64,000 bases of DNA from Chloracidobacterium sp. (GTDB lineage: Bacteria; Acidobacteriota; Blastocatellia; Chloracidobacteriales; Chloracidobacteriaceae). A program made the position numbers and the translations under genes. The stretch is from the NCBI GenBank assembly GCA_025057975.1, contig JANWUV010000003.1, positions 1-64,000 on the forward strand, given 5' to 3'. The notes below the pieces were generated by a model, which was not told the origin of the DNA, searched no databases, and was given only the letters and a program-made list of their open reading frames with translations. Numbering within the stretch: position 1 is the stretch's first letter; every line of letters begins with the position of its first letter. Shown in pieces: positions 1-64,000 of this stretch.

Positions 1-531
1 CGCGCGCCGCTCATCATCGTCGAGGCGCTGTCGCCGCAGACGCGCCGTAATGATTTGGCCGAGTATGGGCGCGGGGCGTGGTCGGAGGACCGGAAGCTGC
101 TGCGGAAGTGGGACATCTATGAGTCGGTGCTGAAGGTGCCGTACTACGTGACGATAGACGAGCGGCGGGAGGTGGTGCGGTGGTTTCGGCACGACGGGGC
201 GCGGTACGTGGAGGAGCGACCGGCTGGGGAGCGGCTGTGGGTGGGGGAGGCGGGCTTGTTTGTGGGGGCGTGGCGTGGGTGGTATGAGCGGCGGCATGGT
301 TTGTGGGTGCGGTTCTATGATGGGCAAGGGGCGCTGATCCCGACCAAGGCGGAGCGGGAAGCGTTGGAGCGCGAAGCGAAGGAGCGGGAGCGGCAGGCGA
401 AGGAAGCCGCGTTGCAAGCAGTGGAGCAGGAACGTGCCGCCAAGGAGCAAGAGCGCGCCGCCAAAGAAGCCGCCTTGCAGGAACTCGAACGCCTCAAAGC
501 CAAACTCCGCGACCTGAACCGCGCCGATTAG
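1..531 (+). CDS. Uma2-family (DUF820) endonuclease-like protein, 5' end missing
   Basis: The reading frame is open from the first base, so the gene starts before the window; a TTG at 55 is only an internal codon. The visible N-terminal part, with the motif IIVEALSPQTRRND, matches the Uma2/DUF820 family, which has a PD-(D/E)XK nuclease fold and is very common in cyanobacteria and Chloroflexi, usually with unknown target. After the catalytic region the residues KWDIYESVLKVPYYVTID fit the K and conserved Y/D positions of that fold. The last 55 residues are a charged Glu/Lys/Arg/Ala-rich coiled coil, as often seen in this family. It is convergent with the next gene. The family call is fairly sure; any biological role is unknown. 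Confidence 0.75.
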   Translation, partial: RAPLIIVEALSPQTRRNDLAEYGRGAWSEDRKLLRKWDIYESVLKVPYYVTIDERREVVRWFRHDGARYVEERPAGERLWVGEAGLFVGAWRGWYERRHGLWVRFYDGQGALIPTKAEREALEREAKERERQAKEAALQAVEQERAAKEQERAAKEAALQELERLKAKLRDLNRAD

Positions 532-804
532 GACACTGCTCCCAAAGACAATGCAAGTTAGCCCCCCGTTTGGCGTGCAGGGAAACGCTGCCACACCAAA
601 CACTTGAGCCTGCCGCCAACCCAAGTCTTGCCCATCCTCGTGGAAAGCGCCCCAAATGCTCGCCCGGCGCAGCTCTCACACGCCCACTCCCCCCAGCAAA
701 GGCTCTCCCTCCCCACAAGGATAAAAAAACGTCACCGCGTGCTGACGCGCGCGGCGCAAAGAAAAGGCGCAAGGGAAAAGACTCAAGCGGAATCACACGG
801 AGGG

Positions 805-1740
805 TTACGGCGCGCCAACCACCACGCGCAAGCCAAGGCTGTTGCTCCGCTTCAGCGGTGCGACAAAGAGGCGGTGGGCGGCGCGGCAGCGGCCAGCGCT
901 GCTGCTCCACGACCCGCCGCGCAGGACGCGCTCCTCTCCACTCCCAGGTCCCCGCGGATCATCCACAGGGCTAATCCGGTAGTAGTCCTTCCCATACCAA
1001 TCCTCGCACCACTCCCACACGTTCCCGTGCATGTCGTACAACCCCCACCCATTCGCCCGCAGCCGCTTCACAGGATGCGTCCGCCCACCGCTGTTCTCCC
1101 AATACCACCCCAGCGCCCCCAACAACGCCTCCCCATCCCCACTGTAGTAATCACCTCGCGTCCCAGCCCGACACGCATACTCCCACTCCGCCTCGTGTGG
1201 CAACCGCCATACCAACCCACCGCCTACCGGATACCGCGTGTTCAACTCGCTCACAAACCGCTGACAATCTTCCCAACTCACATTCTCTACCGGACACGCC
1301 GGACAATCCTTGAACACACTTGGATTCTTTCCCATCACCGCCTCCCACTGCCGCTGCGTCACCTCCGTCTCCCCAAGCCAAAACCCGCGTGTGATCCGCA
1401 CCCGATGCACCGGCTTCTCATCGTCATCCCCGTTGTTCGACCCCATCACAAACTCCCCCGGCGGAATCCACACCAACCTGATCCCAGCCGGACTCTCCCA
1501 TACCTGCCCTGTGCGCCCGCCTGCCAGCGGCCGCGCCGCCTGATACGCTCCGTTCTCAATCACCAACACCACTTGCCGCTCATCCGTCTTGCCGCGCCTG
1601 AGCAGCCGCTTTGCCTCTTGCGGTGCAGCGCCCCACGCACCGACCCTCCGCGCCACGGGCCACAGCGCTGCCCACCAGAACGCCGCAATAACTACCGCCA
1701 ACCACACACCACTGCACAGCCTCCCCCATTTCACTGCCAT
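805..1740 (-). CDS. Membrane-anchored FGE-sulfatase (SUMF1/EgtB-like) domain protein
   Basis: A 311-residue protein. I start it at 1740 (MAVKWGRL), because GGGGGAAAG lies just upstream; a longer frame reaches 1818 but lacks a good ribosome site. One hydrophobic helix near residues 10-30 anchors it in the membrane. The rest is a formylglycine-generating-enzyme type fold: GEFVMGSN, GFWLGETEVTQRQWEAVMG, LPHEAEWEYACRAGT, YDMHGNVWEWCEDWYG and, at the end, RVLRGGSW with GLRVV. True aerobic FGEs carry a pair of cysteines in the last motif; only one is visible here (AGRCRAAHR), so sulfatase activation is unlikely and a binding or ergothioneine-synthase-like role is open. Two more modules of this type occur at 56429-59166. 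Confidence 0.85.
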   Translation of the reverse strand: MAVKWGRLCSGVWLAVVIAAFWWAALWPVARRVGAWGAAPQEAKRLLRRGKTDERQVVLVIENGAYQAARPLAGGRTGQVWESPAGIRLVWIPPGEFVMGSNNGDDDEKPVHRVRITRGFWLGETEVTQRQWEAVMGKNPSVFKDCPACPVENVSWEDCQRFVSELNTRYPVGGGLVWRLPHEAEWEYACRAGTRGDYYSGDGEALLGALGWYWENSGGRTHPVKRLRANGWGLYDMHGNVWEWCEDWYGKDYYRISPVDDPRGPGSGEERVLRGGSWSSSAGRCRAAHRLFVAPLKRSNSLGLRVVVGAP

Positions 1741-2027
1741 GGCTTTCCCCCTGCCCAATTTTCGCTCTTCATTCCTTGCGCCGCGTGACGCACCGCCAAG
1801 GCTGCCGCCTTGTACCACCGCTGCCTGACCCTCACCGTCTCAGAAAGCTCTCTGGGTTTAGGGCCTGTCCTGTTCGGCGACGCCTACCACAAACCGCCAC
1901 GTCCCTAAACCCAACGACAAAGTCGTGGAACAGAAAAATCTTCCGGAAGGGTCAGCGCACCGCGCGCTTTACCGACCCGCCGCTTTTGGTCACTCTTCTG
2001 CCAACACAACCGAAACAACCGAATCGG
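1741..2027. other. Intergenic spacer, no gene seen
   Basis: This 287-base stretch lies upstream of the FGE-like gene and downstream of the HEAT-repeat gene; both are on the minus strand. Only short open frames without ribosome sites are present. It should hold the promoter of the FGE-like gene, but I could not pick one with confidence. Confidence 0.5.
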
Positions 2028-2645
2028 CTACGCTTCATCCTCCTCGCCAAGCGAGCCGTTCCAGATGCACCGCAGCGCCTCTAGCGCGTCGGCGCGCACC
2101 AGTTCGTTGTCGTCCTTGATGACGGCGCGGCGCAGCGGCCGAATCGCTTTGGGATGCTTGATTTTGCCTAGTGAGCGGGCTGCGCCGGCCCGCACAAGGT
2201 AGTCAGCGTCCTTTAGCAGAGCAAGCAAAGCCTCGACGGCGCGTGCATCGGCGAGTTCGCCCAACGCGACGGCGGCGGCGTAGCGTACCCAGTGATGGGG
2301 ATCGCTCGCCATCGGCAGTATCGTTTCGAGATCAGGCTTATGGTGCAGGCGTCCCAAGGCGACTGTGACCGAGCTGCGCACGAGCGGGTCGGGGTGTTGC
2401 AAGTCAGGAAGCAGGGTTTGCAGTGTGGATTCATCGCCCAGCTCGCCTACGGCGTCGGCGACGGCGACCCGCACCCACCAATCCGGGTCATGCAAGAGGG
2501 GCAGAAGATGGGGTAAGGCGGCGGTGGCTTTACGCAAACGAAGCGCCTCCACCGCCTGCAAGCGAACCTGCGCCGACGCATCCGACAGATACGCGACGAG
2601 GGTTTCCAGGGGCGTCTCAGACGAAAAGGCAGGCGTGCTGCTCAT
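2028..2645 (-). CDS. HEAT-repeat protein (PBS-lyase-type repeats)
   Basis: A 205-residue soluble protein built almost entirely of about six helical repeats of roughly 31 residues. Examples are VRLQAVEALRLRKATAALP, WWVRVAVADAVGELGDES, LVRSSVTVALGRLHHKPDL, WVRYAAAVALGELADARAV and LVRAGAARSLGKIKHPKAI. These are HEAT repeats of the phycobilin-lyase (EZ_HEAT) type. Despite that family name, such proteins usually act as protein-binding scaffolds, and there is no phycobilisome gene here. No signal peptide or membrane helix. It stands alone between the FGE-like gene and the divergent PEGA gene. The partner cannot be told from sequence. Confidence 0.85.
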   Translation of the reverse strand: MSSTPAFSSETPLETLVAYLSDASAQVRLQAVEALRLRKATAALPHLLPLLHDPDWWVRVAVADAVGELGDESTLQTLLPDLQHPDPLVRSSVTVALGRLHHKPDLETILPMASDPHHWVRYAAAVALGELADARAVEALLALLKDADYLVRAGAARSLGKIKHPKAIRPLRRAVIKDDNELVRADALEALRCIWNGSLGEEDEA

Positions 2646-2717
2646 AGTGTGTTGGCGGCCCGGAGAATGTTTTTTTGTGGTTGGATTCTAAGAGCGAGTC
2701 ATTCCGCTCACGGTATG

Positions 2718-2747
2718 TTGACGCTCAAAGACAGCCACACCTAAATT
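2718..2747 (+). promoter_or_regulatory. Candidate sigma70-type promoter upstream of the PEGA gene
   Basis: TTGACG (2718-2723) and TAAATT (2742-2747) are separated by 18 bases and lie about 85 bases before the PEGA-protein start. A small hairpin, CTGGCG/CGCCAG at 2756-2773, follows directly and could fall in the 5' leader. This is a pattern match only; acidobacterial promoters are not well defined. Confidence 0.3.
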
Positions 2748-2832
2748 TTTGTCCACTGGCGTCATTTCGCCAGTAAGCGCTGGCGCGTGGCGCTAGCTTG
2801 CAAGCGACGGCGTCACCTCGCCCCTACGACTG

Positions 2833-4206
2833 ATGGCGACAACTTCTCTTTCACGCCCCCAGCCCCGACTCATCTTCGCCGGAAGCAGCCGCTTTGGGCG
2901 CTGGATCGCCGTCGCGTTGGGGTTTCCGTTAGTCGCTGGTTTGGTGGGGGCCGGCGTCTTACTCTATCTCCGGTATCCATCCACACTAGGCAAGCTAGAC
3001 GTTGTGACCACGCCGCCCGGTGCGGAAGTATGGCTCGACGGCCGGCGCGTCGGGACAGCTCCATGCACTATTGAACGAGTCGGAACGGGGCTGCATACCG
3101 TGCGGGCGGCACACGACGGCTTTCTGTTGGCCGAACGCGAGGTGCTGATTGAACCCAACGACGCCACAGAGGCGGTCAGCTTTGTCCTTCAGCCGATCAA
3201 ACCGGAGCAGCCGCCGACAGCCGTCGCCGACGGCGCTCCGACTGAACGCATCGCCGAGTTTCTTCAGCGCGCCGTGGAAGCTTTTCGGCGCGGCGACTTG
3301 GTAACGCCCGCCAACGACAATGCGCTTTATTACGCTGACGCCGTGCTGCTCATTCAACCCGACAACGAACCGGCGCGGGCGCTGCGCGCACAGGTGCGCG
3401 ACGCGCTTATCCGTCAAGCCGAACTCGCCGCCGGGCGCGGCGACCTGGCGACGGCGCAAACGACCTACACGTTGTTGTTGACGCGCTTTCCTAACGACGA
3501 GCGAACCACAGCCGGCGTGGCGCGGATCGCCGACCTGATCGAGGCCAACCGTGGGCGGGCGACGCGCTTCCTCGCTCTTGCCGAAGCGGCGCTGGCCGAG
3601 GGCCATGACCTCGATCCGCCTGAGTCGAGCGCCTACTTTTACCTGTCGCAAGTGCTCGCCCATGACCGCAACCAGCCACAGGCGCAATCCCTCCGCGCCG
3701 AGGTACGCCGCCGGGCGCAGGCCAGAGCCGAAACCTACGTCGCCAAAGGAGACCTTGCTCAAGCCATCGCCGAGTATCGGCGTCTCGTACGCCTTTTCCC
3801 GGAAGACCGCACGATGTATAACCGCTTGCGCCAACTTGAGCGCCAACCAACCGCCGGCTCGGTTTCAACCGTGGCCGCCGTCTCACTGCCCGCGATTCGT
3901 TACACGAAGGCTCGCGCGGCGGGGCAAATGGGGACGCTCCGCTTTTCCGCTACGGGGTTGGTGTTTGCCGCCCCAAACGGCGCGGAAAGTCTTTCCCTGA
4001 CGACGGAGTCCATACGCCAACTCACCTTGGCGGGCGAACGGTTGACCGTGACGATGGCAACGGGTGAAACCTACACCTTTACAGGCCGCGGCCTTGAGCG
4101 CGGGGTTGCCGTCTGGCGAGCGGCGCGAAAGACGGCGCCGGACGATGCCCAAACAACGCAGAAAGAACACTTTGATGCTCCCCCACCCAACCCGCATGAA
4201 CCCTGA
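2833..4206 (+). CDS. Membrane-anchored PEGA-domain protein with TPR-like repeats
   Basis: A 457-residue protein. One transmembrane helix lies near residues 26-47 (WIAVALGFPLVAGLVGAGVL), with a short cytoplasmic N-terminus and a large outer part. Residues about 55-120 form a PEGA domain: LDVVTTPPGAEVWLDGRRVG, then GTAPCTIERVGTGLHTV and a final FVLQP. Residues about 140-335 contain Ala/Arg-rich helical pairs resembling TPR repeats, with three copies of a LxxAxxALxxGDLxxAxxxY-type pattern. The C-terminal 90 residues form a small beta-rich region of unknown type. Its stop overlaps the start of the sugar-kinase gene, so the two are probably co-transcribed and translationally coupled. PEGA domains are usually extracytoplasmic and linked to surface or signalling proteins; the exact role is unknown. 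Confidence 0.8.
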   Translation: MATTSLSRPQPRLIFAGSSRFGRWIAVALGFPLVAGLVGAGVLLYLRYPSTLGKLDVVTTPPGAEVWLDGRRVGTAPCTIERVGTGLHTVRAAHDGFLLAEREVLIEPNDATEAVSFVLQPIKPEQPPTAVADGAPTERIAEFLQRAVEAFRRGDLVTPANDNALYYADAVLLIQPDNEPARALRAQVRDALIRQAELAAGRGDLATAQTTYTLLLTRFPNDERTTAGVARIADLIEANRGRATRFLALAEAALAEGHDLDPPESSAYFYLSQVLAHDRNQPQAQSLRAEVRRRAQARAETYVAKGDLAQAIAEYRRLVRLFPEDRTMYNRLRQLERQPTAGSVSTVAAVSLPAIRYTKARAAGQMGTLRFSATGLVFAAPNGAESLSLTTESIRQLTLAGERLTVTMATGETYTFTGRGLERGVAVWRAARKTAPDDAQTTQKEHFDAPPPNPHEP

Positions 4207-5293
4207 CGACAACCCACCGCCACGCCCGACAGATAGACTCACGGCATTTCTACAGGACTACTTCGGTTCGAGTTCGACGGCTACACTCTCCATCGAACCT
4301 CTGCTTGGCGATGCCTCCACCCGAATGTATTTCCGTATTCACCGGGACGGGGCAACTTTCGTTGCGGCTGTCTATGCAGAGCCGTTTGACGCCAAAGCGT
4401 TCGCCTACTTGGATGTCACCAACCTCTTCCAAGCCGCTGGTATTCCCGTTCCGCAAGTGTTGGCGGTAGACGACCGGCGCGGCGTCGTGCTGCAACAGGA
4501 TGTTGGTGATTGCCGTCTCCAAGACGCCTTGGCCGCCCGCCCGGAGAGCACCCGTCGGATAGACTACGACTACGCCTTGCGCCTGATTGTGGACATCCAG
4601 AAGACAACAACCGCCGCACAGGCGACAAATTCCATCGCTTGGCGGCAAGCGTTCGACGACGAGAAGTTGTTTTGGGAAATGAACTACTTTTTCCGCAACT
4701 ACGTCGAACGATATCGGCGGTGGCGGTTGTCGCCGGAAGTGGAGGCGCTAACCCTGGGTGAGCTTTTTGCTCTCTCATATCGCTTGGCGCGGACGCCGCG
4801 CGTCGTCTGTCACCGCGATTACCATGCCCGAAATTTGATGTGTCACGCCGGACGGCTCTGGGTGATTGACCATCAGGACGCACGAATGGGGCCGGCGACG
4901 TATGACTTAGCCTCGCTGTTGGGCGACCCGTACGCCGCCTTAGACACGGACTTCCAAGCGACGCTCAAGGAACGGTTCTGGCAGTTGCATATGGCGACTT
5001 TCGGCACACGGTACTATGCCTCGCGCGCGCAGTTTGAGCATGAGTACCAGCTGATGTTGGTGCAGCGTTTGCTCAAGGCCGTCGGGACGTACGCTTACCA
5101 ATTCGCCGTACGCAACAATCCCGTCTATCTGGGGTACATTCCCATCGCCTTGCAAACCGCGGCCGAGGCATTGACGCACATCGCCGACCTGCCATGGGTG
5201 ACGCGGCTGGTTCAGACGGCGCTGGAATGTGAAACCCAGCAAGTGAGTTCGCTTGAGGCGGTGACGGTTGGTGAACCGCCGGCAAAGGCGTAG
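4175..5293 (+). CDS. Aminoglycoside-phosphotransferase-fold kinase, AmgK-like (cell-wall sugar kinase)
   Basis: About 372 residues. ATG 4175 has AGAAAGA nine bases upstream; ATG 4196 is an alternative, and both overlap the end of the PEGA gene. The fold is shown by the Brenner-type catalytic loop VCHRDYHARNLM near residue 210 and the metal-binding VIDHQDARMGPATYDLASL about 20 residues later, plus the N-terminal nucleotide-binding segment LLGDASTRMYFRI. This pattern matches the COG3178 group, whose best-known member AmgK phosphorylates N-acetylmuramate and N-acetylglucosamine in peptidoglycan recycling. Usually a MurU-type nucleotidyltransferase is adjacent; none is here, so the substrate is an inference. 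It is convergent with the cytochrome gene at 5562. Confidence 0.75.
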   Translation: MLPHPTRMNPDDNPPPRPTDRLTAFLQDYFGSSSTATLSIEPLLGDASTRMYFRIHRDGATFVAAVYAEPFDAKAFAYLDVTNLFQAAGIPVPQVLAVDDRRGVVLQQDVGDCRLQDALAARPESTRRIDYDYALRLIVDIQKTTTAAQATNSIAWRQAFDDEKLFWEMNYFFRNYVERYRRWRLSPEVEALTLGELFALSYRLARTPRVVCHRDYHARNLMCHAGRLWVIDHQDARMGPATYDLASLLGDPYAALDTDFQATLKERFWQLHMATFGTRYYASRAQFEHEYQLMLVQRLLKAVGTYAYQFAVRNNPVYLGYIPIALQTAAEALTHIADLPWVTRLVQTALECETQQVSSLEAVTVGEPPAKA

Positions 5294-5561
5294 CGCTGGT
5301 CACCTGACGGCCGCGTAAGCGTCATCGCCCGCCTTGCTAGGCGTCGCATGGAAGCGCGTTTTGGCGACGGACCGTGACAGCCAGCGCAACGGGCAAAGGT
5401 GGGCTGTTCTCCTTATGTTCGGCGGGACTGGCGACATGTCCTTCGCAGGCTGTGGAAGGTGTGTCGCCGCCCCCAGCCCGCCGACTGGGTGTTACGGCGC
5501 TGTATCGCTTTGGCTCTCTAAGGGTGTGCCTCGCTACTGCGCGCCGCCTGACGAAAGCTCG

Positions 5562-6131
5562 TTACCGTCGCGCCGTCGCCTCAGACGCCGGAGACAGTTC
5601 AACCGGCGCTGTTCCGTACGGAATGCCGGCTGTTATTGGCGCTGCGTCGGTCTGCTTTTTCTCGAAGCGACGAATGTACTCCACAAGGTAGTAAATCTGC
5701 TGCAAGGTCAGCTTGTCCTTGTAAGCTGGCATAACCTTGCCCTTGCCGTTGACAATGGATGTCACCATGCCCGGCGAAGAATTGTTCCGCTGCCAGCCGG
5801 GGTCTTGGAAGTTGGTAGCGTTGATGGCTTTGTTGCCGCCGCCGTTGACTTGGTGACAGCCGGCGCAGGCTGCATAGTTGCGCGTCTGGAGTTCCGCCAG
5901 CATCGCCTTGTAGTGGGCGATCTCCTCCGGCGGCGTCCCTTCCGGCAAATTATCCGTCGAACCCTCGTAGAGAACCTGCGCTTCACGCAGAAAGGCCGGC
6001 GTGGCGCGCGAAGAAGCGATATGCGACACACCCAACCGTGGTTCGCTTGCACTTCGCGCGCCGACAAAGCAGCCGGCGGCGCATACGGCGGCAAGACTTA
6101 GCAGGACGACCTTTTTCATGTTGCCTGTCAT
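5562..6131 (-). CDS. Monohaem cytochrome c lipoprotein, last gene of the reaction-centre cluster
   Basis: A 189-residue protein. ATG 6131 has GAGGAG seven bases upstream; the likely signal begins at the internal MKKVVLLSLAAVCAAGC, which ends in a lipobox-like AAGC, so the mature protein is probably lipid-anchored outside the cytoplasmic membrane. One haem-c site, CAGCH, lies near residue 98, and a Met ligand candidate is in GKVMPAYKDKLT, as in class-I cytochromes c. It follows a paralogous cytochrome gene by 113 bases, in the same direction as pscA-pscB-fmoA. Both share the segment GCFVG(A/S)R after the signal, the GNGG-like loop and the GWQ-NNS motif. It is a plausible electron donor to the reaction centre, by position and by the known presence of two cytochromes in the Chloracidobacterium complex. 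Confidence 0.85.
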   Translation of the reverse strand: MTGNMKKVVLLSLAAVCAAGCFVGARSASEPRLGVSHIASSRATPAFLREAQVLYEGSTDNLPEGTPPEEIAHYKAMLAELQTRNYAACAGCHQVNGGGNKAINATNFQDPGWQRNNSSPGMVTSIVNGKGKVMPAYKDKLTLQQIYYLVEYIRRFEKKQTDAAPITAGIPYGTAPVELSPASEATARR

Positions 6132-6244
6132 GACCGTACTCCTCAATCCAACTTCTTGAACGGCCTCCGGGGCGACCACCTCATACCACGTCAGCGCCGC
6201 GCCTCGAGACCGTCCCCCTCCCGTGCGCCGTGAACCAGCCGGCT

Positions 6245-6907
6245 TCAGGGTTGCTTGTTCTGACGTTCGGCTACCATCCGTTCGACATCGCTAAGCGTTG
6301 GCAGCCCGTTGCATTGCCTGCCCTTGAAGGCGCGCAGATACGCCACCAAGTAACGAATTTGCTTCGGACTCAACTGATTGTAGTAGGCCGGCATTGCGCC
6401 GCCGCCGTTCCCAATCCCTTTGCCGTTGTAAATCGAAGAATAAATGCCGCCGTCGGAGTTATTTTCCTGCCAACCGGGATCGGTGAAGTTCGTCGAGCGC
6501 GGGACGTTTCCACAACCGTTGTGGCCGTGACAGCCAACGCAGTTGTTCTGGAACAGCGCGCGGCCCTCCCGATAAATCTCCAACGGATCACGGTACATTT
6601 CAGCTTCATTGAGTTCAACGCGCGCCGGCGAACCAAGCGGGTCATTCCCCGCTACATCCTGCTCGTTGACCTGCTGCAGGTTGAGCGGCGTAACGCGGTC
6701 GCGCAGCGCGGCGGCGTCGCGTGCGCTCTGGGTATTCTGGGCGATACTTTCACGCACGATTTCTTCCGCCGTCTTGGAAGTCTGATTACGAAGCGGCATC
6801 GGCTCTTTCGGGTAGCGGGTCTCATTTGGATCCCGAGAGCCGACAAAGCAACCGCCGACAAAAAGCGCCAAAGCGCAGCCCAGCACGATGATCTTCACGT
6901 CTTTCAT
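6245..6907 (-). CDS. Monohaem cytochrome c lipoprotein in the reaction-centre cluster
   Basis: A 220-residue protein. I start it at 6907 (MKDVKIIVLG) because a signal peptide with lipobox VGGC begins there; longer frames add non-signal residues. One haem site, CVGCH, and a likely axial Met in GGAMPAYYN are visible. The region between signal and haem (about 90 residues) is longer and more charged than in the next gene and could reach across to a docking surface. It shares GCFVGSR, TNFTDPGWQENNSDGG and QIRYLVAYLRAFKG with its downstream neighbour, so the pair arose by duplication. It lies 53 bases after the Get3-type ATPase gene. Role as donor to the photo-oxidised special pair is inferred from context. 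Confidence 0.85.
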   Translation of the reverse strand: MKDVKIIVLGCALALFVGGCFVGSRDPNETRYPKEPMPLRNQTSKTAEEIVRESIAQNTQSARDAAALRDRVTPLNLQQVNEQDVAGNDPLGSPARVELNEAEMYRDPLEIYREGRALFQNNCVGCHGHNGCGNVPRSTNFTDPGWQENNSDGGIYSSIYNGKGIGNGGGAMPAYYNQLSPKQIRYLVAYLRAFKGRQCNGLPTLSDVERMVAERQNKQP

Positions 6908-6960
6908 AACCGTTAACCTCGCGCGGACGGGGCGTTGGTGGACTAGCCCAGCCCTCTCAA

Positions 6961-8223
6961 TCAAGCACCGGCCGGGGAACGACGCAGCCGTGTCAAACGG
7001 GGTGGTTCGGGTTCGCGCGCGCGTTCACGGAATGTCACCGTCAGCAGTTCGCCTTCCGCCGTGTAGTCAATCATGTCGGCGTTCGACAGAATCCGGGGCA
7101 GCGAAACGCTGCGCGCAATCCGCCCAATGCACATATACAAGTCCATCCCGACGCGCTGAACCTCAATGTGGTCGTTTTCAGATAGGAACGGAATCCGCAC
7201 CACAAACCGCCGGATGTCCGGCGTGTCGGTCGCACGCGGGTCTTCAACCCACATGTTCTTCTTGCTGTAGAGAACGCTCCCAATGTCGGTTGCACCGAAC
7301 GCCTTAGCGCCGACTTCACGCAACGCTTCAACCCCCAACGGTTCGCAGGGTTCGAGAAACAGCTTGAAGATCGGCAGCGGCGCAAACGCCGACTCAATAT
7401 CATCGAGATACCGCCCGTGCAGTTTCGCCCAGTAGTTGAAATAACTGCCTAACTCCGCCCCGTGGAGGGCATCGCCGACTGGGTAGATTTTATTAACCAC
7501 CACGGCGTCAATCGTTAGGCCGTAAATGTGCGTAAAGGTGTAGGCGCGCTTGCTTTCCAGAATCGAAAGCTTTTCCGGGTTGATAACCAGTCGCAGCGTC
7601 ACGTTCGCACCCGTCAGGAAGGCGCTGACCTGATTCATTGAGTCCAGCAACCGGTTGACTTCGTCGAAGAACTCCGGGTCAGGGCCATTGGACGAGCCAA
7701 GCGGCTTCATCACTGAAGCCATTCCTTGGTACACGCGAAAGAGTCGCTTGCCCATGCTGCCGCCGACGATGAGTTCCGGGTAGGCCAGCAACCGCAGGGT
7801 GTTGCCCGTCGGCGACGTGTCAAGAATCACCACGTCCCACTGCCCGGACAGCGCTTCGCGATGCAGCCGTACCAGCGAAAAAATCTCGTCCAGTCCCGGT
7901 TGTGTCGAAAGCTCCGAAGCGACCGAGGCGCGAATGCCCCGCTTTTCGTAGCTTTCCGCCACAAACTTCTCGAAGTTGCCCATGTTGCGCTTCGCTTCGT
8001 AGAGCGTATCAATCTCCAAGCCGAAGAGATTGTCTGTAATAGGCGTCGGCTCCGTCCGCGACAGCGACATCTGAAAAACGTCGCCAAGGGAATGCGCCGG
8101 GTCGCTGGAAATGACCAAGACCTTTCTGCCGGCGGTCGCCAGCGTGACGGCTGTCGCCGCCGAAACGGTGGTCTTGCCCGTGCCGCCCTTCCCGGAATAG
8201 ATAATGACTCGTGTGTCCGTCAT
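6961..8223 (-). CDS. ArsA/Get3-family ATPase with C-terminal HSP20-like domain (Get3d-like)
   Basis: A 420-residue single-module ATPase of the SIMIBI class. I chose ATG 8223 (MTDTRVIIYSGKGGTGKTT), which puts the deviant Walker A (P-loop) close to the N-terminus as in the family, with GGGGCGAAG before it. Other motifs are VISSDPAHSLGDVF (switch I), VVILDTSPTGNTLRLL (switch II) and VVVNKIYP. The CxxC used by yeast Get3 for zinc-linked dimerisation is absent. The last 90 residues are beta-rich and resemble the alpha-crystallin/HSP20-like tail of ArsA_HSP20 proteins. That combination is known from the Get3d clade of cyanobacteria and plants. It lies between fmoA and two cytochrome genes in one direction, so a role in targeting or assembling photosynthetic proteins is plausible but unproven. 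No arsenic genes are nearby. Confidence 0.85.
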   Translation of the reverse strand: MTDTRVIIYSGKGGTGKTTVSAATAVTLATAGRKVLVISSDPAHSLGDVFQMSLSRTEPTPITDNLFGLEIDTLYEAKRNMGNFEKFVAESYEKRGIRASVASELSTQPGLDEIFSLVRLHREALSGQWDVVILDTSPTGNTLRLLAYPELIVGGSMGKRLFRVYQGMASVMKPLGSSNGPDPEFFDEVNRLLDSMNQVSAFLTGANVTLRLVINPEKLSILESKRAYTFTHIYGLTIDAVVVNKIYPVGDALHGAELGSYFNYWAKLHGRYLDDIESAFAPLPIFKLFLEPCEPLGVEALREVGAKAFGATDIGSVLYSKKNMWVEDPRATDTPDIRRFVVRIPFLSENDHIEVQRVGMDLYMCIGRIARSVSLPRILSNADMIDYTAEGELLTVTFRERAREPEPPRLTRLRRSPAGA

Positions 8224-8322
8224 CTTCGCCCCGGCTGGCGTGTGGGCATTACCTGCCCACACTTCCCGCATCAAATGTGATTTTTGTCGGTAACGGCGTC
8301 TCGGCGCGCTGGGGGAAGCGCG

Positions 8323-9420
8323 TCACCCGAAGAAGATGTCAAACGGTGAGTAACTGCCTTTGCAGATACCCTCGGCCCACGCTTTGTAGCGTCCGCCCGT
8401 AAACACACGGACGTTCTCCGCAACGCGATCCCACTCAAAGCTGTTGGCCGTCTCGATGAACTTCTTCCCCTTCGGAATGGACACTTTGAAGCGAATGCTT
8501 AGATCGGCCGGCTCAGAGTTGACGGCGATGCCGTGGTGCGCCAGTGGGACGAGCGGGTGGTTGAGCACCTTCCGCTTGCCGCCCTCAATCGGAACAGAAA
8601 AGCCCGGCAACTCCACGAACAACTTAACCTCAATCCCTTGGACGCTGGCGTTGAAGTTGCCTTGCAGCCGTGCAACGCGGCCGCCTTGATTGACCGGCTT
8701 GCCCAAGCCATCAATCGGGAAAAGTTCAAGCCAACGGCTGATGGAGTCCACAATCCCCGTGCCGCCGCCAGCAAACCGGAAGTCAATGCGGGATTTTTCA
8801 CCGCCTTCGATTTCGGAGAAGTAGTACACGTCAATATTGTCAAGGCTTTGCCCAGTTTGCTCCAGCGCATTCCACAACGGCCCAATCAGCCACACGTCCT
8901 TGATGTAGTCGCCAAAGTTGGGCGAGTTGCGGAAGGCATCCTGCATTTCCAGCCACGTATCAATGACTTCTTCGCTATCCAGCGGGACGCGCACCGACAG
9001 GTCATGGAAGAGATTGCCGCACAACAGGCGCTGCTTGCGCGCGATGATGTTGTCGTCAATCGCCTTCGACCGCCAGTAGCGCAGGCAATCCACGACGCCC
9101 TCAAACTCAAAGCGATGTGAAAACTTCCCAACCGTGATTTTGCCGTCGCCAGCGGCGACACGGCGCGTCGGCGACTCGTTGGCGATGTCGGTTTCACCTT
9201 CAACACGGCCTAGAATGCCGTCCACAATGGACTGCCCAAAGAAGGTGAGCCGTACCACGTCGTCCTCGATCTTCTTGGCTTCGAGTTTGAGTTCGCCGTC
9301 AATCGGCAACAGCGGCGAAGCCGAAGGAACATTGGAAATGCGGGCTTCCGCCCGAAGTGTACCCCAACCAGTAGCGTCAAGGTCGAGGTCGTAGTTTGCA
9401 GTGGTGAGTTTGCTTCCCAT
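8323..9420 (-). CDS. fmoA: Fenna-Matthews-Olson bacteriochlorophyll a antenna protein
   Basis: A 365-residue protein, the usual FMO length (about 366). ATG 9420 has GGAG upstream at the right distance. Blocks known from green sulfur bacterial FMO are recognisable: PSASPLLPIDGELKLEA, FGQSIVDGILG, DIANESPTRRV, VGKFSHRFEFEGVV, VPLDSEEVIDTWLEMQDA, WLIGPLWNALEQTGQ, GIVDSISRWLELFP, SQGIEVK-type QGIEVKLFVELPGFSV, LNHPLVPLAHHGIAV and the C-terminal EGICKGSY. FMO is a trimer with seven to eight bacteriochlorophyll a per monomer and sits between the chlorosome baseplate and the reaction centre on the cytoplasmic face. The cysteine near position 49 of green sulfur proteins is Gly42 here, while Cys353 is kept. 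The upstream spacer to pscB holds strong hairpins. The identification is very secure. Confidence 0.97.
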   Translation of the reverse strand: MGSKLTTANYDLDLDATGWGTLRAEARISNVPSASPLLPIDGELKLEAKKIEDDVVRLTFFGQSIVDGILGRVEGETDIANESPTRRVAAGDGKITVGKFSHRFEFEGVVDCLRYWRSKAIDDNIIARKQRLLCGNLFHDLSVRVPLDSEEVIDTWLEMQDAFRNSPNFGDYIKDVWLIGPLWNALEQTGQSLDNIDVYYFSEIEGGEKSRIDFRFAGGGTGIVDSISRWLELFPIDGLGKPVNQGGRVARLQGNFNASVQGIEVKLFVELPGFSVPIEGGKRKVLNHPLVPLAHHGIAVNSEPADLSIRFKVSIPKGKKFIETANSFEWDRVAENVRVFTGGRYKAWAEGICKGSYSPFDIFFG

Positions 9421-9453
9421 ACGGCGGTCTCCTGCAAGGGATAAGAAAATCAC

Positions 9454-9483
9454 CGGCCGGCAGGCGGCGCGACGCGCCGGCCG
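9454..9483 (-). other. GC-rich hairpin just upstream of fmoA
   Basis: CGGCCGGC (9454-9461) and GCCGGCCG (9476-9483) form a perfect 8-bp stem that can be extended inward. In the minus-strand transcript it is followed by a T-rich stretch (TGATTTTCTT) and then the fmoA ribosome site. It may act as a leaky terminator or as an RNA-processing or stability element between pscB and fmoA. Confidence 0.5.
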
Positions 9484-9582
9484 CAATCGCCCGTTTCGTA
9501 TTGGCGGGCGGCGGATTACTGCTGTGCAGGGGACGCAAAAATGTGGAAACCGTGCTTTCGGGACGGGGCTTCCATCCGTCCG

Positions 9583-9611
9583 GCCGCCGCAGCCGAGTGG
9601 GCTGCGGCGGC
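9583..9611 (-). other. Perfect 12-bp stem-loop in the pscB-fmoA spacer
   Basis: GCCGCCGCAGCC (9583-9594) and GGCTGCGGCGGC (9600-9611) form a perfect inverted repeat with a 5-base loop. No T-run follows in either direction, so it is more likely an RNA stabiliser or pause site than a classical terminator. Confidence 0.55.
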
Positions 9612-9635
9612 GTCTCCGGGGGTTGGTTGTCTACC

Positions 9636-9665
9636 GTGTGGAACGTCGCGGGGGCGTTCTCACAC
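9636..9665 (-). other. Stem-loop directly after the pscB stop
   Basis: GTGTGGAACG (9636-9645) pairs with CGTTC-T-CACAC (9655-9665) with one bulged base and a 9-base loop. It begins 12 bases after the pscB stop codon. Probably a 3' end stabilising structure of the pscA-pscB message. Confidence 0.45.
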
Positions 9666-9677
9666 TTCCAAGTTACT

Positions 9678-10184
9678 TCACAAAATCGATCCGATTCGCG
9701 TCAATTCATCCCGCTGACGCCAGTATGGTTCGTCCACCATTTCGATGTGCAGGTAATCCTCCATGTACTGCGTCCGCGAGACGCCGCCTTCCGTGAAGAC
9801 CACCGCGTCGGTCGGACACGTTCCGGCGACAAAGCACAACGAGCAACTAATGCACCGGGTTTGGTCAATCCAGTAGGTTTCGCCGCCGTCCAAGACGGCT
9901 TCCACGTCGCGCGGCAGAATGGCGTTGACTTTGGGCGGACACTCATCCGTACAGTAGCCGCAGCCGATGCACAGCTCTTCGATGATCGTGTAAATCTGCC
10001 GCTCGCGCTTCTTCTTGGGCGGCGCAGCCTTCGGCCGCGACAACCGACTCGGCGGCCCTGGAATCGGCGGCGGGGCGACTTTCGCCGCCGCCTTGGCGGC
10101 TGCCTTGGCGGGGGCTTTGGCGGCCGCCTTCGCAGGCGCTTTCGCCGCAGCGTCATTGGTTGTTTCCAACTTTTCGTCTGCCAT
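9678..10184 (-). CDS. pscB: Reaction-centre iron-sulfur subunit PscB (F_A/F_B protein)
   Basis: A 168-residue protein. ATG 10184 (MADEKLETTND) has GAAAGG upstream. The first 60 residues are an Ala/Lys/Pro-rich flexible arm with repeated AKAPAKAAAK units, as also seen at the N-terminus of green sulfur PscB. Two [4Fe-4S] sites follow: Cys72-x2-Cys75-x2-Cys78-x3-Cys82 and Cys111-x2-Cys114-x2-Cys117-x5-Cys123. The second, spaced Cys-x5-Cys, is the pattern found in PscB rather than in PsaC. The protein binds the stromal (cytoplasmic) side of the PscA dimer, taking electrons from F_X and passing them to ferredoxin. It lies 175 bases after pscA with a hairpin in between. The function is secure from motif and context. 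Confidence 0.95.
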   Translation of the reverse strand: MADEKLETTNDAAAKAPAKAAAKAPAKAAAKAAAKVAPPPIPGPPSRLSRPKAAPPKKKRERQIYTIIEELCIGCGYCTDECPPKVNAILPRDVEAVLDGGETYWIDQTRCISCSLCFVAGTCPTDAVVFTEGGVSRTQYMEDYLHIEMVDEPYWRQRDELTRIGSIL

Positions 10185-10220
10185 GGTGACTTTGCCTTTC
10201 ACACCGGGAGATGACGGATA

Positions 10221-10247
10221 CTTTTTTCAAGCCCCGTGTTGAAAAAA
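10221..10247 (-). other. AT-rich stem-loop in the pscB leader
   Basis: TTTTTTCAA (10222-10230) and TTGAAAAAA (10239-10247) form a 9-bp stem with loop GCCCCGTG, about 37 bases upstream of the pscB start. On the minus strand the structure is followed by another A/T-poor stretch, so termination there is doubtful; it may influence processing or translation of pscB. Confidence 0.4.
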
Positions 10248-10311
10248 TGTCCATAACCATCACCGGCGGCAATGTGAACTTTGTCACAGGACTCGGCGTA
10301 CAGCTGCGAAA

Positions 10312-10353
10312 GCGTCGGCGGCGTTTGGGCGACACGCCGTGCGCCGCCGACGC
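10312..10353 (-). terminator. Strong stem-loop right after pscA (partial terminator or mRNA stabiliser)
   Basis: GCGTCGGCGGCG (10312-10323) and CGCCGCCGACGC (10342-10353) make a perfect 12-bp stem with an 18-base loop. It begins 6 bases after the pscA stop codon in the direction of transcription. Only TTTC follows, so it is at most a weak terminator. A structure here would favour pscA over the downstream genes, in line with two PscA per complex. Confidence 0.5.
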
Positions 10354-10359
10354 GCTCCG

Positions 10360-12957
10360 CTAACGATTTTGGAAGAAACCATCAGCGAAGTAGAGGAACA
10401 CCAACACGAACGTTCCCGTGTAGAAGAAGACTGTTCCCCAGAGTTTCGCCGTCGCCAAGTTTGAGACCGGGAAGCGCACTTCCTGAAGCGTCTTGATACC
10501 CAGCCGCTTGCCCACCAGTCGCACCCACCGACTCTGGATGTCGCCGCCTTCGGCACGGGAGCCGCGATCCTTGAACCAGAGCGCAAAGCTCACGAACCAG
10601 ATGAGGTGTCCCAGCAGCAACATGGCTGTCAGGTGGTTGTCCGTCCAAATCCAAGTGGTTTCGTTCCACATGTAGAGGAACACACCGCCCGTGTGACTGA
10701 TGTTGTGCGTGAGGTAGTACGCCTCGTTGCCGCGCGCCATCATGGTCGCAATCCAGCCGCCGTCGAGATACCAAGCAATTGCCGACAGCGGTTTGATGGA
10801 GAACAGGATGCAGAACCACATCTGATCCTGAATCGAGACGCCGCACGTCCCGCCTTTGACCGGCCCGATGCAGGGGAAGTCCGGCGACTGCTTGCGCCAT
10901 TCAAAGTCCCGATACCACGGGCTTTGGTAGTTGTGGAAAGCAATGCGCAGCAGCGGAATGAAGCCGAACAGCCACCCACCGATCATCAGCCAGAAGAAGA
11001 TCGCGTCGTTGATTTCGCCGTCTCGATGCTGGTCGCGCAGGTTCGAGTAGAGCACCGCCGGCGTGCTTTCTAGGCGCTCACGCCAAGCCAGCAGGTTGGC
11101 ATGGGCCTTTTCCAACGTTGGTCGGAACTCATCAAGAGCCGCTTGCGCGCGCTTTTTCTCCTCCTCGGTTTTGGCGTCGTCAACGGCGTTCAGCAGTGAA
11201 ACCGCCTTGAGGTGCGCCGCCAAGTAATCACTCCGCGCTTTCTTATCACCTTCCACCGTCTTCTGGTTCTGGAGATACCAGATGCCTTTGTCTACCCAGA
11301 AGAGCGGATTGACCTTGCGCAGGAAGTGCGTCCAACTTCCCCACTGTACAGCGTACAGTTTGGGCTGCCCCCACTCCGGCATGTAGTTGATTTCTTCAAT
11401 GGTCGTGAAGCTGTAGGTTGGCGACGACCCGATGCCCAGTTCTTCGTTGAGAATTCGGTCACCAACCTGCAAGTTGCGCGCTTTGACCAGTTTAGCCGTT
11501 CCGTCGGGGTTGGTGAGCCACTCACCGCCAGCTGTCGGGTCCCACGGATTCTTCGGACGGAAGACGCGGTAGCCGATATTGCCGGCTTCACCATCCATCT
11601 GAATGGCGCGGTAGGAGCGGAACTGATAGATGCCGAAGTTGAGGTCAAGCTCGGCACCGGTGTTCCAGCAGATCATCCCGTAGCCAAAGACGACGGTCAC
11701 GAAGCTGACGAACATCGTCGTCCCGACAATTTTGGTCTGGAGGTCGGGGTTCTGGAACCACGTAATGAACTTCGAGCGCGCCTGTTTGTAAGCGCCGGAG
11801 ATGTTCAGCCCGTGCAGATACTGCCCGCCGTGGAAGACGCCCGCCGCCACGTAGAGCAAGCCCACCTGAACGTGGTTGAACGTGATCATGTTGTGAATCA
11901 TCCGACCGGGATTGACGATTTTCTTCCCGTAGATGATGACGTTCATGTCGTTGAGGATCAGGTATGACGGGTGGTTGCGCAGCGCGAGGAAGCCCACAAT
12001 CGCCAGCGCGAAGCTCACATACCCGATAGCCGTCAGGTGAACGTGAAAGACGGCCTTGGTGTCCTCCAGGTGCGTAATGTTGATGCTGCGCGGCGGCCGA
12101 TACCACCAGTACGCGCCCAACGCGATGAACAACACACCCCAGACAAAACACATCGTCGTTTCGCCGTTGATGGTGTTCATCGGGTGCATGACCTGCTGGA
12201 GGTACGGGTCATACCAGCCATACGGGAACGGCGCCTGCTCAATCGGCATCATCCCGTTCGGCGTCATCACCTGCGCTGGTTGCAGGGGAACAGGCGGCTT
12301 ATCGAGCACGAACCACAGGACGAAACCCCAGATGAAAAACAGCAGGCCGATGTAGATGGTGTGCGGACTGAGGGCGTCGGCGTAGGTTCGCCTGAGAATC
12401 TTCCACGGCGTGTTCGCAAAGCTGCCCCACGGCAGGCCGACCTTGTACCATGGCCCGTCCGGCGTAAACCACTTGATCTGACATAGCCTTTTCAGACCAG
12501 GCACGTAAGGCAGCAGCCAGAAGATTTCGCCAATCGTAGCGCCGCCGCGCGCACCGTAGTAGTGCGCCGCGCCAGCGTAAATCAGCCACAGCCCCAACCC
12601 AATATGGAACGATCCCCAACCGAAGAGCCGAAAATCGGTCATCGTAAGGGGATACTGCCCGAAGAAGGGTAGGTGCTTGGTGCTAAACTCGCCGATGAGC
12701 GGCAGCCAGACCTTCTGGATCTGCTCGGTGTCGTACGGATCGTAAATCCCCAGTGAAATGAGACGCGGCCGCAGCGTGATGTTGACGTAGCCGTCATTCC
12801 ACATCGTCATACTAGCGTAGAAGTACGTCCCGATCAGACATGCCAGTCCACCAATCAACATCATGTGCGCGCCGAAAATGCGCTCCGGCGGCATCGGTAG
12901 TTCCAGTTTCTGGTACCACCGCTTCACCCCGTTGGCGTAGGACGAAAAACTGGCCAT
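10360..12957 (-). CDS. pscA: Homodimeric type-I photosynthetic reaction-centre core protein PscA
   Basis: An 865-residue membrane protein. ATG 12957 (MASFSSYANG) has GAGGGAG six bases upstream; the TTG two codons earlier has no spacing. Many hydrophobic helices fit the eleven-helix type-I plan: six antenna helices in the N-terminal part, and five electron-transfer helices after about residue 600. The hallmark is the F_X loop FPCIGPVKGGTCGVS near residues 694-708, where Cys696 and Cys705 from each monomer hold the interpolypeptide [4Fe-4S] cluster, like PsaA/PsaB. A hydrophilic insert (about residues 430-640) enlarges the periplasmic side. Histidine-rich helices (for example FNHVQVGLLYVAAGVFHGG) supply chlorophyll ligands. 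As a single gene it forms a homodimer. It is the first gene of the cluster, transcribed away from pdxT. Confidence 0.97.
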   Translation of the reverse strand: MASFSSYANGVKRWYQKLELPMPPERIFGAHMMLIGGLACLIGTYFYASMTMWNDGYVNITLRPRLISLGIYDPYDTEQIQKVWLPLIGEFSTKHLPFFGQYPLTMTDFRLFGWGSFHIGLGLWLIYAGAAHYYGARGGATIGEIFWLLPYVPGLKRLCQIKWFTPDGPWYKVGLPWGSFANTPWKILRRTYADALSPHTIYIGLLFFIWGFVLWFVLDKPPVPLQPAQVMTPNGMMPIEQAPFPYGWYDPYLQQVMHPMNTINGETTMCFVWGVLFIALGAYWWYRPPRSINITHLEDTKAVFHVHLTAIGYVSFALAIVGFLALRNHPSYLILNDMNVIIYGKKIVNPGRMIHNMITFNHVQVGLLYVAAGVFHGGQYLHGLNISGAYKQARSKFITWFQNPDLQTKIVGTTMFVSFVTVVFGYGMICWNTGAELDLNFGIYQFRSYRAIQMDGEAGNIGYRVFRPKNPWDPTAGGEWLTNPDGTAKLVKARNLQVGDRILNEELGIGSSPTYSFTTIEEINYMPEWGQPKLYAVQWGSWTHFLRKVNPLFWVDKGIWYLQNQKTVEGDKKARSDYLAAHLKAVSLLNAVDDAKTEEEKKRAQAALDEFRPTLEKAHANLLAWRERLESTPAVLYSNLRDQHRDGEINDAIFFWLMIGGWLFGFIPLLRIAFHNYQSPWYRDFEWRKQSPDFPCIGPVKGGTCGVSIQDQMWFCILFSIKPLSAIAWYLDGGWIATMMARGNEAYYLTHNISHTGGVFLYMWNETTWIWTDNHLTAMLLLGHLIWFVSFALWFKDRGSRAEGGDIQSRWVRLVGKRLGIKTLQEVRFPVSNLATAKLWGTVFFYTGTFVLVFLYFADGFFQNR

Positions 12958-13348
12958 ATGCAACTCCCTCTGTAGAGGACTCTCTCACCAACCGCGCCAC
13001 AACCACGCGCGGCGTCGTCAACAGCTTGACTTCACGGGGACGTTGAAGCGGGGACGGAAGCGAAGGACGGCGCGAAAACGGCCGTTGCGGGACCCTTGCC
13101 GTCGCCCGTTTATTCGAGGAATCGGTATCCAAAGAATTCGTGCAGAGCGTATGAATCGCGTCGGGCGAACGCGCATATCCCGTGATGGTTTCAACCTACT
13201 TTGGCGTTAAACCAAGGTCAAACATTACTTCGGCGTCAGGGTTTAGCGCTGCTTTGCGCCCGTCATGGCCTGATGGTCGAGACAAAGTTGGCGGGGCTTC
13301 CGTCGGCGTGGTAGCGTGTTTGACGCTGATCCGTGAAAGCGAAACGCT
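12958..13348. promoter_or_regulatory. Divergent control region between pscA and pdxT
   Basis: About 390 bases with no gene. It must contain the promoter of the reaction-centre cluster (leftward) and that of pdxT (rightward). A TTGAAA at about 13190 on the minus strand is a weak -35 candidate, and TTGACG at 13319 on the plus strand lies close to pdxT, but no convincing -10 box accompanies either. The pscA ribosome site GAGGGAG lies at its left edge. Confidence 0.5.
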
Positions 13349-13960
13349 ATGACAAGCGGTTTTCCAGTGATTGGCATTCTCAGTCTTCAGGGCGATTTTG
13401 CCGCCCATGCCCGGACGCTGGAACGCGCCGGTGCGACGCCGCGTTTCATCCGTCGAATTCGCGAGTTGGAAACCGTGTCGGGACTGATTCTACCGGGCGG
13501 CGAAAGCACGACGATGCTGCGCTTCCTGCAGGCTGAGCCGTGGTTTGACGCCCTGCGCGATTTTGCAGCGTCGGGACGGACACTGTTTGGGACATGCGCG
13601 GGGGCGATTTTGCTGGCCCGTACGGTGACGCACCCTATGCAAGCGTCGCTAGGGTTGTTGGACATTACAGTTCGACGCAACGGCTACGGTCGCCAAATTG
13701 ACAGTTTCACAGCGACCACGACGCTTCCAGTCATCGGTTCCGCCCCTTTTGAACTGGTCTTCATCCGTGCGCCCATCATTGATTCGGTCGGAGCGGGCGT
13801 TGAGGTGTTGGCCGAGTACGGCGGACACCCGGTGTGGGTGCGGCAGGGATTGGTCCATGCGGCGACTTTCCACCCCGAAATGACCGACGATACCCGCCTG
13901 CACCGGTTTGTTTTTGGTTTGATGGAGACCGAGACAAAACAAAACGGCGCGTCACACTGA
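13349..13960 (+). CDS. pdxT: Pyridoxal 5'-phosphate synthase glutaminase subunit PdxT
   Basis: A 203-residue class-I glutamine amidotransferase. It releases ammonia from glutamine for PdxS, which builds pyridoxal 5'-phosphate. Visible motifs are GILSLQGDFAAHARTLERAG, LILPGGESTTMLRF (oxyanion region), LFGTCAGAILLAR with the nucleophile Cys, and the His-Glu pair in FHPEM. Length fits the family (about 190-200). PdxS, usually adjacent, is not in the window. The 3' end of the gene itself forms half of a strong terminator hairpin. Confidence 0.95.
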   Translation: MTSGFPVIGILSLQGDFAAHARTLERAGATPRFIRRIRELETVSGLILPGGESTTMLRFLQAEPWFDALRDFAASGRTLFGTCAGAILLARTVTHPMQASLGLLDITVRRNGYGRQIDSFTATTTLPVIGSAPFELVFIRAPIIDSVGAGVEVLAEYGGHPVWVRQGLVHAATFHPEMTDDTRLHRFVFGLMETETKQNGASH

Positions 13961-13971
13961 CGCGCCGTTTT
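13941..13971. terminator. Bidirectional Rho-independent terminator between pdxT and tRNA-Leu
   Basis: AAAACGGCGCGTCA (13941-13954) and TGACGCGCCGTTTT (13958-13971) form a perfect 14-bp stem with a 3-base loop. It has an A-run on one side and a T-run on the other, so it can work in both directions. It includes the last codons and stop of pdxT. Confidence 0.85.
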
Positions 13972-13978
13972 GATGGAG

Positions 13979-14058
<80 letters not shown>

Positions 14059-14097
14059 AGCAGTGAGCGGACGCTATGCCTGCGCCGCCCCAAAATG

Positions 14098-14619
14098 TCA
14101 TTTTTGAGTCCCCGCCGACTTCTCTGTCTTCGGCGTGGAAGCGCCGCCAGCGCTCTTTGGCGCTTCGGACTTCTTGTCGCCTTCCGGCTTACCGGCGTCT
14201 TTCGGCTCACTGTTTTTCGGCCCCTCGCCTTTCGGCTGCTCGCCAGCGTTACCTTTCGGCTGCTCACCAGCGTTCGCAGCAGGCGCGGCGTCACTGCCTT
14301 CCTTCTTGTCTTCCGGTTTTTTGTCTCCCGGCTTTTCTTCCTTCTTAGGCGGCGGCTCGTCCCTGATGCCCGAAGCGACAGAGCGCGGCGCTAGCACGCC
14401 CGGCACGGAGAACACAAAAGCCAGCGCCATAAACAACCCCATGAGAACGAATGTCGCACGCTCAAGGGGTTTCTGCGCCCCGCGCGGGCCGAAGGCCGTC
14501 TGACTGCCGCCGCCGAACAAGGCAATGTCACCTTTCCCCGGCTGGAGCAGCACGACACCAATCAGCAAAAGGCAAACGATGACAAAGAGCGCATAGAGAA
14601 CGTAAGCATACCAGGGCAT
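14098..14619 (-). CDS. secG: Preprotein translocase subunit SecG with long charged C-terminal tail
   Basis: A 173-residue protein. The first 75 residues are a normal SecG: one membrane helix ([19 protein letters not shown]), the conserved loop [21 protein letters not shown], and a second helix ending near residue 78. SecG assists SecYE-mediated export. The last 95 residues are an unusual low-complexity tail rich in Lys, Glu, Pro, Gly and Ala, with a direct repeat of NAGEQPKG. Tails of this kind occur in some acidobacterial and planctomycete SecG, but this one is longer than the core. It lies downstream of tpiA, the common tpiA-secG order. Confidence 0.92.
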
Positions 14620-14649
14620 TGACCTGAATTCACCCCACCGACCGCCTCA

Positions 14650-15453
14650 CTACTGTCCGAGTTTCACCCCATCGCCTTTCGTAGCCGCTTGACAGAAGCG
14701 CCGAATGAGCTCCGCGAAGCCGTCTGGAGACAAACTTGCACCGCCGACTAACGCGCCGTCTACATCGGGTTGCGAGGAAAAGCCCGCAATGTTGTCGGCC
14801 GTTACGCTTCCACCGTACAGAATGCGTAACGCCTCCGCCGCCGCAGCCCCGAAGCACGCTTCCCAAACCGCACGTACGCGCTGGTGCATTCCTTGGGCTT
14901 GCTCCGGCGACGCCGCCTGACCGGTGCCGATGGCCCAGACCGGCTCATAGGCGACAACTATACGGTGCGCGTCGGCGTCTGTCAACGCATCCGCTATCGC
15001 AAGCAGTTGCCTTTCCACCACCTCTGACGCCTTACCCGCTTCACGTTCGGACAAGGTTTCGCCAACACAGGCTACCGGAAGTAGGCTGGCCGCCAGCGCC
15101 CGCCGCACCTTGGCAGCGACGACGGCGTCCGTCTCGCCGTAGTAGCGGCGTCGCTCGGAGTGGCCGATAATGACCCCGTGACAGCCGACGGCTTGGAGCA
15201 TTTCCGCCGAAACTTCACCTGTGAACGCTCCAAAGGGGCCTTCCGCCGCCACATTTTGTGCAAAGATTTGCAGCGCTGTCTCCTGTACCGCCGCCTGCAT
15301 TGCGGCTAGCGCTACAAAAGCAGGCGCAATGCCGACCTCGCAGCCGGTAAGATGAGCGAGGTGGGGCTTGAACGCCATAAGGTAAGACACCGCCTCCGCG
15401 ACGGTTTTGTGCATTTTCCAGTTTCCGATGATGAGCGGTATACGGTGGGCCAT
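14650..15453 (-). CDS. tpiA: Triosephosphate isomerase
   Basis: A 267-residue enzyme that interconverts dihydroxyacetone phosphate and glyceraldehyde 3-phosphate in glycolysis and carbon fixation. Catalytic landmarks are Lys in IIGNWKMHK, His in IIGHSERR, Glu in VAYEPVWAIGTGQAASPEQA, and the phosphate-binding ILYGGSVTADN and DGALVGGASL. I start it at ATG 15453 (MAHRIPLIIGNWKMHK), which matches the family N-terminus; the open frame extends to 15570 but without family residues. secG follows after 30 bases. Confidence 0.96.
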   Translation of the reverse strand: MAHRIPLIIGNWKMHKTVAEAVSYLMAFKPHLAHLTGCEVGIAPAFVALAAMQAAVQETALQIFAQNVAAEGPFGAFTGEVSAEMLQAVGCHGVIIGHSERRRYYGETDAVVAAKVRRALAASLLPVACVGETLSEREAGKASEVVERQLLAIADALTDADAHRIVVAYEPVWAIGTGQAASPEQAQGMHQRVRAVWEACFGAAAAEALRILYGGSVTADNIAGFSSQPDVDGALVGGASLSPDGFAELIRRFCQAATKGDGVKLGQ

Positions 15454-15664
15454 CTTGATGTCCGCCAATGCGTTGGTCGTAGGTGAGTCCCCAGCGGCGC
15501 TGTAAACGCCTCGACTGAGGGCGACGTTTACCCTAATAAAAAACCAGACCCGCCGTCCCCAGTCGAGCAAACTTTTTAGACCGCTTAACCGTAACGGGGG
15601 CTGTGACGAGAAGAAAGCCGCAGAAGCGCTGAAGTCGAGCTAACCAGCGCGTCGTACGCAGCGG

Positions 15665-15718
15665 CTGGTTACGTCGCCGAACAAAGCCAGACTGGTTACG
15701 TCGCCGAACAAAGCCAGA
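15665..15718. repeat. Exact tandem duplication of 27 bp
   Basis: The 27-base unit starting CTGGTTACGTCGCCGAAC occurs at 15665-15691 and again, without a gap, at 15692-15718. It is preceded by TAACCAG (15641-15647), the reverse complement of the first bases of the unit. Because 27 is a multiple of three, the duplication keeps frames open. It lies just upstream of the broken PLDc_N gene. Confidence 0.9.
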
Positions 15719-15743
15719 GATGTAACGCAGGAGGTCGTCGCCC

Positions 15744-15925
15744 ATGAAGTTTTGTTCTGGCTGATCACAACGACGTTGTGGATTGTCGCCTTGGCGGACG
15801 CCATCCGCAGCGGAGGAACCCTTGGTCGGAAAATCATTTCCGTTGCACTCATCCTCGCCTTTCCCGTGCTTGGCCCGCTCGTGTACCTCTTTATCCTCCG
15901 GGATTGGGCGCAGGGACGCTCATAG
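15744..15925 (+). pseudogene. Small PLDc_N-like membrane protein, apparently frameshifted at its start
   Basis: An excellent ribosome site (GCAGGAGG, 15727-15734) precedes ATG 15744, but that frame ends after six codons. The frame one base over runs on to TAG 15923-15925 and encodes LFWLITTTLWIVALADAIR, then a conserved small-residue/Gly turn, a second hydrophobic helix ILAFPVLGPLVYLFIL and a charged end. This two-helix pattern with PVLGPLVY fits the PLDc_N (phospholipase D N-terminal, short membrane) family. Adding one T to the run of four T at 15750-15753 would join start and body as MKFLFWLITTTL. Either a real one-base loss or a sequence error; it is not in frame as given. Confidence 0.6.
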
Positions 15926-16087
15926 GCGCGGCTGCTGAAGCGTAGGCGCGAAACACAGACGAGGCTACAGGGGCTTCTCAGGTCCTACCTCGGAACGGTC
16001 AGCGTCTGCATCCAACGCGCCTTGAAAGGCTTTTTGGACACGCTCTAAGCTCTGTCGCGTAGTCCCGAACGGAACAACATCAAGGCG

Positions 16088-18538
16088 ATGGCTGAAACGT
16101 CGTTCGTTGCTGAGCTTGAAACGTTGGAGTTTGATGTGGTGCGCGCGCATCTAGCGCGCGAAACGCGCACGCCCTACGGCCGTGAACTGGCGCAAAGCCT
16201 GACGCCCTCAGCCAACGCTGGTGAAGTTCGGCACTGGTTGCGGCTCACGACCGAAGCTCGCCGTTTTTTCGCCGAACAAGGCGGTTTTGGCGTCGGCGAA
16301 GCGCCGGACGTACGCCCCCTGCTCAGCCGCCTGTGCCTAGAAAACGCCGTCCTGACAATTGACGAAATCCACGCACTGGCGCGGACGATTGACGCCGGGC
16401 TGGATGTTCGCGGAACGCTGCGGCCGCATCGAGAGCGGTTTCCCAGACTGGCCGCCGTCGCAGAACGCATTCCTGACCTGCGGGAGACGTTGGCGCGCGT
16501 GCGCCGCATCGTCACACCGGACGGCCGGCTCGATGAAAGCGCCAGTTCGGAATTGCAGCGCTTGCGCGCCGAACAGCGCGTCCAGCACGACCGGCTGCGG
16601 CGGATGCTGGAACGCCTGCTGCAACGCCGTGACCTCGAAGGCGTGTTTTCCGACGACATTGTGACGCAACGCCACGGGCGCTTCGTCGTTCCGGTACGTG
16701 ACGACAACCGGGGCAAAATCGCGGGCGTTGTTCACGGTCTGTCGAGCAGCGGCATGACAGCCTTCGTCGAACCACTGGAAGCCATTCCGCTCAACAATGA
16801 ACTCATCCGCCTCGAAGAGCTAGCCGAAGCCGAAATCGCACGGCTACTCGGTGAAGCGTCCGCTACGCTGCGCGACCAACGGGAGGCCATCGCCGCGCTA
16901 GTGGAGGCGCTAGGAGAACTTGACCTTATCGCCGCCAAAGCGCGTTTCGCCGACCGCCTCAACGCTGTCGAACCGTCCGTGTCAGAAGCCGGACGGTTTC
17001 AGCTCACTGACGCCCGCCATCCGTTACTGGCGCTGACGCTTCAGGCGCAGGGCCGCGACGTTGTGCCGCTCAGCCTCACGCTTGACGCCGAGCGCCGGGC
17101 GCTGGTAGTGAGCGGCGCGAACGCTGGCGGCAAAACCGTCGTGCTCAAAACGGCCGGGCTTTGTGCGCTGATGATGCAGGCAGGCTTACACGTCCCAGCC
17201 TGCGCCGCCGAGCTGCCGGTGTTTGCGCAAGTCCGCGCCGATATTGGCGATCAACAGTCGCTCGCCGCCAACCTTTCAACTTTTTCCTCCCACATCACCA
17301 AGCTGGTCGGCTTCGCCGCCGATCTCACCCTGCCCGCCCTGATACTGCTGGACGAAGCTGGTACAGGGACGGATCCCGACGAAGGCGCCGCGCTTGCTCA
17401 GGCGGTCATTGAGTACTTCCGTACGCACGGCGCGTACGTGATCGCCACCACTCATTTCAATGCGCTCAAGGCCTACGCCGAAATGACGCCCGGCGTCGTC
17501 AGCGCGGCCGTTGCCTTCGACATGGAAACGCTGACGCCGACCTACAGATTGCACTTGAACGCCGTCGGCAGTTCCAGCGGGTTGCACATTGCACGGCGGC
17601 TGGGACTGCCGGAAACCATCATTGAGCAGGCGCGCAGCTGTCTCGGCGAACGTGAAATCGCGCTGGCGCGGTACGTTGCAGAACTCGAACGCCGTGTGAC
17701 CGAGGCCCGCGATGCGGCGGCGGCGCTGGACGAGGAGCGGGCCGCACTGGCGCGGCGTTACGCCCAACTCGAAGCGGAGTTCGCCGCCCGCGATGCTGCG
17801 CGGCAAGCCGATGTTGAAGCGCACGTACAACGGTTAGCAGCCGACTTTGAGGCTCGGCTGGCCCCACTACTGGAGCGCATCAAGCTGACGGAGAACCGTG
17901 AGCGACTACGCCGCGAAGTCAAGCGCGAACTGGACGCTGTCGTGGCGGGGGCGAGCACCCCGTCGGCGGAAAAGCGGTCGGCCGCTCCGCCGCCTCTGAT
18001 GCTCCCCCCGAAACCAAAGGCCGTTCATCGGGCGGATGCGGCGCTCACAGCACAGCCGGTCACCTCGGCGGCTGAGTTGCGTCCCGGCGACCGGGTGCGA
18101 ACGGCGTTTGGGACGCTTGGTCGCGTCGAAGCCATTTCGGGCGACGAAGTGACGGTGACCAGCGGCGCGCTGCGCCTGAAAGTGCCAGCGACCAGTTTGG
18201 GGAAGCTTCCGCCGTCCCCCGCTAAGACCAATCAAGCGCCTCCGTCCCGGCAAATCCTGACGGCGATGCACAATGTCGCCGCCACCGGCCAGGTCCCGCC
18301 CGAAATCAATCTCATCGGGCTGACAACGGATGAAGCCACGGAGACGCTCGACCGCTACCTCGATCGTGCGACGTTGGCTGGGCTGACGCAGGTGCGAGTC
18401 ATTCACGGCATTGGGACGGGCGCGCTGCGCCGCGCCGTCGAAGCCTTCCTGTCCGGTCATCCGCATGTGGAAACCTTTACGCGCGCGGACCGGCGGCAGG
18501 GCGGCGACGGCGCGACTATTGTCACCCTGCACCCATGA
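16088..18538 (+). CDS. mutS2: MutS2-type ATPase/endonuclease with Smr domain
   Basis: An 816-residue protein of the MutS2 family. It has the N-terminal clamp/lever helices, the ABC-type ATPase with Walker A SGANAGGKTVVLKT near residue 340, ADIGDQQSLAANLSTFSSHI, the Walker B ALILLDEAGTGTDPDEGAAL, and ATTHFNALKAYA. The C-terminal 80 residues form an Smr nuclease domain (NLIGLTTDEATETLDRYLD, with VIHGIGTGALRRAV). MutS2 does not do mismatch repair but suppresses homologous recombination and acts on collided ribosomes in Bacillus; which role applies here is unknown. The stop overlaps the start of cobS by four bases (ATGA), so the two are coupled. Confidence 0.95.
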   Translation: MAETSFVAELETLEFDVVRAHLARETRTPYGRELAQSLTPSANAGEVRHWLRLTTEARRFFAEQGGFGVGEAPDVRPLLSRLCLENAVLTIDEIHALARTIDAGLDVRGTLRPHRERFPRLAAVAERIPDLRETLARVRRIVTPDGRLDESASSELQRLRAEQRVQHDRLRRMLERLLQRRDLEGVFSDDIVTQRHGRFVVPVRDDNRGKIAGVVHGLSSSGMTAFVEPLEAIPLNNELIRLEELAEAEIARLLGEASATLRDQREAIAALVEALGELDLIAAKARFADRLNAVEPSVSEAGRFQLTDARHPLLALTLQAQGRDVVPLSLTLDAERRALVVSGANAGGKTVVLKTAGLCALMMQAGLHVPACAAELPVFAQVRADIGDQQSLAANLSTFSSHITKLVGFAADLTLPALILLDEAGTGTDPDEGAALAQAVIEYFRTHGAYVIATTHFNALKAYAEMTPGVVSAAVAFDMETLTPTYRLHLNAVGSSSGLHIARRLGLPETIIEQARSCLGEREIALARYVAELERRVTEARDAAAALDEERAALARRYAQLEAEFAARDAARQADVEAHVQRLAADFEARLAPLLERIKLTENRERLRREVKRELDAVVAGASTPSAEKRSAAPPPLMLPPKPKAVHRADAALTAQPVTSAAELRPGDRVRTAFGTLGRVEAISGDEVTVTSGALRLKVPATSLGKLPPSPAKTNQAPPSRQILTAMHNVAATGQVPPEINLIGLTTDEATETLDRYLDRATLAGLTQVRVIHGIGTGALRRAVEAFLSGHPHVETFTRADRRQGGDGATIVTLHP

Positions 18539-19296
18539 CGGCGCTCACCACTGCGCTGCGTCGGTTTCTGGCGGCGGTGTCGTTTCTGACGCGCCTGCCC
18601 GTGCCGCACTGGGCGCATCCCGACGCGCCGACGCTCGCGGCGGCGACGGTCTATTTCCCGCTGGTCGGCGCAGCGCTGGGTCTGTTTGAAGCGGGGTGCG
18701 CGTTGGCGCTGCACCGCTTCGTGTCGCCGGAAGCGTTGGCGTTGTCACTGATTGCCGTCACCGTCCTTCTGACTGGCGCGTTGCACTACGACGGTCTTGC
18801 CGATACGGTGGATGCGCTGGGCGGCGGTTGGTCGCGCGAACAACGGCTGGCGGTGATGAAAGACCCGCACCTTGGAACATTCGGGGTTTTGGCGTTACTG
18901 CTGGCGGCGGCGGCGCAGTTTGTCGCACTCAAAAGCTTTCACGACCTCGAATCCCTCTGTCGGGCGTTGATTGTCGCCCCCTGTCTGGCGCGGATGACCA
19001 TTGTGTGGCTTGCGTGGCGACTACCCTATGCACGCGCCGAAGGCGGTACGGGGCGGTTTGTCGAGTTCTTGCATGGCGGCCACGTACTCGGCGCGTGGCT
19101 GCTCGGCGGCAGCATTGTGCTAGTCATCGGCGGACGGCTAGGAGGCTTGCTGCTGGCCATGGCGGCGACGCTGGTTGTGATGGCGGGACGCTATTTTGAA
19201 GACCGGTTGGGCGGCGTCACCGGCGACGCGCTGGGGGCCGTCAGCCAAATCTGCGAGACTTTGGCTTATGGCGTTTGGGTTACGCTCCGGCCGTGA
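18535..19296 (+). CDS. cobS: Adenosylcobinamide-GDP ribazoletransferase (cobalamin synthase)
   Basis: A 253-residue integral membrane enzyme that joins adenosylcobinamide-GDP and alpha-ribazole in the last steps of vitamin B12 synthesis. Characteristic features are the N-terminal ALRRFLAAVSFLTRLPVP, the metal-binding GALHYDGLADTVDALGG and RLAVMKDPHLGTFGVLAL, and five to six hydrophobic helices. Length agrees with the family (about 250). Start overlaps mutS2 by four bases. No other cobalamin gene or B12 riboswitch is visible around it. Confidence 0.95.
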   Translation: MTALTTALRRFLAAVSFLTRLPVPHWAHPDAPTLAAATVYFPLVGAALGLFEAGCALALHRFVSPEALALSLIAVTVLLTGALHYDGLADTVDALGGGWSREQRLAVMKDPHLGTFGVLALLLAAAAQFVALKSFHDLESLCRALIVAPCLARMTIVWLAWRLPYARAEGGTGRFVEFLHGGHVLGAWLLGGSIVLVIGGRLGGLLLAMAATLVVMAGRYFEDRLGGVTGDALGAVSQICETLAYGVWVTLRP

Positions 19297-19948
19297 ATCA
19301 CACAACACAGCGCGCCGCCAGCAAGGGTGGAGCCTCGGTTTGGCGGTGCTTCCGCCGGCGCTCCTGCTGGCGGCAGCCTGCGCCCGCGAGCCGTTTCGTA
19401 TCCGACCCAAGGCCGATCCCCCTGTACCTGAAACGCAAGCGGTCGCCGTCGCTGCCGCCGAGTATGAGGTTCGCGCACGGGTTCTTTGTGACGGCAACGA
19501 ACTGGTGGATCGCTTCGACGCCAACCATCTGACGGTCGGCATCTTGCCCGTCTATGTTTGGCTTGACCGGCGCGCGGCGGGCGCGCTCGATCTCAAATCC
19601 GTTCGGTTTCGCCTGCGCGACGCCGACGGGCGGGCATGGCGGTTGCTGTCGGGAAAGCAGGTGGAGAAGCGGCTGATGAAGTCGTACGGCATTCGCGCCT
19701 ACAGCGTGGACGGCTACCGAACATTTCGCGCGCGCCATGACAGCGTCTTGTTTCCGACGGCAGGGGTGTTGACGCCGGGCGCGCGGGCGGACGGCTTTCT
19801 GTTTTTTGACATCCCACCAGCGCGGCGCGACCAACCCATCGGCGCGCTGTCGCTCCACATCGAACTGGAGTCGGCGGGCAAGCGCCACACGACGCGCATC
19901 GAACTGCCGGCGGCGGATGTGATAACGTCGCCGACGACAAAGGAGTGA
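19268..19948 (+). CDS. Putative lipoprotein, function unknown
   Basis: A 226-residue protein. I start it at ATG 19268, which overlaps cobS by 29 bases; from there the N-terminus reads as basic residues, then the hydrophobic LGLAVLPPALLLAAAC, ending in a lipobox-type cysteine. The remainder looks beta-rich, with a conserved-looking YEVRARVLCDGNELVDRFDA and DSVLFPTAGVLTPGARADGFLFF segment, suggesting a small immunoglobulin-like or lipocalin-like exterior domain. No family recognised. It is followed after 9 bases by another exported protein. Confidence 0.65.
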   Translation: MAFGLRSGRESHNTARRQQGWSLGLAVLPPALLLAAACAREPFRIRPKADPPVPETQAVAVAAAEYEVRARVLCDGNELVDRFDANHLTVGILPVYVWLDRRAAGALDLKSVRFRLRDADGRAWRLLSGKQVEKRLMKSYGIRAYSVDGYRTFRARHDSVLFPTAGVLTPGARADGFLFFDIPPARRDQPIGALSLHIELESAGKRHTTRIELPAADVITSPTTKE

Positions 19949-19957
19949 AAGCGCGTC

Positions 19958-20587
19958 GTGATGAAGCACCTGCGATATGGCTGGATGGCGGCGCTGGGGT
20001 TGTGGCTTGGGGGGCTGTGGACGGCGGCCGAAGCGCAGTTTTCTATCGCCGCCGGTTCAATGACTGTTCGCGGACGGGTCTTGGACGCCCAGACCAGGCG
20101 ACCGCTAGTGAACGCGCAGGTCAACGTCCGCACTCAGTACGACGACTACAAAACCCTGACCGACGCCGAGGGGTACTACACCCTTCAGGTCACGGCTGGG
20201 CGCGAGTTGCGTGAGTTCGAGTTGATTTTCAGCCACCCGGACTACCGCGAAAAGTATTTCCACACGGCCTTTCAGCCAGTGCTGCGGGCCGACTTGACGG
20301 CGACGGTCGAAGTCGGGCGGGCGCGCGTCAAGTATCAAAAAAACAAGCTGGACTTGCCATGCGGCGATCGGAAGGCGTTGATGACCAGAGGAGGCGACAC
20401 GCTTTCATGTACGTTCAGCTGTGAGGGTGCGCCAACACTGACGGTGCGCCTGCCGGCGGGCAACGAAATGAGCGTGGCAGCGGCGAACGGCTTTTCCCTC
20501 AAAATCACCGACGAAAAAGTTGAGCTGCGCGGGTCGGAAAACCAAGCCGTCACCTTGCAGGTGACGGCCGTGATGTTCAAGCGTTGA
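19958..20587 (+). CDS. Exported protein with carboxypeptidase-regulatory-like domain
   Basis: A 209-residue protein with a signal peptide (LGLWLGGLWTAAEAQ). Residues about 30-100 form a carboxypeptidase-regulatory-like beta sandwich: TVRGRVLDAQTRRPLVNAQV, then DAEGYYTLQV and a final aromatic strand. Such domains are common on outer-membrane and surface proteins. The C-terminal half carries two Cys pairs (LPCGD and SCTFSC) that may form disulfides. It may start at GTG 19958 or ATG 19961; AGGAG lies upstream. Probably co-transcribed with the lipoprotein gene before it. Role unknown. Confidence 0.7.
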   Translation: MMKHLRYGWMAALGLWLGGLWTAAEAQFSIAAGSMTVRGRVLDAQTRRPLVNAQVNVRTQYDDYKTLTDAEGYYTLQVTAGRELREFELIFSHPDYREKYFHTAFQPVLRADLTATVEVGRARVKYQKNKLDLPCGDRKALMTRGGDTLSCTFSCEGAPTLTVRLPAGNEMSVAAANGFSLKITDEKVELRGSENQAVTLQVTAVMFKR

Positions 20588-20635
20588 CGGCGGCGACTGT
20601 CCCACCAGATGGACGGTCAGAGAGGGAGGTGCGTT

Positions 20636-21790
20636 ATGGCGGATTACTTCGACCGTTTCAGCGAGTGGCGACGCAAGATTCAGCGTACGGCCCGGGAAGT
20701 GGACGAACAGCTGGGGCTGTCGGAAGCCATTGAGAAGACGGTGGAGAAAACTGTTGAGCAAACCGGAAAGCTCGCCGAAGAGGTGCGGCGGACAACCAGC
20801 CGCCTGTCGTCAAGCGTTCAGCGCGTCGCGGAAAACGCACCCGAAGCGGTGCGCGAGGTCGTTCGGGAAGTGACGGAAGTCGTTGAGGATGTCGCCGAAC
20901 AGCTGCCCGACGCACAGGCAGTGACAAGTACGGTGTCGCACGTCGTCGAAACCGTCCGTGAGGAATTCAAGCAGTTTGAAGAGAAACACCACGTCACGGA
21001 AAACCTCAGGCAGGCGGCTGAAAAGGTCGCCGGCAAGGTGGCGGAGGTCGGTGGGGAAACCCTGCGCACCGGAACGGAAACAGCTTCGGAGGTCGCTGAG
21101 CGTGCGAGCGAGGCCTTCAAAGCCGTCCGTGAGACGGCGCGGTCGTACTACGCACGCGCTGAGGAAGCGTACGACTTGAGCGCGCGGGTCTTTCGGGCGA
21201 CCGTTGAGACGCGGGACGGCTACCGCAAGGCGCGCGAATGGGTCGTCGCCAATCCCGGCGCGTCGGCCCTGATGGGGCTGTCATTGCTGCTCGGCTTCCG
21301 GCTGGGCGCGGCCTTTCCCGGTCTTGACCGGGTTGTGTTGGGACAGTCGCGCCATTGGCTCTTTCACAGCGGACTGGCCGCCTACGGCGCAAAGAAATTG
21401 GCGGAAGGCTACGTTGATTTTCTGCGCGAACAGGAAAAACTGGTTGCGGAGGGCAAGCTGGATGAAGCGGCGCAGGCGCGCGTTGCGTTTCAGCGCAAAG
21501 CGGCGCGGTACGTCGGTGCGCCGTTGCTGGGGGCGTTCAACATTGCGTTGGGAACGGCCCTCTGGGCGGAAATCTTCTCGCCCGGACGAATTGTGGGCTT
21601 CCCGATCAGCATCGTGTTGGGCGGCAATCCCGTGCTGGAGACGGTCTGGCTGTTTGGAAACGGGTTGGTGTGTATCTACAGCGGCTATGAACTTGTCATG
21701 CTGGCTTTTGAGGACGAGGCCGACGTGCAGCGGATTGTCCGCGCCATTCGCGCGCTGCTGCCGGAGGGGAACGGCTCACGGACGGCGTAG
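20636..21790 (+). CDS. Amphipathic-helix-rich membrane protein, function unknown
   Basis: A 384-residue protein. ATG 20636 has GGGAGG just upstream. The first 200 residues are an almost continuous amphipathic coiled coil with repeated VxxxVxEVxExVE patterns (VREVVREVTEVVEDVAEQL, TSTVSHVVETVREEFKQF) and resemble apolipoprotein or LEA-type sequences. The C-terminal part contains three hydrophobic stretches: ASALMGLSLLLGFRLGAAF, GAPLLGAFNIALGTALWAEI and ETVWLFGNGLVCIYSGYEL. It may tether a lipid or vesicle surface. No known family recognised. It stands in a plus-strand run between the carboxypeptidase-regulatory and DUF58 genes. Confidence 0.65.
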   Translation: MADYFDRFSEWRRKIQRTAREVDEQLGLSEAIEKTVEKTVEQTGKLAEEVRRTTSRLSSSVQRVAENAPEAVREVVREVTEVVEDVAEQLPDAQAVTSTVSHVVETVREEFKQFEEKHHVTENLRQAAEKVAGKVAEVGGETLRTGTETASEVAERASEAFKAVRETARSYYARAEEAYDLSARVFRATVETRDGYRKAREWVVANPGASALMGLSLLLGFRLGAAFPGLDRVVLGQSRHWLFHSGLAAYGAKKLAEGYVDFLREQEKLVAEGKLDEAAQARVAFQRKAARYVGAPLLGAFNIALGTALWAEIFSPGRIVGFPISIVLGGNPVLETVWLFGNGLVCIYSGYELVMLAFEDEADVQRIVRAIRALLPEGNGSRTA

Positions 21791-21848
21791 CTCCGCGACG
21801 TGAATCTACAGGGAGACAAACGACCCACCAACGCCCCTCCTCGCCGTC

Positions 21849-23294
21849 ATGTTCCAACGACTTCGTGACCGGCTTGCTGACCCCAACTTCCGCGCTGAAC
21901 TCAAACGCGCCGCCGTCGCCTTTGCCGTCACCAGCCTTCTTTTCGGCGGTTCGTTTCTGTCGCTGTTTCTAGCCTTCACGGCGCAGTTTGTTCGGCTCTA
22001 TGCCGCCGCGCAGCTTCTCTTCATGGCGTCGCTGGTGTTGGCGCTTGTCGGCGGGTTGTACATCGTGCCCAAGTTAGCCCGCCGGGTGCGACTAGAGCTG
22101 GCCCGTCTGGACATCAGCTACGCGCCGACGCAGGAAACCGCGTTTTTTGTCCTCATTACGGTCATCGTGGCGCTGTCGGCTTTCAACACCGGCAACAATC
22201 TGCTGTACCTGATTTTCGCCATCCTCATTAGCGTCATTGTGGCGTCGGGGATTGTCTCGGAGAGCATGCTGCGCGGATTGAGTGTGGGGCTGCGCTTCCC
22301 GGAACACATCTACGCCAGCCAGCCGACGCTGCTGGAGGTGAGCGTGGCCAATGAGAAGTATCTTGTTCCTTCAATGTCACTGACGGTCGGCGTGCGTCTG
22401 GTGAAAAAAGCCGGGCCGCAGACGGCGGCGACCAACCCACCCATACGACGGCGTTGGCTCAAAAAACCAACCGCTGAGACCACTGCCGATATTGACCCTC
22501 TGGTTCACTTCGTCGCAGTTGGGCCGCGAGCCAAGGTGCGTCAGACGGTTGAACACACCTTCCCGGCGCGCGGTCGGTATGAGATTGTTGGCTTCACCGT
22601 CACGACCAAGTTCCCATTCGGGTTTCTGCAAAAGACGCGCCGGTTTACAGCCTCCGGAACGCTCTTGGTTTATCCGCCCGTGGACGCCGCCGTAGCGTGG
22701 CCGGCGGGACTGTCCGACGCCCTGGGAGTACGTGAAACCAACCGGCGTGGTCCGGGCGCTGACCTCTACGCCATCCGGCAGTACCGCGACGGCGACCGGC
22801 GGCGCGACATTGACTGGAAAGCGACGGCCAAGACACGCAAGCTCATGGTGCGTGACCGGATGTGCGAGGATGAGCAGCGCGTCACGCTGCGGTTTGATCC
22901 CCGGACGGCGCGCGCGCTGACGGATGATGACCTAAGAGCATTTGAAGTCGGCGTGACGCACGCCGCGTCGCTGGCGACCAAACTGGCTAGAGCCGGCATA
23001 CTGGTGCGCTTGGCGACGCCCGACGCCGCTACCGAGTTCGGCAACACGCCGCGTCACATTGACGACATGCTGCGCATCTTGGCGGTGATTGAGCCGCAGA
23101 TGGACAGGGCGCTCTCGCCGCCGGTCAATGGCGCTCGCCGCGCCGTCAAGGACGCCAGTTTGGAAGTTGTCTTCGCTTGGGCTGATTCCGCTGCAACATA
23201 CAGCGCAGCGACGCTGGTGGTGATGTTGGACGACTTCCGCCTAGCTGACCTACCCCACAACGGTCGTGTCGCCGCCGTAGTACGCCCCTCGTGA
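21849..23294 (+). CDS. DUF58-domain membrane protein
   Basis: A 481-residue protein with four hydrophobic helices in the first 140 residues (SLLFGGSFLSLFLAF, LVLALVGGLYIV, LITVIVALSAFNTGNNLL and IFAILISVIVASGI). The hallmark DUF58 segment is GADLYAIRQYRDGDRRRDID followed by WKATAKTRKLMVRD near residues 300-335. DUF58 proteins often sit with a MoxR ATPase and transglutaminase-like proteins; no MoxR is adjacent here. It probably faces the periplasm for part of its length. Function of the family is not established. Confidence 0.88.
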   Translation: MFQRLRDRLADPNFRAELKRAAVAFAVTSLLFGGSFLSLFLAFTAQFVRLYAAAQLLFMASLVLALVGGLYIVPKLARRVRLELARLDISYAPTQETAFFVLITVIVALSAFNTGNNLLYLIFAILISVIVASGIVSESMLRGLSVGLRFPEHIYASQPTLLEVSVANEKYLVPSMSLTVGVRLVKKAGPQTAATNPPIRRRWLKKPTAETTADIDPLVHFVAVGPRAKVRQTVEHTFPARGRYEIVGFTVTTKFPFGFLQKTRRFTASGTLLVYPPVDAAVAWPAGLSDALGVRETNRRGPGADLYAIRQYRDGDRRRDIDWKATAKTRKLMVRDRMCEDEQRVTLRFDPRTARALTDDDLRAFEVGVTHAASLATKLARAGILVRLATPDAATEFGNTPRHIDDMLRILAVIEPQMDRALSPPVNGARRAVKDASLEVVFAWADSAATYSAATLVVMLDDFRLADLPHNGRVAAVVRPS

Positions 23295-23300
23295 GACGGT

Positions 23301-23732
23301 ATGATCATTTGCGTCAACTGTGGACAGGTGAATGAAACGGCGGCCAGCCGCTGCTTGCGTTGCGGCGCTTCCGTCTTTGAACTCCCAAGTTATCTAGGTC
23401 AGCCCGATTCGCCGCCGAAGGCGCCCGTCCCTTCCCCACCGCCGAAGGCGCCGCCCTACACGCCGCTCCGGCCAACGCCGACGATGGACCCGTTCCCGAC
23501 TCCGCCGCCGGTCACCCGGCCTGTTTACTTGCATTACCCGCCGGTGACAGGTGGCTTTGTTTGTCCCTACTGTCAAACGAACCTGCCGCCGCGCCTTATC
23601 AGCCGAGTCTCAACGGCTGGCTGGATCACGTTGGTCGTCTTGCTTTTGTTCTGCTGGCCGCTGTTTTGGATCGGCTTTTTGATTCGCGAAGAACGCTGCG
23701 TTTGCCGTGTCTGCGGCGGTCGCCTTGGCTGA
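23301..23732 (+). CDS. Double zinc-ribbon membrane protein, LITAF-like C-terminus
   Basis: A 143-residue protein, six bases after the DUF58 gene. The N-terminus is a zinc ribbon (CVNCGQ...CLRCGA), then a Pro-rich linker of about 50 residues, then CPYCQT, a hydrophobic stretch GWITLVVLLLFCWPLFWIGF, and finally CRVCGG. A CxxC, a membrane-embedded aromatic helix and a second CxxC is the architecture of eukaryotic LITAF-like domains, which insert into membranes monotopically; similar sequences are known in bacteria. Likely a cytosolic-face membrane adaptor. Partner unknown, perhaps the preceding DUF58 protein. Confidence 0.75.
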   Translation: MIICVNCGQVNETAASRCLRCGASVFELPSYLGQPDSPPKAPVPSPPPKAPPYTPLRPTPTMDPFPTPPPVTRPVYLHYPPVTGGFVCPYCQTNLPPRLISRVSTAGWITLVVLLLFCWPLFWIGFLIREERCVCRVCGGRLG

Positions 23733-23863
23733 CCGCGCCCGCCGCGTGAAAAACCATTTGCGCTGGCGCGACGCACTGCGTAATGTCTCGCCTTCATGCC
23801 AAGCCAGGCGCGCGCGGTCACAGCGTCGGGGATCGTTTGCTGTTGGAGGGCTTCAAACAAGCG

Positions 23864-24763
23864 ATGAAGGTTATTCGCGAGCCGCACGAAATGCAACAAA
23901 CTGCGCTGACGCTGCGCGACAAAGCTATCCGTATTGGGTTAGTGCCGACCATGGGGGCGTTTCACGACGGCCACGTTTCGCTCATGCGCCGCGCGAAGCA
24001 GGAAAACGATGTGTGCGTCGTGTCGCTGTTTGTCAATCCGCTTCAGTTCAACGACCCGGCGGATTTGGAACACTATCCGCGCAACGAGGCCGCCGACCTT
24101 GCCATTGCACGGTCGGTCGGCGTGGACATTCTGTTCATGCCGAGCGTCGCCGCAATGTACCCGCCCGACGCCCAGACCTTTGTCGAGGTGACGCGCGTTT
24201 CGCAGCCGCTGTGCGGCGGGCGGCGGCCGGGGCATTTTCGCGGCGTGGCGACGGTGGTGGCTAAGCTTCTGATGATTACCCAGCCGCGCCGCGTGTACTT
24301 CGGACTCAAGGATTATCAGCAGTGCCGTGTCATCGCGCAGATGGCGCGCGATCTCCACTTTCCGCCCGATCTGGTGTTTTGCCCAACGGTGCGCGAACCG
24401 GACGGGCTAGCGATGAGTTCTCGCAACATCCGTCTCTCGCCCGAAGATCGCCGGGCGGCCGTTGTCTTGCCGCGCGCGCTCGAACTGGCGCAGGATTGTT
24501 TCGCCGCCGGCGAGACCAACCCGACGGTGATTCAAGCGCGCGTCCGCGAGCGTCTTCAGGCGGAGCCGCGCGCGCGCATTGAGTACGTCGAAGTCGTGGA
24601 CGCGCAAACGCTCGAACCCATCACGGCGATTACTCAACCTGCGTTGGTTGCTTTGGCGGTTTGGTTTGGCGACGTACGCCTCATTGACAGCGTTGTCCTG
24701 ACGCCGCCGAAGCCGGAGCCGCCGCCTACACCTGACCTACTTGATATTTCCGATGTTCCCTAG
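23864..24763 (+). CDS. panC: Pantothenate synthetase
   Basis: A 299-residue enzyme that condenses pantoate and beta-alanine with ATP to form pantothenate, the coenzyme A precursor. Signature motifs are LVPTMGAFHDGHVSLMRRAK (HxGH-type site), VVSLFVNPLQFNDPADLEHYPR, FRGVATVVAKLL, YFGLKDYQQCRVI and AMSSRNIRLSPEDR. I start it at ATG 23864 (MKVIREPHEMQ), which fits the family; the open frame begins 81 bases earlier but has no family residues. panD, for the beta-alanine substrate, follows one gene later. Confidence 0.95.
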   Translation: MKVIREPHEMQQTALTLRDKAIRIGLVPTMGAFHDGHVSLMRRAKQENDVCVVSLFVNPLQFNDPADLEHYPRNEAADLAIARSVGVDILFMPSVAAMYPPDAQTFVEVTRVSQPLCGGRRPGHFRGVATVVAKLLMITQPRRVYFGLKDYQQCRVIAQMARDLHFPPDLVFCPTVREPDGLAMSSRNIRLSPEDRRAAVVLPRALELAQDCFAAGETNPTVIQARVRERLQAEPRARIEYVEVVDAQTLEPITAITQPALVALAVWFGDVRLIDSVVLTPPKPEPPPTPDLLDISDVP

Positions 24764-24803
24764 CGCGCCGCCCCGGTAGGGAGCGACTACGGAAGGGAGA
24801 CTG

Positions 24804-25292
24804 ATGCAGGCGTGGTTGACCAAGCTCAGCGTTTCTTGGCTGTTTTTGGCCTCTTTGCTGGTTGCAAGCGCCGGGGCTCAGGCGTCCACTGGGCGCACCG
24901 GCACGATAGTCAACAGTCGGACGGGCTACGCTCAACTCATTGGCCGCCACAAGTTCCAGTTGCACTGGATCAGTTGGGGCAATTGGCAGAAATTCGGCGA
25001 TTTGACCGTGACCAACCGAGACGGCCTACTGGTCGTCAACGGTCGGTATAGCGACGACCAAACTGGTGACTTTATCGAGATTGACGGCGTTGTGACGCGC
25101 GTTGAAGAGCGCTCCTTTGACTTTGAGGGAACTATTGTCACCCGTGTCAGCCACATCAACAACGGCGACCCTTGTACGCGCGAGGGCGCGATGACTTTTG
25201 CTATCAAGGGCAAGCGGCGCTACTGGCGGCTTCAGCAAATGCAAAACCCGTGTGATGCGGCGACGGATTACGTGGATATTTTTCTCCGGTGA
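24804..25292 (+). CDS. Small exported protein, function unknown
   Basis: A 162-residue protein with a clear signal peptide ending at ASAGAQA. GGAAGGGAGA lies before ATG 24804. The mature part is beta-rich with several aromatic residues ([19 protein letters not shown]) and two cysteines (DPCTREG and NPCDAA) that may form one disulfide. It lies between panC and panD and its stop overlaps the panD region, so it is probably carried in the same transcript. No family recognised. Confidence 0.65.
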
Positions 25293-25330
25293 GCGGCGGG
25301 ACGGACTCAGCTCACAACAGCAATGCGCCT

Positions 25331-25687
25331 ATGTTTCGCTTGATGCACAAATCGAAGATTCACCGCGCGACGGTGACCGACGCTAACCTCAACTACACCG
25401 GCAGCCTCACAGTTGACCAAGACCTGCTCGATGCGGCCGATATTTTGCCCAACGAGAAAGTGTCCGTCGTCAACATCAACACCGGCGCGCGCTTTGAGAC
25501 CTACGCCATTTCGGGCGCGCGTGGGTCAGGCGTCGTGTGCCTGAACGGCGCGGCGGCGCGGCTGGGAGCGCCGGGCGATCTGGTCATCATTATTTCCTAC
25601 GGCCTGTTCACCGACGAAGAGGCCCGCAGCCTCAAACCCAGGGTGGTGAGGGTGGACGCCGCCAATCGCCCGCTCAACGACGCCTGA
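25331..25687 (+). CDS. panD: Aspartate 1-decarboxylase precursor
   Basis: A 118-residue proenzyme that makes beta-alanine from aspartate for pantothenate synthesis. I start it at ATG 25331 ([20 protein letters not shown]). The self-cleavage site is Gly-Ser in [12 protein letters not shown], the serine becoming the pyruvoyl group. Other motifs are [18 protein letters not shown] and [20 protein letters not shown]. Length and motifs match the family. It lies downstream of panC with one gene between. Confidence 0.95.
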
Positions 25688-25700
25688 GCGGTTTCCGGTC

Positions 25701-26429
25701 GTGCTTCCGGCGCAGCCGTCGCCCGGTTTTCAGCGGGTTTTTCACTACTACAACTTGTACCTGTTGCGCCGCGCCTTCCATGCCGTCTGGTGGCGCGGCG
25801 TCGCCGTCTTCACGGCGGAGCCGCGCCGCCCGCTGCTGATTTACGCCAACCATCCGGGCTGGTGGGACCCCTTGCTGGCTTTCTTCGTCGTCCGGCGGAC
25901 GGGACGTGATGGCTACATGATGAGCGAGGAAAAAACGCTGCGCACCTTTCGGTTTTTTCGTTGGATGGGCGGTTTTTCGGTGGATCGGACGAACGCCCGT
26001 GATGTCGCGCAGTCCATTCGCTACGCCGCCGAGCGGCTGCAGTCGCCAGCGACGGCATTGTGGATTTTTCCGCAGGGGGAGATTGTCCCGCCGGACAAAC
26101 GTCCGGTCGTGTTTTTTCCCGGTGTGGCGCACATTTTGCGCCGGACGCCGGCCTGCGTCGCCGTGCCGGCCGCCATTCGCTATGAGTTCGACGACCAGCC
26201 GCGCCCGGAAGCTTTTCTTGATTTCGGCGAGGGCGATCTACTGCGGGGTTCGGAGGTCAACGATATCACCGAACTGACGCGCCGCCTGCAACAGCGGCTG
26301 ACCGAACAGATGGACGCCCTGCGCGACGCCGTCTGGGAACGCCGTCGGGAAGGTTTCACGTTGGCGCTGCGGGGACGGCGTTCTGTCAGCGATGTTTACG
26401 CCGATACGGTGGCGCGGCTGACTGGGTGA
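25701..26429 (+). CDS. Phospholipid/glycerol acyltransferase (PlsC-like family)
   Basis: A 242-residue protein starting at GTG 25701, 13 bases after panD. The acyltransferase motifs are clear: ANHPGWWDPLLAF (His-x4-Asp), WMGGFSVDR, IFPQGEIVPP and FFPGVAHIL. Enzymes of this fold transfer an acyl chain to lysophosphatidate, lysophospholipids or glycolipid and carotenoid acceptors. This branch, with NHPGWWDP and short length, is the group of uncharacterised LPLAT proteins rather than classical PlsC. Location suggests the cytoplasmic face of the membrane. The acceptor is unknown. Confidence 0.88.
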   Translation: MLPAQPSPGFQRVFHYYNLYLLRRAFHAVWWRGVAVFTAEPRRPLLIYANHPGWWDPLLAFFVVRRTGRDGYMMSEEKTLRTFRFFRWMGGFSVDRTNARDVAQSIRYAAERLQSPATALWIFPQGEIVPPDKRPVVFFPGVAHILRRTPACVAVPAAIRYEFDDQPRPEAFLDFGEGDLLRGSEVNDITELTRRLQQRLTEQMDALRDAVWERRREGFTLALRGRRSVSDVYADTVARLTG

Positions 26430-26536
26430 CAGCGTTGAGACAACACCGGCGGGCGGCTTGCGGAGAGTGTCGTTCCGTGTCATACACGGAACTGCGCTTT
26501 TGCGGCAACTTTTGGTCGGCAGGGGAGCCTAAAGCC

Positions 26537-27475
26537 ATGTCGGAAGCTGTTTCGGTGAGTCGGCGTCGCATCTGGTGGTTCGCTGTGTTGGGCGGCGGTG
26601 TGTTGGCGGCGGCGGCGCTGTTTTCCCCAACCGTTCGCGCCGTCGGACAATCATTTCTTGAGGCGTTTCGTCTGCCGCGCATTGTGGCAATTGGCCTTGA
26701 CGATCAGCAGATGGAGACGCTGCGAAACCGGCTCAGGCGCATTCAGTCCCAGTTTGAACTCCAGTCGCTTGTCGGCGACAGCATCGAAGTTGAAAAACCG
26801 ACCGCACGGCCGGCGGTGTTTCCATCGGCGCTCGAAGCTGGACGCGCGGTGGGCGTCGCCGTACTGACGCCGACGTGGTTGCCGGAGGGCGTAACTGTCG
26901 GGGAAACGCGCGCGACGCCGAAGGGCGGGGGCGTACGCTTCAAGGTGGACACCAAGTTCGCCAATCAGGTGCTTGATTTTCTGGACCTACAGGATGCGAT
27001 GTTGCCGCCGACGCTTGACGGTCAACCTATTGCTGTCAAGTTCGGCGGGCGGGTCGAAACCAGCTTTGTGCGCGGCGACAAGCCGCTTTTCTCGCTGGTT
27101 CAGGCGCGACTGCCGGAGGTTGCCTTACCGGAGGGCGCGTCGCTGACGCCTTTTGGCTACGCCTACCTGCGCCTGCTGGGCCTGGACCCTGCTAAAGCGC
27201 ATGAAACGGCGGCGGCGACCGACTGGCGTTCGACGTTCGTTGTTCCCGTCCCGGCGCGGATAGGAGAGTTTCGGCAGGTCATCGTTCGCGGCCGGCCGGC
27301 TTTTTTGATGACGCCGCGCGTCAGGGTGATTGACGACGAAGAACAGGGAAGCCGTCGGTTGCGACGGCGCACGAGGGAAACCTCGCTGATGTGGACGGAA
27401 GGCGAGCAACTCTTCATCCTGAGCGGCGCACTGACTACCCAAGAGGCGCTGACCATCGCCGGCGCATTGCAGTAG
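26537..27475 (+). CDS. Single-span membrane protein, perhaps anti-sigma-like (DUF4367-type C-terminus)
   Basis: A 312-residue protein. ATG 26537 (MSEAVSVSRRRIWWFAVLGG) has AGGGGAG upstream. One membrane helix is near residues 13-33; the rest lies outside. The C-terminal part ends in MWTEGEQLFILSGALTTQEA, which resembles the closing strand of DUF4367 proteins found in membrane anti-sigma factors and sporulation proteins. It has no N-terminal zinc anti-sigma motif and no sigma factor adjacent. It is followed after 16 bases by an ABC ATPase gene and is probably co-transcribed with it. Confidence 0.55.
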   Translation: MSEAVSVSRRRIWWFAVLGGGVLAAAALFSPTVRAVGQSFLEAFRLPRIVAIGLDDQQMETLRNRLRRIQSQFELQSLVGDSIEVEKPTARPAVFPSALEAGRAVGVAVLTPTWLPEGVTVGETRATPKGGGVRFKVDTKFANQVLDFLDLQDAMLPPTLDGQPIAVKFGGRVETSFVRGDKPLFSLVQARLPEVALPEGASLTPFGYAYLRLLGLDPAKAHETAAATDWRSTFVVPVPARIGEFRQVIVRGRPAFLMTPRVRVIDDEEQGSRRLRRRTRETSLMWTEGEQLFILSGALTTQEALTIAGALQ

Positions 27476-27491
27476 GGCCGCGCGCACGGGG

Positions 27492-28403
27492 ATGGACTGG
27501 GTGATCGAGGCCGCGGGGTTGCGGAAGGTCTTTGGCGACAAGATCGCTGTCGCTGATCTTTCGTTCCGGGTGGCGGCCGGCGAGGTGTTCGGTTTTCTGG
27601 GGCCGAACGGCGCCGGTAAGACCACGGCAATGAAAATGCTGCTCGGCCTCGTTCACCCGACGGCCGGACGCGGCTGCGTACTGGGGCATCCGGTCGGGTC
27701 GCGCGAGTCGCGCCGGTGGGTTGGTTTTCTACCGGAACACTTTCGCTTTCACGACTGGATGACTGGCCGCGAGTTGCTTGACTTTCACGGTCGGCTGCAT
27801 GGCTTGGCGGCGTCCGTTCGCGCTGAGCGCGTCAAAGATTTGCTCGCGCAGGTGGATTTGACGGAGGCCGCCGACCGTCCGCTGCGCACGTACAGCAAGG
27901 GCATGCAGCAGCGATTAGGGCTGGCGCAGGCGCTCATTCACCGTCCGCGTCTGGTCTTCCTCGACGAGCCGACTTCAGGGCTGGACCCGATTGGGCGGAT
28001 ACTCGTCCGTGACCTGATCCTTCGCCTGCGCGACGAAGGCGTGACAGTGTTTTTCAACTCGCACATTCTGGGCGATGTCGAAGCTGTCTGCGACCGTGTG
28101 GTATTTCTCAAGCGCGGGCGGGTTATTTATGAAGCTGCGCTGCGCGAAGGCTTTGCGCCGGAGTTGCGCATGACGCTAGGCGCAGTGACGCCCGACGTGA
28201 CGGGCGAACTGGCAGCGTTCGGCGAAGTGTTGGGTACGACCGAGCGTGAGGTTCGGCTGCGGGTGGCGTCCGAGGCCGTCGTCCCGGACGTGGTGCGCCG
28301 GCTGGTTGAGCGCGGGGCGGCGGTCTACAGCGTACAGGTTCAGCGGCCGTCGCTGGAAACGCTCTTTCTGGAAACCATTGGCACTGACGAGCGCGCCGGA
28401 TAA
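27492..28403 (+). CDS. ABC transporter ATP-binding protein
   Basis: A 303-residue ATPase of the CcmA/DrrA type. Walker [18 protein letters not shown], a Q-loop near [14 protein letters not shown], the signature [15 protein letters not shown], Walker [16 protein letters not shown] and the switch His in [13 protein letters not shown] are all present. The last 80 residues form a regulatory extension common in exporters of this group. No permease gene follows, since the next gene lies on the other strand, so the membrane partner is elsewhere or is the single-span protein before it. Substrate unknown. Confidence 0.92.
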
Positions 28404-28449
28404 CTGGCGCGGGTTTCCCGTGACCCGATTGTTTGACGGGGGCTACGCT

Positions 28450-29265
28450 TCACGCCCAGTCCAGTTCGTCGGCGCGAAACACTGGTCCTTCCACACATGA
28501 CCGGCGGTAGTCGCTGTCGCCGTCTTCACTTTTCACGGCGACGACGCAACCGACGCAGACGCCGAACCCGCACGCCATCCGTTCTTCGACCGAGACGTAG
28601 GTTAGAATGCACGCTTTCGCCGTCAGAGCCGCGACACGCGCCAACATCGGGTGCGGCCCGCAGGCGTAGACGACAAAGCGCCCCGCTCGTACTTCCTCCG
28701 CACGGTCGTACAAAAAGCGTTCAAACGGAACCGTGACGAAGCCAGTTACGCCTTGGGAGCCGTCGTTGGTGGCGACGTGAACCGAAACGCCCAGCGCCGT
28801 GAAGTCGTCCAGCCCGATGAGGTCTGTCTGTGAGCGTCCGCCCAGAAACAGGCGCGTCGGAACTTGCTCCCGCTTGAGTTGTTCAGCCAGCGCCAGTAGA
28901 GCGGCGCTTCCGACGCCTCCTGCGACGAGGAGGGCTTCTCGTCCGCCGACGGCGACCGGCGCGGTGTCGAAGGGTCGGCCGAGCGGCAGCAGGGTTTGTA
29001 CGTGGTCGCCTTCGCGCAAACGTCGCAGCGCCTGCGTACCCCGCCCGAACACTTGGTAGATGAACTCGACGCTGGTTGATTGCGCTGTTGTTCGCGCCCG
29101 ATAGATCGCCATTGCGCGCCGCCAGAGTGGTTCCAACGCGCCCGCCGGCTTCAGCATGGCAAACTGCCCTGGCGCAAACGTCAGTTTTTCCTCTGTCGTC
29201 AGGGTCAAATGGCCGTAAACGCCGAACACGCGATGGCTGGTTACAGTCAGCTTTAAGTCTTTCAC
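28450..29265 (-). CDS. pyrK: Dihydroorotate dehydrogenase electron-transfer subunit-like protein (PyrK)
   Basis: A 271-residue flavoprotein of the ferredoxin-reductase type. I start it at GTG 29265 (VKDLKLTVTSHRVFG), which has GGAG six bases upstream; the frame to 29337 is probably not translated. It has the FAD-binding FAPGQFAMLKPA and RRAMAIYR, the NAD-binding VAGGVGSAALLALAEQL, the ACGPHPML motif and a C-terminal [2Fe-2S] site in MACGFGVCVGCVV with a fourth Cys about 15 residues on (RRSCVEGP). PyrK passes electrons from PyrD to NAD in pyrimidine synthesis. No pyrD is adjacent, so a related reductase role is possible. Confidence 0.85.
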   Translation of the reverse strand: MKDLKLTVTSHRVFGVYGHLTLTTEEKLTFAPGQFAMLKPAGALEPLWRRAMAIYRARTTAQSTSVEFIYQVFGRGTQALRRLREGDHVQTLLPLGRPFDTAPVAVGGREALLVAGGVGSAALLALAEQLKREQVPTRLFLGGRSQTDLIGLDDFTALGVSVHVATNDGSQGVTGFVTVPFERFLYDRAEEVRAGRFVVYACGPHPMLARVAALTAKACILTYVSVEERMACGFGVCVGCVVAVKSEDGDSDYRRSCVEGPVFRADELDWA

Positions 29266-29809
29266 GCCGCGCTCCGGTGGCGAACCTGATTGTTGAGGGC
29301 ACGCTTGGCTCGACCAGCCTTTTATCACAAACCGCACTGACGAATCCGCTGGTAAAGGCAGTGTTTGTAACCGACGGGGTGACAGGTGACCTTCCGGGTA
29401 TGACTAAGCCGCGCCCACCGCAACCCCCAAGCACAATCAAAAGCGGTCGCCCGTCCCGCTCGGACAAAAACGCAGATGTGGAAAGCCTGTGGCTTCGCTG
29501 CGACGCCAGACCTGAAAACCGCGAGGTGAAGCCGCTCAGGGAGGATGGTGAAGAGCGAGTTAGGGTGAATAGTCAATGAGGATGCCCATCCGAAGACGTC
29601 AGAACTAACCGTCGTTCGCCGTTCAAGGACTTCCCGTTACGCCTCTTTCCACCATGAGGCCGCCTCGTCAAGCCGGCGTTAGTTGCTTTGCTGTTCGGCT
29701 ATCGCCTAGCATCGAACCTAACTGCGCCCTGCAAAACCGCTGCGCTTACACCGGCTGTACGTTAGCGTTGTTCCCTAAATCGCTTGGGTCTGGGGAGGGA
29801 GTTGCCCGT
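29266..29809. other. Divergent intergenic region between pyrK and the PilT-type gene
   Basis: About 540 bases without a convincing gene. Several short frames exist but none has a good start with ribosome site and protein-like composition. It should hold the promoters of pyrK (leftward) and of the ATPase gene (rightward), which I could not define. Confidence 0.5.
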
Positions 29810-31060
29810 ATGTCTGCGCCGCACCAACTGAGTCACATCCAGCAAAGCTTCAATCAGGTCTTGCAGATGATGCTGTCGGTCTCCGACAAAGTCAGCGACT
29901 TGATTTTTTCACCAGGGCGACCGCCGCAAGTCGAGTTGTTCGGCCAACTCCGCGCTGTCAAGATTCAGGGCCTGGAGCAACTTACCCCGCAGCATACGCA
30001 TGCTTTCGCCCAAGTTTTACTGGCGAATAACCCTGCCAACTTTGAAAAGTTGGAAAAGTTTGGGTCGGTGGATTTGTCCTACAGCGTACCGGGACATTCG
30101 CGCTTTCGTGTCAATGTTTTCAGACAACGCGGTACTGAAGCTATTGTCATGCGGGTCATCCCAAACCGTATCCCCACGCTGGAGGAACTGGGGCTGCCGC
30201 CGCAGTTGCGGCAAATCGCCGACCTCAAAAACGGCATTGTGTTGGTGACGGGACCGACCGGCAGCGGTAAGTCGTCAACCTTGGCGGCGCTTATCAACCT
30301 GATTAACGAGACGAAGTACTATCACATCGTCACTATTGAAGACCCGATTGAATTCATTCACCCGCACAAGAACTCCACCATCCACCAGCGCGAGTTGCAC
30401 AGTGATACGCCCGACTTCGCGCTAGCGCTGCGGGCGGCGCTTCGGCAGGCACCCAAGGTGATTCTGGTCGGTGAAATGCGCGATCGTGAAACCATCGAAA
30501 TCGCGATGGAAGCCTCCGAAACCGGTCACTTGGTGTTGTCTACGCTGCACACGATTGACGCCGCTAAAACCGTGGAGCGCATCATCGGCGTCTTCCCGAA
30601 AAGTGAAGAGCACATTGTCCGTACGCGCTTAGCGCAGTCGTTTCGGTACATCATCTCCCAACGATTGATCCCTCGCGCGGATCAGCGGGGGCGGGTGGCG
30701 GCTGTCGAGATTCTGCGCTCGACCATGCGGACGCGAGAATACATTGAGAAAGGTGAGAGCGCGGGCAAAACGCTTTTGGATGCCATGCGGGACGGCGAAA
30801 TCGAAGGCATGCAGCACTTCGACGGTGTGATCGAGAAGCTAATTCGGCAAAACATCATCACCAAAGAAGACGGTCTTGCCTATGCGACGAATCCCGGCAA
30901 CCTCATGCTCCAGTTGAGCGATATGGGACGTTCGTCGCCGCATGAGGCAGCGCCTGCGACTGTCACCGGCGGGCACCGGGCGCTCGGTGAAGCGCCTCGT
31001 CCGTCCCCGGCCGCCGGTTCGCGTCCCCCCGGCTCGATGCTTGATCTGCTTGAGCGTTAG
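29810..31060 (+). CDS. Type IV pilus retraction ATPase (PilT/PilU-type)
   Basis: A 416-residue hexameric ATPase. ATG 29810 (MSAPHQLSHIQQ) has GGGGAGGGAG upstream; upstream codons in the same frame lack family residues. Motifs are LVTGPTGSGKSSTLAALI (Walker A), TIEDPIEFIHPHKNSTIHQRE (Asp box), RAALRQAPKVILVGEMRDRETI (Walker B) and TGHLVLSTLHTIDAAKTVERI (His box). It powers twitching motility by disassembling pili. Ser/Pro-rich extension of 50 residues at the C-terminus. No other pil gene is adjacent; a pseudopilin-like gene lies at 48931. PilT versus PilU cannot be told. Confidence 0.9.
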   Translation: MSAPHQLSHIQQSFNQVLQMMLSVSDKVSDLIFSPGRPPQVELFGQLRAVKIQGLEQLTPQHTHAFAQVLLANNPANFEKLEKFGSVDLSYSVPGHSRFRVNVFRQRGTEAIVMRVIPNRIPTLEELGLPPQLRQIADLKNGIVLVTGPTGSGKSSTLAALINLINETKYYHIVTIEDPIEFIHPHKNSTIHQRELHSDTPDFALALRAALRQAPKVILVGEMRDRETIEIAMEASETGHLVLSTLHTIDAAKTVERIIGVFPKSEEHIVRTRLAQSFRYIISQRLIPRADQRGRVAAVEILRSTMRTREYIEKGESAGKTLLDAMRDGEIEGMQHFDGVIEKLIRQNIITKEDGLAYATNPGNLMLQLSDMGRSSPHEAAPATVTGGHRALGEAPRPSPAAGSRPPGSMLDLLER

Positions 31061-31203
31061 CTTTCAAGGCGCTTGACGGCGACCCATCTTGGGAAGACGC
31101 TTCCGCAGCATGTCTGCACTTGGCCGGTTGGTTGCTTCCTCAAGCAATGCTCGGCTAACGTTATTTGTACCAACCCCATGCGCTCGCGGGAGGACAATTT
31201 GGT

Positions 31204-31533
31204 ATGGATGCGGCTTCCAAGGCGTCGGCTGCAGCGTCGCCGCGCACGTTCGAGGAATTCTTTCCACTGTACCTCGCCATGCATAGCCATCCCATGACGC
31301 GCATCCTGCACTTTATCGGAACGGTGCTTCAGCTTCCGATTGTCATCGCTTGCGCCGTCACGGGCTGGTGGTGGGGGCTGTTGACCATTCCATTCGTCTC
31401 GTACGGATTGGCTTGGTTTTCACACTTTGTCTTCGAGCGCAATCGCCCGGCGACGTGGACAAATCCGTGGTATTCGCTGCTAGGCGACTACAAGATGGTC
31501 GGTCTCATGCTGCGCGGACAGTTGTGGCGCTAG
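31204..31533 (+). CDS. DUF962/Mpo1-like family membrane protein
   Basis: A 109-residue protein with GGGAGG before ATG 31204. Motif FEEFFPLYLAMHSHPMTRIL followed by HFIGT identifies the DUF962 family, and two membrane segments (VLQLPIVIACAVTGWWWGLL and a further aromatic one) carry FSHFVFERNRPATWTNPWYS. The yeast member Mpo1 is a 2-hydroxy fatty-acid dioxygenase that uses iron bound by conserved His residues, such as H-S-H and S-H-F seen here. Enzyme activity in bacteria is inferred only. Confidence 0.85.
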   Translation: MDAASKASAAASPRTFEEFFPLYLAMHSHPMTRILHFIGTVLQLPIVIACAVTGWWWGLLTIPFVSYGLAWFSHFVFERNRPATWTNPWYSLLGDYKMVGLMLRGQLWR

Positions 31534-31620
31534 TCGCCGTGCTGACGCGCGTTACGGCGGGCGTTAGCCGCTGATGACGCCATGCCCAGCCTGTCTCGTG
31601 AATGAGCCGAGGGCGGGGGT

Positions 31621-32484
31621 ATGCTGACTTCCGTCTGGGGAACGGCGCTACTGCATTTCCTGATTGCGACGGGCCATGGCTTTCTCGGCGCATGGTTAGC
31701 CGTACGGATGGTGTTTCGCCCGCGTCGCGCCTGGCGACTGTTCGGCTGGCGCATCCCCTTTACGCCGGGCATGATCCCGGCCGAACGCGAAGCCTTTATC
31801 AAACGCTTTGCGAGTGTAATTGCCGAGCGCGTCCTGACGGTTGAAACCATCGCCGACGAAATCATGGCCCTTGGTATAGAAGGCGAAGTCGGTGCGGCTT
31901 CCATCCGCCACTACGCTGAGCAAACCTCCAGCGATGATTTTCTCCACCATCTTGCGCGCCGCATTGTCGCACTCCTTGCGGATGAACGTAACGCACCCAA
32001 CATTAGCCGGCGCTTGACGGAGGTATTCGCCAACGTTGTCATTGAAGAAGTTGGGGCGACGTATGGCCTTGTTGGTCGTCTGATCGCCCGCCGCTTGATT
32101 GAACTCGGTATGCTCAAGCGGATGATCACGTTGGCGCTTGAAGACATTGCGGCAGCGTTGAGTCGGAACGAGGCAGCGCGCGCCGCGATGGTGGAGACCA
32201 TTGCGACCGTCGGCGGCCATTTGTTTAGCGCCGAGCCGACCACCCCACGGCTGTCGGCTTCGGAGGTCACGCCGGTGACGGAGTTTGTGCAGTCCCTGGG
32301 CCGCCGACTTAACATTGAAAATTTGTTGCGCACTCAACTCGAACAGCTCACCGACCAGATGATCGAGGAACTCATCTATCGCGCCGCCGGACGTGAACTA
32401 CGCATGATTGTTCGCTTCGGTGCGCTCGTTGGGTTGGTGGTCGGATTGGTGCAAGCCGGACTCTTTCTGCTGGCCGAGTCCTGA
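31621..32484 (+). CDS. DUF445-family membrane protein
   Basis: A 287-residue protein. The motif GWRIPFTPGMIPAEREAF following an N-terminal helix (LLHFLIATGHGFLGAWLAV) is typical of the DUF445 (YheB-like) family. A long helical central region and a C-terminal membrane helix (FGALVGLVVGLVQAGLFLLA) complete it. Function of the family is unknown. The last 87 bases overlap the 3' end of cmk on the other strand. Confidence 0.85.
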   Translation: MLTSVWGTALLHFLIATGHGFLGAWLAVRMVFRPRRAWRLFGWRIPFTPGMIPAEREAFIKRFASVIAERVLTVETIADEIMALGIEGEVGAASIRHYAEQTSSDDFLHHLARRIVALLADERNAPNISRRLTEVFANVVIEEVGATYGLVGRLIARRLIELGMLKRMITLALEDIAAALSRNEAARAAMVETIATVGGHLFSAEPTTPRLSASEVTPVTEFVQSLGRRLNIENLLRTQLEQLTDQMIEELIYRAAGRELRMIVRFGALVGLVVGLVQAGLFLLAES

Positions 32485-33261
32485 CGGGGGCGAACCCGTC
32501 ATAGGTGCATCGAGTCCGGTGATTTCCTTGGTGGACGACGCAGGCAACCGCTCGCGAATCAGCGCTAGCATTTTTTCGAGCACTTCCTCCGGCGACAGCG
32601 CGGAAGTGTCGAGCCAAATGGCGTCGTCCGCCCGCCGCAGCGGCGCAACGGCGCGATTGTAGTCACGCCGGTCGCGTTCCAGCACGTCGAGACGGGTTTG
32701 CTCACGGGTGCACTCGACGCCCCGCGCCCGCTGCTCGGCGTAGCGCCGTTCGGTGCGCGTCTCCACACTGGCGTCAAGAAAAAACTTTACGTCCGCGTCC
32801 GGGAAGACATGTGTCCCGATGTCGCGGCCGTCCATCACTACCGTTCCGGTTGCGCCCATCCGACGCTGTTGTTCGACGAGCGCCGCCCGAACGCCGGCGA
32901 CGGCGGAGACAATCGAGGCGTACCGACTCACCATTGGCAGGCGAATATCCTGCGAAACGTCCTCGCAGTCGGCAAGAACGCGCAAATGGAAGGGATCACC
33001 GGCGAGAGTGATTTTCGTGTTGCGGGCAATTTCGCTGAGCTTGGCCTCCTGTTCCGGGCGGAGCGGCTCAGGTGTCTCACTGGGTTGTAGGACGCCAAGA
33101 CGGAAGCTTTTGAGCGTGATGGCCCGGTACATAGCGCCGGTGTCAATGTAGAGCGCCCCTAGTCGAGCGGCTAGCAGTTTGCCAATGGTGCTCTTGCCGG
33201 CGCCGGCCGGGCCATCAATCGCAATGACGATGTGCGGCGTTGGGAGCGTCAAATCCTGCAT
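32398..33261 (-). CDS. cmk: Cytidylate kinase
   Basis: A 287-residue enzyme that phosphorylates CMP and dCMP. Motifs are VIAIDGPAGAGKSTIGKLLA (P-loop), YIDTGAMYRAITL, VMDGRDIGTHVFPDADVKFFLDAS, RDRRDYNRAVAPLRRADDAIWLDTS. The family is usually about 225 residues; here a tail of some 50 residues (PPSGLGQQKESGLHQSDHQP region, disordered-looking) lies beyond the last helix and overlaps the convergent DUF445 gene. An earlier ancestral stop may have been lost. ATG 33261 begins a normal N-terminus. Confidence 0.95.
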   Translation of the reverse strand: MQDLTLPTPHIVIAIDGPAGAGKSTIGKLLAARLGALYIDTGAMYRAITLKSFRLGVLQPSETPEPLRPEQEAKLSEIARNTKITLAGDPFHLRVLADCEDVSQDIRLPMVSRYASIVSAVAGVRAALVEQQRRMGATGTVVMDGRDIGTHVFPDADVKFFLDASVETRTERRYAEQRARGVECTREQTRLDVLERDRRDYNRAVAPLRRADDAIWLDTSALSPEEVLEKMLALIRERLPASSTKEITGLDAPMTGSPPSGLGQQKESGLHQSDHQPNERTEANNHA

Positions 33262-33279
33262 AAGCGCCGTACGCGCAGC

Positions 33280-33957
33280 TCATAGCACGGCTTCTCCGGC
33301 CAGATCGGCCAGAACAAGCGGGTACACCACGTCGAGAAACCGCTGCACAATGTAACCGGACGCGCCCCAGATAGGGTCGGCGTCCGCATAGTGGAAAAAA
33401 TACACACTCCGGGGACGATTGTTGATGATGAATTCGCGCACCTCGCGAGCCTCAGCGCGGGCGATGACCGGTAGGGGGGCTTCGATCAGGCGCTCAGTTT
33501 CACGCCGATCTAGCCGAAACTCTAACGGATAGGGGATGAGCCCAACCACCGGCGTTACCTGGAAGCCGGTGTGGGTTTCAAAGGTTTCCAGCAGGCCGAT
33601 GACCAGAACCTGTTCCGGCGGAAGGCCGATTTCTTCATACGCTTCGCGCAGCGCCGTCGCCGCCGGTGAGTCATCCTGCGGGTCACGCCGTCCACCCGGA
33701 AACGCCACCTCTCCTCGATGACGGCGCAGGTGGGCGGCGCGTTTTGTCAGCAGCAAGTGAGGAACGCCGTGCTTGAAAAAGAGTGGAACCAGCACCGCCG
33801 CCTGAACGTCCTCACCCCGCGCAGGGGGGTAGCCGGCGTCGCTGGGTTGCAGCGCCTGCGCCGCCCGCTTCGTAAACTCAACACTCAACGTATAGCGTTG
33901 CCGTACCGACCGGCTTGCGCCGGCGATTGATTCACTGATCTGGAGACGACTTGTCAT
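33280..33957 (-). CDS. Nudix hydrolase, CoA-pyrophosphatase-like
   Basis: A 225-residue protein. The Nudix box GEVAFPGGRRDPQDDSPAATALREAYEEIGL has the full GX5EX7REUXEEXGU pattern, and the region before it (VLVPLFFKHGVPHLLLTKRA) is of the CoA/NUDT7 type. These enzymes hydrolyse coenzyme A or other nucleotide diphosphate derivatives. ATG 33957 (MTSRLQISES) is the likely start; however its three bases overlap the plus-strand start ATG 33956. No ribosome site is evident for this start, so a start further in is possible. It lies 18 bases downstream of the cmk start. Confidence 0.85.
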   Translation of the reverse strand: MTSRLQISESIAGASRSVRQRYTLSVEFTKRAAQALQPSDAGYPPARGEDVQAAVLVPLFFKHGVPHLLLTKRAAHLRRHRGEVAFPGGRRDPQDDSPAATALREAYEEIGLPPEQVLVIGLLETFETHTGFQVTPVVGLIPYPLEFRLDRRETERLIEAPLPVIARAEAREVREFIINNRPRSVYFFHYADADPIWGASGYIVQRFLDVVYPLVLADLAGEAVL

Positions 33958-34561
33958 GCGGATGCTGCTGTGGTTGCTGTTGCTTTTTGGCGTTTGCTGC
34001 CCACCGGTTGAGGGACAGACGCCGCGCCGGCGGGCGCTTCCGCCGCCTCCGCCGCCCGCGCCAGCTCCTGACCGAACGCCGGCTGAACCCACCGCGGTAC
34101 CGGCGTCTACCGCCGAGGCGGAGACAACCAATCCCATCGTGCGGGAACTCCGGGAACTGGTCAAGGCGGTGGCGGCGCTCAAAGCCCAGACCAAAATCCA
34201 AGCGGCGAACGTCTTGCTGGACGCCCTACTCAAGCGTCAGGCGACGCTTGAGAGCCAAACGGAGGCTATTCAGGCGGAGTATGACCGGCTGCGCGCCGAG
34301 CGGGCGGCCAATCTGGCGCGCCTTCAGGATATAGCCGGCGAACTCTCACGGATGGCTTATGTTTCACAGGCTGACGCCGAAGCGCGCATTCGCGCGGATG
34401 TGGCTAATCGGGACGCGGCCTTGCAGCCCCGGCTAACGAGCCTTGAAACGCGCTTCAATGAAAAACGCGCTGAACTGATGCAGGTCAACGCGGAGATTGA
34501 GCTGCTCAAAGGGCGGCTGCGGAGTCTGTTGGACGATACGTCTGACGCCGAGCGGCCGTAA
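33956..34561 (+). CDS. Exported coiled-coil protein, function unknown
   Basis: A 201-residue protein. ATG 33956 (or ATG 33962) begins a strong signal peptide LLWLLLLFGVCCPPVEGQ, and GGAGA lies nine bases upstream. A Pro-rich segment follows (RALPPPPPPAPAPDRTP), then about 150 residues of heptad-like helix (LKAQTKIQAANVLLDALLKR, LESQTEAIQAEYDRLRAERA). A periplasmic coiled coil resembling YbgF/LolB-associated proteins in shape but no family match. Its start overlaps the Nudix start on the other strand. Confidence 0.65.
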   Translation: MRMLLWLLLLFGVCCPPVEGQTPRRRALPPPPPPAPAPDRTPAEPTAVPASTAEAETTNPIVRELRELVKAVAALKAQTKIQAANVLLDALLKRQATLESQTEAIQAEYDRLRAERAANLARLQDIAGELSRMAYVSQADAEARIRADVANRDAALQPRLTSLETRFNEKRAELMQVNAEIELLKGRLRSLLDDTSDAERP

Positions 34562-34601
34562 GCTATCCGGTAGCGACCTACTGGAAAAGATAGCCGCTCG
34601 G

Positions 34602-34617
34602 TTATCGCTTTCGATAA
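34602..34617. promoter_or_regulatory. Small palindrome upstream of superoxide dismutase
   Basis: TTATCG-CTTT-CGATAA is a perfect 6-bp inverted repeat, 77 bases before the sod start. It could be an operator for a metal or redox regulator, or a weak terminator for the preceding gene; no T-run follows. Assignment is speculative. Confidence 0.25.
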
Positions 34618-34693
34618 AGTCCCAATGCCAAATTCTTTGCGCCGACAACCAATAGAACGCGCCACCTACAATGTTCTCAGGAGTGAAACGCAC

Positions 34694-35299
34694 ATGCCTT
34701 TTGAATTACCAGAACTGCCCTATGCGAAAGACGCTCTTGCACCGCACATTTCAGCGACGACGTTTGAGTTTCACCACGGCAAGCACCACAAGGCTTACGT
34801 GGACAACACCAACAAGCTGATTGAAGGGACGCCGCACGCTGACAAGCCGTTGGAAGAAATCATTCGCGCGGCGCATACAGAGGGCAACACGGCTTTGTTC
34901 AACAACGCCGCTCAGGTCTGGAATCACACCTTTTTCTGGCATTCGATGAAACCCAACGGCGGCGGCGCTCCGACGGGCGAACTGGCGGAGCGGATCAATC
35001 ATGCTTTCGGCGGCCTTGACCAGTTCAAGGAAGCCTTCAAGCAGGCCGGCGTGACGCAGTTCGGCAGCGGCTGGGTGTGGTTGGTACTGGACAATGGCGA
35101 TCTGAAAGTCACCAAAACCGCCAATGCCGATTTACCGCTCGTTCACGGGCAGACGGCGCTGCTGACCTGCGACGTCTGGGAGCACGCCTACTATCTTGAC
35201 TTCCAGAACCGTCGCCCGGACTTCCTCCAAGCCTACTTGGATCATCTCATCAACTGGGATTTCGCTGCCGAGAACTTGGCTAAAGCGACGGCGGCTTAG
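34694..35299 (+). CDS. Superoxide dismutase (Fe/Mn family)
   Basis: A 201-residue enzyme that dismutates superoxide. ATG 34694 (MPFELPELPYAKDALAPHIS) has AGGAG nine bases upstream. Metal ligands: His in EFHHGKHHKAYVDNTN, His in QVWNHTFFWHSM, and Asp/His in TCDVWEHAYYLDFQNRR. The Gly/Gln balance near FGSGWVWLVL suggests Fe rather than Mn, but cambialism is possible. It fits protection of a microaerophilic phototroph against oxygen. Confidence 0.95.
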   Translation: MPFELPELPYAKDALAPHISATTFEFHHGKHHKAYVDNTNKLIEGTPHADKPLEEIIRAAHTEGNTALFNNAAQVWNHTFFWHSMKPNGGGAPTGELAERINHAFGGLDQFKEAFKQAGVTQFGSGWVWLVLDNGDLKVTKTANADLPLVHGQTALLTCDVWEHAYYLDFQNRRPDFLQAYLDHLINWDFAAENLAKATAA

Positions 35300-35428
35300 G
35301 ATTTTTCCCCGACGCGCCCGGCGGCGTACCGCGCGCTCGCCCATAGGGACGTGGAGCTTAGCTCTGCGTCCCTGTGGGTTGCGTTTGGCGGTGCGGCCCG
35401 TTGCACTGCGTTACTGGGTAGGCGCGCT

Positions 35429-36310
35429 TCAGTCAATCACCTTCACATCCGTTTGGAAGCGCCGGTAGTTCGTGTAACGGATTTCCAACCGAATGTGGAC
35501 AGAGCCGCTTGGGAAGTCCAGTACGTCGTCGGCGTAAACGTATGTCGGAAACCAAAACCTGCCCTCGATGTTCTCACGGTAGCTCTCAAAACGCGGGAAC
35601 TTGTTGTTTTTATCCTCAGGCAGGGTGCGCCCGGCGCTTTTGACCACCATGAGGTCTTGAGTGTCCACCCAGACGCGCCCCATGAAAAATCGCTTGCCGC
35701 CCTGTTGAAACTTCGGGACACGCTTAGGGCGCACCTCAAACACGTAGGTGTCAAGCTCATCGAGACGTTCACGTCCGACATACTCGATGTTGTAAAGCGG
35801 CGCGTCCTCCTTGGTGATGGCGAAAGGTTTGGTAGCGCCGAAGTCTTCTAAGTCGGCCGGCGTAACCTGTATGCCCTGAAGCGTGGAAGGTGGCAATCGC
35901 TTGACTTCTTCGCGGCGCTGGCCGCTCTCCGTAAATGAGACCTCCGACAACCGATAGTATTCGCCGGTCGGGCGGTCGTCTATGCCCAGCGTCTGCATGC
36001 GGACTTCTTGGCGGTAGATGTAGTTGGCGAATTCCCGCAGCAGCAGCGACTCATTTTCAGTGAATCGCTCGATAATCTGGGCGATGTCGGGCGCGCCGCT
36101 GCGTCGGACGTTCGGCGAGGCTTGTCGCCCAGCGTTCGGCGAGGGGAAGTCCTGTACGTCCGGCGGCGGCTCGGTCGGGACGGCGCGCGGGCGTCGCCCC
36201 TCTTGCGTCAGCGTGGTCGCTGTCCCGAAGACGCCGCCTCCCAGCAAAACGCCGGCAAGACACAGTACGCCGATGGTCAACTGTGGGCTGCGAACAGGGT
36301 TGGTTGTCAT
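35429..36310 (-). CDS. Exported LolA/RseB-like outer-membrane lipoprotein-sorting-type protein
   Basis: A 293-residue protein. I start it at ATG 36310 (MTTNPVRSPQLT), which has AGGGGA upstream and begins a signal-anchor (IGVLCLAGVLLGGGVFGTA). The mature part contains a stretch typical of the LolA/RseB-type half-barrel: EVRMQTLGIDDRPTGEYYRL, YVFEVRPKRVPKFQQGGKR, GRVWVDTQDLMVVKSAGRTL and RFWFPTYVYADDV. Such proteins are frequent in Acidobacteria as uncharacterised periplasmic proteins. It is divergent from the hydroxylase gene at 36511. Confidence 0.72.
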   Translation of the reverse strand: MTTNPVRSPQLTIGVLCLAGVLLGGGVFGTATTLTQEGRRPRAVPTEPPPDVQDFPSPNAGRQASPNVRRSGAPDIAQIIERFTENESLLLREFANYIYRQEVRMQTLGIDDRPTGEYYRLSEVSFTESGQRREEVKRLPPSTLQGIQVTPADLEDFGATKPFAITKEDAPLYNIEYVGRERLDELDTYVFEVRPKRVPKFQQGGKRFFMGRVWVDTQDLMVVKSAGRTLPEDKNNKFPRFESYRENIEGRFWFPTYVYADDVLDFPSGSVHIRLEIRYTNYRRFQTDVKVID

Positions 36311-36510
36311 GGTCGGTGTCCCCTTTGATACGTTGGGTGATCTTGGTCGGCCTTCCTGGGCAAACGGTTGCGGCAGTGCGGCGCGCAAACCTGTTAGAAG
36401 CACAGCTTCAGCGAGTCGTTTCCTAGTTAGCTGCGCCGCCAGTTGCCGTTCGTCCCAGAGGAAGGCATGATGGTTCACATCATTTGTGTTTTTAGGTTGC
36501 GCCGCTGGCT

Positions 36511-37362
36511 ATGAAAAACCTTATCATTTCCGCCATTCCATTTTTCCTTGTCACGATTCTGGCGGAGGCACTCTGGGACAAGCTCAAAGGAACGCGCTTC
36601 GTCAGTTGGAAAGACACCCTGACGAACATCGCCATCGGAACCGGAAGTCTGATGGGGAAGTTTGTTCCCACAGCCGCCATTTACTGGTTTTGCTGGTATA
36701 TTTCGCCGTTCAAGATCGAACCGGCGTGGTGGTCGTGGGCGCTGGTCCTGCTGCTGGATGACTTCTTCTACTACTGGTTTCACCGCATCAGCCACGAAAG
36801 CCGGTTTTTCTGGAACATGCATGTCGTTCACCATTCGAGCGACCACTACAACTTGAGCGTGGCGGTGCGTCAGAGTTGGTTCGGCGGTCTTGTGGCCTGG
36901 GTGTTCTACGTCCCAATTGCCTTGCTGGGCTTTCCGCCGGAGATGATGCTGACGGCGCACGCCATCAATTTGCTTTATCAGTACTGGATTCACACGCAGT
37001 TTATCGGACGGCTGGGCTGGTTGGAATGGGTGTTCAACTGTCCGACGCACCACCGCGTCCACCATGGTGTCAACGAGCCGTACTTGGACAAAAACTACGG
37101 CGGCATTTTGATTATCTGGGATCGCTTGTTTGGGACGTTTGTTGAGGAAACCGAGCCGGTGCGGTACGGTATCATCAAGCCGCTTCGCAGCTACAACCCG
37201 CTTTGGGCGAATCTCCACGCTTGGTATGAGATGATTGAGGCGATGCGCGCGCGTCCAACGTGGCGCGAGCGGTGGCGTTGTGTCTGGGGACCGCCAGCGA
37301 TGACGCCGACCGACCCCTTGGCGCGCCACTCAGAAGCAAAGGCGGTTGTCTCACGCGCCTGA
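36511..37362 (+). CDS. Fatty-acid hydroxylase / sterol-desaturase family protein
   Basis: A 283-residue di-iron membrane enzyme. Four histidine boxes are visible: FHRISHE, MHVVHHSSDHYNLS, H in YQYWIHTQF and CPTHHRVHHGVNE, near residues 88-92, 103-111, 163 and 186-193. Several transmembrane helices surround them. The family adds hydroxyl groups or double bonds to fatty acids, sterols or carotenoids; members in bacteria include carotenoid hydroxylases/ketolases of related fold. The HxxHH/HxxxH pattern and length support the call; substrate unknown. Confidence 0.88.
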   Translation: MKNLIISAIPFFLVTILAEALWDKLKGTRFVSWKDTLTNIAIGTGSLMGKFVPTAAIYWFCWYISPFKIEPAWWSWALVLLLDDFFYYWFHRISHESRFFWNMHVVHHSSDHYNLSVAVRQSWFGGLVAWVFYVPIALLGFPPEMMLTAHAINLLYQYWIHTQFIGRLGWLEWVFNCPTHHRVHHGVNEPYLDKNYGGILIIWDRLFGTFVEETEPVRYGIIKPLRSYNPLWANLHAWYEMIEAMRARPTWRERWRCVWGPPAMTPTDPLARHSEAKAVVSRA

Positions 37363-37503
37363 CTTGCACCGGCGGCGGCGGCTGGGGCAAGGTTCTTCTG
37401 CGCCGCCTATCCATCCTGTGTTGTTTCGTCCCCTTCGATAGCGCGGCGTCCAGCTTGAAAGGTGTCCTAACAGTAGGACGCCGCCTTGTCGAGGTGGCGA
37501 ACA

Positions 37504-37773
37504 ATGGCCTGCTTTCACGATCCGCAAAAGCACTTTGCGCCGGTGGAAGTGATCGAGCGCCTGCTGGCGCTGTGTCAGAGGGAGGACACTGGGACGGCCA
37601 AGCTGTACTTGGCTTCCGACTTTGACCTTGCGCTCTATCTGGATGTCCTTGGCTTTGACGTGTACAGCCGCCACCGTGTGGTTGAACGGCGGCGAGCGAT
37701 TGATCTCAACCATTTCTCAATGAACGTTTTGCCCAGCGGCGATCGCGGTCACAGCCGCACGACAGCACACTGA
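37504..37773 (+). CDS. Small hypothetical protein
   Basis: An 89-residue frame starting at ATG 37504 (MACFHDPQKHFAPVEVIER). It reads like a real soluble protein: helical N-terminal half, then KLYLASDFDLALYLDVLGFD with alternating hydrophobics and a basic C-terminal end. GAGG lies upstream at a fair distance. No family recognised. It follows the hydroxylase gene by about 140 bases on the same strand. Confidence 0.5.
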   Translation: MACFHDPQKHFAPVEVIERLLALCQREDTGTAKLYLASDFDLALYLDVLGFDVYSRHRVVERRRAIDLNHFSMNVLPSGDRGHSRTTAH

Positions 37774-37785
37774 CTCGTCCGGGAC

Positions 37786-38229
37786 TTAAGACTTCGTTTT
37801 ACTAAGGATAATCTGCACAGAAAAGCCGGAAATCTTAACCTGACATTGGACTTGGTCTTTTTTCGCTGTAATGGTCGTAGTTTCTCTGTCATGTGCAATC
37901 TTTTGAACATAGCCTTGCTTTTCAAATTGCTCCTCGTAGTAGGCGACTAGGTTATCTTTCAGTTCGGAACAATCTAATTGAAGAAGTATTTCGCCCCTTT
38001 CGCGTCCGGTCATCATTGTGACGCACCTAGGATGAATAATCCAATCCTGTGCGAGTACATCGGAAACTGACTCTTCCCGAAGACGCTCTGGGAAGATAAC
38101 CCTGATTCCTTGTTTGGATACAATCATGATGGAAGGTAGTAAGCCTATGGCTAAGACAATCGCTGTTGTCGCAAAATATGTCCTCCAAAAACTACCTTCA
38201 CTCAAAAATTCCTGTTCTTCATGACGCAT
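37786..38229 (-). CDS. Single-span membrane protein in an AT-rich patch
   Basis: A 147-residue protein. One hydrophobic helix (YFATTAIVLAIGLLPSIMIV) near residues 18-38, followed by a soluble alpha/beta-type region with KDNLVAYYEEQFEKQGYVQK. No family recognised. The base composition is clearly more AT-rich than flanking genes (visible as frequent AAA, TTT and ATA codons), which points to recent acquisition. It lies 42 bases downstream of an RDD-family gene of the same composition, so the two may form an operon. Confidence 0.6.
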   Translation of the reverse strand: MRHEEQEFLSEGSFWRTYFATTAIVLAIGLLPSIMIVSKQGIRVIFPERLREESVSDVLAQDWIIHPRCVTMMTGRERGEILLQLDCSELKDNLVAYYEEQFEKQGYVQKIAHDRETTTITAKKDQVQCQVKISGFSVQIILSKTKS

Positions 38230-38271
38230 ATCTTGACTCTACTCCACTAAGCACTGATGCGGTGGGATGTT

Positions 38272-39000
38272 TTAGGATGTTTTGTCATAGACATTTGCGG
38301 CGATGAGTTTGTCATAAAGTTGCTGATGCTTGGCATCAAAAACCAGCCATATGCTTGGTAGCCAGAGCAAACAGCAGGCGACATTCTTAAGGCTCGGAGC
38401 GACAACAAGAATGCGAAGCGTCTCACGAACAGCAGCTTTTCCGTAGCTGAGAAATGTTTTCTTTTTCTCATCGAGAACGACCGTGCCGACCAATCGTTTG
38501 CCGACGGAACAACCGTACGTGCTCGTCAGATAGATATTGAGAATGAAGTGAGCGACGAGGCCGAAGAACATAACGAAAGCCGGTGCTGACGATGCTACTT
38601 CTTCTGGATTGAGTCCTTGGGCGACAGCTTCCGCGCGTTGAACATACTCCAGCAACCAAGCTGGTGCGGAAAATAGCGAATATGACATCATATCTATCGA
38701 GTAGCCAATTGCTCGTTGACTGAGCTTTGGTAGACTGAGATTTTCGTAAGGATTTTGAGAAATAGGTGTGTATAAGTGAAACGATGATGACTCAGACTGT
38801 TCATTCCGCAAGGGTGGTTTCTTTCTTTGTTCGATAAAGGCTTCTCTTAATGCTGGCACTTCTCCGGCCTTTTTCCATCCTAGTCCTTGCCGAAAGACCA
38901 TATCTTCCGGTAACACTCGCCCCTCAACAACCCATTGCCTTAGCTCATCAATGTCAGTTTCATACTCATACCCCTCGATCCTTACCGCCCACTTGCCCAT
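38272..39000 (-). CDS. GYF_2-like and RDD-domain membrane protein
   Basis: A 242-residue protein. ATG 39000 (MGKWAVRIEGYEYETDID) has GGGAGAAAAGAAG upstream. The first 60 residues resemble the GYF_2 domain (RIEGYEYETDIDELRQWVVE, then LPEDMVFRQGLGWKKAGEVP). After a linker follows an RDD-type membrane region: SQRAIGYSIDMMSYSLFSAP, then STYGCSVGKRLVGTVVLDEK and DKLIAANVYDKTS. GYF_2-RDD fusions are frequent in bacteria with unknown role. AT-rich composition as in the downstream gene. Confidence 0.8.
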   Translation of the reverse strand: MGKWAVRIEGYEYETDIDELRQWVVEGRVLPEDMVFRQGLGWKKAGEVPALREAFIEQRKKPPLRNEQSESSSFHLYTPISQNPYENLSLPKLSQRAIGYSIDMMSYSLFSAPAWLLEYVQRAEAVAQGLNPEEVASSAPAFVMFFGLVAHFILNIYLTSTYGCSVGKRLVGTVVLDEKKKTFLSYGKAAVRETLRILVVAPSLKNVACCLLWLPSIWLVFDAKHQQLYDKLIAANVYDKTS

Positions 39001-39327
39001 CTTCTTTTCTCCCGTCCAAGAGCAGTTTTTCCACTTAGGCTTAGTCTTTGACAGGAGAAACGAGTGGTTTGTTAAGTGCCTGTAAAGCCCTTGGATAATA
39101 TGTGTAAAGAGCAACGGACGCCGTTCCGTTAGAGCGCGCGCAGGGGAAATCACCGGATGCTGAAACACTCGACAAACGCCTTTTTCGGCTTGCTCTCACA
39201 ACCGAGGCTGAGTGCATTCAGTCGCTCCTTGAGGTGGGCCGCTCGAATCAGCAGAGAGTCGTTGCACTTCAGTGATTTTTGGAGACCTCAAGAAGCGCTC
39301 GCGTCCAAGGCCCAATGGGTCGGCTGT
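39001..39327. other. Intergenic stretch without a gene
   Basis: About 327 bases between the RDD gene and the permease gene, both on the minus strand. The left part is AT-rich like the RDD gene and the right part returns to high GC near 39100-39150, so the border of the unusual composition lies here. No gene, tRNA or direct repeats were seen. Confidence 0.5.
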
Positions 39328-40143
39328 TCAGCGGGGGCGCTGCTGCTTGGGATCTAACCATTCGCGCAAGCCGTCGCCCAGCAGGTTAAAGCCAAGGACG
39401 GTCAGGGTGATCATTGCCGCCGGGAAAACGGTCATGTGCCATCCTGAAGCAAAGTGCGTGCGAGCGTCGCTGAGCATTGCGCCCCAGCTTGGCGTTGGCG
39501 GCGGAACGCCGAGACCAAGAAAACTGAGACTAGCCTCAGCTAAGATGGCCCCAGCCATCCCGAGACTTGCCTGAACAATGAGCGGCTGGATCGCGTTGGG
39601 TAAGATGTGCCGAAACAAAATCCGCACGTCACTTGCCCCCAATGCGCGGGCGGCGGTGACAAAATCGTACTCCTTCACCTTGAGCACCTGCGCCCGGATG
39701 AGACGCGCGTATCCAACCCATCCAATGACACAGAGGGCCAAGATGAGATTGGCCAAACTCGCTCCTAAAAAGGCGACTGTTGCAATCGCCAGCAGAATAC
39801 CGGGAAAAGCCAGAAAGACATTGAACCAAAAGCCAGCGATGAAGCGATCTACCCAGCCGCCGATGTAACCGGAGAGCATACCCAGCAACAACCCGACGGC
39901 CGACGAAACAGCCACCACAATGACGCCGACGGTCAACGACACCCGCGCTCCGTAGACAACCCGCGCCAGAATGTCGCGGCCGTTCTCATCCAGTCCCATC
40001 GGATGCGCCCACGACGGCGGATCAAAGCTGTGCTCCAAATCCTGAAATGTCACTTGTTCTGGCGGGATGAACAACGGCCCCAACAGGGCGATCAGCGTAA
40101 GCGCCGTCACGATAACCAGCCCAATTTTGCCCGTCAGGTTCAT
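39328..40143 (-). CDS. Oligopeptide/dipeptide ABC transporter permease (DppC/OppC-like)
   Basis: A 271-residue inner-membrane permease with about six helices. Family motifs are FDPPSWAHPMGLDENGRDIL, RVVYGARVSLTVGVI, and the EAA loop YDFVTAARALGASDVRILFRHILP, which contacts the ATPase. Ends in FNLLGDGLREWLDPK as in DppC/OppC. ATG 40143 has AGAAGG upstream. The usual neighbours (DppB, DppD, DppF, binding protein) are missing, so it depends on partners elsewhere. The substrate is probably peptides but nickel or other solutes are possible. Confidence 0.92.
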   Translation of the reverse strand: MNLTGKIGLVIVTALTLIALLGPLFIPPEQVTFQDLEHSFDPPSWAHPMGLDENGRDILARVVYGARVSLTVGVIVVAVSSAVGLLLGMLSGYIGGWVDRFIAGFWFNVFLAFPGILLAIATVAFLGASLANLILALCVIGWVGYARLIRAQVLKVKEYDFVTAARALGASDVRILFRHILPNAIQPLIVQASLGMAGAILAEASLSFLGLGVPPPTPSWGAMLSDARTHFASGWHMTVFPAAMITLTVLGFNLLGDGLREWLDPKQQRPR

Positions 40144-40281
40144 GGCCTTCTAGAAACGCTCCCGGCGAGCGCCGGAGACAAGAGCGGCAGGTTTTATTCG
40201 TCGCCCCAGACGCCGAACTTCGCTACTATAGCTTCTCTTAAGCGCCTCCGGCCACGGTAGGTTTGACTCGAGAAAGGATGT

Positions 40282-41958
40282 ATGGGCGTCGTGAACGGTA
40301 CTAGACTCGAAATCATCCCACTGGGTGGGCTTGGCGAATTTGGCATGAACTGCATGGTCATGCGCTATGGCGGCGACATCATCGTGATTGATGCCGGGCT
40401 GATGTTTTCCGAAGTCGGTCACTTCGGCGTGGATTCGATGACGCCGGACTTCTCCTTCCTCGAACGCCACCGAGACCAAGTTCGCGCCGTTGTTCTCACC
40501 CACAGCCATGAAGACCACATTGGGTCGCTGCCGTTCCTGCTCAAGAAGGTGAACGTGCCGGTGTACGGGACGCCCTACACCCTGCGGATCGTTGAGCCGC
40601 GTCTGGAGGAACACCACTTGTTGTCTTCTACGGAACTACGGGTGGTGCAGGCTGGCCAAACCATTGAAGTCGGCGCATTTTCCATCGAATACATTCGCGT
40701 TTCGCACTCTACTGTGGATTGCTGCGCTTTGGCGATTACAACGCCCATCGGGACGGTGGTGCATACCGGCGATTTCAAGTTTGACGCCACACCGGTGTGC
40801 GGCGACCCAATAGACGTCCAGCGACTGCATGAGATTGGTCGGCGCGGCGTACTGGCGTTGCTTTCCGACTCCACCAATGTGGAACGTCCAGGGCAAATGC
40901 CGTCGGAAAGGGTCGTCATTCCAGCGCTGGAAGACATTTTCGACCGCGCCGCCGGGCGCATTTTCGTAAGTTGCTTCGCCTCAAGCATTCATCGCATCCA
41001 GATTATCTTCGATCTGGCCCAGCAGTTCGGACGGCAAGTCGTAGCGGTCGGCCGCGCCATGGAACGCAACATTGAGATCGCCGAGCGGACCGGTTTTCTC
41101 GACACGGCGGGCATTCTCGTCAACGCCAAGGACTTCAAGCACTTTGATCCCTGTGAAATCGTCGTTTTGGCGTCAGGCTGCCAAGGCGAACCGATGGGCG
41201 CAATGTGGCGGATCGCCGACCGAAGTCATCGGCAGGCTTGGATGGAAGCGGGTGACACGGTTGTGCTGTCGGCGCGGCAGATTCCGGGCAACGAAAAGGC
41301 GATCTCCAAGCTCATCAACCGCTGCTATCGCAACGAAGTGCAGGTTGTGGACTCCACGCAGGCGCGCATTCATGTTTCAGGGCACGGCGCGCAGGAGGAC
41401 CTGCGTCTGATGCTGGAAGCGATTCGTCCGAAGTACTTCATCCCCATTCACGGCGAGTACCGCCAGCTTTACCAACACAAGCTGTTCGCGTGCCAAACGC
41501 TGGGGTTCGCCCCTGACCGCGTACTCCTTATTGAAAGCGGCGACGTGGTGACGCTGGACGGCGAAACCGCCCAGATCGGCGACAAAATCACGATCAACCG
41601 GGTGTATATTGACGACACTTGCTTCCTTGAACTTGATGAGACTCTGCTTCGTGATCGTCGCCGCATGGCGTATGAGGGTGTCGTCATCGCCGGCGTTGCT
41701 GTTGAAGAGGCGACCGGAACATTGCTCGGCCCGCCGGAAATCACGACACGTGGCTACTTGGGGGTGGACGGTGACGAAGAGGAAATCGCTGAACTGCGCG
41801 ACGTGGTGCTGGCTGCCGTCGAAGCGATGCCGCCCAAAGAGCGTGTCAACGGCGGGAAGGAGCATTTTCAAGAACACCTGCGCCTTGCCCTCAAGCGCCA
41901 CATCGTGCGCCTGACCGGGCAAAAGCCGACCATTGTTCCGCTGGTGGTCGTCGTCTAA
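40282..41958 (+). CDS. rnj: Ribonuclease J
   Basis: A 558-residue metallo-beta-lactamase-fold RNase with 5'-exonuclease and endonuclease activity in mRNA decay and rRNA maturation. AGAAAGGATG lies before ATG 40282. The active site motif THSHEDHIGSLPFLL is near residues 73-87, with IRVSHSTVDCCALAI, TGDFKFDATPVCGDP, LLSDSTNVERPGQMPSE, beta-CASP motifs ASGCQGEPMGAMWRIA and RQIPGNEKAI, FHVSGHGAQEDLR-type HVSGHGAQEDLRLMLEAIRP, and FIPIHGEYRQL. The C-terminal domain is complete. Sure identification. Confidence 0.95.
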   Translation: MGVVNGTRLEIIPLGGLGEFGMNCMVMRYGGDIIVIDAGLMFSEVGHFGVDSMTPDFSFLERHRDQVRAVVLTHSHEDHIGSLPFLLKKVNVPVYGTPYTLRIVEPRLEEHHLLSSTELRVVQAGQTIEVGAFSIEYIRVSHSTVDCCALAITTPIGTVVHTGDFKFDATPVCGDPIDVQRLHEIGRRGVLALLSDSTNVERPGQMPSERVVIPALEDIFDRAAGRIFVSCFASSIHRIQIIFDLAQQFGRQVVAVGRAMERNIEIAERTGFLDTAGILVNAKDFKHFDPCEIVVLASGCQGEPMGAMWRIADRSHRQAWMEAGDTVVLSARQIPGNEKAISKLINRCYRNEVQVVDSTQARIHVSGHGAQEDLRLMLEAIRPKYFIPIHGEYRQLYQHKLFACQTLGFAPDRVLLIESGDVVTLDGETAQIGDKITINRVYIDDTCFLELDETLLRDRRRMAYEGVVIAGVAVEEATGTLLGPPEITTRGYLGVDGDEEEIAELRDVVLAAVEAMPPKERVNGGKEHFQEHLRLALKRHIVRLTGQKPTIVPLVVVV

Positions 41959-42010
41959 CCGCTTGGTCATATCCGCGCCGCAGGCGGGGTCGTTTTGAAG
42001 CGGCTGCGTC

Positions 42011-44503
42011 ATGCCAGAAGTCACCCATTCGCAGATCGACAGCTCTCAACCGGAGTTATTCGCTGAAGTCGCTGTCCCGGCGGCAGTCATGCGCACCTAT
42101 ACTTACCGGATTCCACCTGAACACCACGCCTATGCTGAGCCGGGCTGCCGCGTCGTCGTCTCCTTTGGACGGCAAACTCTCGTGGGCTACGTCGTCGCCG
42201 TCTGCGAGCAACCGCCTAGCGGTTTGAAAGCGGCTGACATTAAGGACATTGCCTACTGGCTGGATCAAACACCTGTCGTCAATGCGGAGTTGTTGTCGCT
42301 AACCCGGTGGGTCGCCGACTACTACTTTGCGCCATGGGGCGAGACGCTGAAGGCGGCGCTGCCCGCTGGACTCGATGTCATTCTTGAAGATTGGGTGACG
42401 CTCACGGAAACCGGACGGCAAGCTGCCGCCCTACAGCGAACAGACGTCCGAACGCGCGACGGCCGTTTTCTCGCTTGGCTGGCTGAGATTGGCGGCGCCG
42501 TCTTACTCGACGCCCTACCGTCGGATCGTTTTGGGAAGCACCGGCGTCAGATGGCGCGTGATCTTGAACGCGCCGGACTGGTCACAATCACGACGCGCCC
42601 GGCGCAAACGCGCGTCGGCGTGAAGCAACGCTTGGTGGTGCGACCCTTGAACTTGCCGGAGACACCGGATTCCCCAGCACAGGCGCGCGTTGTGGCGCGA
42701 CTTCAGGAAGGGAAAACCGAAACCGTGACGGACTTGGCCCTGCATGCCGGCGTCAGCCCCTCTGTCATCCGCCAGATGGCTCGAAAGGGGCTGGTTGAAG
42801 TTGTTCCTGAAGTCGTTCGCCGCGATCCGCTCGCGCATTTAGCCGATTTGCCGCCTGCGCCGCCGCTTGAACTCACGCCTGAACAACGCCAAGCCTGTGA
42901 GGCTGTGCTGGCCGCCCATGACGCCGGCAAGTTCCAGACGTTTTTGCTGCATGGCGTCACTGGTTCCGGCAAAACGGAAGTGTACTTGGCCGCCATCAGC
43001 GCTGTTCTGGAACGTGGCGGCTCGGCGCTGATGCTCGTGCCGGAAATCGGCCTTACGCCAATGCTGGCGCGGAGGCTCATCCAGCGGTTCGGACCGCTAG
43101 TCGCGCTGCTGCATTCCTCGCTTGCGCCGGGCGAGCGCGTAGACGAATGGGAGCGCATTCGTTCCGGCGCGGCGCGGGTTGTCATCGGAACGCGCTCGGC
43201 TGTGTTTGCGCCGCTGGTCAACCTGCGGCTCATCGTTGTGGACGAAGAGCACGACGCTTCATACAAGCAGTCTGAAAGCGCGCCGCACTACCACGGGCGC
43301 GACACGGCGATCTTGCGCGCCAGCCGGCTTAACTGCCCGGTGATATTGGGCAGCGCCACCCCAGCCGTCGAGACGTTTCAGAATGCGCTGAGCGGCAAGT
43401 ACACGCGCTTGGTCTTATCCCAACGCATTGGCAGCCGTAGCTTGCCGGAAGTGACGCTGGTGGACATGCGCGAAGTCTTCAAGCGCCACGGCGCGACGCG
43501 CTTCATTTCCGATGAACTGCAAACCGCCATCGCGGAGACCTGCGCGCAGGGTGAACAGGTTATGGTGTTGCTGAATCGGCGCGGCTTTGCCAGTTGTTGG
43601 CTGTGCCGGGAGTGCGGCTTCGTGGCCGAGTGCCCGCACTGTTCCGTCACGCTGACGTACCACCGGAGCGACAACTACTTGGCTTGCCATTACTGCGGCC
43701 ACACGACGCCGCCGCCCGTCGTCTGTCCGGAATGTCGTGGGGAAGGCATCGCGTACATCGGCGAGGGGACGGAGCAACTTGAAGCGCGCTTGCGCGAGCT
43801 GTTCCCGATGTTATCCATTGCGCGCCTAGACCGCGACACTACGCGCCGGCGCGGCGCTTTTGAGCGCATCTTCAACGATTTCGCCTCCGGCAGTCTCAAT
43901 ATCCTCGTCGGGACGCAGATGATTGCCAAAGGGCATGACTTCCCGAATGTGACGCTGGTGGGCGTCGTCTCGGTTGACGCAGGCTTGATGATGCCGGACT
44001 TTCGCGCCCCGGAACGCACCTTCCAGCTTATTGCGCAGGTCGCCGGCCGCGCCGGGCGCGGCGACCGGCCGGGGCGCGTCATTGTCCAGACCTACCGACC
44101 TGAGCACTATGCGCTGGTCGCCGGCTGCCGGCAGGACTACGAAGCGTTTTTTGAGCAGGAAATCCTCCAGCGCCGCGAACTGTACTACCCGCCGTTCTGC
44201 GTTCTCGCCAACGTCGTCATTCGTCACGAACGCGAGCTGGAAGGGCAGGCGCTGGCTGAAAAAGCCGCTGCTTTGTTGCGGCGGTCGCTACCGGCATCCA
44301 ACGGCTCACCAGATGCTCTACGGGTTCTAGGGCCGTCACCGGCGCCGCTGGCGCGACTGCGCGGCGAGTACCGCTTTCAAATCCTCCTCAAGGCGCGTCA
44401 GCGCCGACGCCTTCGGGAAGCGCTGCAAGACATGCTGCCGGAACTCACCGACAGCGAACGTCGTCACGTCTTTGTTGAAATTGACCCGCTTGATTTGATG
44501 TGA
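42011..44503 (+). CDS. priA: Primosomal replication-restart helicase PriA
   Basis: An 830-residue superfamily-2 helicase that reloads the replisome at stalled forks. The 3'-DNA-binding domain at the N-terminus (VAVPAAVMRTYTYRIPPE, CRVVVSFGRQTLVGYVV) is followed by Walker A LLHGVTGSGKTEVYLAAIS, VGIGTRSAVFAPL-type VVIGTRSAVFAPLVNLRLIV, the DEEHDASYKQ box, eight zinc cysteines (CWLCRECGFVAECPHC, then CHYCGHTT and CPECRGEG), and motifs IAKGHDFPNVTLVGVVSVD and QVAGRAGRGDRPGRVIVQTY. Length is slightly more than the E. coli protein. It sits between rnj and mutL in one direction. Confidence 0.96.
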   Translation: MPEVTHSQIDSSQPELFAEVAVPAAVMRTYTYRIPPEHHAYAEPGCRVVVSFGRQTLVGYVVAVCEQPPSGLKAADIKDIAYWLDQTPVVNAELLSLTRWVADYYFAPWGETLKAALPAGLDVILEDWVTLTETGRQAAALQRTDVRTRDGRFLAWLAEIGGAVLLDALPSDRFGKHRRQMARDLERAGLVTITTRPAQTRVGVKQRLVVRPLNLPETPDSPAQARVVARLQEGKTETVTDLALHAGVSPSVIRQMARKGLVEVVPEVVRRDPLAHLADLPPAPPLELTPEQRQACEAVLAAHDAGKFQTFLLHGVTGSGKTEVYLAAISAVLERGGSALMLVPEIGLTPMLARRLIQRFGPLVALLHSSLAPGERVDEWERIRSGAARVVIGTRSAVFAPLVNLRLIVVDEEHDASYKQSESAPHYHGRDTAILRASRLNCPVILGSATPAVETFQNALSGKYTRLVLSQRIGSRSLPEVTLVDMREVFKRHGATRFISDELQTAIAETCAQGEQVMVLLNRRGFASCWLCRECGFVAECPHCSVTLTYHRSDNYLACHYCGHTTPPPVVCPECRGEGIAYIGEGTEQLEARLRELFPMLSIARLDRDTTRRRGAFERIFNDFASGSLNILVGTQMIAKGHDFPNVTLVGVVSVDAGLMMPDFRAPERTFQLIAQVAGRAGRGDRPGRVIVQTYRPEHYALVAGCRQDYEAFFEQEILQRRELYYPPFCVLANVVIRHERELEGQALAEKAAALLRRSLPASNGSPDALRVLGPSPAPLARLRGEYRFQILLKARQRRRLREALQDMLPELTDSERRHVFVEIDPLDLM

Positions 44504-44539
44504 ACGGCTGGCGTCACCCGTCGCCGCCCCGCATGCCCT

Positions 44540-46516
44540 ATGTCGAAGATTCGTATCTTGCCGGATGTCGTCGCCAATCGGATCGCCGCCGGAGAAGTCG
44601 TGGAGCGACCGGCTTCGATTGTCAAGGAATGTCTGGAAAACGCGCTGGACGCCAACGCCCAACAGATTGACATCGCCATCGAGCGCGGCGGGAAAACCTA
44701 CATTCGCATTCGGGATGACGGCGAAGGCATGACGCGCGACGACGCGCTGCTGGCCTTCGAGCGGCATGCGACCAGCAAAATCCGTACAGCCGAAGATTTG
44801 GCGGCGATTCAAACCTTTGGCTTTCGCGGCGAAGCCTTGGCCGCCATCGGTTCGGTTACGCGCGTCACACTGACGACCAAGCTCCATGGCGCGACTTCCG
44901 GCACCGAAGTTGTGCTTGAAGGCGGAAAAATTCGGCGCGTCCGCGACACAGCGGCACCAGGCGGGACGGAGATTGTGTTGCGCGACTTGTTTTTCAATCT
45001 TCCGGCGCGACGCAAGTTTCTCAAAACCGACGCGACGGAAGCCTTCCATGTCATCAACCTTGTGACCCACTATGCTTTGGCCAACCCCACGCGGGGCTTC
45101 ACACTCGAACACAACGGCCGACAGGTGCTGGCCGTGACGGCGACGACCGACCTGCGAGCACGCGCCTACCAACTCTTCGGCGCCGGACTGCTTGACGGTC
45201 TTGCCCCAGTTGAGTTGGTACAGGACGGCGTTGTGGTGCGCGGCTTTGCTTCCCGCCCGCATATTCAGCGAACGACCCGCGATGGGCAGTACCTCTTCGT
45301 CAACGGGCGCTTTGTCCGCGACAAGCTCATCAGCCGCGCGCTTTCAGACGCCTACCGCAACATTCTGCCGCCGGGCGTCTTTCCGGCGGCGATGCTCTTT
45401 GTGGACGTGCCGCCGGATGCGGTGGATGTCAATGTTCATCCGCAGAAAATCGAAGTTCGCTTTCGGTCACCGCAGCAGGTGCTAGAGGGCATTACGGCGG
45501 CGGTGCGGCAGGCGCTGGGAGTTGCGCCTAAATTCGCACCGTTTCCGACGTTGCCGGCCGCCGCGCTTCCACGAGACGCCGCTGACGCGCTATCGCCGAC
45601 GCCGTCGTCTCATCCTTCAGCCGTCAAAGCGGCGCTCCGGGCTTTTGCTCCGCCGCCAGCGGAGTATGAGCCGCCGACCACCACGTCGCCCGTCGGCGGC
45701 GAGCACCGGCCGCCGTCTTTCCCAGCGCCGACCGCCGTTGAACCGCCCGTTGCTGAGGCGCATCCGATCCCGACTTCGGAAACGCCCGCCGAAGCCTTGG
45801 CGACGGAAGCGACGACGGCGGCGGAGTGCCTGCGCGCCGTGTTGGAAGGGCGAACGCGCGTCCGTTGCGCCGGGGCTTACCGTCCGACTCACGGGGCGGC
45901 CCCCCGTCCGCTTGAAGCCGCGCTTCGGCGCGAGTCACGTCCCGACATTCGCATTTTGGGTCAAATGCACAACAGCTACATTGTGGCGACTGACGCCGAC
46001 GGTCTGTTGCTGATTGACCAGCACGTTGCGCACGAGCGGATCCTGTTTGAGCAGTGCGTCCGGGCGCTGTTGGCGCGCGACATAACGACGCAAATGTTGC
46101 TGACGCCTATCGTTATAGACTTGTCGCCGGCGCAGGCGGCAGCGTTTGACGCTGTGGCGGGCGAATTGGAGACGGCCGGCTTCCGTACAACGCGGCTGGC
46201 CGGCCGCACGGTCGCCGTTCAGGGTGTCCCCGCTGACCTTGCTGCCGCCGACGCGCAAAACTTACTTGCCGAACTACTTGACACGTTGGCCGTTGAACAG
46301 CAAGCCGTTTCCCACGAACATTTTCTGCGTGAGTTGGCGGCGAGTCTGGCTTGCCGCGCCGCCGTCAAGGCCAACATGAACCTGACGCCGGAGAAAATGA
46401 CTTGGCTGGTGGATGAGCTTTTCAAGTGCGAACAACCGACCAACTGCCCGCATGGTCGGCCAATTGTTTTGCGCTTTGATATGCCGATGATTGAGCGCAG
46501 CTTTAAGCGAATCTAG
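44540..46516 (+). CDS. mutL: DNA mismatch repair protein MutL
   Basis: A 658-residue mismatch-repair ATPase. GHKL motifs at the N-terminus are VANRIAAGEVVERPASIVKE, ENALDANAQ, DDGEGMTRDDALLAFERHAT and TFGFRGEALAAIGSV. After a long Pro/Ala-rich linker (residues about 335-460) the C-terminal dimerisation domain follows: RILGQMHNSYIVATDADGLL, LIDQHVAHERILFE and a closing NCPHGRPIVLRFD. There is no DQHAX2EX4E endonuclease motif exactly, but DQHVAHERILFE is very close, so it probably has metal-dependent nicking activity. Plus-strand run rnj-priA-mutL. Confidence 0.96.
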   Translation: MSKIRILPDVVANRIAAGEVVERPASIVKECLENALDANAQQIDIAIERGGKTYIRIRDDGEGMTRDDALLAFERHATSKIRTAEDLAAIQTFGFRGEALAAIGSVTRVTLTTKLHGATSGTEVVLEGGKIRRVRDTAAPGGTEIVLRDLFFNLPARRKFLKTDATEAFHVINLVTHYALANPTRGFTLEHNGRQVLAVTATTDLRARAYQLFGAGLLDGLAPVELVQDGVVVRGFASRPHIQRTTRDGQYLFVNGRFVRDKLISRALSDAYRNILPPGVFPAAMLFVDVPPDAVDVNVHPQKIEVRFRSPQQVLEGITAAVRQALGVAPKFAPFPTLPAAALPRDAADALSPTPSSHPSAVKAALRAFAPPPAEYEPPTTTSPVGGEHRPPSFPAPTAVEPPVAEAHPIPTSETPAEALATEATTAAECLRAVLEGRTRVRCAGAYRPTHGAAPRPLEAALRRESRPDIRILGQMHNSYIVATDADGLLLIDQHVAHERILFEQCVRALLARDITTQMLLTPIVIDLSPAQAAAFDAVAGELETAGFRTTRLAGRTVAVQGVPADLAAADAQNLLAELLDTLAVEQQAVSHEHFLRELAASLACRAAVKANMNLTPEKMTWLVDELFKCEQPTNCPHGRPIVLRFDMPMIERSFKRI

Positions 46517-46827
46517 GAAGCCGTGCGACGGCGTGAAGCCGACATTGGTGGCGGGATAGGCGCGGAAAAAACACAGCCTTTTCGCTGCTCCCCACAGTTG
46601 GCCCAGATTTTTTCGTACGGCTCACACAACCTGCCTCGTCGGCATTGTTTGGTGGGCGTTGGTGTACGGAGCGTATGCAGTACGCAAAATGGCAGGCGAA
46701 AAAATCTTGCGGTACGACCACCGCAAAGACATTCTACCGCTCCACAGGCAAGGAATGGACTTTTCGCCGGGTTGGGGTTGGCTTTCTTACAAAAACCGCT
46801 TCGAGCAAGCTTCCCAAACGGGACGGT
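46517..46827. other. Convergent intergenic region with a possible small membrane-protein frame
   Basis: About 310 bases between mutL and the amidase gene. In the plus frame from TTG 46659 or GTG 46662 a short sequence VYGAYAVRKMAGEKILRYDH follows a hydrophobic LVGIVWWALVYGAY, which looks like a single-span small protein of about 63 residues ending at 46850, overlapping the amidase end. No convincing ribosome site, so I do not call it a gene. Confidence 0.35.
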
Positions 46828-48543
46828 TCATTCTGCTGCGACTAGGCTAGGGCGCTTGAGCGTTTCAATGTAACGCTTGATGCCATCGCACAGCGCCTCC
46901 GCAATGCTCTGGCGAAACTCAATCGTTCGCAACGCCTCTCCGTCTTTGGGATGGCTCAAGAAAGAAACCTCTGTCAGGACGCTCGGCATGTTCGCGCCCA
47001 ACAGGACAACGAAAGGCGCTTTTTTGACGCCCCGATTGAAGCCAGCCGTCGGGCTAATCCGGCTTAGACCAGCGACAAGGCTCGTTTGAATGCTTTGCGC
47101 GAACATCCGCGACTCAGCAATTCGCGTATCCGTGATGATGCGCTGGAGCAACCCCTGCAACTCTCCAGCGCTCCGCGATGTGGTGGCGTTTTCACGAGTC
47201 GCTACGTCGAGTTCTTCCTTAGTGGCGTCAAGGCTCAGGAAGTAGGTCTCCACGCCGCTGGCCAAGGGCGTCGGGCTGGAGTTGAGGTGAATCGAAATAA
47301 ACAAGTCCGCTTGGCGCGCGTTGGCCATCGCTGTCCGCTCCTCCAGCGGGACGAAGCGGTCTGTATCGCGCGTCAGTATCGCTTCAACATCCTTGAGTTC
47401 ACGCTGAATGGCGGCGCGCAACCGCAAGGCGATGTCCAGCGCGACATCCTTTTCGTACATGCCGTCCCGCCCAATTGCGCCAGTGTCCGAACCGCCGTGA
47501 CCGGGATCAATAATGATGCGCTTCACTTTCAGACCCAACGCGCGGACGAGCGATCTCGGAGCAGTACCAGACGGTGGCAGTGTTGGGGACTCCGCCACCA
47601 CTGAGGGTTCTTCTATAATCGGCTGCGCGCCGCGTACATCGGCGACGAGCCGAGGGGGGCTGTCCAAGGCGAAAATAGCGAAGTCACGGAGGCGAGCGCA
47701 CTCAATCCGCACCTCAACCCCACCCTCCCGACTGTTGAGCCGGATGTGTCGCAGCATCCCGTTGGCGGGCGTGAAGTTTTGCACCGGCGCTACCAACGGC
47801 GACAGCTTGGCGGACGGGAGCTTGATCACGAGTGCTGTGCCTTCTACGCGCCGCTCGTATGCCACACCGGCGCTCAAATCGAGAATCACGCGCGCGTAAT
47901 CCGGCCCTGAAAAGTGCCGAACCTGACTAATGGTGGCGACGCCGGTGGCGTCTTCCTCCAAACCAGCTTCAGCGACATCTCGGGGACTGCGCTGTCCAGC
48001 AGTCGCCCTCAACCGCGCCATGCAGGCCGCCGCCTCGCGAGCGCTGACCGATTGCGGAAACCGCCGAATGATCTCACGGTAAGCTTGTTCAGCCGCATCC
48101 GGCGCGTGCAGATCGCGTTCGTGAATGCGCGCTACGCCGACTAGCGCACGCACGAGAAACGGCCCATCCGGGTAGCGGCGCAGCACCGCGTCATAGCTGT
48201 CCAATGCGGCGTAGAAATAGCGCGGCTTGTTGAAGAGTTGCGCCATCTCACGAAACAGTTCGGCCCGCGCCACCAGCGCCGCGTCGCCGGTCATCGCCGC
48301 CGCATCCAGCGCAATTGCGCGCGTATAAACATTCGCCAGCGCCAGATACTCGCTTTCCTCACGCGCCGCCGGCGGACGGCTGTAGAGCGACTGGGCCAAC
48401 AACGTCGCCCGATGCATCAGTTCGTCTGAAGCGGAAAGGGCAGGGGTCGCCTGCGGATGCGCCTGATGTTCACGCAGCGGAGCCAGCAGAATCAGCAGCA
48501 AGCTGAACAGGAGCGAGTAGCACAGCCTGAGCGAGCGTTTCAC
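46828..48543 (-). CDS. N-acetylmuramoyl-L-alanine amidase with AMIN domain (AmiC-like)
   Basis: A 571-residue exported cell-wall hydrolase. GTG 48543 starts a signal peptide (LCYSLLFSLLLILLAP). TPR-like helices occupy residues 40-180; an AMIN domain follows (VRHFSGPDYARVILDLSAGV), targeting peptidoglycan at the septum; the C-terminal amidase_3 domain has KRIIIDPGHGGSDTGAIGRDG, MYEKDVALDIALRL, LFISIHLNSSP and LTEVSFLSHPKDGEAL with the zinc His/Glu ligands. The TPR extension is longer than in AmiC. Divergent from the pseudopilin gene. Confidence 0.92.
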   Translation of the reverse strand: MKRSLRLCYSLLFSLLLILLAPLREHQAHPQATPALSASDELMHRATLLAQSLYSRPPAAREESEYLALANVYTRAIALDAAAMTGDAALVARAELFREMAQLFNKPRYFYAALDSYDAVLRRYPDGPFLVRALVGVARIHERDLHAPDAAEQAYREIIRRFPQSVSAREAAACMARLRATAGQRSPRDVAEAGLEEDATGVATISQVRHFSGPDYARVILDLSAGVAYERRVEGTALVIKLPSAKLSPLVAPVQNFTPANGMLRHIRLNSREGGVEVRIECARLRDFAIFALDSPPRLVADVRGAQPIIEEPSVVAESPTLPPSGTAPRSLVRALGLKVKRIIIDPGHGGSDTGAIGRDGMYEKDVALDIALRLRAAIQRELKDVEAILTRDTDRFVPLEERTAMANARQADLFISIHLNSSPTPLASGVETYFLSLDATKEELDVATRENATTSRSAGELQGLLQRIITDTRIAESRMFAQSIQTSLVAGLSRISPTAGFNRGVKKAPFVVLLGANMPSVLTEVSFLSHPKDGEALRTIEFRQSIAEALCDGIKRYIETLKRPSLVAAE

Positions 48544-48930
48544 GGTCTATTCCCTCGGTGACAATGATGACCTGGACGCCGAAGATCATCGGATATGTCC
48601 CTGGAAGCCGACAGAGATGAAAACCCCTACCTAATTACCGTGGCTAGCGGAAGCATAACACAGACTGCAAGCCGGCCGACGAACATCGTGCGGCAAGAAA
48701 GGCCATAAGCTGTATCACTATTTTGGCTGTGGTTTGCGTGCAGCCGCTCACGTTGCTCACTTAGGTTTCAGTCGCGATTGGTCGTAGTTTCCAGGGAGTT
48801 ATAGCGCCACAACACGTTCTTGGCAGGCGGTACAGTGATGCTTTGCTGGATAGCCCGAAAATATTATGGAAACGCCATTGAGTCTTGTTTCTAACGCGGC
48901 CTGTTCAGTAAGCTGCTTCCAAAGCAACCG
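48544..48930. promoter_or_regulatory. Divergent intergenic region between amidase and pseudopilin genes
   Basis: About 390 bases with no gene. It must contain promoters for both neighbours. No clear -35/-10 pair or palindrome stood out. Confidence 0.45.
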
Positions 48931-49506
48931 ATGGCGTTTGAGCTAACCGGGGTGGTGCTATGTTGGATGCGACGCCGCGCTGTTTGTCCGCTGCCATACT
49001 TTGCTTCGTGGGAGCTCGCCCGCACACGCGGCGTGAGTCTCACCGAGGCGCTGCTGGTTATTATTGTTCTTGGAATTCTACTGGTGCTGTCAGTTCCGGC
49101 GTACCGGTGGGTCAGGGTCGTCGTGGCTGAGCGCCGCGCCGTCAACAATGTCCGCGTCATAGTGACGGCGCAGACCGCCTACTATGCTGTACACGGCCGG
49201 TTTGGGACCTGGGAACAGTTGATTGACCAGATGGGATTGCTGAATGGATTTGAGCGACGGTTGGTGGGGGCGGCCGCCAGCGAGGTCATCGGCGACGGCT
49301 GGTACGGCTACAGCCTGCGCTTTGAAGCCGACGCCGCCGGTTTTACGCTCGACGCCGACCCACAGCCAGCCTATGTCCGGCGCTGTCGCCGCTTCCGCTA
49401 TCGCCTGCGTTCTACAGTTTTGCGCCGTCAAACAGGAATGATTTTGGTGGCTTTACCGAGCGAGGATCCGCCGCCGGAGTCAGCCTACCAGCCGTTTGAC
49501 CCATGA
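48931..49506 (+). CDS. Type IV pilin-like (pseudopilin) protein
   Basis: A 191-residue protein as the open frame allows; the true start may be ATG 48931 or ATG 48967. The prepilin site is RG/VSLTEALLVIIVLGILLVL: glycine at -1, Glu at +5, and a long hydrophobic helix. The mature part begins near residue 35 of the frame and continues with a helical spine (VVVAERRAVNNVRVIVTAQTA) and a beta region. The leader is unusually long (30 or more residues). It could be a pilus subunit for the PilT-type ATPase at 29810 or a secretion pseudopilin. No pil cluster is adjacent. Confidence 0.75.
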   Translation: MAFELTGVVLCWMRRRAVCPLPYFASWELARTRGVSLTEALLVIIVLGILLVLSVPAYRWVRVVVAERRAVNNVRVIVTAQTAYYAVHGRFGTWEQLIDQMGLLNGFERRLVGAAASEVIGDGWYGYSLRFEADAAGFTLDADPQPAYVRRCRRFRYRLRSTVLRRQTGMILVALPSEDPPPESAYQPFDP

Positions 49507-49566
49507 AGTTTCCATTGTTCGGAAAACGCTTCACCGCTTGAAATTTTTCTTCAAGGAGGACGTTTC

Positions 49567-49950
49567 ATGCTACGAAAACACGCTTTCTTTGCCATACTGG
49601 TCGCTTGCCTGCTGGTGAGCTTCAGCGGGATGACGGTTGCTTTCACTCAAGACACGCCGGCGGCTGAAGAAGGGTCCAAACCCAAGAAGAAGCCGCGCGC
49701 CAACAACCCCAACACTGACTACGGCAAGGCGCAGACCATCCTCAAGGAAGCCGGTTTGTACAAAGGTGAAATCACCGGCTACAAAAACGCCGAAACGACG
49801 GAGGCGCTGCGCAAGTACCAGGAACAGAACGGCTTGAAGGTCACCGGTACGCTCACCAATGAAACGCGCGAAAAGATGGGTCTGCCCAAGCGCAAGGCTC
49901 CGGCGAAAAAGAAGAAGGAAGAAGGTGGCCAAACCACGCCTTCTTCATAG
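49567..49950 (+). CDS. Exported peptidoglycan-binding-like protein
   Basis: A 127-residue protein with AAGGAGGA before ATG 49567. A signal peptide (AFFAILVACLLVSFSGMTVAF) is followed by a Lys-rich segment, then a PG_binding_1-type three-helix domain: YGKAQTILKEAGLYKGEITG, then TTEALRKYQEQNGLKVTG and LTNETREKMGLPKRK. The Lys-rich C-terminus could bind wall polymers. Followed by a terminator hairpin. Confidence 0.8.
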   Translation: MLRKHAFFAILVACLLVSFSGMTVAFTQDTPAAEEGSKPKKKPRANNPNTDYGKAQTILKEAGLYKGEITGYKNAETTEALRKYQEQNGLKVTGTLTNETREKMGLPKRKAPAKKKKEEGGQTTPSS

Positions 49951-49999
49951 GGTAGGCACGCTTCCGATAGGGAAGCGGAACAACTGATTTGAAAGCCAG

Positions 50000-50045
50000 G
50001 ACGGTTTCGGCGTATGTTCATCGCATTGAAACCGTCTTTGTTTTG
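50000..50045 (+). terminator. Rho-independent terminator after the peptidoglycan-binding gene
   Basis: GACGGTTTC (50000-50008) and GAAACCGTC (50028-50036) make a perfect 9-bp stem with a 19-base loop, followed by TTTGTTTT. It ends 14 bases before the thiS start, so thiS needs its own promoter or some read-through. Confidence 0.65.
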
Positions 50046-50058
50046 GTTGCATAAACCT

Positions 50059-50262
50059 ATGGAAGTCACCATCAACGGCGAAAAGCGCATGCTTTCCGAG
50101 CGGACTACGCTGGCGGAACTGTTGACGGCGCTGGGTCTGACCGACATGCGCCGTGTCGCCGTCGAACACAACGGGGCGCTTGCGCCACGCGCCGAGTGGG
50201 ACAAACTGCAGCTTGCGGACGGCGACCGACTCGAAATTGTCCACTTTGTCGGCGGCGGCTGA
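50059..50262 (+). CDS. thiS: Sulfur-carrier protein ThiS
   Basis: A 67-residue ubiquitin-like protein. I start it at ATG 50059 ([20 protein letters not shown]). The C-terminus VHFVGGG ends in the Gly-Gly needed for thiocarboxylate formation. It delivers sulfur to ThiG for thiazole synthesis in thiamine. The next gene is thiG, 22 bases on, in the usual order. No TPP riboswitch was seen upstream. Confidence 0.9.
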
Positions 50263-50284
50263 GCCGTTCCTCCTGCCTTGCGTT

Positions 50285-51088
50285 ATGGCCGACTTTATAC
50301 CTACCGACGACGCCCTTGTGATTGCCGGTCGCCGGTTTAGCTCACGGCTGATGATTGGCACGGGCAAGTACCCGGACTTTGAAACCATGCGCGCTGCGCA
50401 TCGCGCCTCCGGCGCGGAAGTCGTGACGGTCGCCGTCCGGCGGGTCAATCTGGCCGACCGTTCGGCTGGGTCGCTGATGGATTTTCTCGATCTTGACCGG
50501 ATGCTCGTTTTGCCGAACACGGCCGGCTGCTACACGGCGGAAGACGCCATTCGTACGGCGCGCCTAGGGCGTGAAATTCTCGGTACGCCGTGGGTTAAAC
50601 TGGAAGTCATCGGCGACGAAAAAACACTCTTCCCCGACAACGCCGGCCTCATCGAGGCGACGCGCACGCTGGTAAAGGAAGGTTTTATCGTTCTGCCCTA
50701 CTTCAATGACGACTTGGTTGTGGCGCGGCGACTCATTGACGCCGGCGCGGCCGCCATCATGCCCCTGGCGGCCCCGATTGGGTCGGGCTTGGGCATTCAG
50801 AACTTCACGACGTTGCGCATTTTGCGCGAGATGATTACCGAAGTTCCCATCATCGTGGACGCCGGCGTCGGCACAGCCTCGGATGTTGCTATTGCAATGG
50901 AAATGGGCATGGATGGGGTCTTACTCAATACGGCCGTAGCGACGGCGCAGAACCCGCCGTTGATGGCGGCGGCGATGAAACACGCGATTGAGGCCGGCCG
51001 CATGGCGTACCTTGCGGGACGGATGCCGCGCCGCCTCTACGCGAGCGCGAGCAGCCCGCTGGACGGCCTTATTGGATCGCGTCCGTGA
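50285..51088 (+). CDS. thiG: Thiazole synthase ThiG
   Basis: A 267-residue TIM-barrel enzyme that forms the thiazole phosphate of thiamine from deoxyxylulose phosphate, dehydroglycine and ThiS-thiocarboxylate. Motifs: [29 protein letters not shown] (with the catalytic Lys region), [51 protein letters not shown] and [19 protein letters not shown]. Start ATG 50285 fits the family; an earlier frame to 50153 overlaps thiS and is not coding. Its stop overlaps GTG 51085, a possible alternative start of the next gene. Confidence 0.95.
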
Positions 51089-51090
51089 CG

Positions 51091-51858
51091 ATGTTTCGCT
51101 TGGACGGCAAAACAGCGCTGATTACCGGCGGCTCCAGCGGTATTGGTCGCGCTATTGCTGAACTTTTCGCCGAGGTCGGTGCGCGCATCGCCATCGTGTC
51201 GCGGCGGTTGTCGGCCGGACAGGAAACGGTCGCGCATCTGACGCTCATGGGTGGGCAGGCGATTCACATCCAAGCCGACGTGACCAACGAAGCCGATGTC
51301 CGGCGTAGTCTAGAAGCGACGCTCGACCGCTATGGACGCCTCGATATTGTCGTCAACAACGCGGGCGTCAATCGGCGCGTCGCCCTTGATGCGACGACCG
51401 ACGACGACTGGCGGGAGACCTTTGATGTCAATGTCCGGGGGGCGTTTCTCTACGCCAAGCATGCGATGCCGCACTTCCAGGCGCAGCGACAGGGCTGCAT
51501 CATCAACATCGCGGGACTGCTGGCCGTCAAGGGCGGCGCGGGCGCGTCGCCAGCGTTCGCCGCTTCCAAGGGGGCGCTGCTGTCGCTGACGAAATCGCTG
51601 GCTGTGCGCTACGGCCGTGACGGTGTCCGGGTCAACTGCATCTCGCCCGGCTTTGTCCCGACGGAAAGCAACCGGGGACTCATTGACGACGCGCCTGATC
51701 CGGCGGCGCGACGCCGTGAGTTTGAGGCGGGTTACCCGCTGGGTCGGCTGGGTCGCCCGGAAGACATTGCCTACGCCGCACTGTATTTGGCGTCCGCCGA
51801 AGCGGGCTGGGTGACGGGCATCAACTTGGTCGTGGACGGCGGTCTGCTCGCCAAATGA
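51091..51858 (+). CDS. Short-chain dehydrogenase/reductase, FabG-like
   Basis: A 255-residue oxidoreductase. Cofactor motif TALITGGSSGIGRAIAELFA, NNAGVN, active-site Ser and the K of the SDR triad in FAASKGALLSLTKSLAVRYG, and the C-terminal WVTGINLVVDGG. The usual Tyr of the YxxxK motif is replaced by Phe (FAASK), which is notable because that Tyr is the catalytic base. GTG 51085 would give a GTGA overlap with thiG. Substrate unknown. Confidence 0.82.
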   Translation: MFRLDGKTALITGGSSGIGRAIAELFAEVGARIAIVSRRLSAGQETVAHLTLMGGQAIHIQADVTNEADVRRSLEATLDRYGRLDIVVNNAGVNRRVALDATTDDDWRETFDVNVRGAFLYAKHAMPHFQAQRQGCIINIAGLLAVKGGAGASPAFAASKGALLSLTKSLAVRYGRDGVRVNCISPGFVPTESNRGLIDDAPDPAARRREFEAGYPLGRLGRPEDIAYAALYLASAEAGWVTGINLVVDGGLLAK

Positions 51859-51873
51859 AGCGGCGCGGGGAAT

Positions 51874-52512
51874 ATGGACAACCAGCCCGATTATCAAGCC
51901 GAGTGGGACGCCAGATACCGGAGCGGCTACGGGCTGGGCGAAGCGCCGAACGCCTTCCTCGCCTCGCAGGCGTACCGGTTGCAGCCCGGCTGGAAGGCGC
52001 TAGCCGTCGCCGATGGCGAAGGCCGCAACGGCGTCTGGCTAGCGGAGCAGGGATTAGATGTCTTTTCCGTGGACGTGTCGCCGGTGGCGCAGGATCGAGC
52101 GCGGCAATTGGCGGCGCGGCGCGGCGTCGCCGTCGCGTTTGCATGCGCCGACCTGTTGACTTTGGCGCTTCCTGAAGCCGAGTTTGATGTCGTCGTAGCG
52201 ATTTTTATTCAGTTCGCCGGGCCGCCCGCCCGCGATGAACTCTTTGTCAAGCTCAAGCGCGCGCTCCGGCCCGGCGGGCTGTTTTTGCTGGAAGGCTACC
52301 GAACGGAGCAGTTGAACTACCGTACCGGCGGGCCACCCTGTGTCGAGAACCTCTATACGGAGGAATTCATCCGCACAACTTTCGCCGACTTTGAAGTGTT
52401 GCACTTGGCGTCCCGCGACGCCGTGCTTGAGGAAGGCACGGCGCACCGGGGGATGTCGGCGCTGCTTGACCTTGTCGCCCGCAAGCCAAGTTCACTGATG
52501 GACACCCGTTGA
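51874..52512 (+). CDS. SAM-dependent methyltransferase (TehB/UbiE-type class I)
   Basis: A 212-residue protein, 15 bases after the dehydrogenase. The class-I fold is shown by the degenerate motif I KALAVADGEGRNGVWLAEQG, the acidic ribose-binding VFSVDVSP, and FDVVVAIFIQFAGP and LRPGGLFLLEGY. It lacks a signal peptide. The nearest known families are TehB-like and bacterial thiol methyltransferases. Its stop overlaps the frame leading into the coiled-coil nuclease-like gene. Substrate unknown. Confidence 0.82.
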   Translation: MDNQPDYQAEWDARYRSGYGLGEAPNAFLASQAYRLQPGWKALAVADGEGRNGVWLAEQGLDVFSVDVSPVAQDRARQLAARRGVAVAFACADLLTLALPEAEFDVVVAIFIQFAGPPARDELFVKLKRALRPGGLFLLEGYRTEQLNYRTGGPPCVENLYTEEFIRTTFADFEVLHLASRDAVLEEGTAHRGMSALLDLVARKPSSLMDTR

Positions 52513-52586
52513 CAAAGACGCTACGTTTCCGACACCGGGCGGACAAATCTTGGCGAAGACGCAACCGACCGGCGGGAGCAAGTTGC

Positions 52587-53507
52587 ATGTCCACGGAAGA
52601 GCGTGTCTGGGCGATACTCGAACAGACCTCAAAAGAGATTTCACTACTTTCGTCGGAAATCCGCGAGCTGCGCCACGCGCAGCAGGAGACTGACCGGTTG
52701 CTCCGAGAGTTCATTCAACAGAACGACCGACGGATGGAAGAAACCGACCGGTTGCTCCGAGAGGTCATTCAGGAGAACGCCCGGCGGATGGAAGAAACTG
52801 ACCGGCGATTCAAGGAAACCGAACAGCTCATCGAGAAAAACGCCCGGCAGATTCAAGAAAACAGCCTCCTGGCCAAGGAGTCCAAACGGGAACTCAAGGA
52901 AATCAAACAGCTCATCAAAGAAACGGATCGGCAGCTCAAAGAGACTGACCAGCGGCTCAAAGAGACCGACCGGCAAATTAAAGAGACCGACCGGCAAATC
53001 AAGAAGCTCGGCAAGCAGTTCGGCGACGCCGGCAACAGCTTCGGGCGTTACAATGAAGAGCTGCCGTATCCGTCACTCAAGCGGTTACTCCAGAAACAGC
53101 TTGGGTTTGACTACATCGTACAGCGCCTCGCCATCCAGAAGGGCGTGGACTACCTGGAGTTGGACGCCGCCGCCTTTTCCACGGAAAGGCCCGATACGGC
53201 GTGTATTGTCGAAATCAAGACCCGCTTCGATTCAAAGGCTGTCAAGCGCCTGCTGGATGTGATACGGCGCGCGGCAAGCTTTGATCTGATGTTCGCCGGC
53301 AAGGAGGTTTACGGCATGGCGGCGGCGGTGGACTTCCCGGCGCAAGTTCGTCAGCAATGCCTGAGTACCGGCCTGTACGTGGCGATCATCGCCGATAACT
53401 TGGCCATGCTGGACACGCCGCCCGACTTCAAGCCGCGCCCGTACCTGAGCCGTTCCGACGACGAAACCGCCGCGACGCCAAAAAAATCGCGGCGTAACGC
53501 CGCCTAA
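52587..53507 (+). CDS. Coiled-coil protein with C-terminal PD-(D/E)XK nuclease-like domain (DUF3782-type)
   Basis: A 306-residue protein starting at ATG 52587 with GGGAG upstream. Residues about 20-150 are a long coiled coil with internal repeats: an 18-residue unit ETDRLLREFIQQNDRRME / ETDRLLREVIQENARRME and then heptads KETDRQL, KETDQRL, KETDRQI. The C-terminal half begins LGKQFGDAGNSFGRYNEELP, typical of DUF3782 proteins of cyanobacteria and Chloroflexi, and has E and K of the nuclease core in CIVEIKTRFD near residue 215. Partners and target unknown. Confidence 0.78.
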   Translation: MSTEERVWAILEQTSKEISLLSSEIRELRHAQQETDRLLREFIQQNDRRMEETDRLLREVIQENARRMEETDRRFKETEQLIEKNARQIQENSLLAKESKRELKEIKQLIKETDRQLKETDQRLKETDRQIKETDRQIKKLGKQFGDAGNSFGRYNEELPYPSLKRLLQKQLGFDYIVQRLAIQKGVDYLELDAAAFSTERPDTACIVEIKTRFDSKAVKRLLDVIRRAASFDLMFAGKEVYGMAAAVDFPAQVRQQCLSTGLYVAIIADNLAMLDTPPDFKPRPYLSRSDDETAATPKKSRRNAA

Positions 53508-54219
53508 GCGGTGCCTACGTCCGGCGTTGCTTGCCGCATGGGGCGTCGTCTTGAATGAGCGCGGAAGCCGCTCCGACGACGACGCGCTGATGCTCGCGGC
53601 TATTGTCATCGGACTACCCCTGTGCGGGGTGGTCTGCGCTTGCGCCGCCGTTTTGGGAACAACGCCGCCCACGCCCGACGCCCTGCGTTACAACCGCCGC
53701 GTCCTCGTCTGCGCGAGTCAGCGAGCTTCGACGTTTGGCTACGTCGCGCCGGGCAGGTTGTGTACGCGGTGGTGGCGTGCTGCTTCTGCCGGTCAGCGCG
53801 GCCGGTTTTAGGCTGACGACCGGCGTAGCGTTTTTGGGTTGGCGGCTGAACCTTAAGCCAATCGCTCGCCGTCGTCGCCTACACTTGGCTGCCAGTGGAA
53901 GCGACACGCTTGCGCGCGGTTATGGCTGCCATCACGCTTGCGCCGCCGCCGATGGAGATTGTTTTGCGTGAAGACTGGCTTCCGGCGGCGAGCCTTGCCG
54001 CATGGCTGCCGAAGCGACAACGGCTTTGCTGAACGAAATCGCGCGTTCGGCCGACGCCTTCAGCGTACGTGGTTGGTCTGGTCGGCAATGGGAGAATGCG
54101 CGCTGTGATGCGGGAACGGGGGATGGAGGTTTCATAGCACACTTGCCGAGAGCATGTGGCGAGGCCGATCCGGCCTGCAGCGGCTTCCACGGCGGCGTGT
54201 ACTACATCGTCCGGTTTGG
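53508..54219. pseudogene. Region with interrupted frames, perhaps a decayed membrane-protein gene
   Basis: About 710 bases without an intact gene. Protein-like pieces occur in different plus frames: an exported-looking MLAAIVIGLPLCGVVCACAA (from ATG 53590), FDVWLRRAGQVVYAVVACCF (another frame), and LPVEATRLRAVMAAITLAPP with MEIVLREDWLPAASLAAWLP (third frame, ending 54030). This reads as one gene broken by frameshifts, but I did not recognise the family, so it may also be non-coding. Confidence 0.3.
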
Positions 54220-55692
54220 TCATCCGGCGGCCGTCGGCGCTCCTTCGCGGCGGACAAACGCGCCATGCAAGCCGTAAGGCACCGTCACCGGCAAATGCAA
54301 CCGCGCCACAGGGCCGCGCGCCACATGCCGCGCGTCAAAAACAGCCAAATCACTTGCGCCGCGCTCGGCGTCAAAGACCATCTGAAGCAAATACCCGGCG
54401 TTTTCCTCCGCCGCGCCCGGCGTCGGGACAAACACCGGCTCGCCGACATAGCCCTTGGGCGCAAAGCTATACATTTGCGCCTCTCCCGTTCGCACGTCGT
54501 ACGCTAGAACGCCCTGCAACGGCGCGTTGCCCGTCGGCGCGTCCGCCATCGCCATAAACACCCATCGGTGCGGCAGACCGACCCGCGCCGGATGAACGCT
54601 TGGAAACTCCACGGCGCGCTCCATCAGGCGTTCGCAGCGGGTTTCGCCCGTTGTCAAGTTGATGGTGAAGCGAAAGAGTTGCGATGCAGGGATGTTCTCA
54701 ATGTCAACGTGGCGGTACATCGTCCCCGGCTTCAGCGCGGGGAACGTCTCATAAGCAATCGAATCTACAGTCAGCCACTCACCTGCAAGGTGTGCGTTGA
54801 CGTGGTGAAAAACAAAGCAGGCGTCAGTTTCATAAACGCGCATCCGACCGCCGCTGCGCGGCAGCACCAGCACTTTTGTCGGCCGGTCAGGCTGAAAAAC
54901 AAGGCACTCTGCCGCCCCGCGAAAGCCAAACCAGTACGGAAACGGGTTGACCGTCACCGGATTCTGAAAAAACACGGCGTAGTCGTCCGTCAGGGCGAAA
55001 TCGTGAATGAAGGCGAAGCCCGGCGTCTCCCACCGATGCTGCGACAGGACGGTGAAATCAGCGTCAAGCTCGTACAGGGTGATGGTTGAAGACAGCCCCG
55101 GCTGAATGCCGAAGTTGACCATCCGCCCGGTGCGCCGGTCATAGCGCGGATGCGCCGCAAAGTTGGCGTCGCCGGCCAACGCACCGCCCAAGTCGTCTTC
55201 GCCGATGGTTTCCAGCGTGTGCGGATCGAGCGCATAGGGCTTTCCGCCTTCCCACAACGCCAGCAGCTTCTTGGGCGAGTAGGCGACGTTAGTGTTGGCG
55301 ATGTTTTTGGCGCGCAGGTCAAAGGCGTTCGCCAGCCAGCCGCCGGGCTTTTGCGTTCCGAAGACGCCGCGCTGCAAGAAGCGTCCGGCCTTTTCCTCGG
55401 CGACAAACCCGGCGGTGCGGACGTAGCGGTTCCGAAACCGAACGCGCCCGTCGCCAATAAAGTCAAAGGCGCAAATCATCCCGTCGCCGTCAAAGGGATG
55501 CTGAACGGACTGGCCGCCGCGTTCGAGCAGACCCGGCCCGTTGCGGTAAAGCGTACCGCACAAATCGCGCGGCAGCGCTCCCTCAATGTCATCCAGCCAA
55601 TCGTCGCGTTCTTCGGTCAGCGAGGTGTAGCCGCGTACCCAATCGTCGCGGTTCCAGCGGCGGGTTTCAGGTTGTGGAGCGGGAGCAGCCAT
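54220..55692 (-). CDS. Carotenoid cleavage oxygenase family protein
   Basis: A 490-residue non-haem iron enzyme of the RPE65/CCD family. Landmarks are LPRDLCGTLYRNGPGLLERG, HPFDGDGMICAFDF, and four iron-ligand His candidates in FAAHPRYDRRTGRMVNFG, FAFIHDFALTDDYAVFF, FVFHHVNAHLAGEWLTVDS and the C-terminal VPYGLHGAFV. These enzymes cleave carotenoids to apocarotenals, or apocarotenals to retinal. It starts 26 bases before the end of the HD hydrolase gene, so they are coupled. Substrate unknown; carotenoids are abundant in chlorophototrophs. Confidence 0.9.
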   Translation of the reverse strand: MAAPAPQPETRRWNRDDWVRGYTSLTEERDDWLDDIEGALPRDLCGTLYRNGPGLLERGGQSVQHPFDGDGMICAFDFIGDGRVRFRNRYVRTAGFVAEEKAGRFLQRGVFGTQKPGGWLANAFDLRAKNIANTNVAYSPKKLLALWEGGKPYALDPHTLETIGEDDLGGALAGDANFAAHPRYDRRTGRMVNFGIQPGLSSTITLYELDADFTVLSQHRWETPGFAFIHDFALTDDYAVFFQNPVTVNPFPYWFGFRGAAECLVFQPDRPTKVLVLPRSGGRMRVYETDACFVFHHVNAHLAGEWLTVDSIAYETFPALKPGTMYRHVDIENIPASQLFRFTINLTTGETRCERLMERAVEFPSVHPARVGLPHRWVFMAMADAPTGNAPLQGVLAYDVRTGEAQMYSFAPKGYVGEPVFVPTPGAAEENAGYLLQMVFDAERGASDLAVFDARHVARGPVARLHLPVTVPYGLHGAFVRREGAPTAAG

Positions 55693-56296
55693 GGTTGTCT
55701 TCTAATAGCCGAGATTCGGCTTGGGGCGACGCGCATGATGCGAGACGTTCGAGTTCCGCCACCGTACGTTCAAGTTCGTTGGCGAGCGCGGAAGGCGAAT
55801 CGGCGGCGAAGATTTCTACGAGTGAACGGTAGTACCACAGCGTTCCCTCGCGGCGGCCTTCAAAGCGCGTCCACAGCGCCTCGCCCACCGTACGGTAGTC
55901 AAGCAACATCGTACGCGCGTTGTGTACCTTGTCGGCCAACGAGACGAGGCGCGAGCTTTCGGGAAGCGTCCGCAAGCGGTTCAGATAAGCTTCCTTGCGC
56001 GCCCGCCACGGCGGTTTAGGCGTCTGATCGGTGTCGGTGCAGTCGTCCACGATGGCCGCGACGCGGTCGCCGAAGCGCCGCCGGATTTCCCGGCGGGCGG
56101 CCTCGCCGCCTTGATCCTCAATCGCGTCGTGCAAAAGCGCCGCAATGGCTTGGTCTTCGTCGCCGCCATGTTCCAAGACAAGAGCCGAGACGGAGAGCAG
56201 ATGCGCAATGTAGGGCGTCGCGCCACCCTTGCGCTTTTGGCGGCGGTGCAGCTGATGGGCGAAGACCAACGCCTCATCGTAGCGTTCACTGAGCAT
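55667..56296 (-). CDS. HD-domain phosphohydrolase, RelA/SpoT-like hydrolase type
   Basis: A 209-residue protein starting at ATG 56296 with GGAAGGA upstream. Motifs YIAHLLSVSALVLEHGGDED, the HD pair in AALLHDAIEDQGGEAA, and LADKVHNARTMLLDYR match the small (p)ppGpp/nucleotide-hydrolase branch (Mesh1/SpoT-like HD). No synthetase domain. It may degrade alarmones or a related nucleotide. Its end overlaps the carotenoid oxygenase start by 26 bases. Confidence 0.87.
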   Translation of the reverse strand: MLSERYDEALVFAHQLHRRQKRKGGATPYIAHLLSVSALVLEHGGDEDQAIAALLHDAIEDQGGEAARREIRRRFGDRVAAIVDDCTDTDQTPKPPWRARKEAYLNRLRTLPESSRLVSLADKVHNARTMLLDYRTVGEALWTRFEGRREGTLWYYRSLVEIFAADSPSALANELERTVAELERLASCASPQAESRLLEDNHGCSRSTT

Positions 56297-56428
56297 GCCC
56301 GTATTCCTTCCAAACAGCGGCGAGTGGCGGTGATGACCCACCCAAAGTTTCAGGTTGGCGACAAACCTGCCCCAACTCGAAAGATGAATTCACCAATGTG
56401 AATCCTGCCCCCAGTAAAAACAACGGTC

Positions 56429-57232
56429 TCATCGCTTTTCTGTGAATGAAGCCACAACCCGAAAACCGACGTTATCTATGCGAGAATTGGATGGGAGCGG
56501 ACGACGACCGGGGGCTGGGTGGACCGTCTCTGGTGTGGCATCGTCCGGCGAACTGTCATATGCACCGCCGCACACGAACCCATCGGCGCACCATTCCCAG
56601 ACGTTGCCTGTCATGTCGTGAAGACCAAAGCCGTTGGGTGATTTGCCACCCACCGGTTGAGGCTTGCCAAGCGAATTCCCGCTGTGCCAACTCTGTGCGT
56701 CGCGGTTGAAACCAATGCTGGCCGCTGCCTTCCACTCCTCTATGGAGGGCAGCCGATACGTTACCGGTCGGTCGCGTTCCGCCGCGTTGAGCCGGTTGAG
56801 GAACTCGCGGATGTCGTCCAGCGAGACGTTGGTTACAGGTAAGTCACGACCCTGATGACGGCTTGGGTTGAAGCCCATGAGTTTTTGCCACTGCGCTTGC
56901 GTCACCTCGTACCGGCTGAAGTAGAGCGCCCGCCCAGCGATGGGTACGGGAATCATTTCCATATCAATCAGACTTGCCAGAAAGGGTCGGGGAGGTTGCT
57001 CAGACGATGTGAGTATCACCGGTTTTGGGCGCTTGGCTCGCGCCGAGGTTTGCCGGTTAGGCCGGCTGGAAGGCGCTTTAGGTTTCCCAGATTTGAAGGG
57101 ATTGTCTCCCTGCAGAACGGCGCCGGCCACCGGCCGCCAAAACAACAGCGCCGCGAGAAGGCAAAGGACTCCAACCGCCTGAACATTGGTGAAAACCGGG
57201 CGTCTGCAAGCCGTGCGGTGCGGCGGCGTCAC
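56429..57232 (-). CDS. Membrane FGE-sulfatase-like domain protein
   Basis: A 267-residue protein starting at GTG 57232 with GGAGGG eight bases upstream; the start overlaps the kinase stop by four bases. A hydrophobic helix (AVGVLCLLAALLFWRPVAGA) near residues 18-38 may be a signal anchor. The FGE-like fold is seen in RYEVTQAQWQKLMGFNPSRH, LPSIEEWKAAASIGFN, GFGLHDMTGNVWEWCADGFV and GFRVVASF. Catalytic cysteines of true FGE are missing. Third FGE-like module of the window and co-transcribed with the kinase fusion. Confidence 0.85.
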   Translation of the reverse strand: MTPPHRTACRRPVFTNVQAVGVLCLLAALLFWRPVAGAVLQGDNPFKSGKPKAPSSRPNRQTSARAKRPKPVILTSSEQPPRPFLASLIDMEMIPVPIAGRALYFSRYEVTQAQWQKLMGFNPSRHQGRDLPVTNVSLDDIREFLNRLNAAERDRPVTYRLPSIEEWKAAASIGFNRDAQSWHSGNSLGKPQPVGGKSPNGFGLHDMTGNVWEWCADGFVCGGAYDSSPDDATPETVHPAPGRRPLPSNSRIDNVGFRVVASFTEKR

Positions 57233-59166
57233 AGCTGTCGCCCTCCGTTCGGAAGGTCCTTGACGCAGCGAAAGCCGAGCGCCGGATCGCGTGTGTCAGG
57301 CGGCACCTGCGTTCGCTTCGTCGCCGTTGCATACTCCCGCGACAGCGAAAAGGCTCCGCCGCGTACAATCTTGGCCTTGGTCTCCGGCTTGTAGGCGCTC
57401 CCCGGATAAGATTTGTCATCCGAGGCCGTCCATTCGGCGACGTTGCCGGCTAGGTCGAGTACGCCTTCCGGCGTCGCGCCGGTGGGGTAGTTGCCAACTG
57501 CTTTGGGGCGTCCGAGGTTGCTTTCCTTGATGTTGAGGCGGCGCAGGTCAAACTGATTGCCCCACGGATATAGTCGCCCTTCAACACCCCGCGCCGCCAT
57601 TTCCCACTCCTCTTCCGTCGGTAGGCGCTTGCCGGCCCAAGCGGCGTAGTCGCACGCATCCTGCCAAGAAACATTGACGACGGGGTAGTTGGCCATCCCA
57701 GCCGGGTAGGACCCGTCCACCCAGTCCGGTGGCGCCGGATGCTGCGTCGCCTTGATAAACGCCTCATACTCCGCGTTGGTGACTTCGTGCTTGTCTATGA
57801 AAAACGGCCTGACGGTGACAACGTGACTTGGTTTTTCCGAAGGGTGCTCGGCGTCGTCCCGGCCCATGCGAAACGTCCCGCCGGCAATAAAGACCATACC
57901 CGCTGGCGCTGGCGGGGACGACACCGGCGGCGGTGTGGGCGTCGCTTTGTTTGGCGTATCGTCGGTTGATTTTTTCTTGTCCGGCGGACTGTTGGACTTC
58001 ACGGTCACCGAACGCTGGCTGGGCGTCGGCGCAAGCAACCACCACGCCGTCACGCCGGCTGCCGTCAGCAGGAGGAATCCCCCAACAGCAGCAAGCAGCG
58101 GCGCGAACAGCTTTGACGAACCCACCTTCTGTGCGCCGCCTTGTTGCGCCTGAAGGTTTTGGATAATGTCCGTCACGCCGCCGGCCGGTGTTGGACTTAC
58201 CGATGGATTGGATGGAACCAACGGTAAGGTCGGCGGCAAAAGCGTCGGTAATAAGCTGGCGGAAAGCGGCGGCAACGGCGCTGCGTTGGAAGAGGACGAC
58301 CCGAGAGCGTACACCGTTGGGTCAATGCCGCCACCAGCCGATGCGTCGCTGCTCAGCGCTGCCTGGATCGCCATTGCAAAGTCACGCGCGGTTTGGTAGC
58401 GGTCGCGGTCGCTACGGCGGACGGCGATATCAAGCGTCGCCGCCAGCGCCGGGCGAATCTGCGGTGCGGCCGCTCGCCATGTCACTTCACCGCTGATTGG
58501 GTTCACCAGTTCGCGCGGATGCCGTCCGGTCGCTAACGTAATCGCCGTCATCCCCAGCGCGTAAATGTCGCTGGCGAAGGTTGGCCGTCCAGCGGCTTGC
58601 TCCAGCGGCATGTAACCGCTTGTGCCGGCCATAATCGTATTACCGGCTCCGGTACTTTCGGGCGCGGTGATTTCCTTGACGACGCCGAAATCAATCAGCA
58701 CCGGCTGACCTGTGGCGCGGCGGAGCATAATGTTGTCCGGCTTGATGTCGCGGTGAATGACGGGCGTGGGAAGCGTGTGAATGTAATCCAAAATACGCAG
58801 CGTCCCTAGCAGAATCGAAACCAGCGCAGCTTCCGATTGCGGCCCTTCGCGCCGCAGCTTCTGCGTCAGTGTTTCACCGTCAATCCACTCCTGAACAAGG
58901 TAGTACTCCTCGCCCTCGGTGAAGTAGGCGTAAAGCTCCGGGATTCCGCCCTGTGAACCACGCCCTAGCTTTTCAAGCAGTATCGCCTCACGCTTGAAGC
59001 GCTCTCGCACTATATGAGCTAGCTGCGGGTCATGATTCCAAGTTAAGTGCTTGATGACGCAGCGCCGGTTTGACGGAGAATGGGTGTCTTCCGCCAGGTA
59101 AGTCCTGCCGAACGCGCCGCTCCCCAGTTCTTGCAACAGCCGGTACTGATTCTTGAGAAGCGCCAT
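57229..59166 (-). CDS. Hanks-type Ser/Thr protein kinase fused to a C-terminal FGE-sulfatase-like domain
   Basis: A 645-residue membrane protein starting at ATG 59166. Kinase domain residues about 8-270: P-loop LGSGAFGRTYLAED, VIKHL lysine, HRDIKPDNIMLR, DFG in LIDFGVVKE, and DIYALGMTAITLATGRHP. A Ser/Pro-rich linker and one membrane helix near residues 350-370 (AVGGFLLLTAAGVTAWWLLA) lead outward to an FGE-like module (GMVFIAGGTFRMGRDDAEHP, FFIDKHEVTNAEYEAFI, RLPTEEEWEMAARGVEG, KIVRGGAFSLSR). The kinase looks active; the outside module may be a sensor. Followed immediately by a separate FGE-like gene. Confidence 0.92.
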   Translation of the reverse strand: MALLKNQYRLLQELGSGAFGRTYLAEDTHSPSNRRCVIKHLTWNHDPQLAHIVRERFKREAILLEKLGRGSQGGIPELYAYFTEGEEYYLVQEWIDGETLTQKLRREGPQSEAALVSILLGTLRILDYIHTLPTPVIHRDIKPDNIMLRRATGQPVLIDFGVVKEITAPESTGAGNTIMAGTSGYMPLEQAAGRPTFASDIYALGMTAITLATGRHPRELVNPISGEVTWRAAAPQIRPALAATLDIAVRRSDRDRYQTARDFAMAIQAALSSDASAGGGIDPTVYALGSSSSNAAPLPPLSASLLPTLLPPTLPLVPSNPSVSPTPAGGVTDIIQNLQAQQGGAQKVGSSKLFAPLLAAVGGFLLLTAAGVTAWWLLAPTPSQRSVTVKSNSPPDKKKSTDDTPNKATPTPPPVSSPPAPAGMVFIAGGTFRMGRDDAEHPSEKPSHVVTVRPFFIDKHEVTNAEYEAFIKATQHPAPPDWVDGSYPAGMANYPVVNVSWQDACDYAAWAGKRLPTEEEWEMAARGVEGRLYPWGNQFDLRRLNIKESNLGRPKAVGNYPTGATPEGVLDLAGNVAEWTASDDKSYPGSAYKPETKAKIVRGGAFSLSREYATATKRTQVPPDTRDPALGFRCVKDLPNGGRQL

Positions 59167-59211
59167 GCCGCCGCCCTGCACGCTTGCTAAGCAAAGTGAC
59201 AGCTTTCGGTT

Positions 59212-60567
59212 TTACAACGCGAATAGAAAAACGGCAAGCATCGCCCCACTCAGCGTACAGGCGAAGTTGACAGCTTCATTGTCGAGATAACCGGCGTTTT
59301 CAGCCGTCGCGCCAAGCAGACTGTCCACAAGGTTGCCGACCATCCCGCCAACGGCGATGCACCAGACGGCGCGATGGAGATTAGCGTCCACGGCAAGGTA
59401 GGCAAGCGCGCCGAAGCCGACGGCGGTCGCCAGTCCCGTCGCCAAGCCAACCAAAGACACTGCGCCGTTGTCGCCGACGCGCGCTGGCCGCAACGAAACG
59501 ATGGAGTAAGGCGTCCCTCCATAAACGCGCCCAATTTCACCGGCGACGGTATCTGAAGCGGCGGCGGCGAATGCGCCCAGCACGGCGACGGCGAAGAGGT
59601 CAGGGCGTGGCGTCAGCACGACAAACGGCGCGCACACCGCCGCAACGCCTGCGTTCGCCACGGCGTTGCGCCACGTACGAATCTCCTGCGCCGCTTTTTT
59701 GGCGCGTTTTTGCTCGTAGCCAATTTTCGAGGCGACCGTTCCGACGATGAAAAAAGCCATGAGCCCGGCGACACCTAGCCCGCCAAGCGCAGCGTAGAGG
59801 ACGAAGGTAAACACCGCCCCGGTTATCGCCCCTGACCAGTCCACCGACTTGGTGGCGCGGGCAAGTAGCGCCAAAACGACCGCAAGGCTGGCGGCGATGG
59901 GCGTTCGCGCCGCAACCGCTGTCTGCGCTGCGTACCAAGCGTTGATGTCAATCTGCGCCGCCAACCACAGCACGAGCGCGGCGGCACCGGCGACAAGCGG
60001 GTTGTCGCAGATGTCGTAAGGCAACGACTCCAGCAGCGCCGCGACGACCGCCGCCGCTAACACCACCAGCGCCAGACCCGAGGGCGTAAATGGATGTCCA
60101 CCCACCACCAACACCGTGGCGAGCGTCCCCAGCCAACCAAACAGAATGAACCCCAGCGTCCCGAACAGGCTTTTGCGCGGATTCCACCACAGACGCGGCC
60201 CACGCAACCCCTGCCCGCAAACAACCGCCATGCCGTCGCCGTAGGCCATCATTGCCCAGCCGCCCGCGACAATCCACAAATCATTTGGGAACAACAGCGT
60301 GAGCGCCACGACTGCCGCCGGATAGGCGATGACGCCGACGGAGTATCCTTGCGCCTGTTCGTGAGCTCGAAGCAGGCTGGGCATCCACTTGGGCAGAACC
60401 CAGGCCAAGGCAAGGCCCGACAAACCCATCAGGAGCGTTTGCCAGAACGACACGACGACCAGTGCAAAAAGGCCCATACCGACATGCACCAATCGCCGCC
60501 GGGTCTCCGAACTATCCACTGCACTGGCCGGCAGCGCCGCGCGCCAAGGATGGTCAAAAACTTCCAT
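59212..60567 (-). CDS. Fusion of phytol kinase (VTE5-like) and phytyl-phosphate kinase (VTE6/DUF92-like) domains
   Basis: A 451-residue integral membrane protein. ATG 60567 (MEVFDHPWRAALPASA) has AAGAGAG upstream. Residues about 20-215 match the phytol/dolichol/farnesol kinase family: RRRLVHVGMGLFALVVVSFW, YGDGMAVVCGQ and RKSLFGTLGFILFGW. Residues about 235-451 match DUF92/VTE6: RATKSVDWSGAITGAVFTF, GTVASKIGYEQKRAKKAAQE, TWRNAVANAGVAAVCAPFV, SDTVAGEIGRVYGGTPYSIVS, GDNGAVSLVG and VGNLVDSLLGATAEN. Together they could convert phytol, or geranylgeraniol or farnesol, in two steps to the diphosphate used for chlorophyll tails and quinones. Substrate is inferred. Confidence 0.85.
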   Translation of the reverse strand: MEVFDHPWRAALPASAVDSSETRRRLVHVGMGLFALVVVSFWQTLLMGLSGLALAWVLPKWMPSLLRAHEQAQGYSVGVIAYPAAVVALTLLFPNDLWIVAGGWAMMAYGDGMAVVCGQGLRGPRLWWNPRKSLFGTLGFILFGWLGTLATVLVVGGHPFTPSGLALVVLAAAVVAALLESLPYDICDNPLVAGAAALVLWLAAQIDINAWYAAQTAVAARTPIAASLAVVLALLARATKSVDWSGAITGAVFTFVLYAALGGLGVAGLMAFFIVGTVASKIGYEQKRAKKAAQEIRTWRNAVANAGVAAVCAPFVVLTPRPDLFAVAVLGAFAAAASDTVAGEIGRVYGGTPYSIVSLRPARVGDNGAVSLVGLATGLATAVGFGALAYLAVDANLHRAVWCIAVGGMVGNLVDSLLGATAENAGYLDNEAVNFACTLSGAMLAVFLFAL

Positions 60568-60724
60568 CACGCGCACTCTCTTGAACAAGGAAAAAGGCAG
60601 GGGGACACGCTTGCCGCCTGCCTTCAACCTACTGAAACCGGCGTCCGCCGAGCAAACCGTTTTTAAAACGCTGTTTTACATGCGGTCGGCGCCGGATGCC
60701 TGACGAAAAAGGTCAACTGGAAAG

Positions 60725-60847
60725 TCAGTTCAGAAACATCAGCATCTTGACAAACAACTTCGGGATGTAGTTGCCAAACGCGCCAATGATGCAGATCGCT
60801 AGCAACACGCCAAACCAGGCCCAAGCGACCTTGCTGATGTCTTCCAT
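60725..60847 (-). CDS. 40-residue single-span membrane protein, function unknown
   Basis: A short frame not covered by longer genes: ATG 60847 with a very good AGGGAGG eight bases upstream. The product begins MEDISKVAWAWFGVLLAICI, has one hydrophobic helix (residues about 8-25) and ends GNYIPKLFVKMLMFLN, a basic amphipathic tail. Stop at 60725. It lies 157 bases upstream of the phytol-kinase fusion on the same strand, so it is probably co-transcribed. Its size and form are like the small single-helix subunits of photosynthetic and respiratory complexes, but no family was recognised. Confidence 0.6.
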   Translation of the reverse strand: MEDISKVAWAWFGVLLAICIIGAFGNYIPKLFVKMLMFLN

Positions 60848-61020
60848 AACCACATCCTCCCTTTGCTCTCACAAAAGTTGAACCTGGGACGCTTCGGGAG
60901 CCATGCTACCACATGCGCCTTGGCGTAAAGGGCGTCCTTTTTCCCGGACTTGTGCTAGAAACGTTTCCGCCCGGTTGTCAAATGACGGCCGAGATTCCGA
61001 GAGCCAAGGTCAAAGCGCCC

Positions 61021-61851
61021 ATGACATCACCTTCGAGCCTTGCAGGGAAAACGCTTTTCATCACTGGCGCCAGTCGCGGTATTGGGTTGGCGATCGCGCT
61101 GCGTGCGGCGCGTGACGGCGCCAATATCGCCGTCGTCGGCAAGACGGCTGAGCCGCATCCGAAACTCCCCGGCACGGTCTACACGGCGGCGGCTGAGATT
61201 GAAGCCGCTGGCGGGCGCGCGCTCCCGCTCATTGTAGACATTCAGGACGAACAGCGTGTCGCCGAGGCGGTGGCGCGTACTGTGGAGACCTTCGGCGGCA
61301 TTGACATTCTCGTCAACAATGCGAGCGCCATCAGCCTGACGCCGACACTGGAGACGCCTATCAAGCGGTATGATCTGATGCATCGGATCAATGCGCGCGG
61401 AACATTTGTCTGCTCGCAGGCATGTCTGCCGCACTTGTTCAAGGCCGACAATCCGCACATTCTCAATATCTCGCCGCCACTCAATATGGAAGCGCGGTGG
61501 TTTGCGCCGCATATCGCCTATACAATGGCCAAGTACGGCATGAGCATGTGCGTTCTGGGCATGGCGGAGGAGTTTCGCAGCCGGGGCGTCGCCGTCAATG
61601 CGCTGTGGCCGCGGACAGCAATTGCGACGGCGGCCGTCAACAACCTGTTAGGTGGCGAAGCAGCGATGCGGCGTTGCCGGAAGCCGGAGATTATGGCTGA
61701 CGCCGCCTACGCGATTCTGACGCGGCCAAGCCGCGCCTGTACGGGCAACTTTTTCATTGACGAGGACGTACTGCGCGACGCCGGTGTGACGGATTTCACC
61801 GCCTACGCGGTTGATCCTTCCGCCGAACTCATACCCGATTTCTTCATTTGA
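61021..61851 (+). CDS. Short-chain dehydrogenase/reductase, HSDL2-like
   Basis: A 276-residue oxidoreductase. I start it at ATG 61021 (MTSPSSLAGKTLFITGASRG); ATG 60982 in the same frame is also possible. NAD(P)-binding TGASRGIGLAIALRAARDGAN, VGKTAEPHPKLPGTVYTAAAE, NNASAISLTPTLETPIKRYD, the YxxxK motif in YTMAKYGMSMC, and NALWPRTAIATAAVNNLLGG follow the HSDL2/SDR13C-like group, which usually acts on fatty acyl or sterol substrates. Its stop is close to the htrA start (18 bases). Substrate unknown. Confidence 0.9.
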   Translation: MTSPSSLAGKTLFITGASRGIGLAIALRAARDGANIAVVGKTAEPHPKLPGTVYTAAAEIEAAGGRALPLIVDIQDEQRVAEAVARTVETFGGIDILVNNASAISLTPTLETPIKRYDLMHRINARGTFVCSQACLPHLFKADNPHILNISPPLNMEARWFAPHIAYTMAKYGMSMCVLGMAEEFRSRGVAVNALWPRTAIATAAVNNLLGGEAAMRRCRKPEIMADAAYAILTRPSRACTGNFFIDEDVLRDAGVTDFTAYAVDPSAELIPDFFI

Positions 61852-61868
61852 AACGTGAGTGTCCGACA

Positions 61869-63044
61869 ATGCTGCGCCTTTCGGTTCGCCAAGTCATCTG
61901 GTTGGTCATCGCTGCATCCATTATCGGCGGCGGCGGGATTACGGTCGCTGCGTATTTCACAGCGAAGTGGCTTGACGCGCAGCGCACGCCCCCAGCCATC
62001 GCTCCGACGGTCAACTCCGACCCGCGCCCAGACGCCGAGCCGCCGTCCCAGCCGCTCGACGCAGACGAGCGCAACAACATCGCGGTGTACGAGCGCGTTA
62101 GTCCCGGCGTCGTCAACATCAACACGACTTCCTTTGTTGAGGATTTCTTCTTTGGCGCTTATCCGCAGCAGGGCAGCGGATCGGGTTCAATTATTGATAC
62201 AAAGGGACATATCCTGACGAACTACCATGTCATTGAGGGCGCAAGTCGGCTGGATGTCACGCTGTCGGATAATACGTCATACCCGGCGACCGTAGTTGGG
62301 GCCGACCCTGACAATGATTTGGCGATTATTCGCATCCAAGCGCCCCCGGAAAGGTTGCGCGTCGTTCCGCTGGGGTCGTCGCGCAACCTGAAGGTCGGCC
62401 AAAAGGTGCTGGCGATTGGAAACCCATTTGGGCTGAGCCAGACCCTGACTTCGGGCATCATCAGCGCGTTGGGGCGACCGCTGCGCAGCGAAAACGGTCG
62501 CACGATTGAAAACGTCATTCAAACCGACGCCTCAATTAACCCCGGCAATTCGGGCGGGCCGCTGTTGAATTCAGCCGGTGAAATGATTGGTATTAACACG
62601 GCGATTTACTCGCCGCGCGGCGGCAGCGTCGGTATTGGTTTCGCCGTGCCGGTGGACATCGCCAAGCAAATCATTCCCGACCTCATTGAGTATGGTCGCG
62701 TCCGCCGACCGTGGCTGGGGATTACCGAAACCTACCAGCTCAATGCGCGACTGGCGCAACGTTTGAACTTACCGGTCAGCGAAGGGTTGATTCTGACCGG
62801 TATTGCGCCGCGCGGCCCGGCCGCACAAGCGGGCTTGTACGCCAGCGATCGCGTCATTCAGCGCGGCGGGCAAATCGTGATCGGCGATGTGATCATCAGG
62901 GTTGGGGACACACCGATCAAGTCGAACGAGGATTTGTACCGGTCGCTGCGGGACAAAAAAATTGGCGACACCGTACCGGTGACGGTGATTCGCGCTGGTC
63001 GGCCGCTCACCATTAGCGTCACGCTTCAGGAACGCCCAAGCTAA
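61869..63044 (+). CDS. HtrA/DegP-type periplasmic serine protease with PDZ domain
   Basis: A 391-residue protein starting at ATG 61869. An N-terminal signal anchor (VIWLVIAASIIGGGGITVAAYF) is followed by a trypsin-like domain with the catalytic triad His in LTNYHVIEGA, Asp in DPDNDLAIIRIQAPPE and Ser in NPGNSGGPLLNSAGEMIGIN. A single PDZ domain ends the protein (GLILTGIAPRGPAAQAGLYA, GDVIIRVGDTPIKSNEDLYR). Of the DegS/HhoA type. It degrades misfolded envelope proteins, or acts as a stress sensor. In cyanobacteria HhoA/HtrA protect against photo-oxidative damage. Confidence 0.95.
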   Translation: MLRLSVRQVIWLVIAASIIGGGGITVAAYFTAKWLDAQRTPPAIAPTVNSDPRPDAEPPSQPLDADERNNIAVYERVSPGVVNINTTSFVEDFFFGAYPQQGSGSGSIIDTKGHILTNYHVIEGASRLDVTLSDNTSYPATVVGADPDNDLAIIRIQAPPERLRVVPLGSSRNLKVGQKVLAIGNPFGLSQTLTSGIISALGRPLRSENGRTIENVIQTDASINPGNSGGPLLNSAGEMIGINTAIYSPRGGSVGIGFAVPVDIAKQIIPDLIEYGRVRRPWLGITETYQLNARLAQRLNLPVSEGLILTGIAPRGPAAQAGLYASDRVIQRGGQIVIGDVIIRVGDTPIKSNEDLYRSLRDKKIGDTVPVTVIRAGRPLTISVTLQERPS

Positions 63045-63211
63045 AACGCCCATGCCTCAGCTGAAGAACTCAGGTGGACTCGCCCGCACAGGAAAGGGAA
63101 GCTTGAGTCGGTGAGCAGGGTTTTTTTCGTCCTCGACTCGTCAGGGAGGTCGTCTATGTCGTCTATGGTGAGAACGCAGCCGCTTGGCCGGTATGAGGCG
63201 GATGTCGTCAT
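63041..63211 (-). CDS. Small 56-residue protein with strong ribosome site, function unknown
   Basis: On the minus strand, 51 bases after the murJ stop, AAGGAGG (63218-63224) precedes ATG 63211 by six bases: one of the best ribosome sites in the window. The product starts MTTSASYRPSGCVLTIDDID and has an acidic middle (DDIDDLPDES) and a hydrophobic, Cys-containing SSFPFLCGRVHLSSSAEAWA end. No membrane helix. Its stop overlaps that of htrA by a few bases. It could be a peptide precursor or a small regulator; it could also be a chance frame. Confidence 0.45.
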   Translation of the reverse strand: MTTSASYRPSGCVLTIDDIDDLPDESRTKKTLLTDSSFPFLCGRVHLSSSAEAWAF

Positions 63212-63262
63212 TGGATTCCTCCTTATGAACAAAGCGGCGTTCGGTAATGAGGCGTACGGAAC

Positions 63263-64000
63263 TCAATCTTCTGTCGGGCGACCGCTGAGACGACGCAGCC
63301 CGGCGCGCAAGTCCATCGGGGCAATCCCTAAGACGACCGTCGCCGCAAGGTACAGCGTGCCGTAAAGCGCCAAGCCGCCCAAATCCACCAACCACCGGGC
63401 CGTACTCGCTTGAGTCAAGCTCTGCCCCACCAGCGCTGTCGCCGCCCACGCGCCGGCGGCGGCGAGCAAGGCGCAGAGCCAGAGACCGGTCAGTTCAAAG
63501 CCGTCGGTCGCCATCGGCCCTAGAACGCGCTGAAGCGCCCGGCGCAACAGAAAAAACTCGACCCACGCTGCTGCGCCGGACGCCGCCGCCAGTCCGGCCA
63601 CGCCCCACAGACGCGGCAGCCCCAGCCAGCCGGGCGCGTACAGCGCCGCCGCCGCCCCACCCGCCGCCCCCAACGTCACCCGCGCAAGCGCGTACCGCAG
63701 CGGCGTCCGCGTGTCGCCCAGCGCGTAGAAGCCGGAAGCGTAAAGCCGCGCCTGCGTCGCCGCCCGCAAGCCCACCGCCGCCGCCGCCAGCGTCAGCCAG
63801 ACCGCCGCCGCCGCCCGGTCGTCAAAGCGTCCGCCGCGATACAGCACGCCGATAATGCTTCCGCCCAACGCCAAAAACGCGACGCCGGAGGGAATCACGA
63901 AAAACGACATCCGCCGGGCGGCGTGGGTCAGCCGCTCGCGCATCTGTGCGGCGACCGCTTCGCGCTCCCCTGTGGCGCTCGCCAGCGCCGGAAGCTCCGC
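63263..64000 (-). CDS. murJ: Lipid II flippase MurJ (MviN), C-terminal part; gene continues beyond the window
   Basis: The minus-strand frame is open to the window edge, giving about 245 residues here. It reads as the later helices of a MurJ: near the edge ELPALASATGEREAVAAQMR and then RRMSFFVIPSGVAFLALGGS, GVLYRGGRFDDRAAAAVWLT, YASGFYALGDTRTPLRYALA, and further hydrophobic helices to the end. MurJ flips lipid II across the membrane in peptidoglycan synthesis. The GVLYxRGxF motif and length support the call. Extremely Ala-rich. Confidence 0.9.
   Translation of the reverse strand, partial: AELPALASATGEREAVAAQMRERLTHAARRMSFFVIPSGVAFLALGGSIIGVLYRGGRFDDRAAAAVWLTLAAAAVGLRAATQARLYASGFYALGDTRTPLRYALARVTLGAAGGAAAALYAPGWLGLPRLWGVAGLAAASGAAAWVEFFLLRRALQRVLGPMATDGFELTGLWLCALLAAAGAWAATALVGQSLTQASTARWLVDLGGLALYGTLYLAATVVLGIAPMDLRAGLRRLSGRPTED

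Follow-up and report, generated by a model that had tools for sequence, protein, structure and literature searches.

Conserved RNA structures in the pscA-pscB and pscB-fmoA spacers of the Chloracidobacterium reaction-centre operon

The two spacers of the pscA-pscB-fmoA operon of Chloracidobacterium encode RNA structures that are conserved across species. They lie on the operon strand, are single copy in the genome, are linked to these genes and, in part, show covariation. Probably, they are kept to set the amount of each protein from one shared message. The reading that we modestly favour is that hairpins behind pscA and pscB act as protective barriers and that structured leaders control the translation of pscB and fmoA. 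The operon occupies the minus strand of contig C3 of a Chloracidobacterium-type genome (G000), within a stretch of 64,000 nucleotides that was analysed as a whole and is called the window here. It comprises, in order, pscA, a 175-nt spacer, pscB, a 257-nt spacer, fmoA, the gene of an ArsA-type ATPase and those of two cytochromes c. PscB is matched to the reaction-centre iron-sulfur subunit of structure 7vzg (chain B). A review (PMC10968294) calls this arrangement the pscAB-fmo operon and places the genes of the cytochromes PscX and PscY downstream. All elements are given in window coordinates on the minus strand, and "after" and "before" refer to the direction of the operon (Table 1). A literature search, which reached few subscription journals, found no publication that deals with how this operon is regulated. 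To our knowledge, no mechanism is known that sets the ratio of core, acceptor and FMO protein from one operon in type I phototrophs.

Table 1. Genes, RNA elements and signals of the operon, with their positions in the window.
Feature	Position	Strand	Remark
pscA promoter-like site, TTGACC-17-TAGGTT	13193-13221	minus	conserved also in the sister genus
pscA promoter-like site and leader	12958-13221	minus	outside the spacers under study
pscA, reaction-centre core protein	10360-12957	minus	
H1, perfect 12-bp hairpin a few bases after the pscA stop codon	10312-10353; arms 10312-10323/10342-10353	minus	covariation
pscB leader hairpin, about 26 bp, ending at the pscB Shine-Dalgarno	10198-10278	minus	pairing over eight genomes
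pscB leader, outer stem UUCACAUUG/CGGUGUGAA	10270-10278/10198-10206	minus	
pscB leader, middle stem GGUGACGG/CCGUCAUC (GGUGAUGG in G000)	10257-10264/10210-10217	minus	
pscB leader, AT-rich 9-bp inner stem UUUUUUCAA/UUGAAAAAA	10222-10230/10239-10247	minus	
pscB Shine-Dalgarno region and start codon, AAAGGCAAAGUCACCAUG	10182-10199	minus	sequence
pscB, two-[4Fe-4S] acceptor protein	9678-10184	minus	
H3, imperfect hairpin (one unpaired base) directly after the pscB stop codon	9636-9665	minus	
Conserved ACCCC(C)GGAG	9614-9623	minus	present in 8/8 genomes
H4, perfect 12-bp hairpin of the fmoA leader	9583-9611; arms 9583-9594/9600-9611	minus	covariation
S1, GGACGG/CCGUCC	9561-9581	minus	compensatory pairs
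S2, S1 loop GGAAGCC with downstream GGUUUCC	9567-9573/9545-9551	minus	pairing
UGCGUCCCCUGC, anti-SD to the fmoA Shine-Dalgarno	9526-9537	minus	12/12 identical, eight genomes, two genera
H6, hairpin between anti-SD and SD	9489-9509	minus	hand-chosen arms; aligns poorly
H7, 8-bp GC-rich hairpin before fmoA	9454-9483; arms 9454-9461/9476-9483	minus	
fmoA Shine-Dalgarno (SD), GCAGGAGAC	9427-9435	minus	invariant in eight genomes
fmoA, FMO bacteriochlorophyll a protein	8323-9420	minus	

Orthologous spacers were taken from six more Chloracidobacterium genomes (G001-G006) and from a second genus of the same family (G007, locus L010), making eight genomes together with G000; G001 and G005 are nearly alike. 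The sister-genus sequence comes from a record titled as an Actinomycetota bacterium (JAAFHI010000098.1), with its contig named an Acidobacteria scaffold and an acidobacterial pscA-pscB-fmoA operon aboard; it is probably a mislabelled bin. Neighbouring non-photosynthetic genes have a DNA identity of only 59-76% with the four genomes used in the syntenic comparison, which makes conservation of non-coding sequence meaningful. Within the five-genome syntenic block, invariant columns make up 63% of the pscA-pscB spacer, 35% of the pscB-fmoA spacer and 11-23% of five other spacers, with 41% for the pscA leader and 64% for a tRNA-bearing spacer. This baseline for spacers is drawn from the syntenic block and the 64-kb window. 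Some alignments were trimmed or made by hand; in alignment A6, the G006 row is without its 14-nt duplication, and a few bases immediately upstream of the start codon are missing from the G007 row. For some elements the stem arms were chosen by hand, which biases them towards pairing, and the main claims rest on other tests.

Comparison of fold energy with shuffled spacers had been proposed in a preliminary description of this DNA, and both spacers indeed fold better than their shuffles. The pscA-pscB spacer reaches -69.9 kcal/mol and the pscB-fmoA spacer -110.2 kcal/mol, respectively 2.7 and 3.3 sd below dinucleotide shuffles, and 0/200 shuffles were as low in either case. The lowest z (-5.05) among 1279 100-nt windows along the whole minus strand belongs to positions 10301-10400. 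Averaged over the eight genomes, the single-sequence z is -3.0 and -3.1 for the two spacers vs -0.1 to -0.3 for coding controls. The consensus folds give z values of -4.3 for pscA-pscB and -6.6 for pscB-fmoA (RNAalifold against column-shuffled alignments that preserve gap pattern and conservation class; 0/100 shuffles each). As controls, nine tests were run on seven stretches elsewhere in the block (the tRNA spacer, the pscA leader, fmoA-arsA, arsA-cyt, cyt-cyt, and a further two spacers tested on each strand); their consensus z values range from -1.2 to +0.8. As the tRNA spacer itself scores merely -1.0, the consensus-fold test is insensitive to invariant structures.

It is very improbable that, in this GC-rich genome, the stems are chance features or dispersed palindromic repeats, a reading for which one may cite the base composition, short GC inverted repeats inside neighbouring genes and local repeats in the sister-genus spacers. 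Shuffled sequences fold worse, pairing is maintained while the sequence changes, and the other spacers of the block behave otherwise; a dispersed palindromic repeat is ruled out by the single-copy status of both spacers. The preliminary view that most other spacers of the window lack such structures was right overall, but four of them also fold well on one strand: 35300-35428 (plus, z -4.7), 34234-34624 (plus, -3.8), 5294-5561 (minus, -3.2) and 2646-2832. Spacer 5294-5561 separates convergent genes where the cytochrome genes end; in five species it folds stably, with no consensus that could be aligned. The spacer list derives from automatic gene calls, so that pscA-pscB is absent from it and pscB-fmoA appears as 9487-9677 only.

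All five inverted repeats reported previously were located, and further elements were added to them, namely H6, a likely pseudoknot at 9545-9581, the long pscB hairpin and the invariant anti-SD. The preliminary description had regarded a lack of compensatory changes in other species as refuting, and the idea withstood this check, as such changes were found in H1 and in the core of the fmoA leader and, more weakly, in H7. In the seven genomes compared, 83% of H1 is paired, and five of its pairs are changed on both sides (eight double-changed cells). Its covariation score was reached by 0/500 shuffles, and pairing drops to 28-66% when the partner is slid by 1-3 columns. A long hairpin of unrelated sequence stands at the place of H1 in the sister genus. 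The conservation of H3 is weakly supported: its hand-chosen arms pair in five genomes, and the consensus fold of this part (segment A) alone is not significant. Local repeats (GAGTCTAAGAGTC-like and GATTGAAAAT-like; L010 1439-1668 and 2296-2612) occur in both sister-genus spacers, where they give rise to long hairpins that occupy the places of H1 and H3 and are unrelated to them in sequence.

Partial termination was among the functions first suggested for these stems. Leaky terminators, or attenuators, would lower the transcription of pscB and fmoA step by step, a reading to which the strong GC stems right after two stop codons (H1 and H3) and the CUUUC that follows H1 in 6/7 genus genomes lend some colour. 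It is nevertheless improbable, and partial termination in its canonical form found no support. No terminator-like site was detected on the minus strand of either spacer, no stem is backed by a conserved U-run, and H1 is never followed by more than three U in a row. Moreover, from the number of FMO trimers per reaction centre, FmoA is expected in excess over PscA, the opposite of stepwise attenuation. Rho-like or otherwise unusual termination may occur at the stems. As for the broader suggestion that the stems uncouple the amounts of PscA, PscB and FMO, segment-specific mRNA stability remains a good explanation for the hairpins close to the stop codons. A polycistronic pscA-pscB-fmoA message would carry conserved cis-acting structures in both spacers, with H1 and H3, placed a few bases past the pscA and pscB stop codons, most likely serving as barriers to 3'-5' exonucleases. 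We infer this barrier function, together with endonuclease cleavage that would turn each cistron into a segment with its own half-life.

Following the operon from pscB to fmoA, one meets H3, ACCCC(C)GGAG, H4, S1/S2, UGCGUCCCCUGC, H6, H7, a pyrimidine-rich stretch, GCAGGAGAC and the AUG. The core of this leader is formed by H4, S1 and S2, for which 91.4% of cells are paired in alignment A3 and nine are double-changed, a covariation score attained by 0/500 shuffles. In G003, S1 is maintained via two compensatory pairs (GACAG/CUGUC). S2 is paired in 94% of cells, its downstream strand reads GGYUUCC across genomes, one-sided changes pass through G-U only, and the helix is weak in G006. Judging from these pairings, S1 and S2 (9545-9581) probably form an H-type pseudoknot. 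ACCCCGGAG is invariant in two genera, and CUUCCG, which overlaps S2, is a candidate partner for it; another, competing pairing is therefore possible. H7 has 94% of its cells paired, including two pairs with double changes, and covaries less strongly than H1 or the leader core. It corresponds to the GC-rich stem originally described with a T-rich tail; the stem holds, but the T-rich stretch begins several bases later, varies between species and contains no conserved U-run.

The fmoA Shine-Dalgarno is complementary to UGCGUCCCCUGC at 8/9 positions, and the resulting helix is present in the minimum-energy fold of the G000 spacer. Its predicted probability is 0.35-0.99 in 6/8 genomes and about 0 in G001 and G005, where the SD pairs locally instead. 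The helix is without covariation because both of its sides are invariant, and a complement equally good arises in 0.5-6.5% of shuffled leaders. The complementarity is suggestive of an anti-SD that closes over the fmoA SD, not proof of it.

The AT-rich stem noticed earlier before pscB exists but forms only the apical part of a longer hairpin (10198-10278). Of the cells of this hairpin, 94.6% are paired across the eight genomes, and its outer and middle pairs are all present in 7/7 genus genomes. G006 has lost one base from each arm of the inner stem, and the sister genus carries a comparable, largely recoded hairpin at this place. One-sided changes give G-U on the operon strand and would give A-C on the opposite strand, which argues that it is the operon-strand RNA of this hairpin that is selected. 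The roughly 110 nt preceding pscB are also strongly conserved in sequence, and the consensus z of this segment (F) is -1.6; such conservation exceeds the needs of the fold, so a role of a protein, a small RNA or the DNA itself may also contribute. A coding upstream ORF in the leader was rejected, since indels in G001, G004, G005 and G006 shift any frame, and inspection of the alignment shows those of G006 paired across both inner-stem arms. In the same genome (locus L014), a 14-nt tandem duplication doubles the arm GGTGTGAA immediately ahead of the pscB Shine-Dalgarno.

A DNA-level reading of the pscB leader would assign it a CRP/FNR-type operator and an internal pscB promoter. It draws on the strong conservation of the leader and on the CRP-like palindrome TGTGACAAAGTTCACA (10273-10288), which overlaps the 5' arm of the hairpin, is an exact TGTGA-N6-TCACA in G000 and is unique in the genome in its extended form within 3 mismatches. 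The palindrome is exact only in G000, however, other species having TGTAA or TGTAAT in its first half; with one mismatch allowed, chance would supply about two such sites in 64 kb, no sigma-70-like promoter was found, and the strand-specific G-U changes fit RNA. We hold this reading to be quite improbable.

Much of the conserved material in both spacers is 5' leader beside the start sites of pscB and fmoA, which points to translation. In the favoured reading of barriers combined with leaders, the leader of the next gene would begin downstream of each barrier. For pscB it would consist of the long conserved hairpin that ends at the ribosome-binding site, and for fmoA of a multi-element leader (H4, pseudoknot, H6, H7) whose invariant anti-SD could close over the SD. 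Most likely, these leaders would set translation initiation of PscB and FmoA, in a fixed or a regulated manner, and thereby how much iron-sulfur acceptor and antenna trimer is made relative to the reaction-centre core.

Alternatively, both leaders could be true switches, either riboswitches or protein-responsive elements, that choose between competing pairings. In pscB, a start-codon helix between GGUGAC of the leader and GUCACC just before the AUG is predicted to compete with the leader hairpin; in fmoA, S2 would compete with CGGAG/CUUCCG, and the SD would be free or sequestered. Pigment, oxygen, redox state or an unassembled subunit have been considered as signals, and any such signal or ligand would have to be supposed. 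Such switching is rather unlikely on balance. Its attraction lies in ACCCCGGAG and UGCGUCCCCUGC, invariant in two genera and either unpaired or multiply pairable, in the predicted SD occlusion, and in pscB leader ensembles that are predicted to split between hairpin and start-codon helix, differently per species. The bistability, however, comes from energy models, which are weak evidence by themselves, and the start-codon helix is absent from the sister genus, so that switching of the pscB leader is not claimed. The elements are also confined to these genes, unlike most riboswitch classes, and match no Rfam class.

This confinement is evident from covariance models. R1, built from the fmoA-leader core and trained on the genus alone, finds one strong match (E below 1e-15) per Chloracidobacterium genome, invariably before fmoA. 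Its top match in the sister-genus contig is again the fmoA leader (E 0.002 in 75 kb), though the model was untrained on it. Outside the genus, R1 returned nothing at E 0.01 among 396 genomes sampled from the phylum, and its further matches were at chance level, with E of 0.014 and 0.03 in the class and 0.2-2 in the genus. R2, the pscB-leader model, whose training set includes the sister genus, gives one match per genome, the pscB leader, and otherwise chance-level matches. A search of Rfam (4227 families) yielded no credible match at the gathering threshold or at E 10. The two leaders are thus structured RNA elements outside Rfam with covariance models at hand, and the fmoA leader offers a concrete candidate for antenna-specific translational control.

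The nearest studied parallel is another photosynthetic operon. In the puf operon of purple bacteria, the antenna/reaction-centre ratio depends in part on stabilising RNA structures and on sites for RNase E (PMC6238624); as cited there, Klug et al. (1987) described intercistronic hairpins and segmental decay in the Rhodobacter pufQBALMX mRNA. Both operons encode reaction-centre and antenna proteins needed in unequal amounts and have stable hairpins between cistrons; the puf-type arrangement, a stable stem-loop shortly after a stop codon within the operon, is found at the H1 and H3 positions. The present operon differs in belonging to another phylum, in its unrelated type I reaction-centre genes, in its unrelated sequences and in the conserved leader of the next gene that each spacer also carries. 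Protective structures at the borders of operon segments are common in enterobacteria, e.g., malE-malF and menBCE (PMC5927463). There too the hairpins sit just downstream of a stop codon within an operon; here, extra leaders lie beside the following start sites. For puf the answer involved intercistronic RNA structure; the present reaction-centre operon, from a distant phylum, has its own set of conserved RNA elements, and the base-level predictions of pairing and invariant bases are directly testable.

Translational riboswitches and SD-sequestering leaders can carry H-type pseudoknots. The fmoA leader resembles them in being conserved and structured, and in its pseudoknot-like core, followed downstream by an anti-SD complementary to the SD, both of them invariant; this platform is predicted in six of the eight genomes and is free of covariation. 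It differs from them in matching no Rfam class and in being restricted to a single gene of a single bacterial family. That the fmoA leader, by itself or together with the pscB leader, constitutes a new class of regulatory RNA switch with CGUCCCC as a common recognition site is unlikely. Such a class would couple the synthesis of FMO and acceptor to bacteriochlorophyll supply, oxygen or unassembled subunits.

In both genera, CGUCCCC occurs in the pscA leader as well as in the fmoA leader. The pscA leader, about 200 nt long, has two CGTCCCC copies (13035-13057), small hairpins with some covariation (hand-chosen arms) and a hairpin over the SD; its fold energy is ordinary (mean z +0.5), which rules it out as a strong fold. 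In its extended form, CCGC-N3-6-RCGTCCCC, the motif shared by the two leaders was rejected as a regulon signature, as its genome-wide counts equal those of a reversed-pattern control. G000 has two extra exact copies, one in a coding frame and one in an unrelated spacer. With this search at chance, a shared regulator of the pscA and fmoA leaders is only an idea. Within the operon, PscB itself ranges from 168 to 208 residues over the eight genomes, with an Ala/Lys/Pro-rich N-terminal tract of variable length (9985-10184, minus) and a nearly invariant ferredoxin part.
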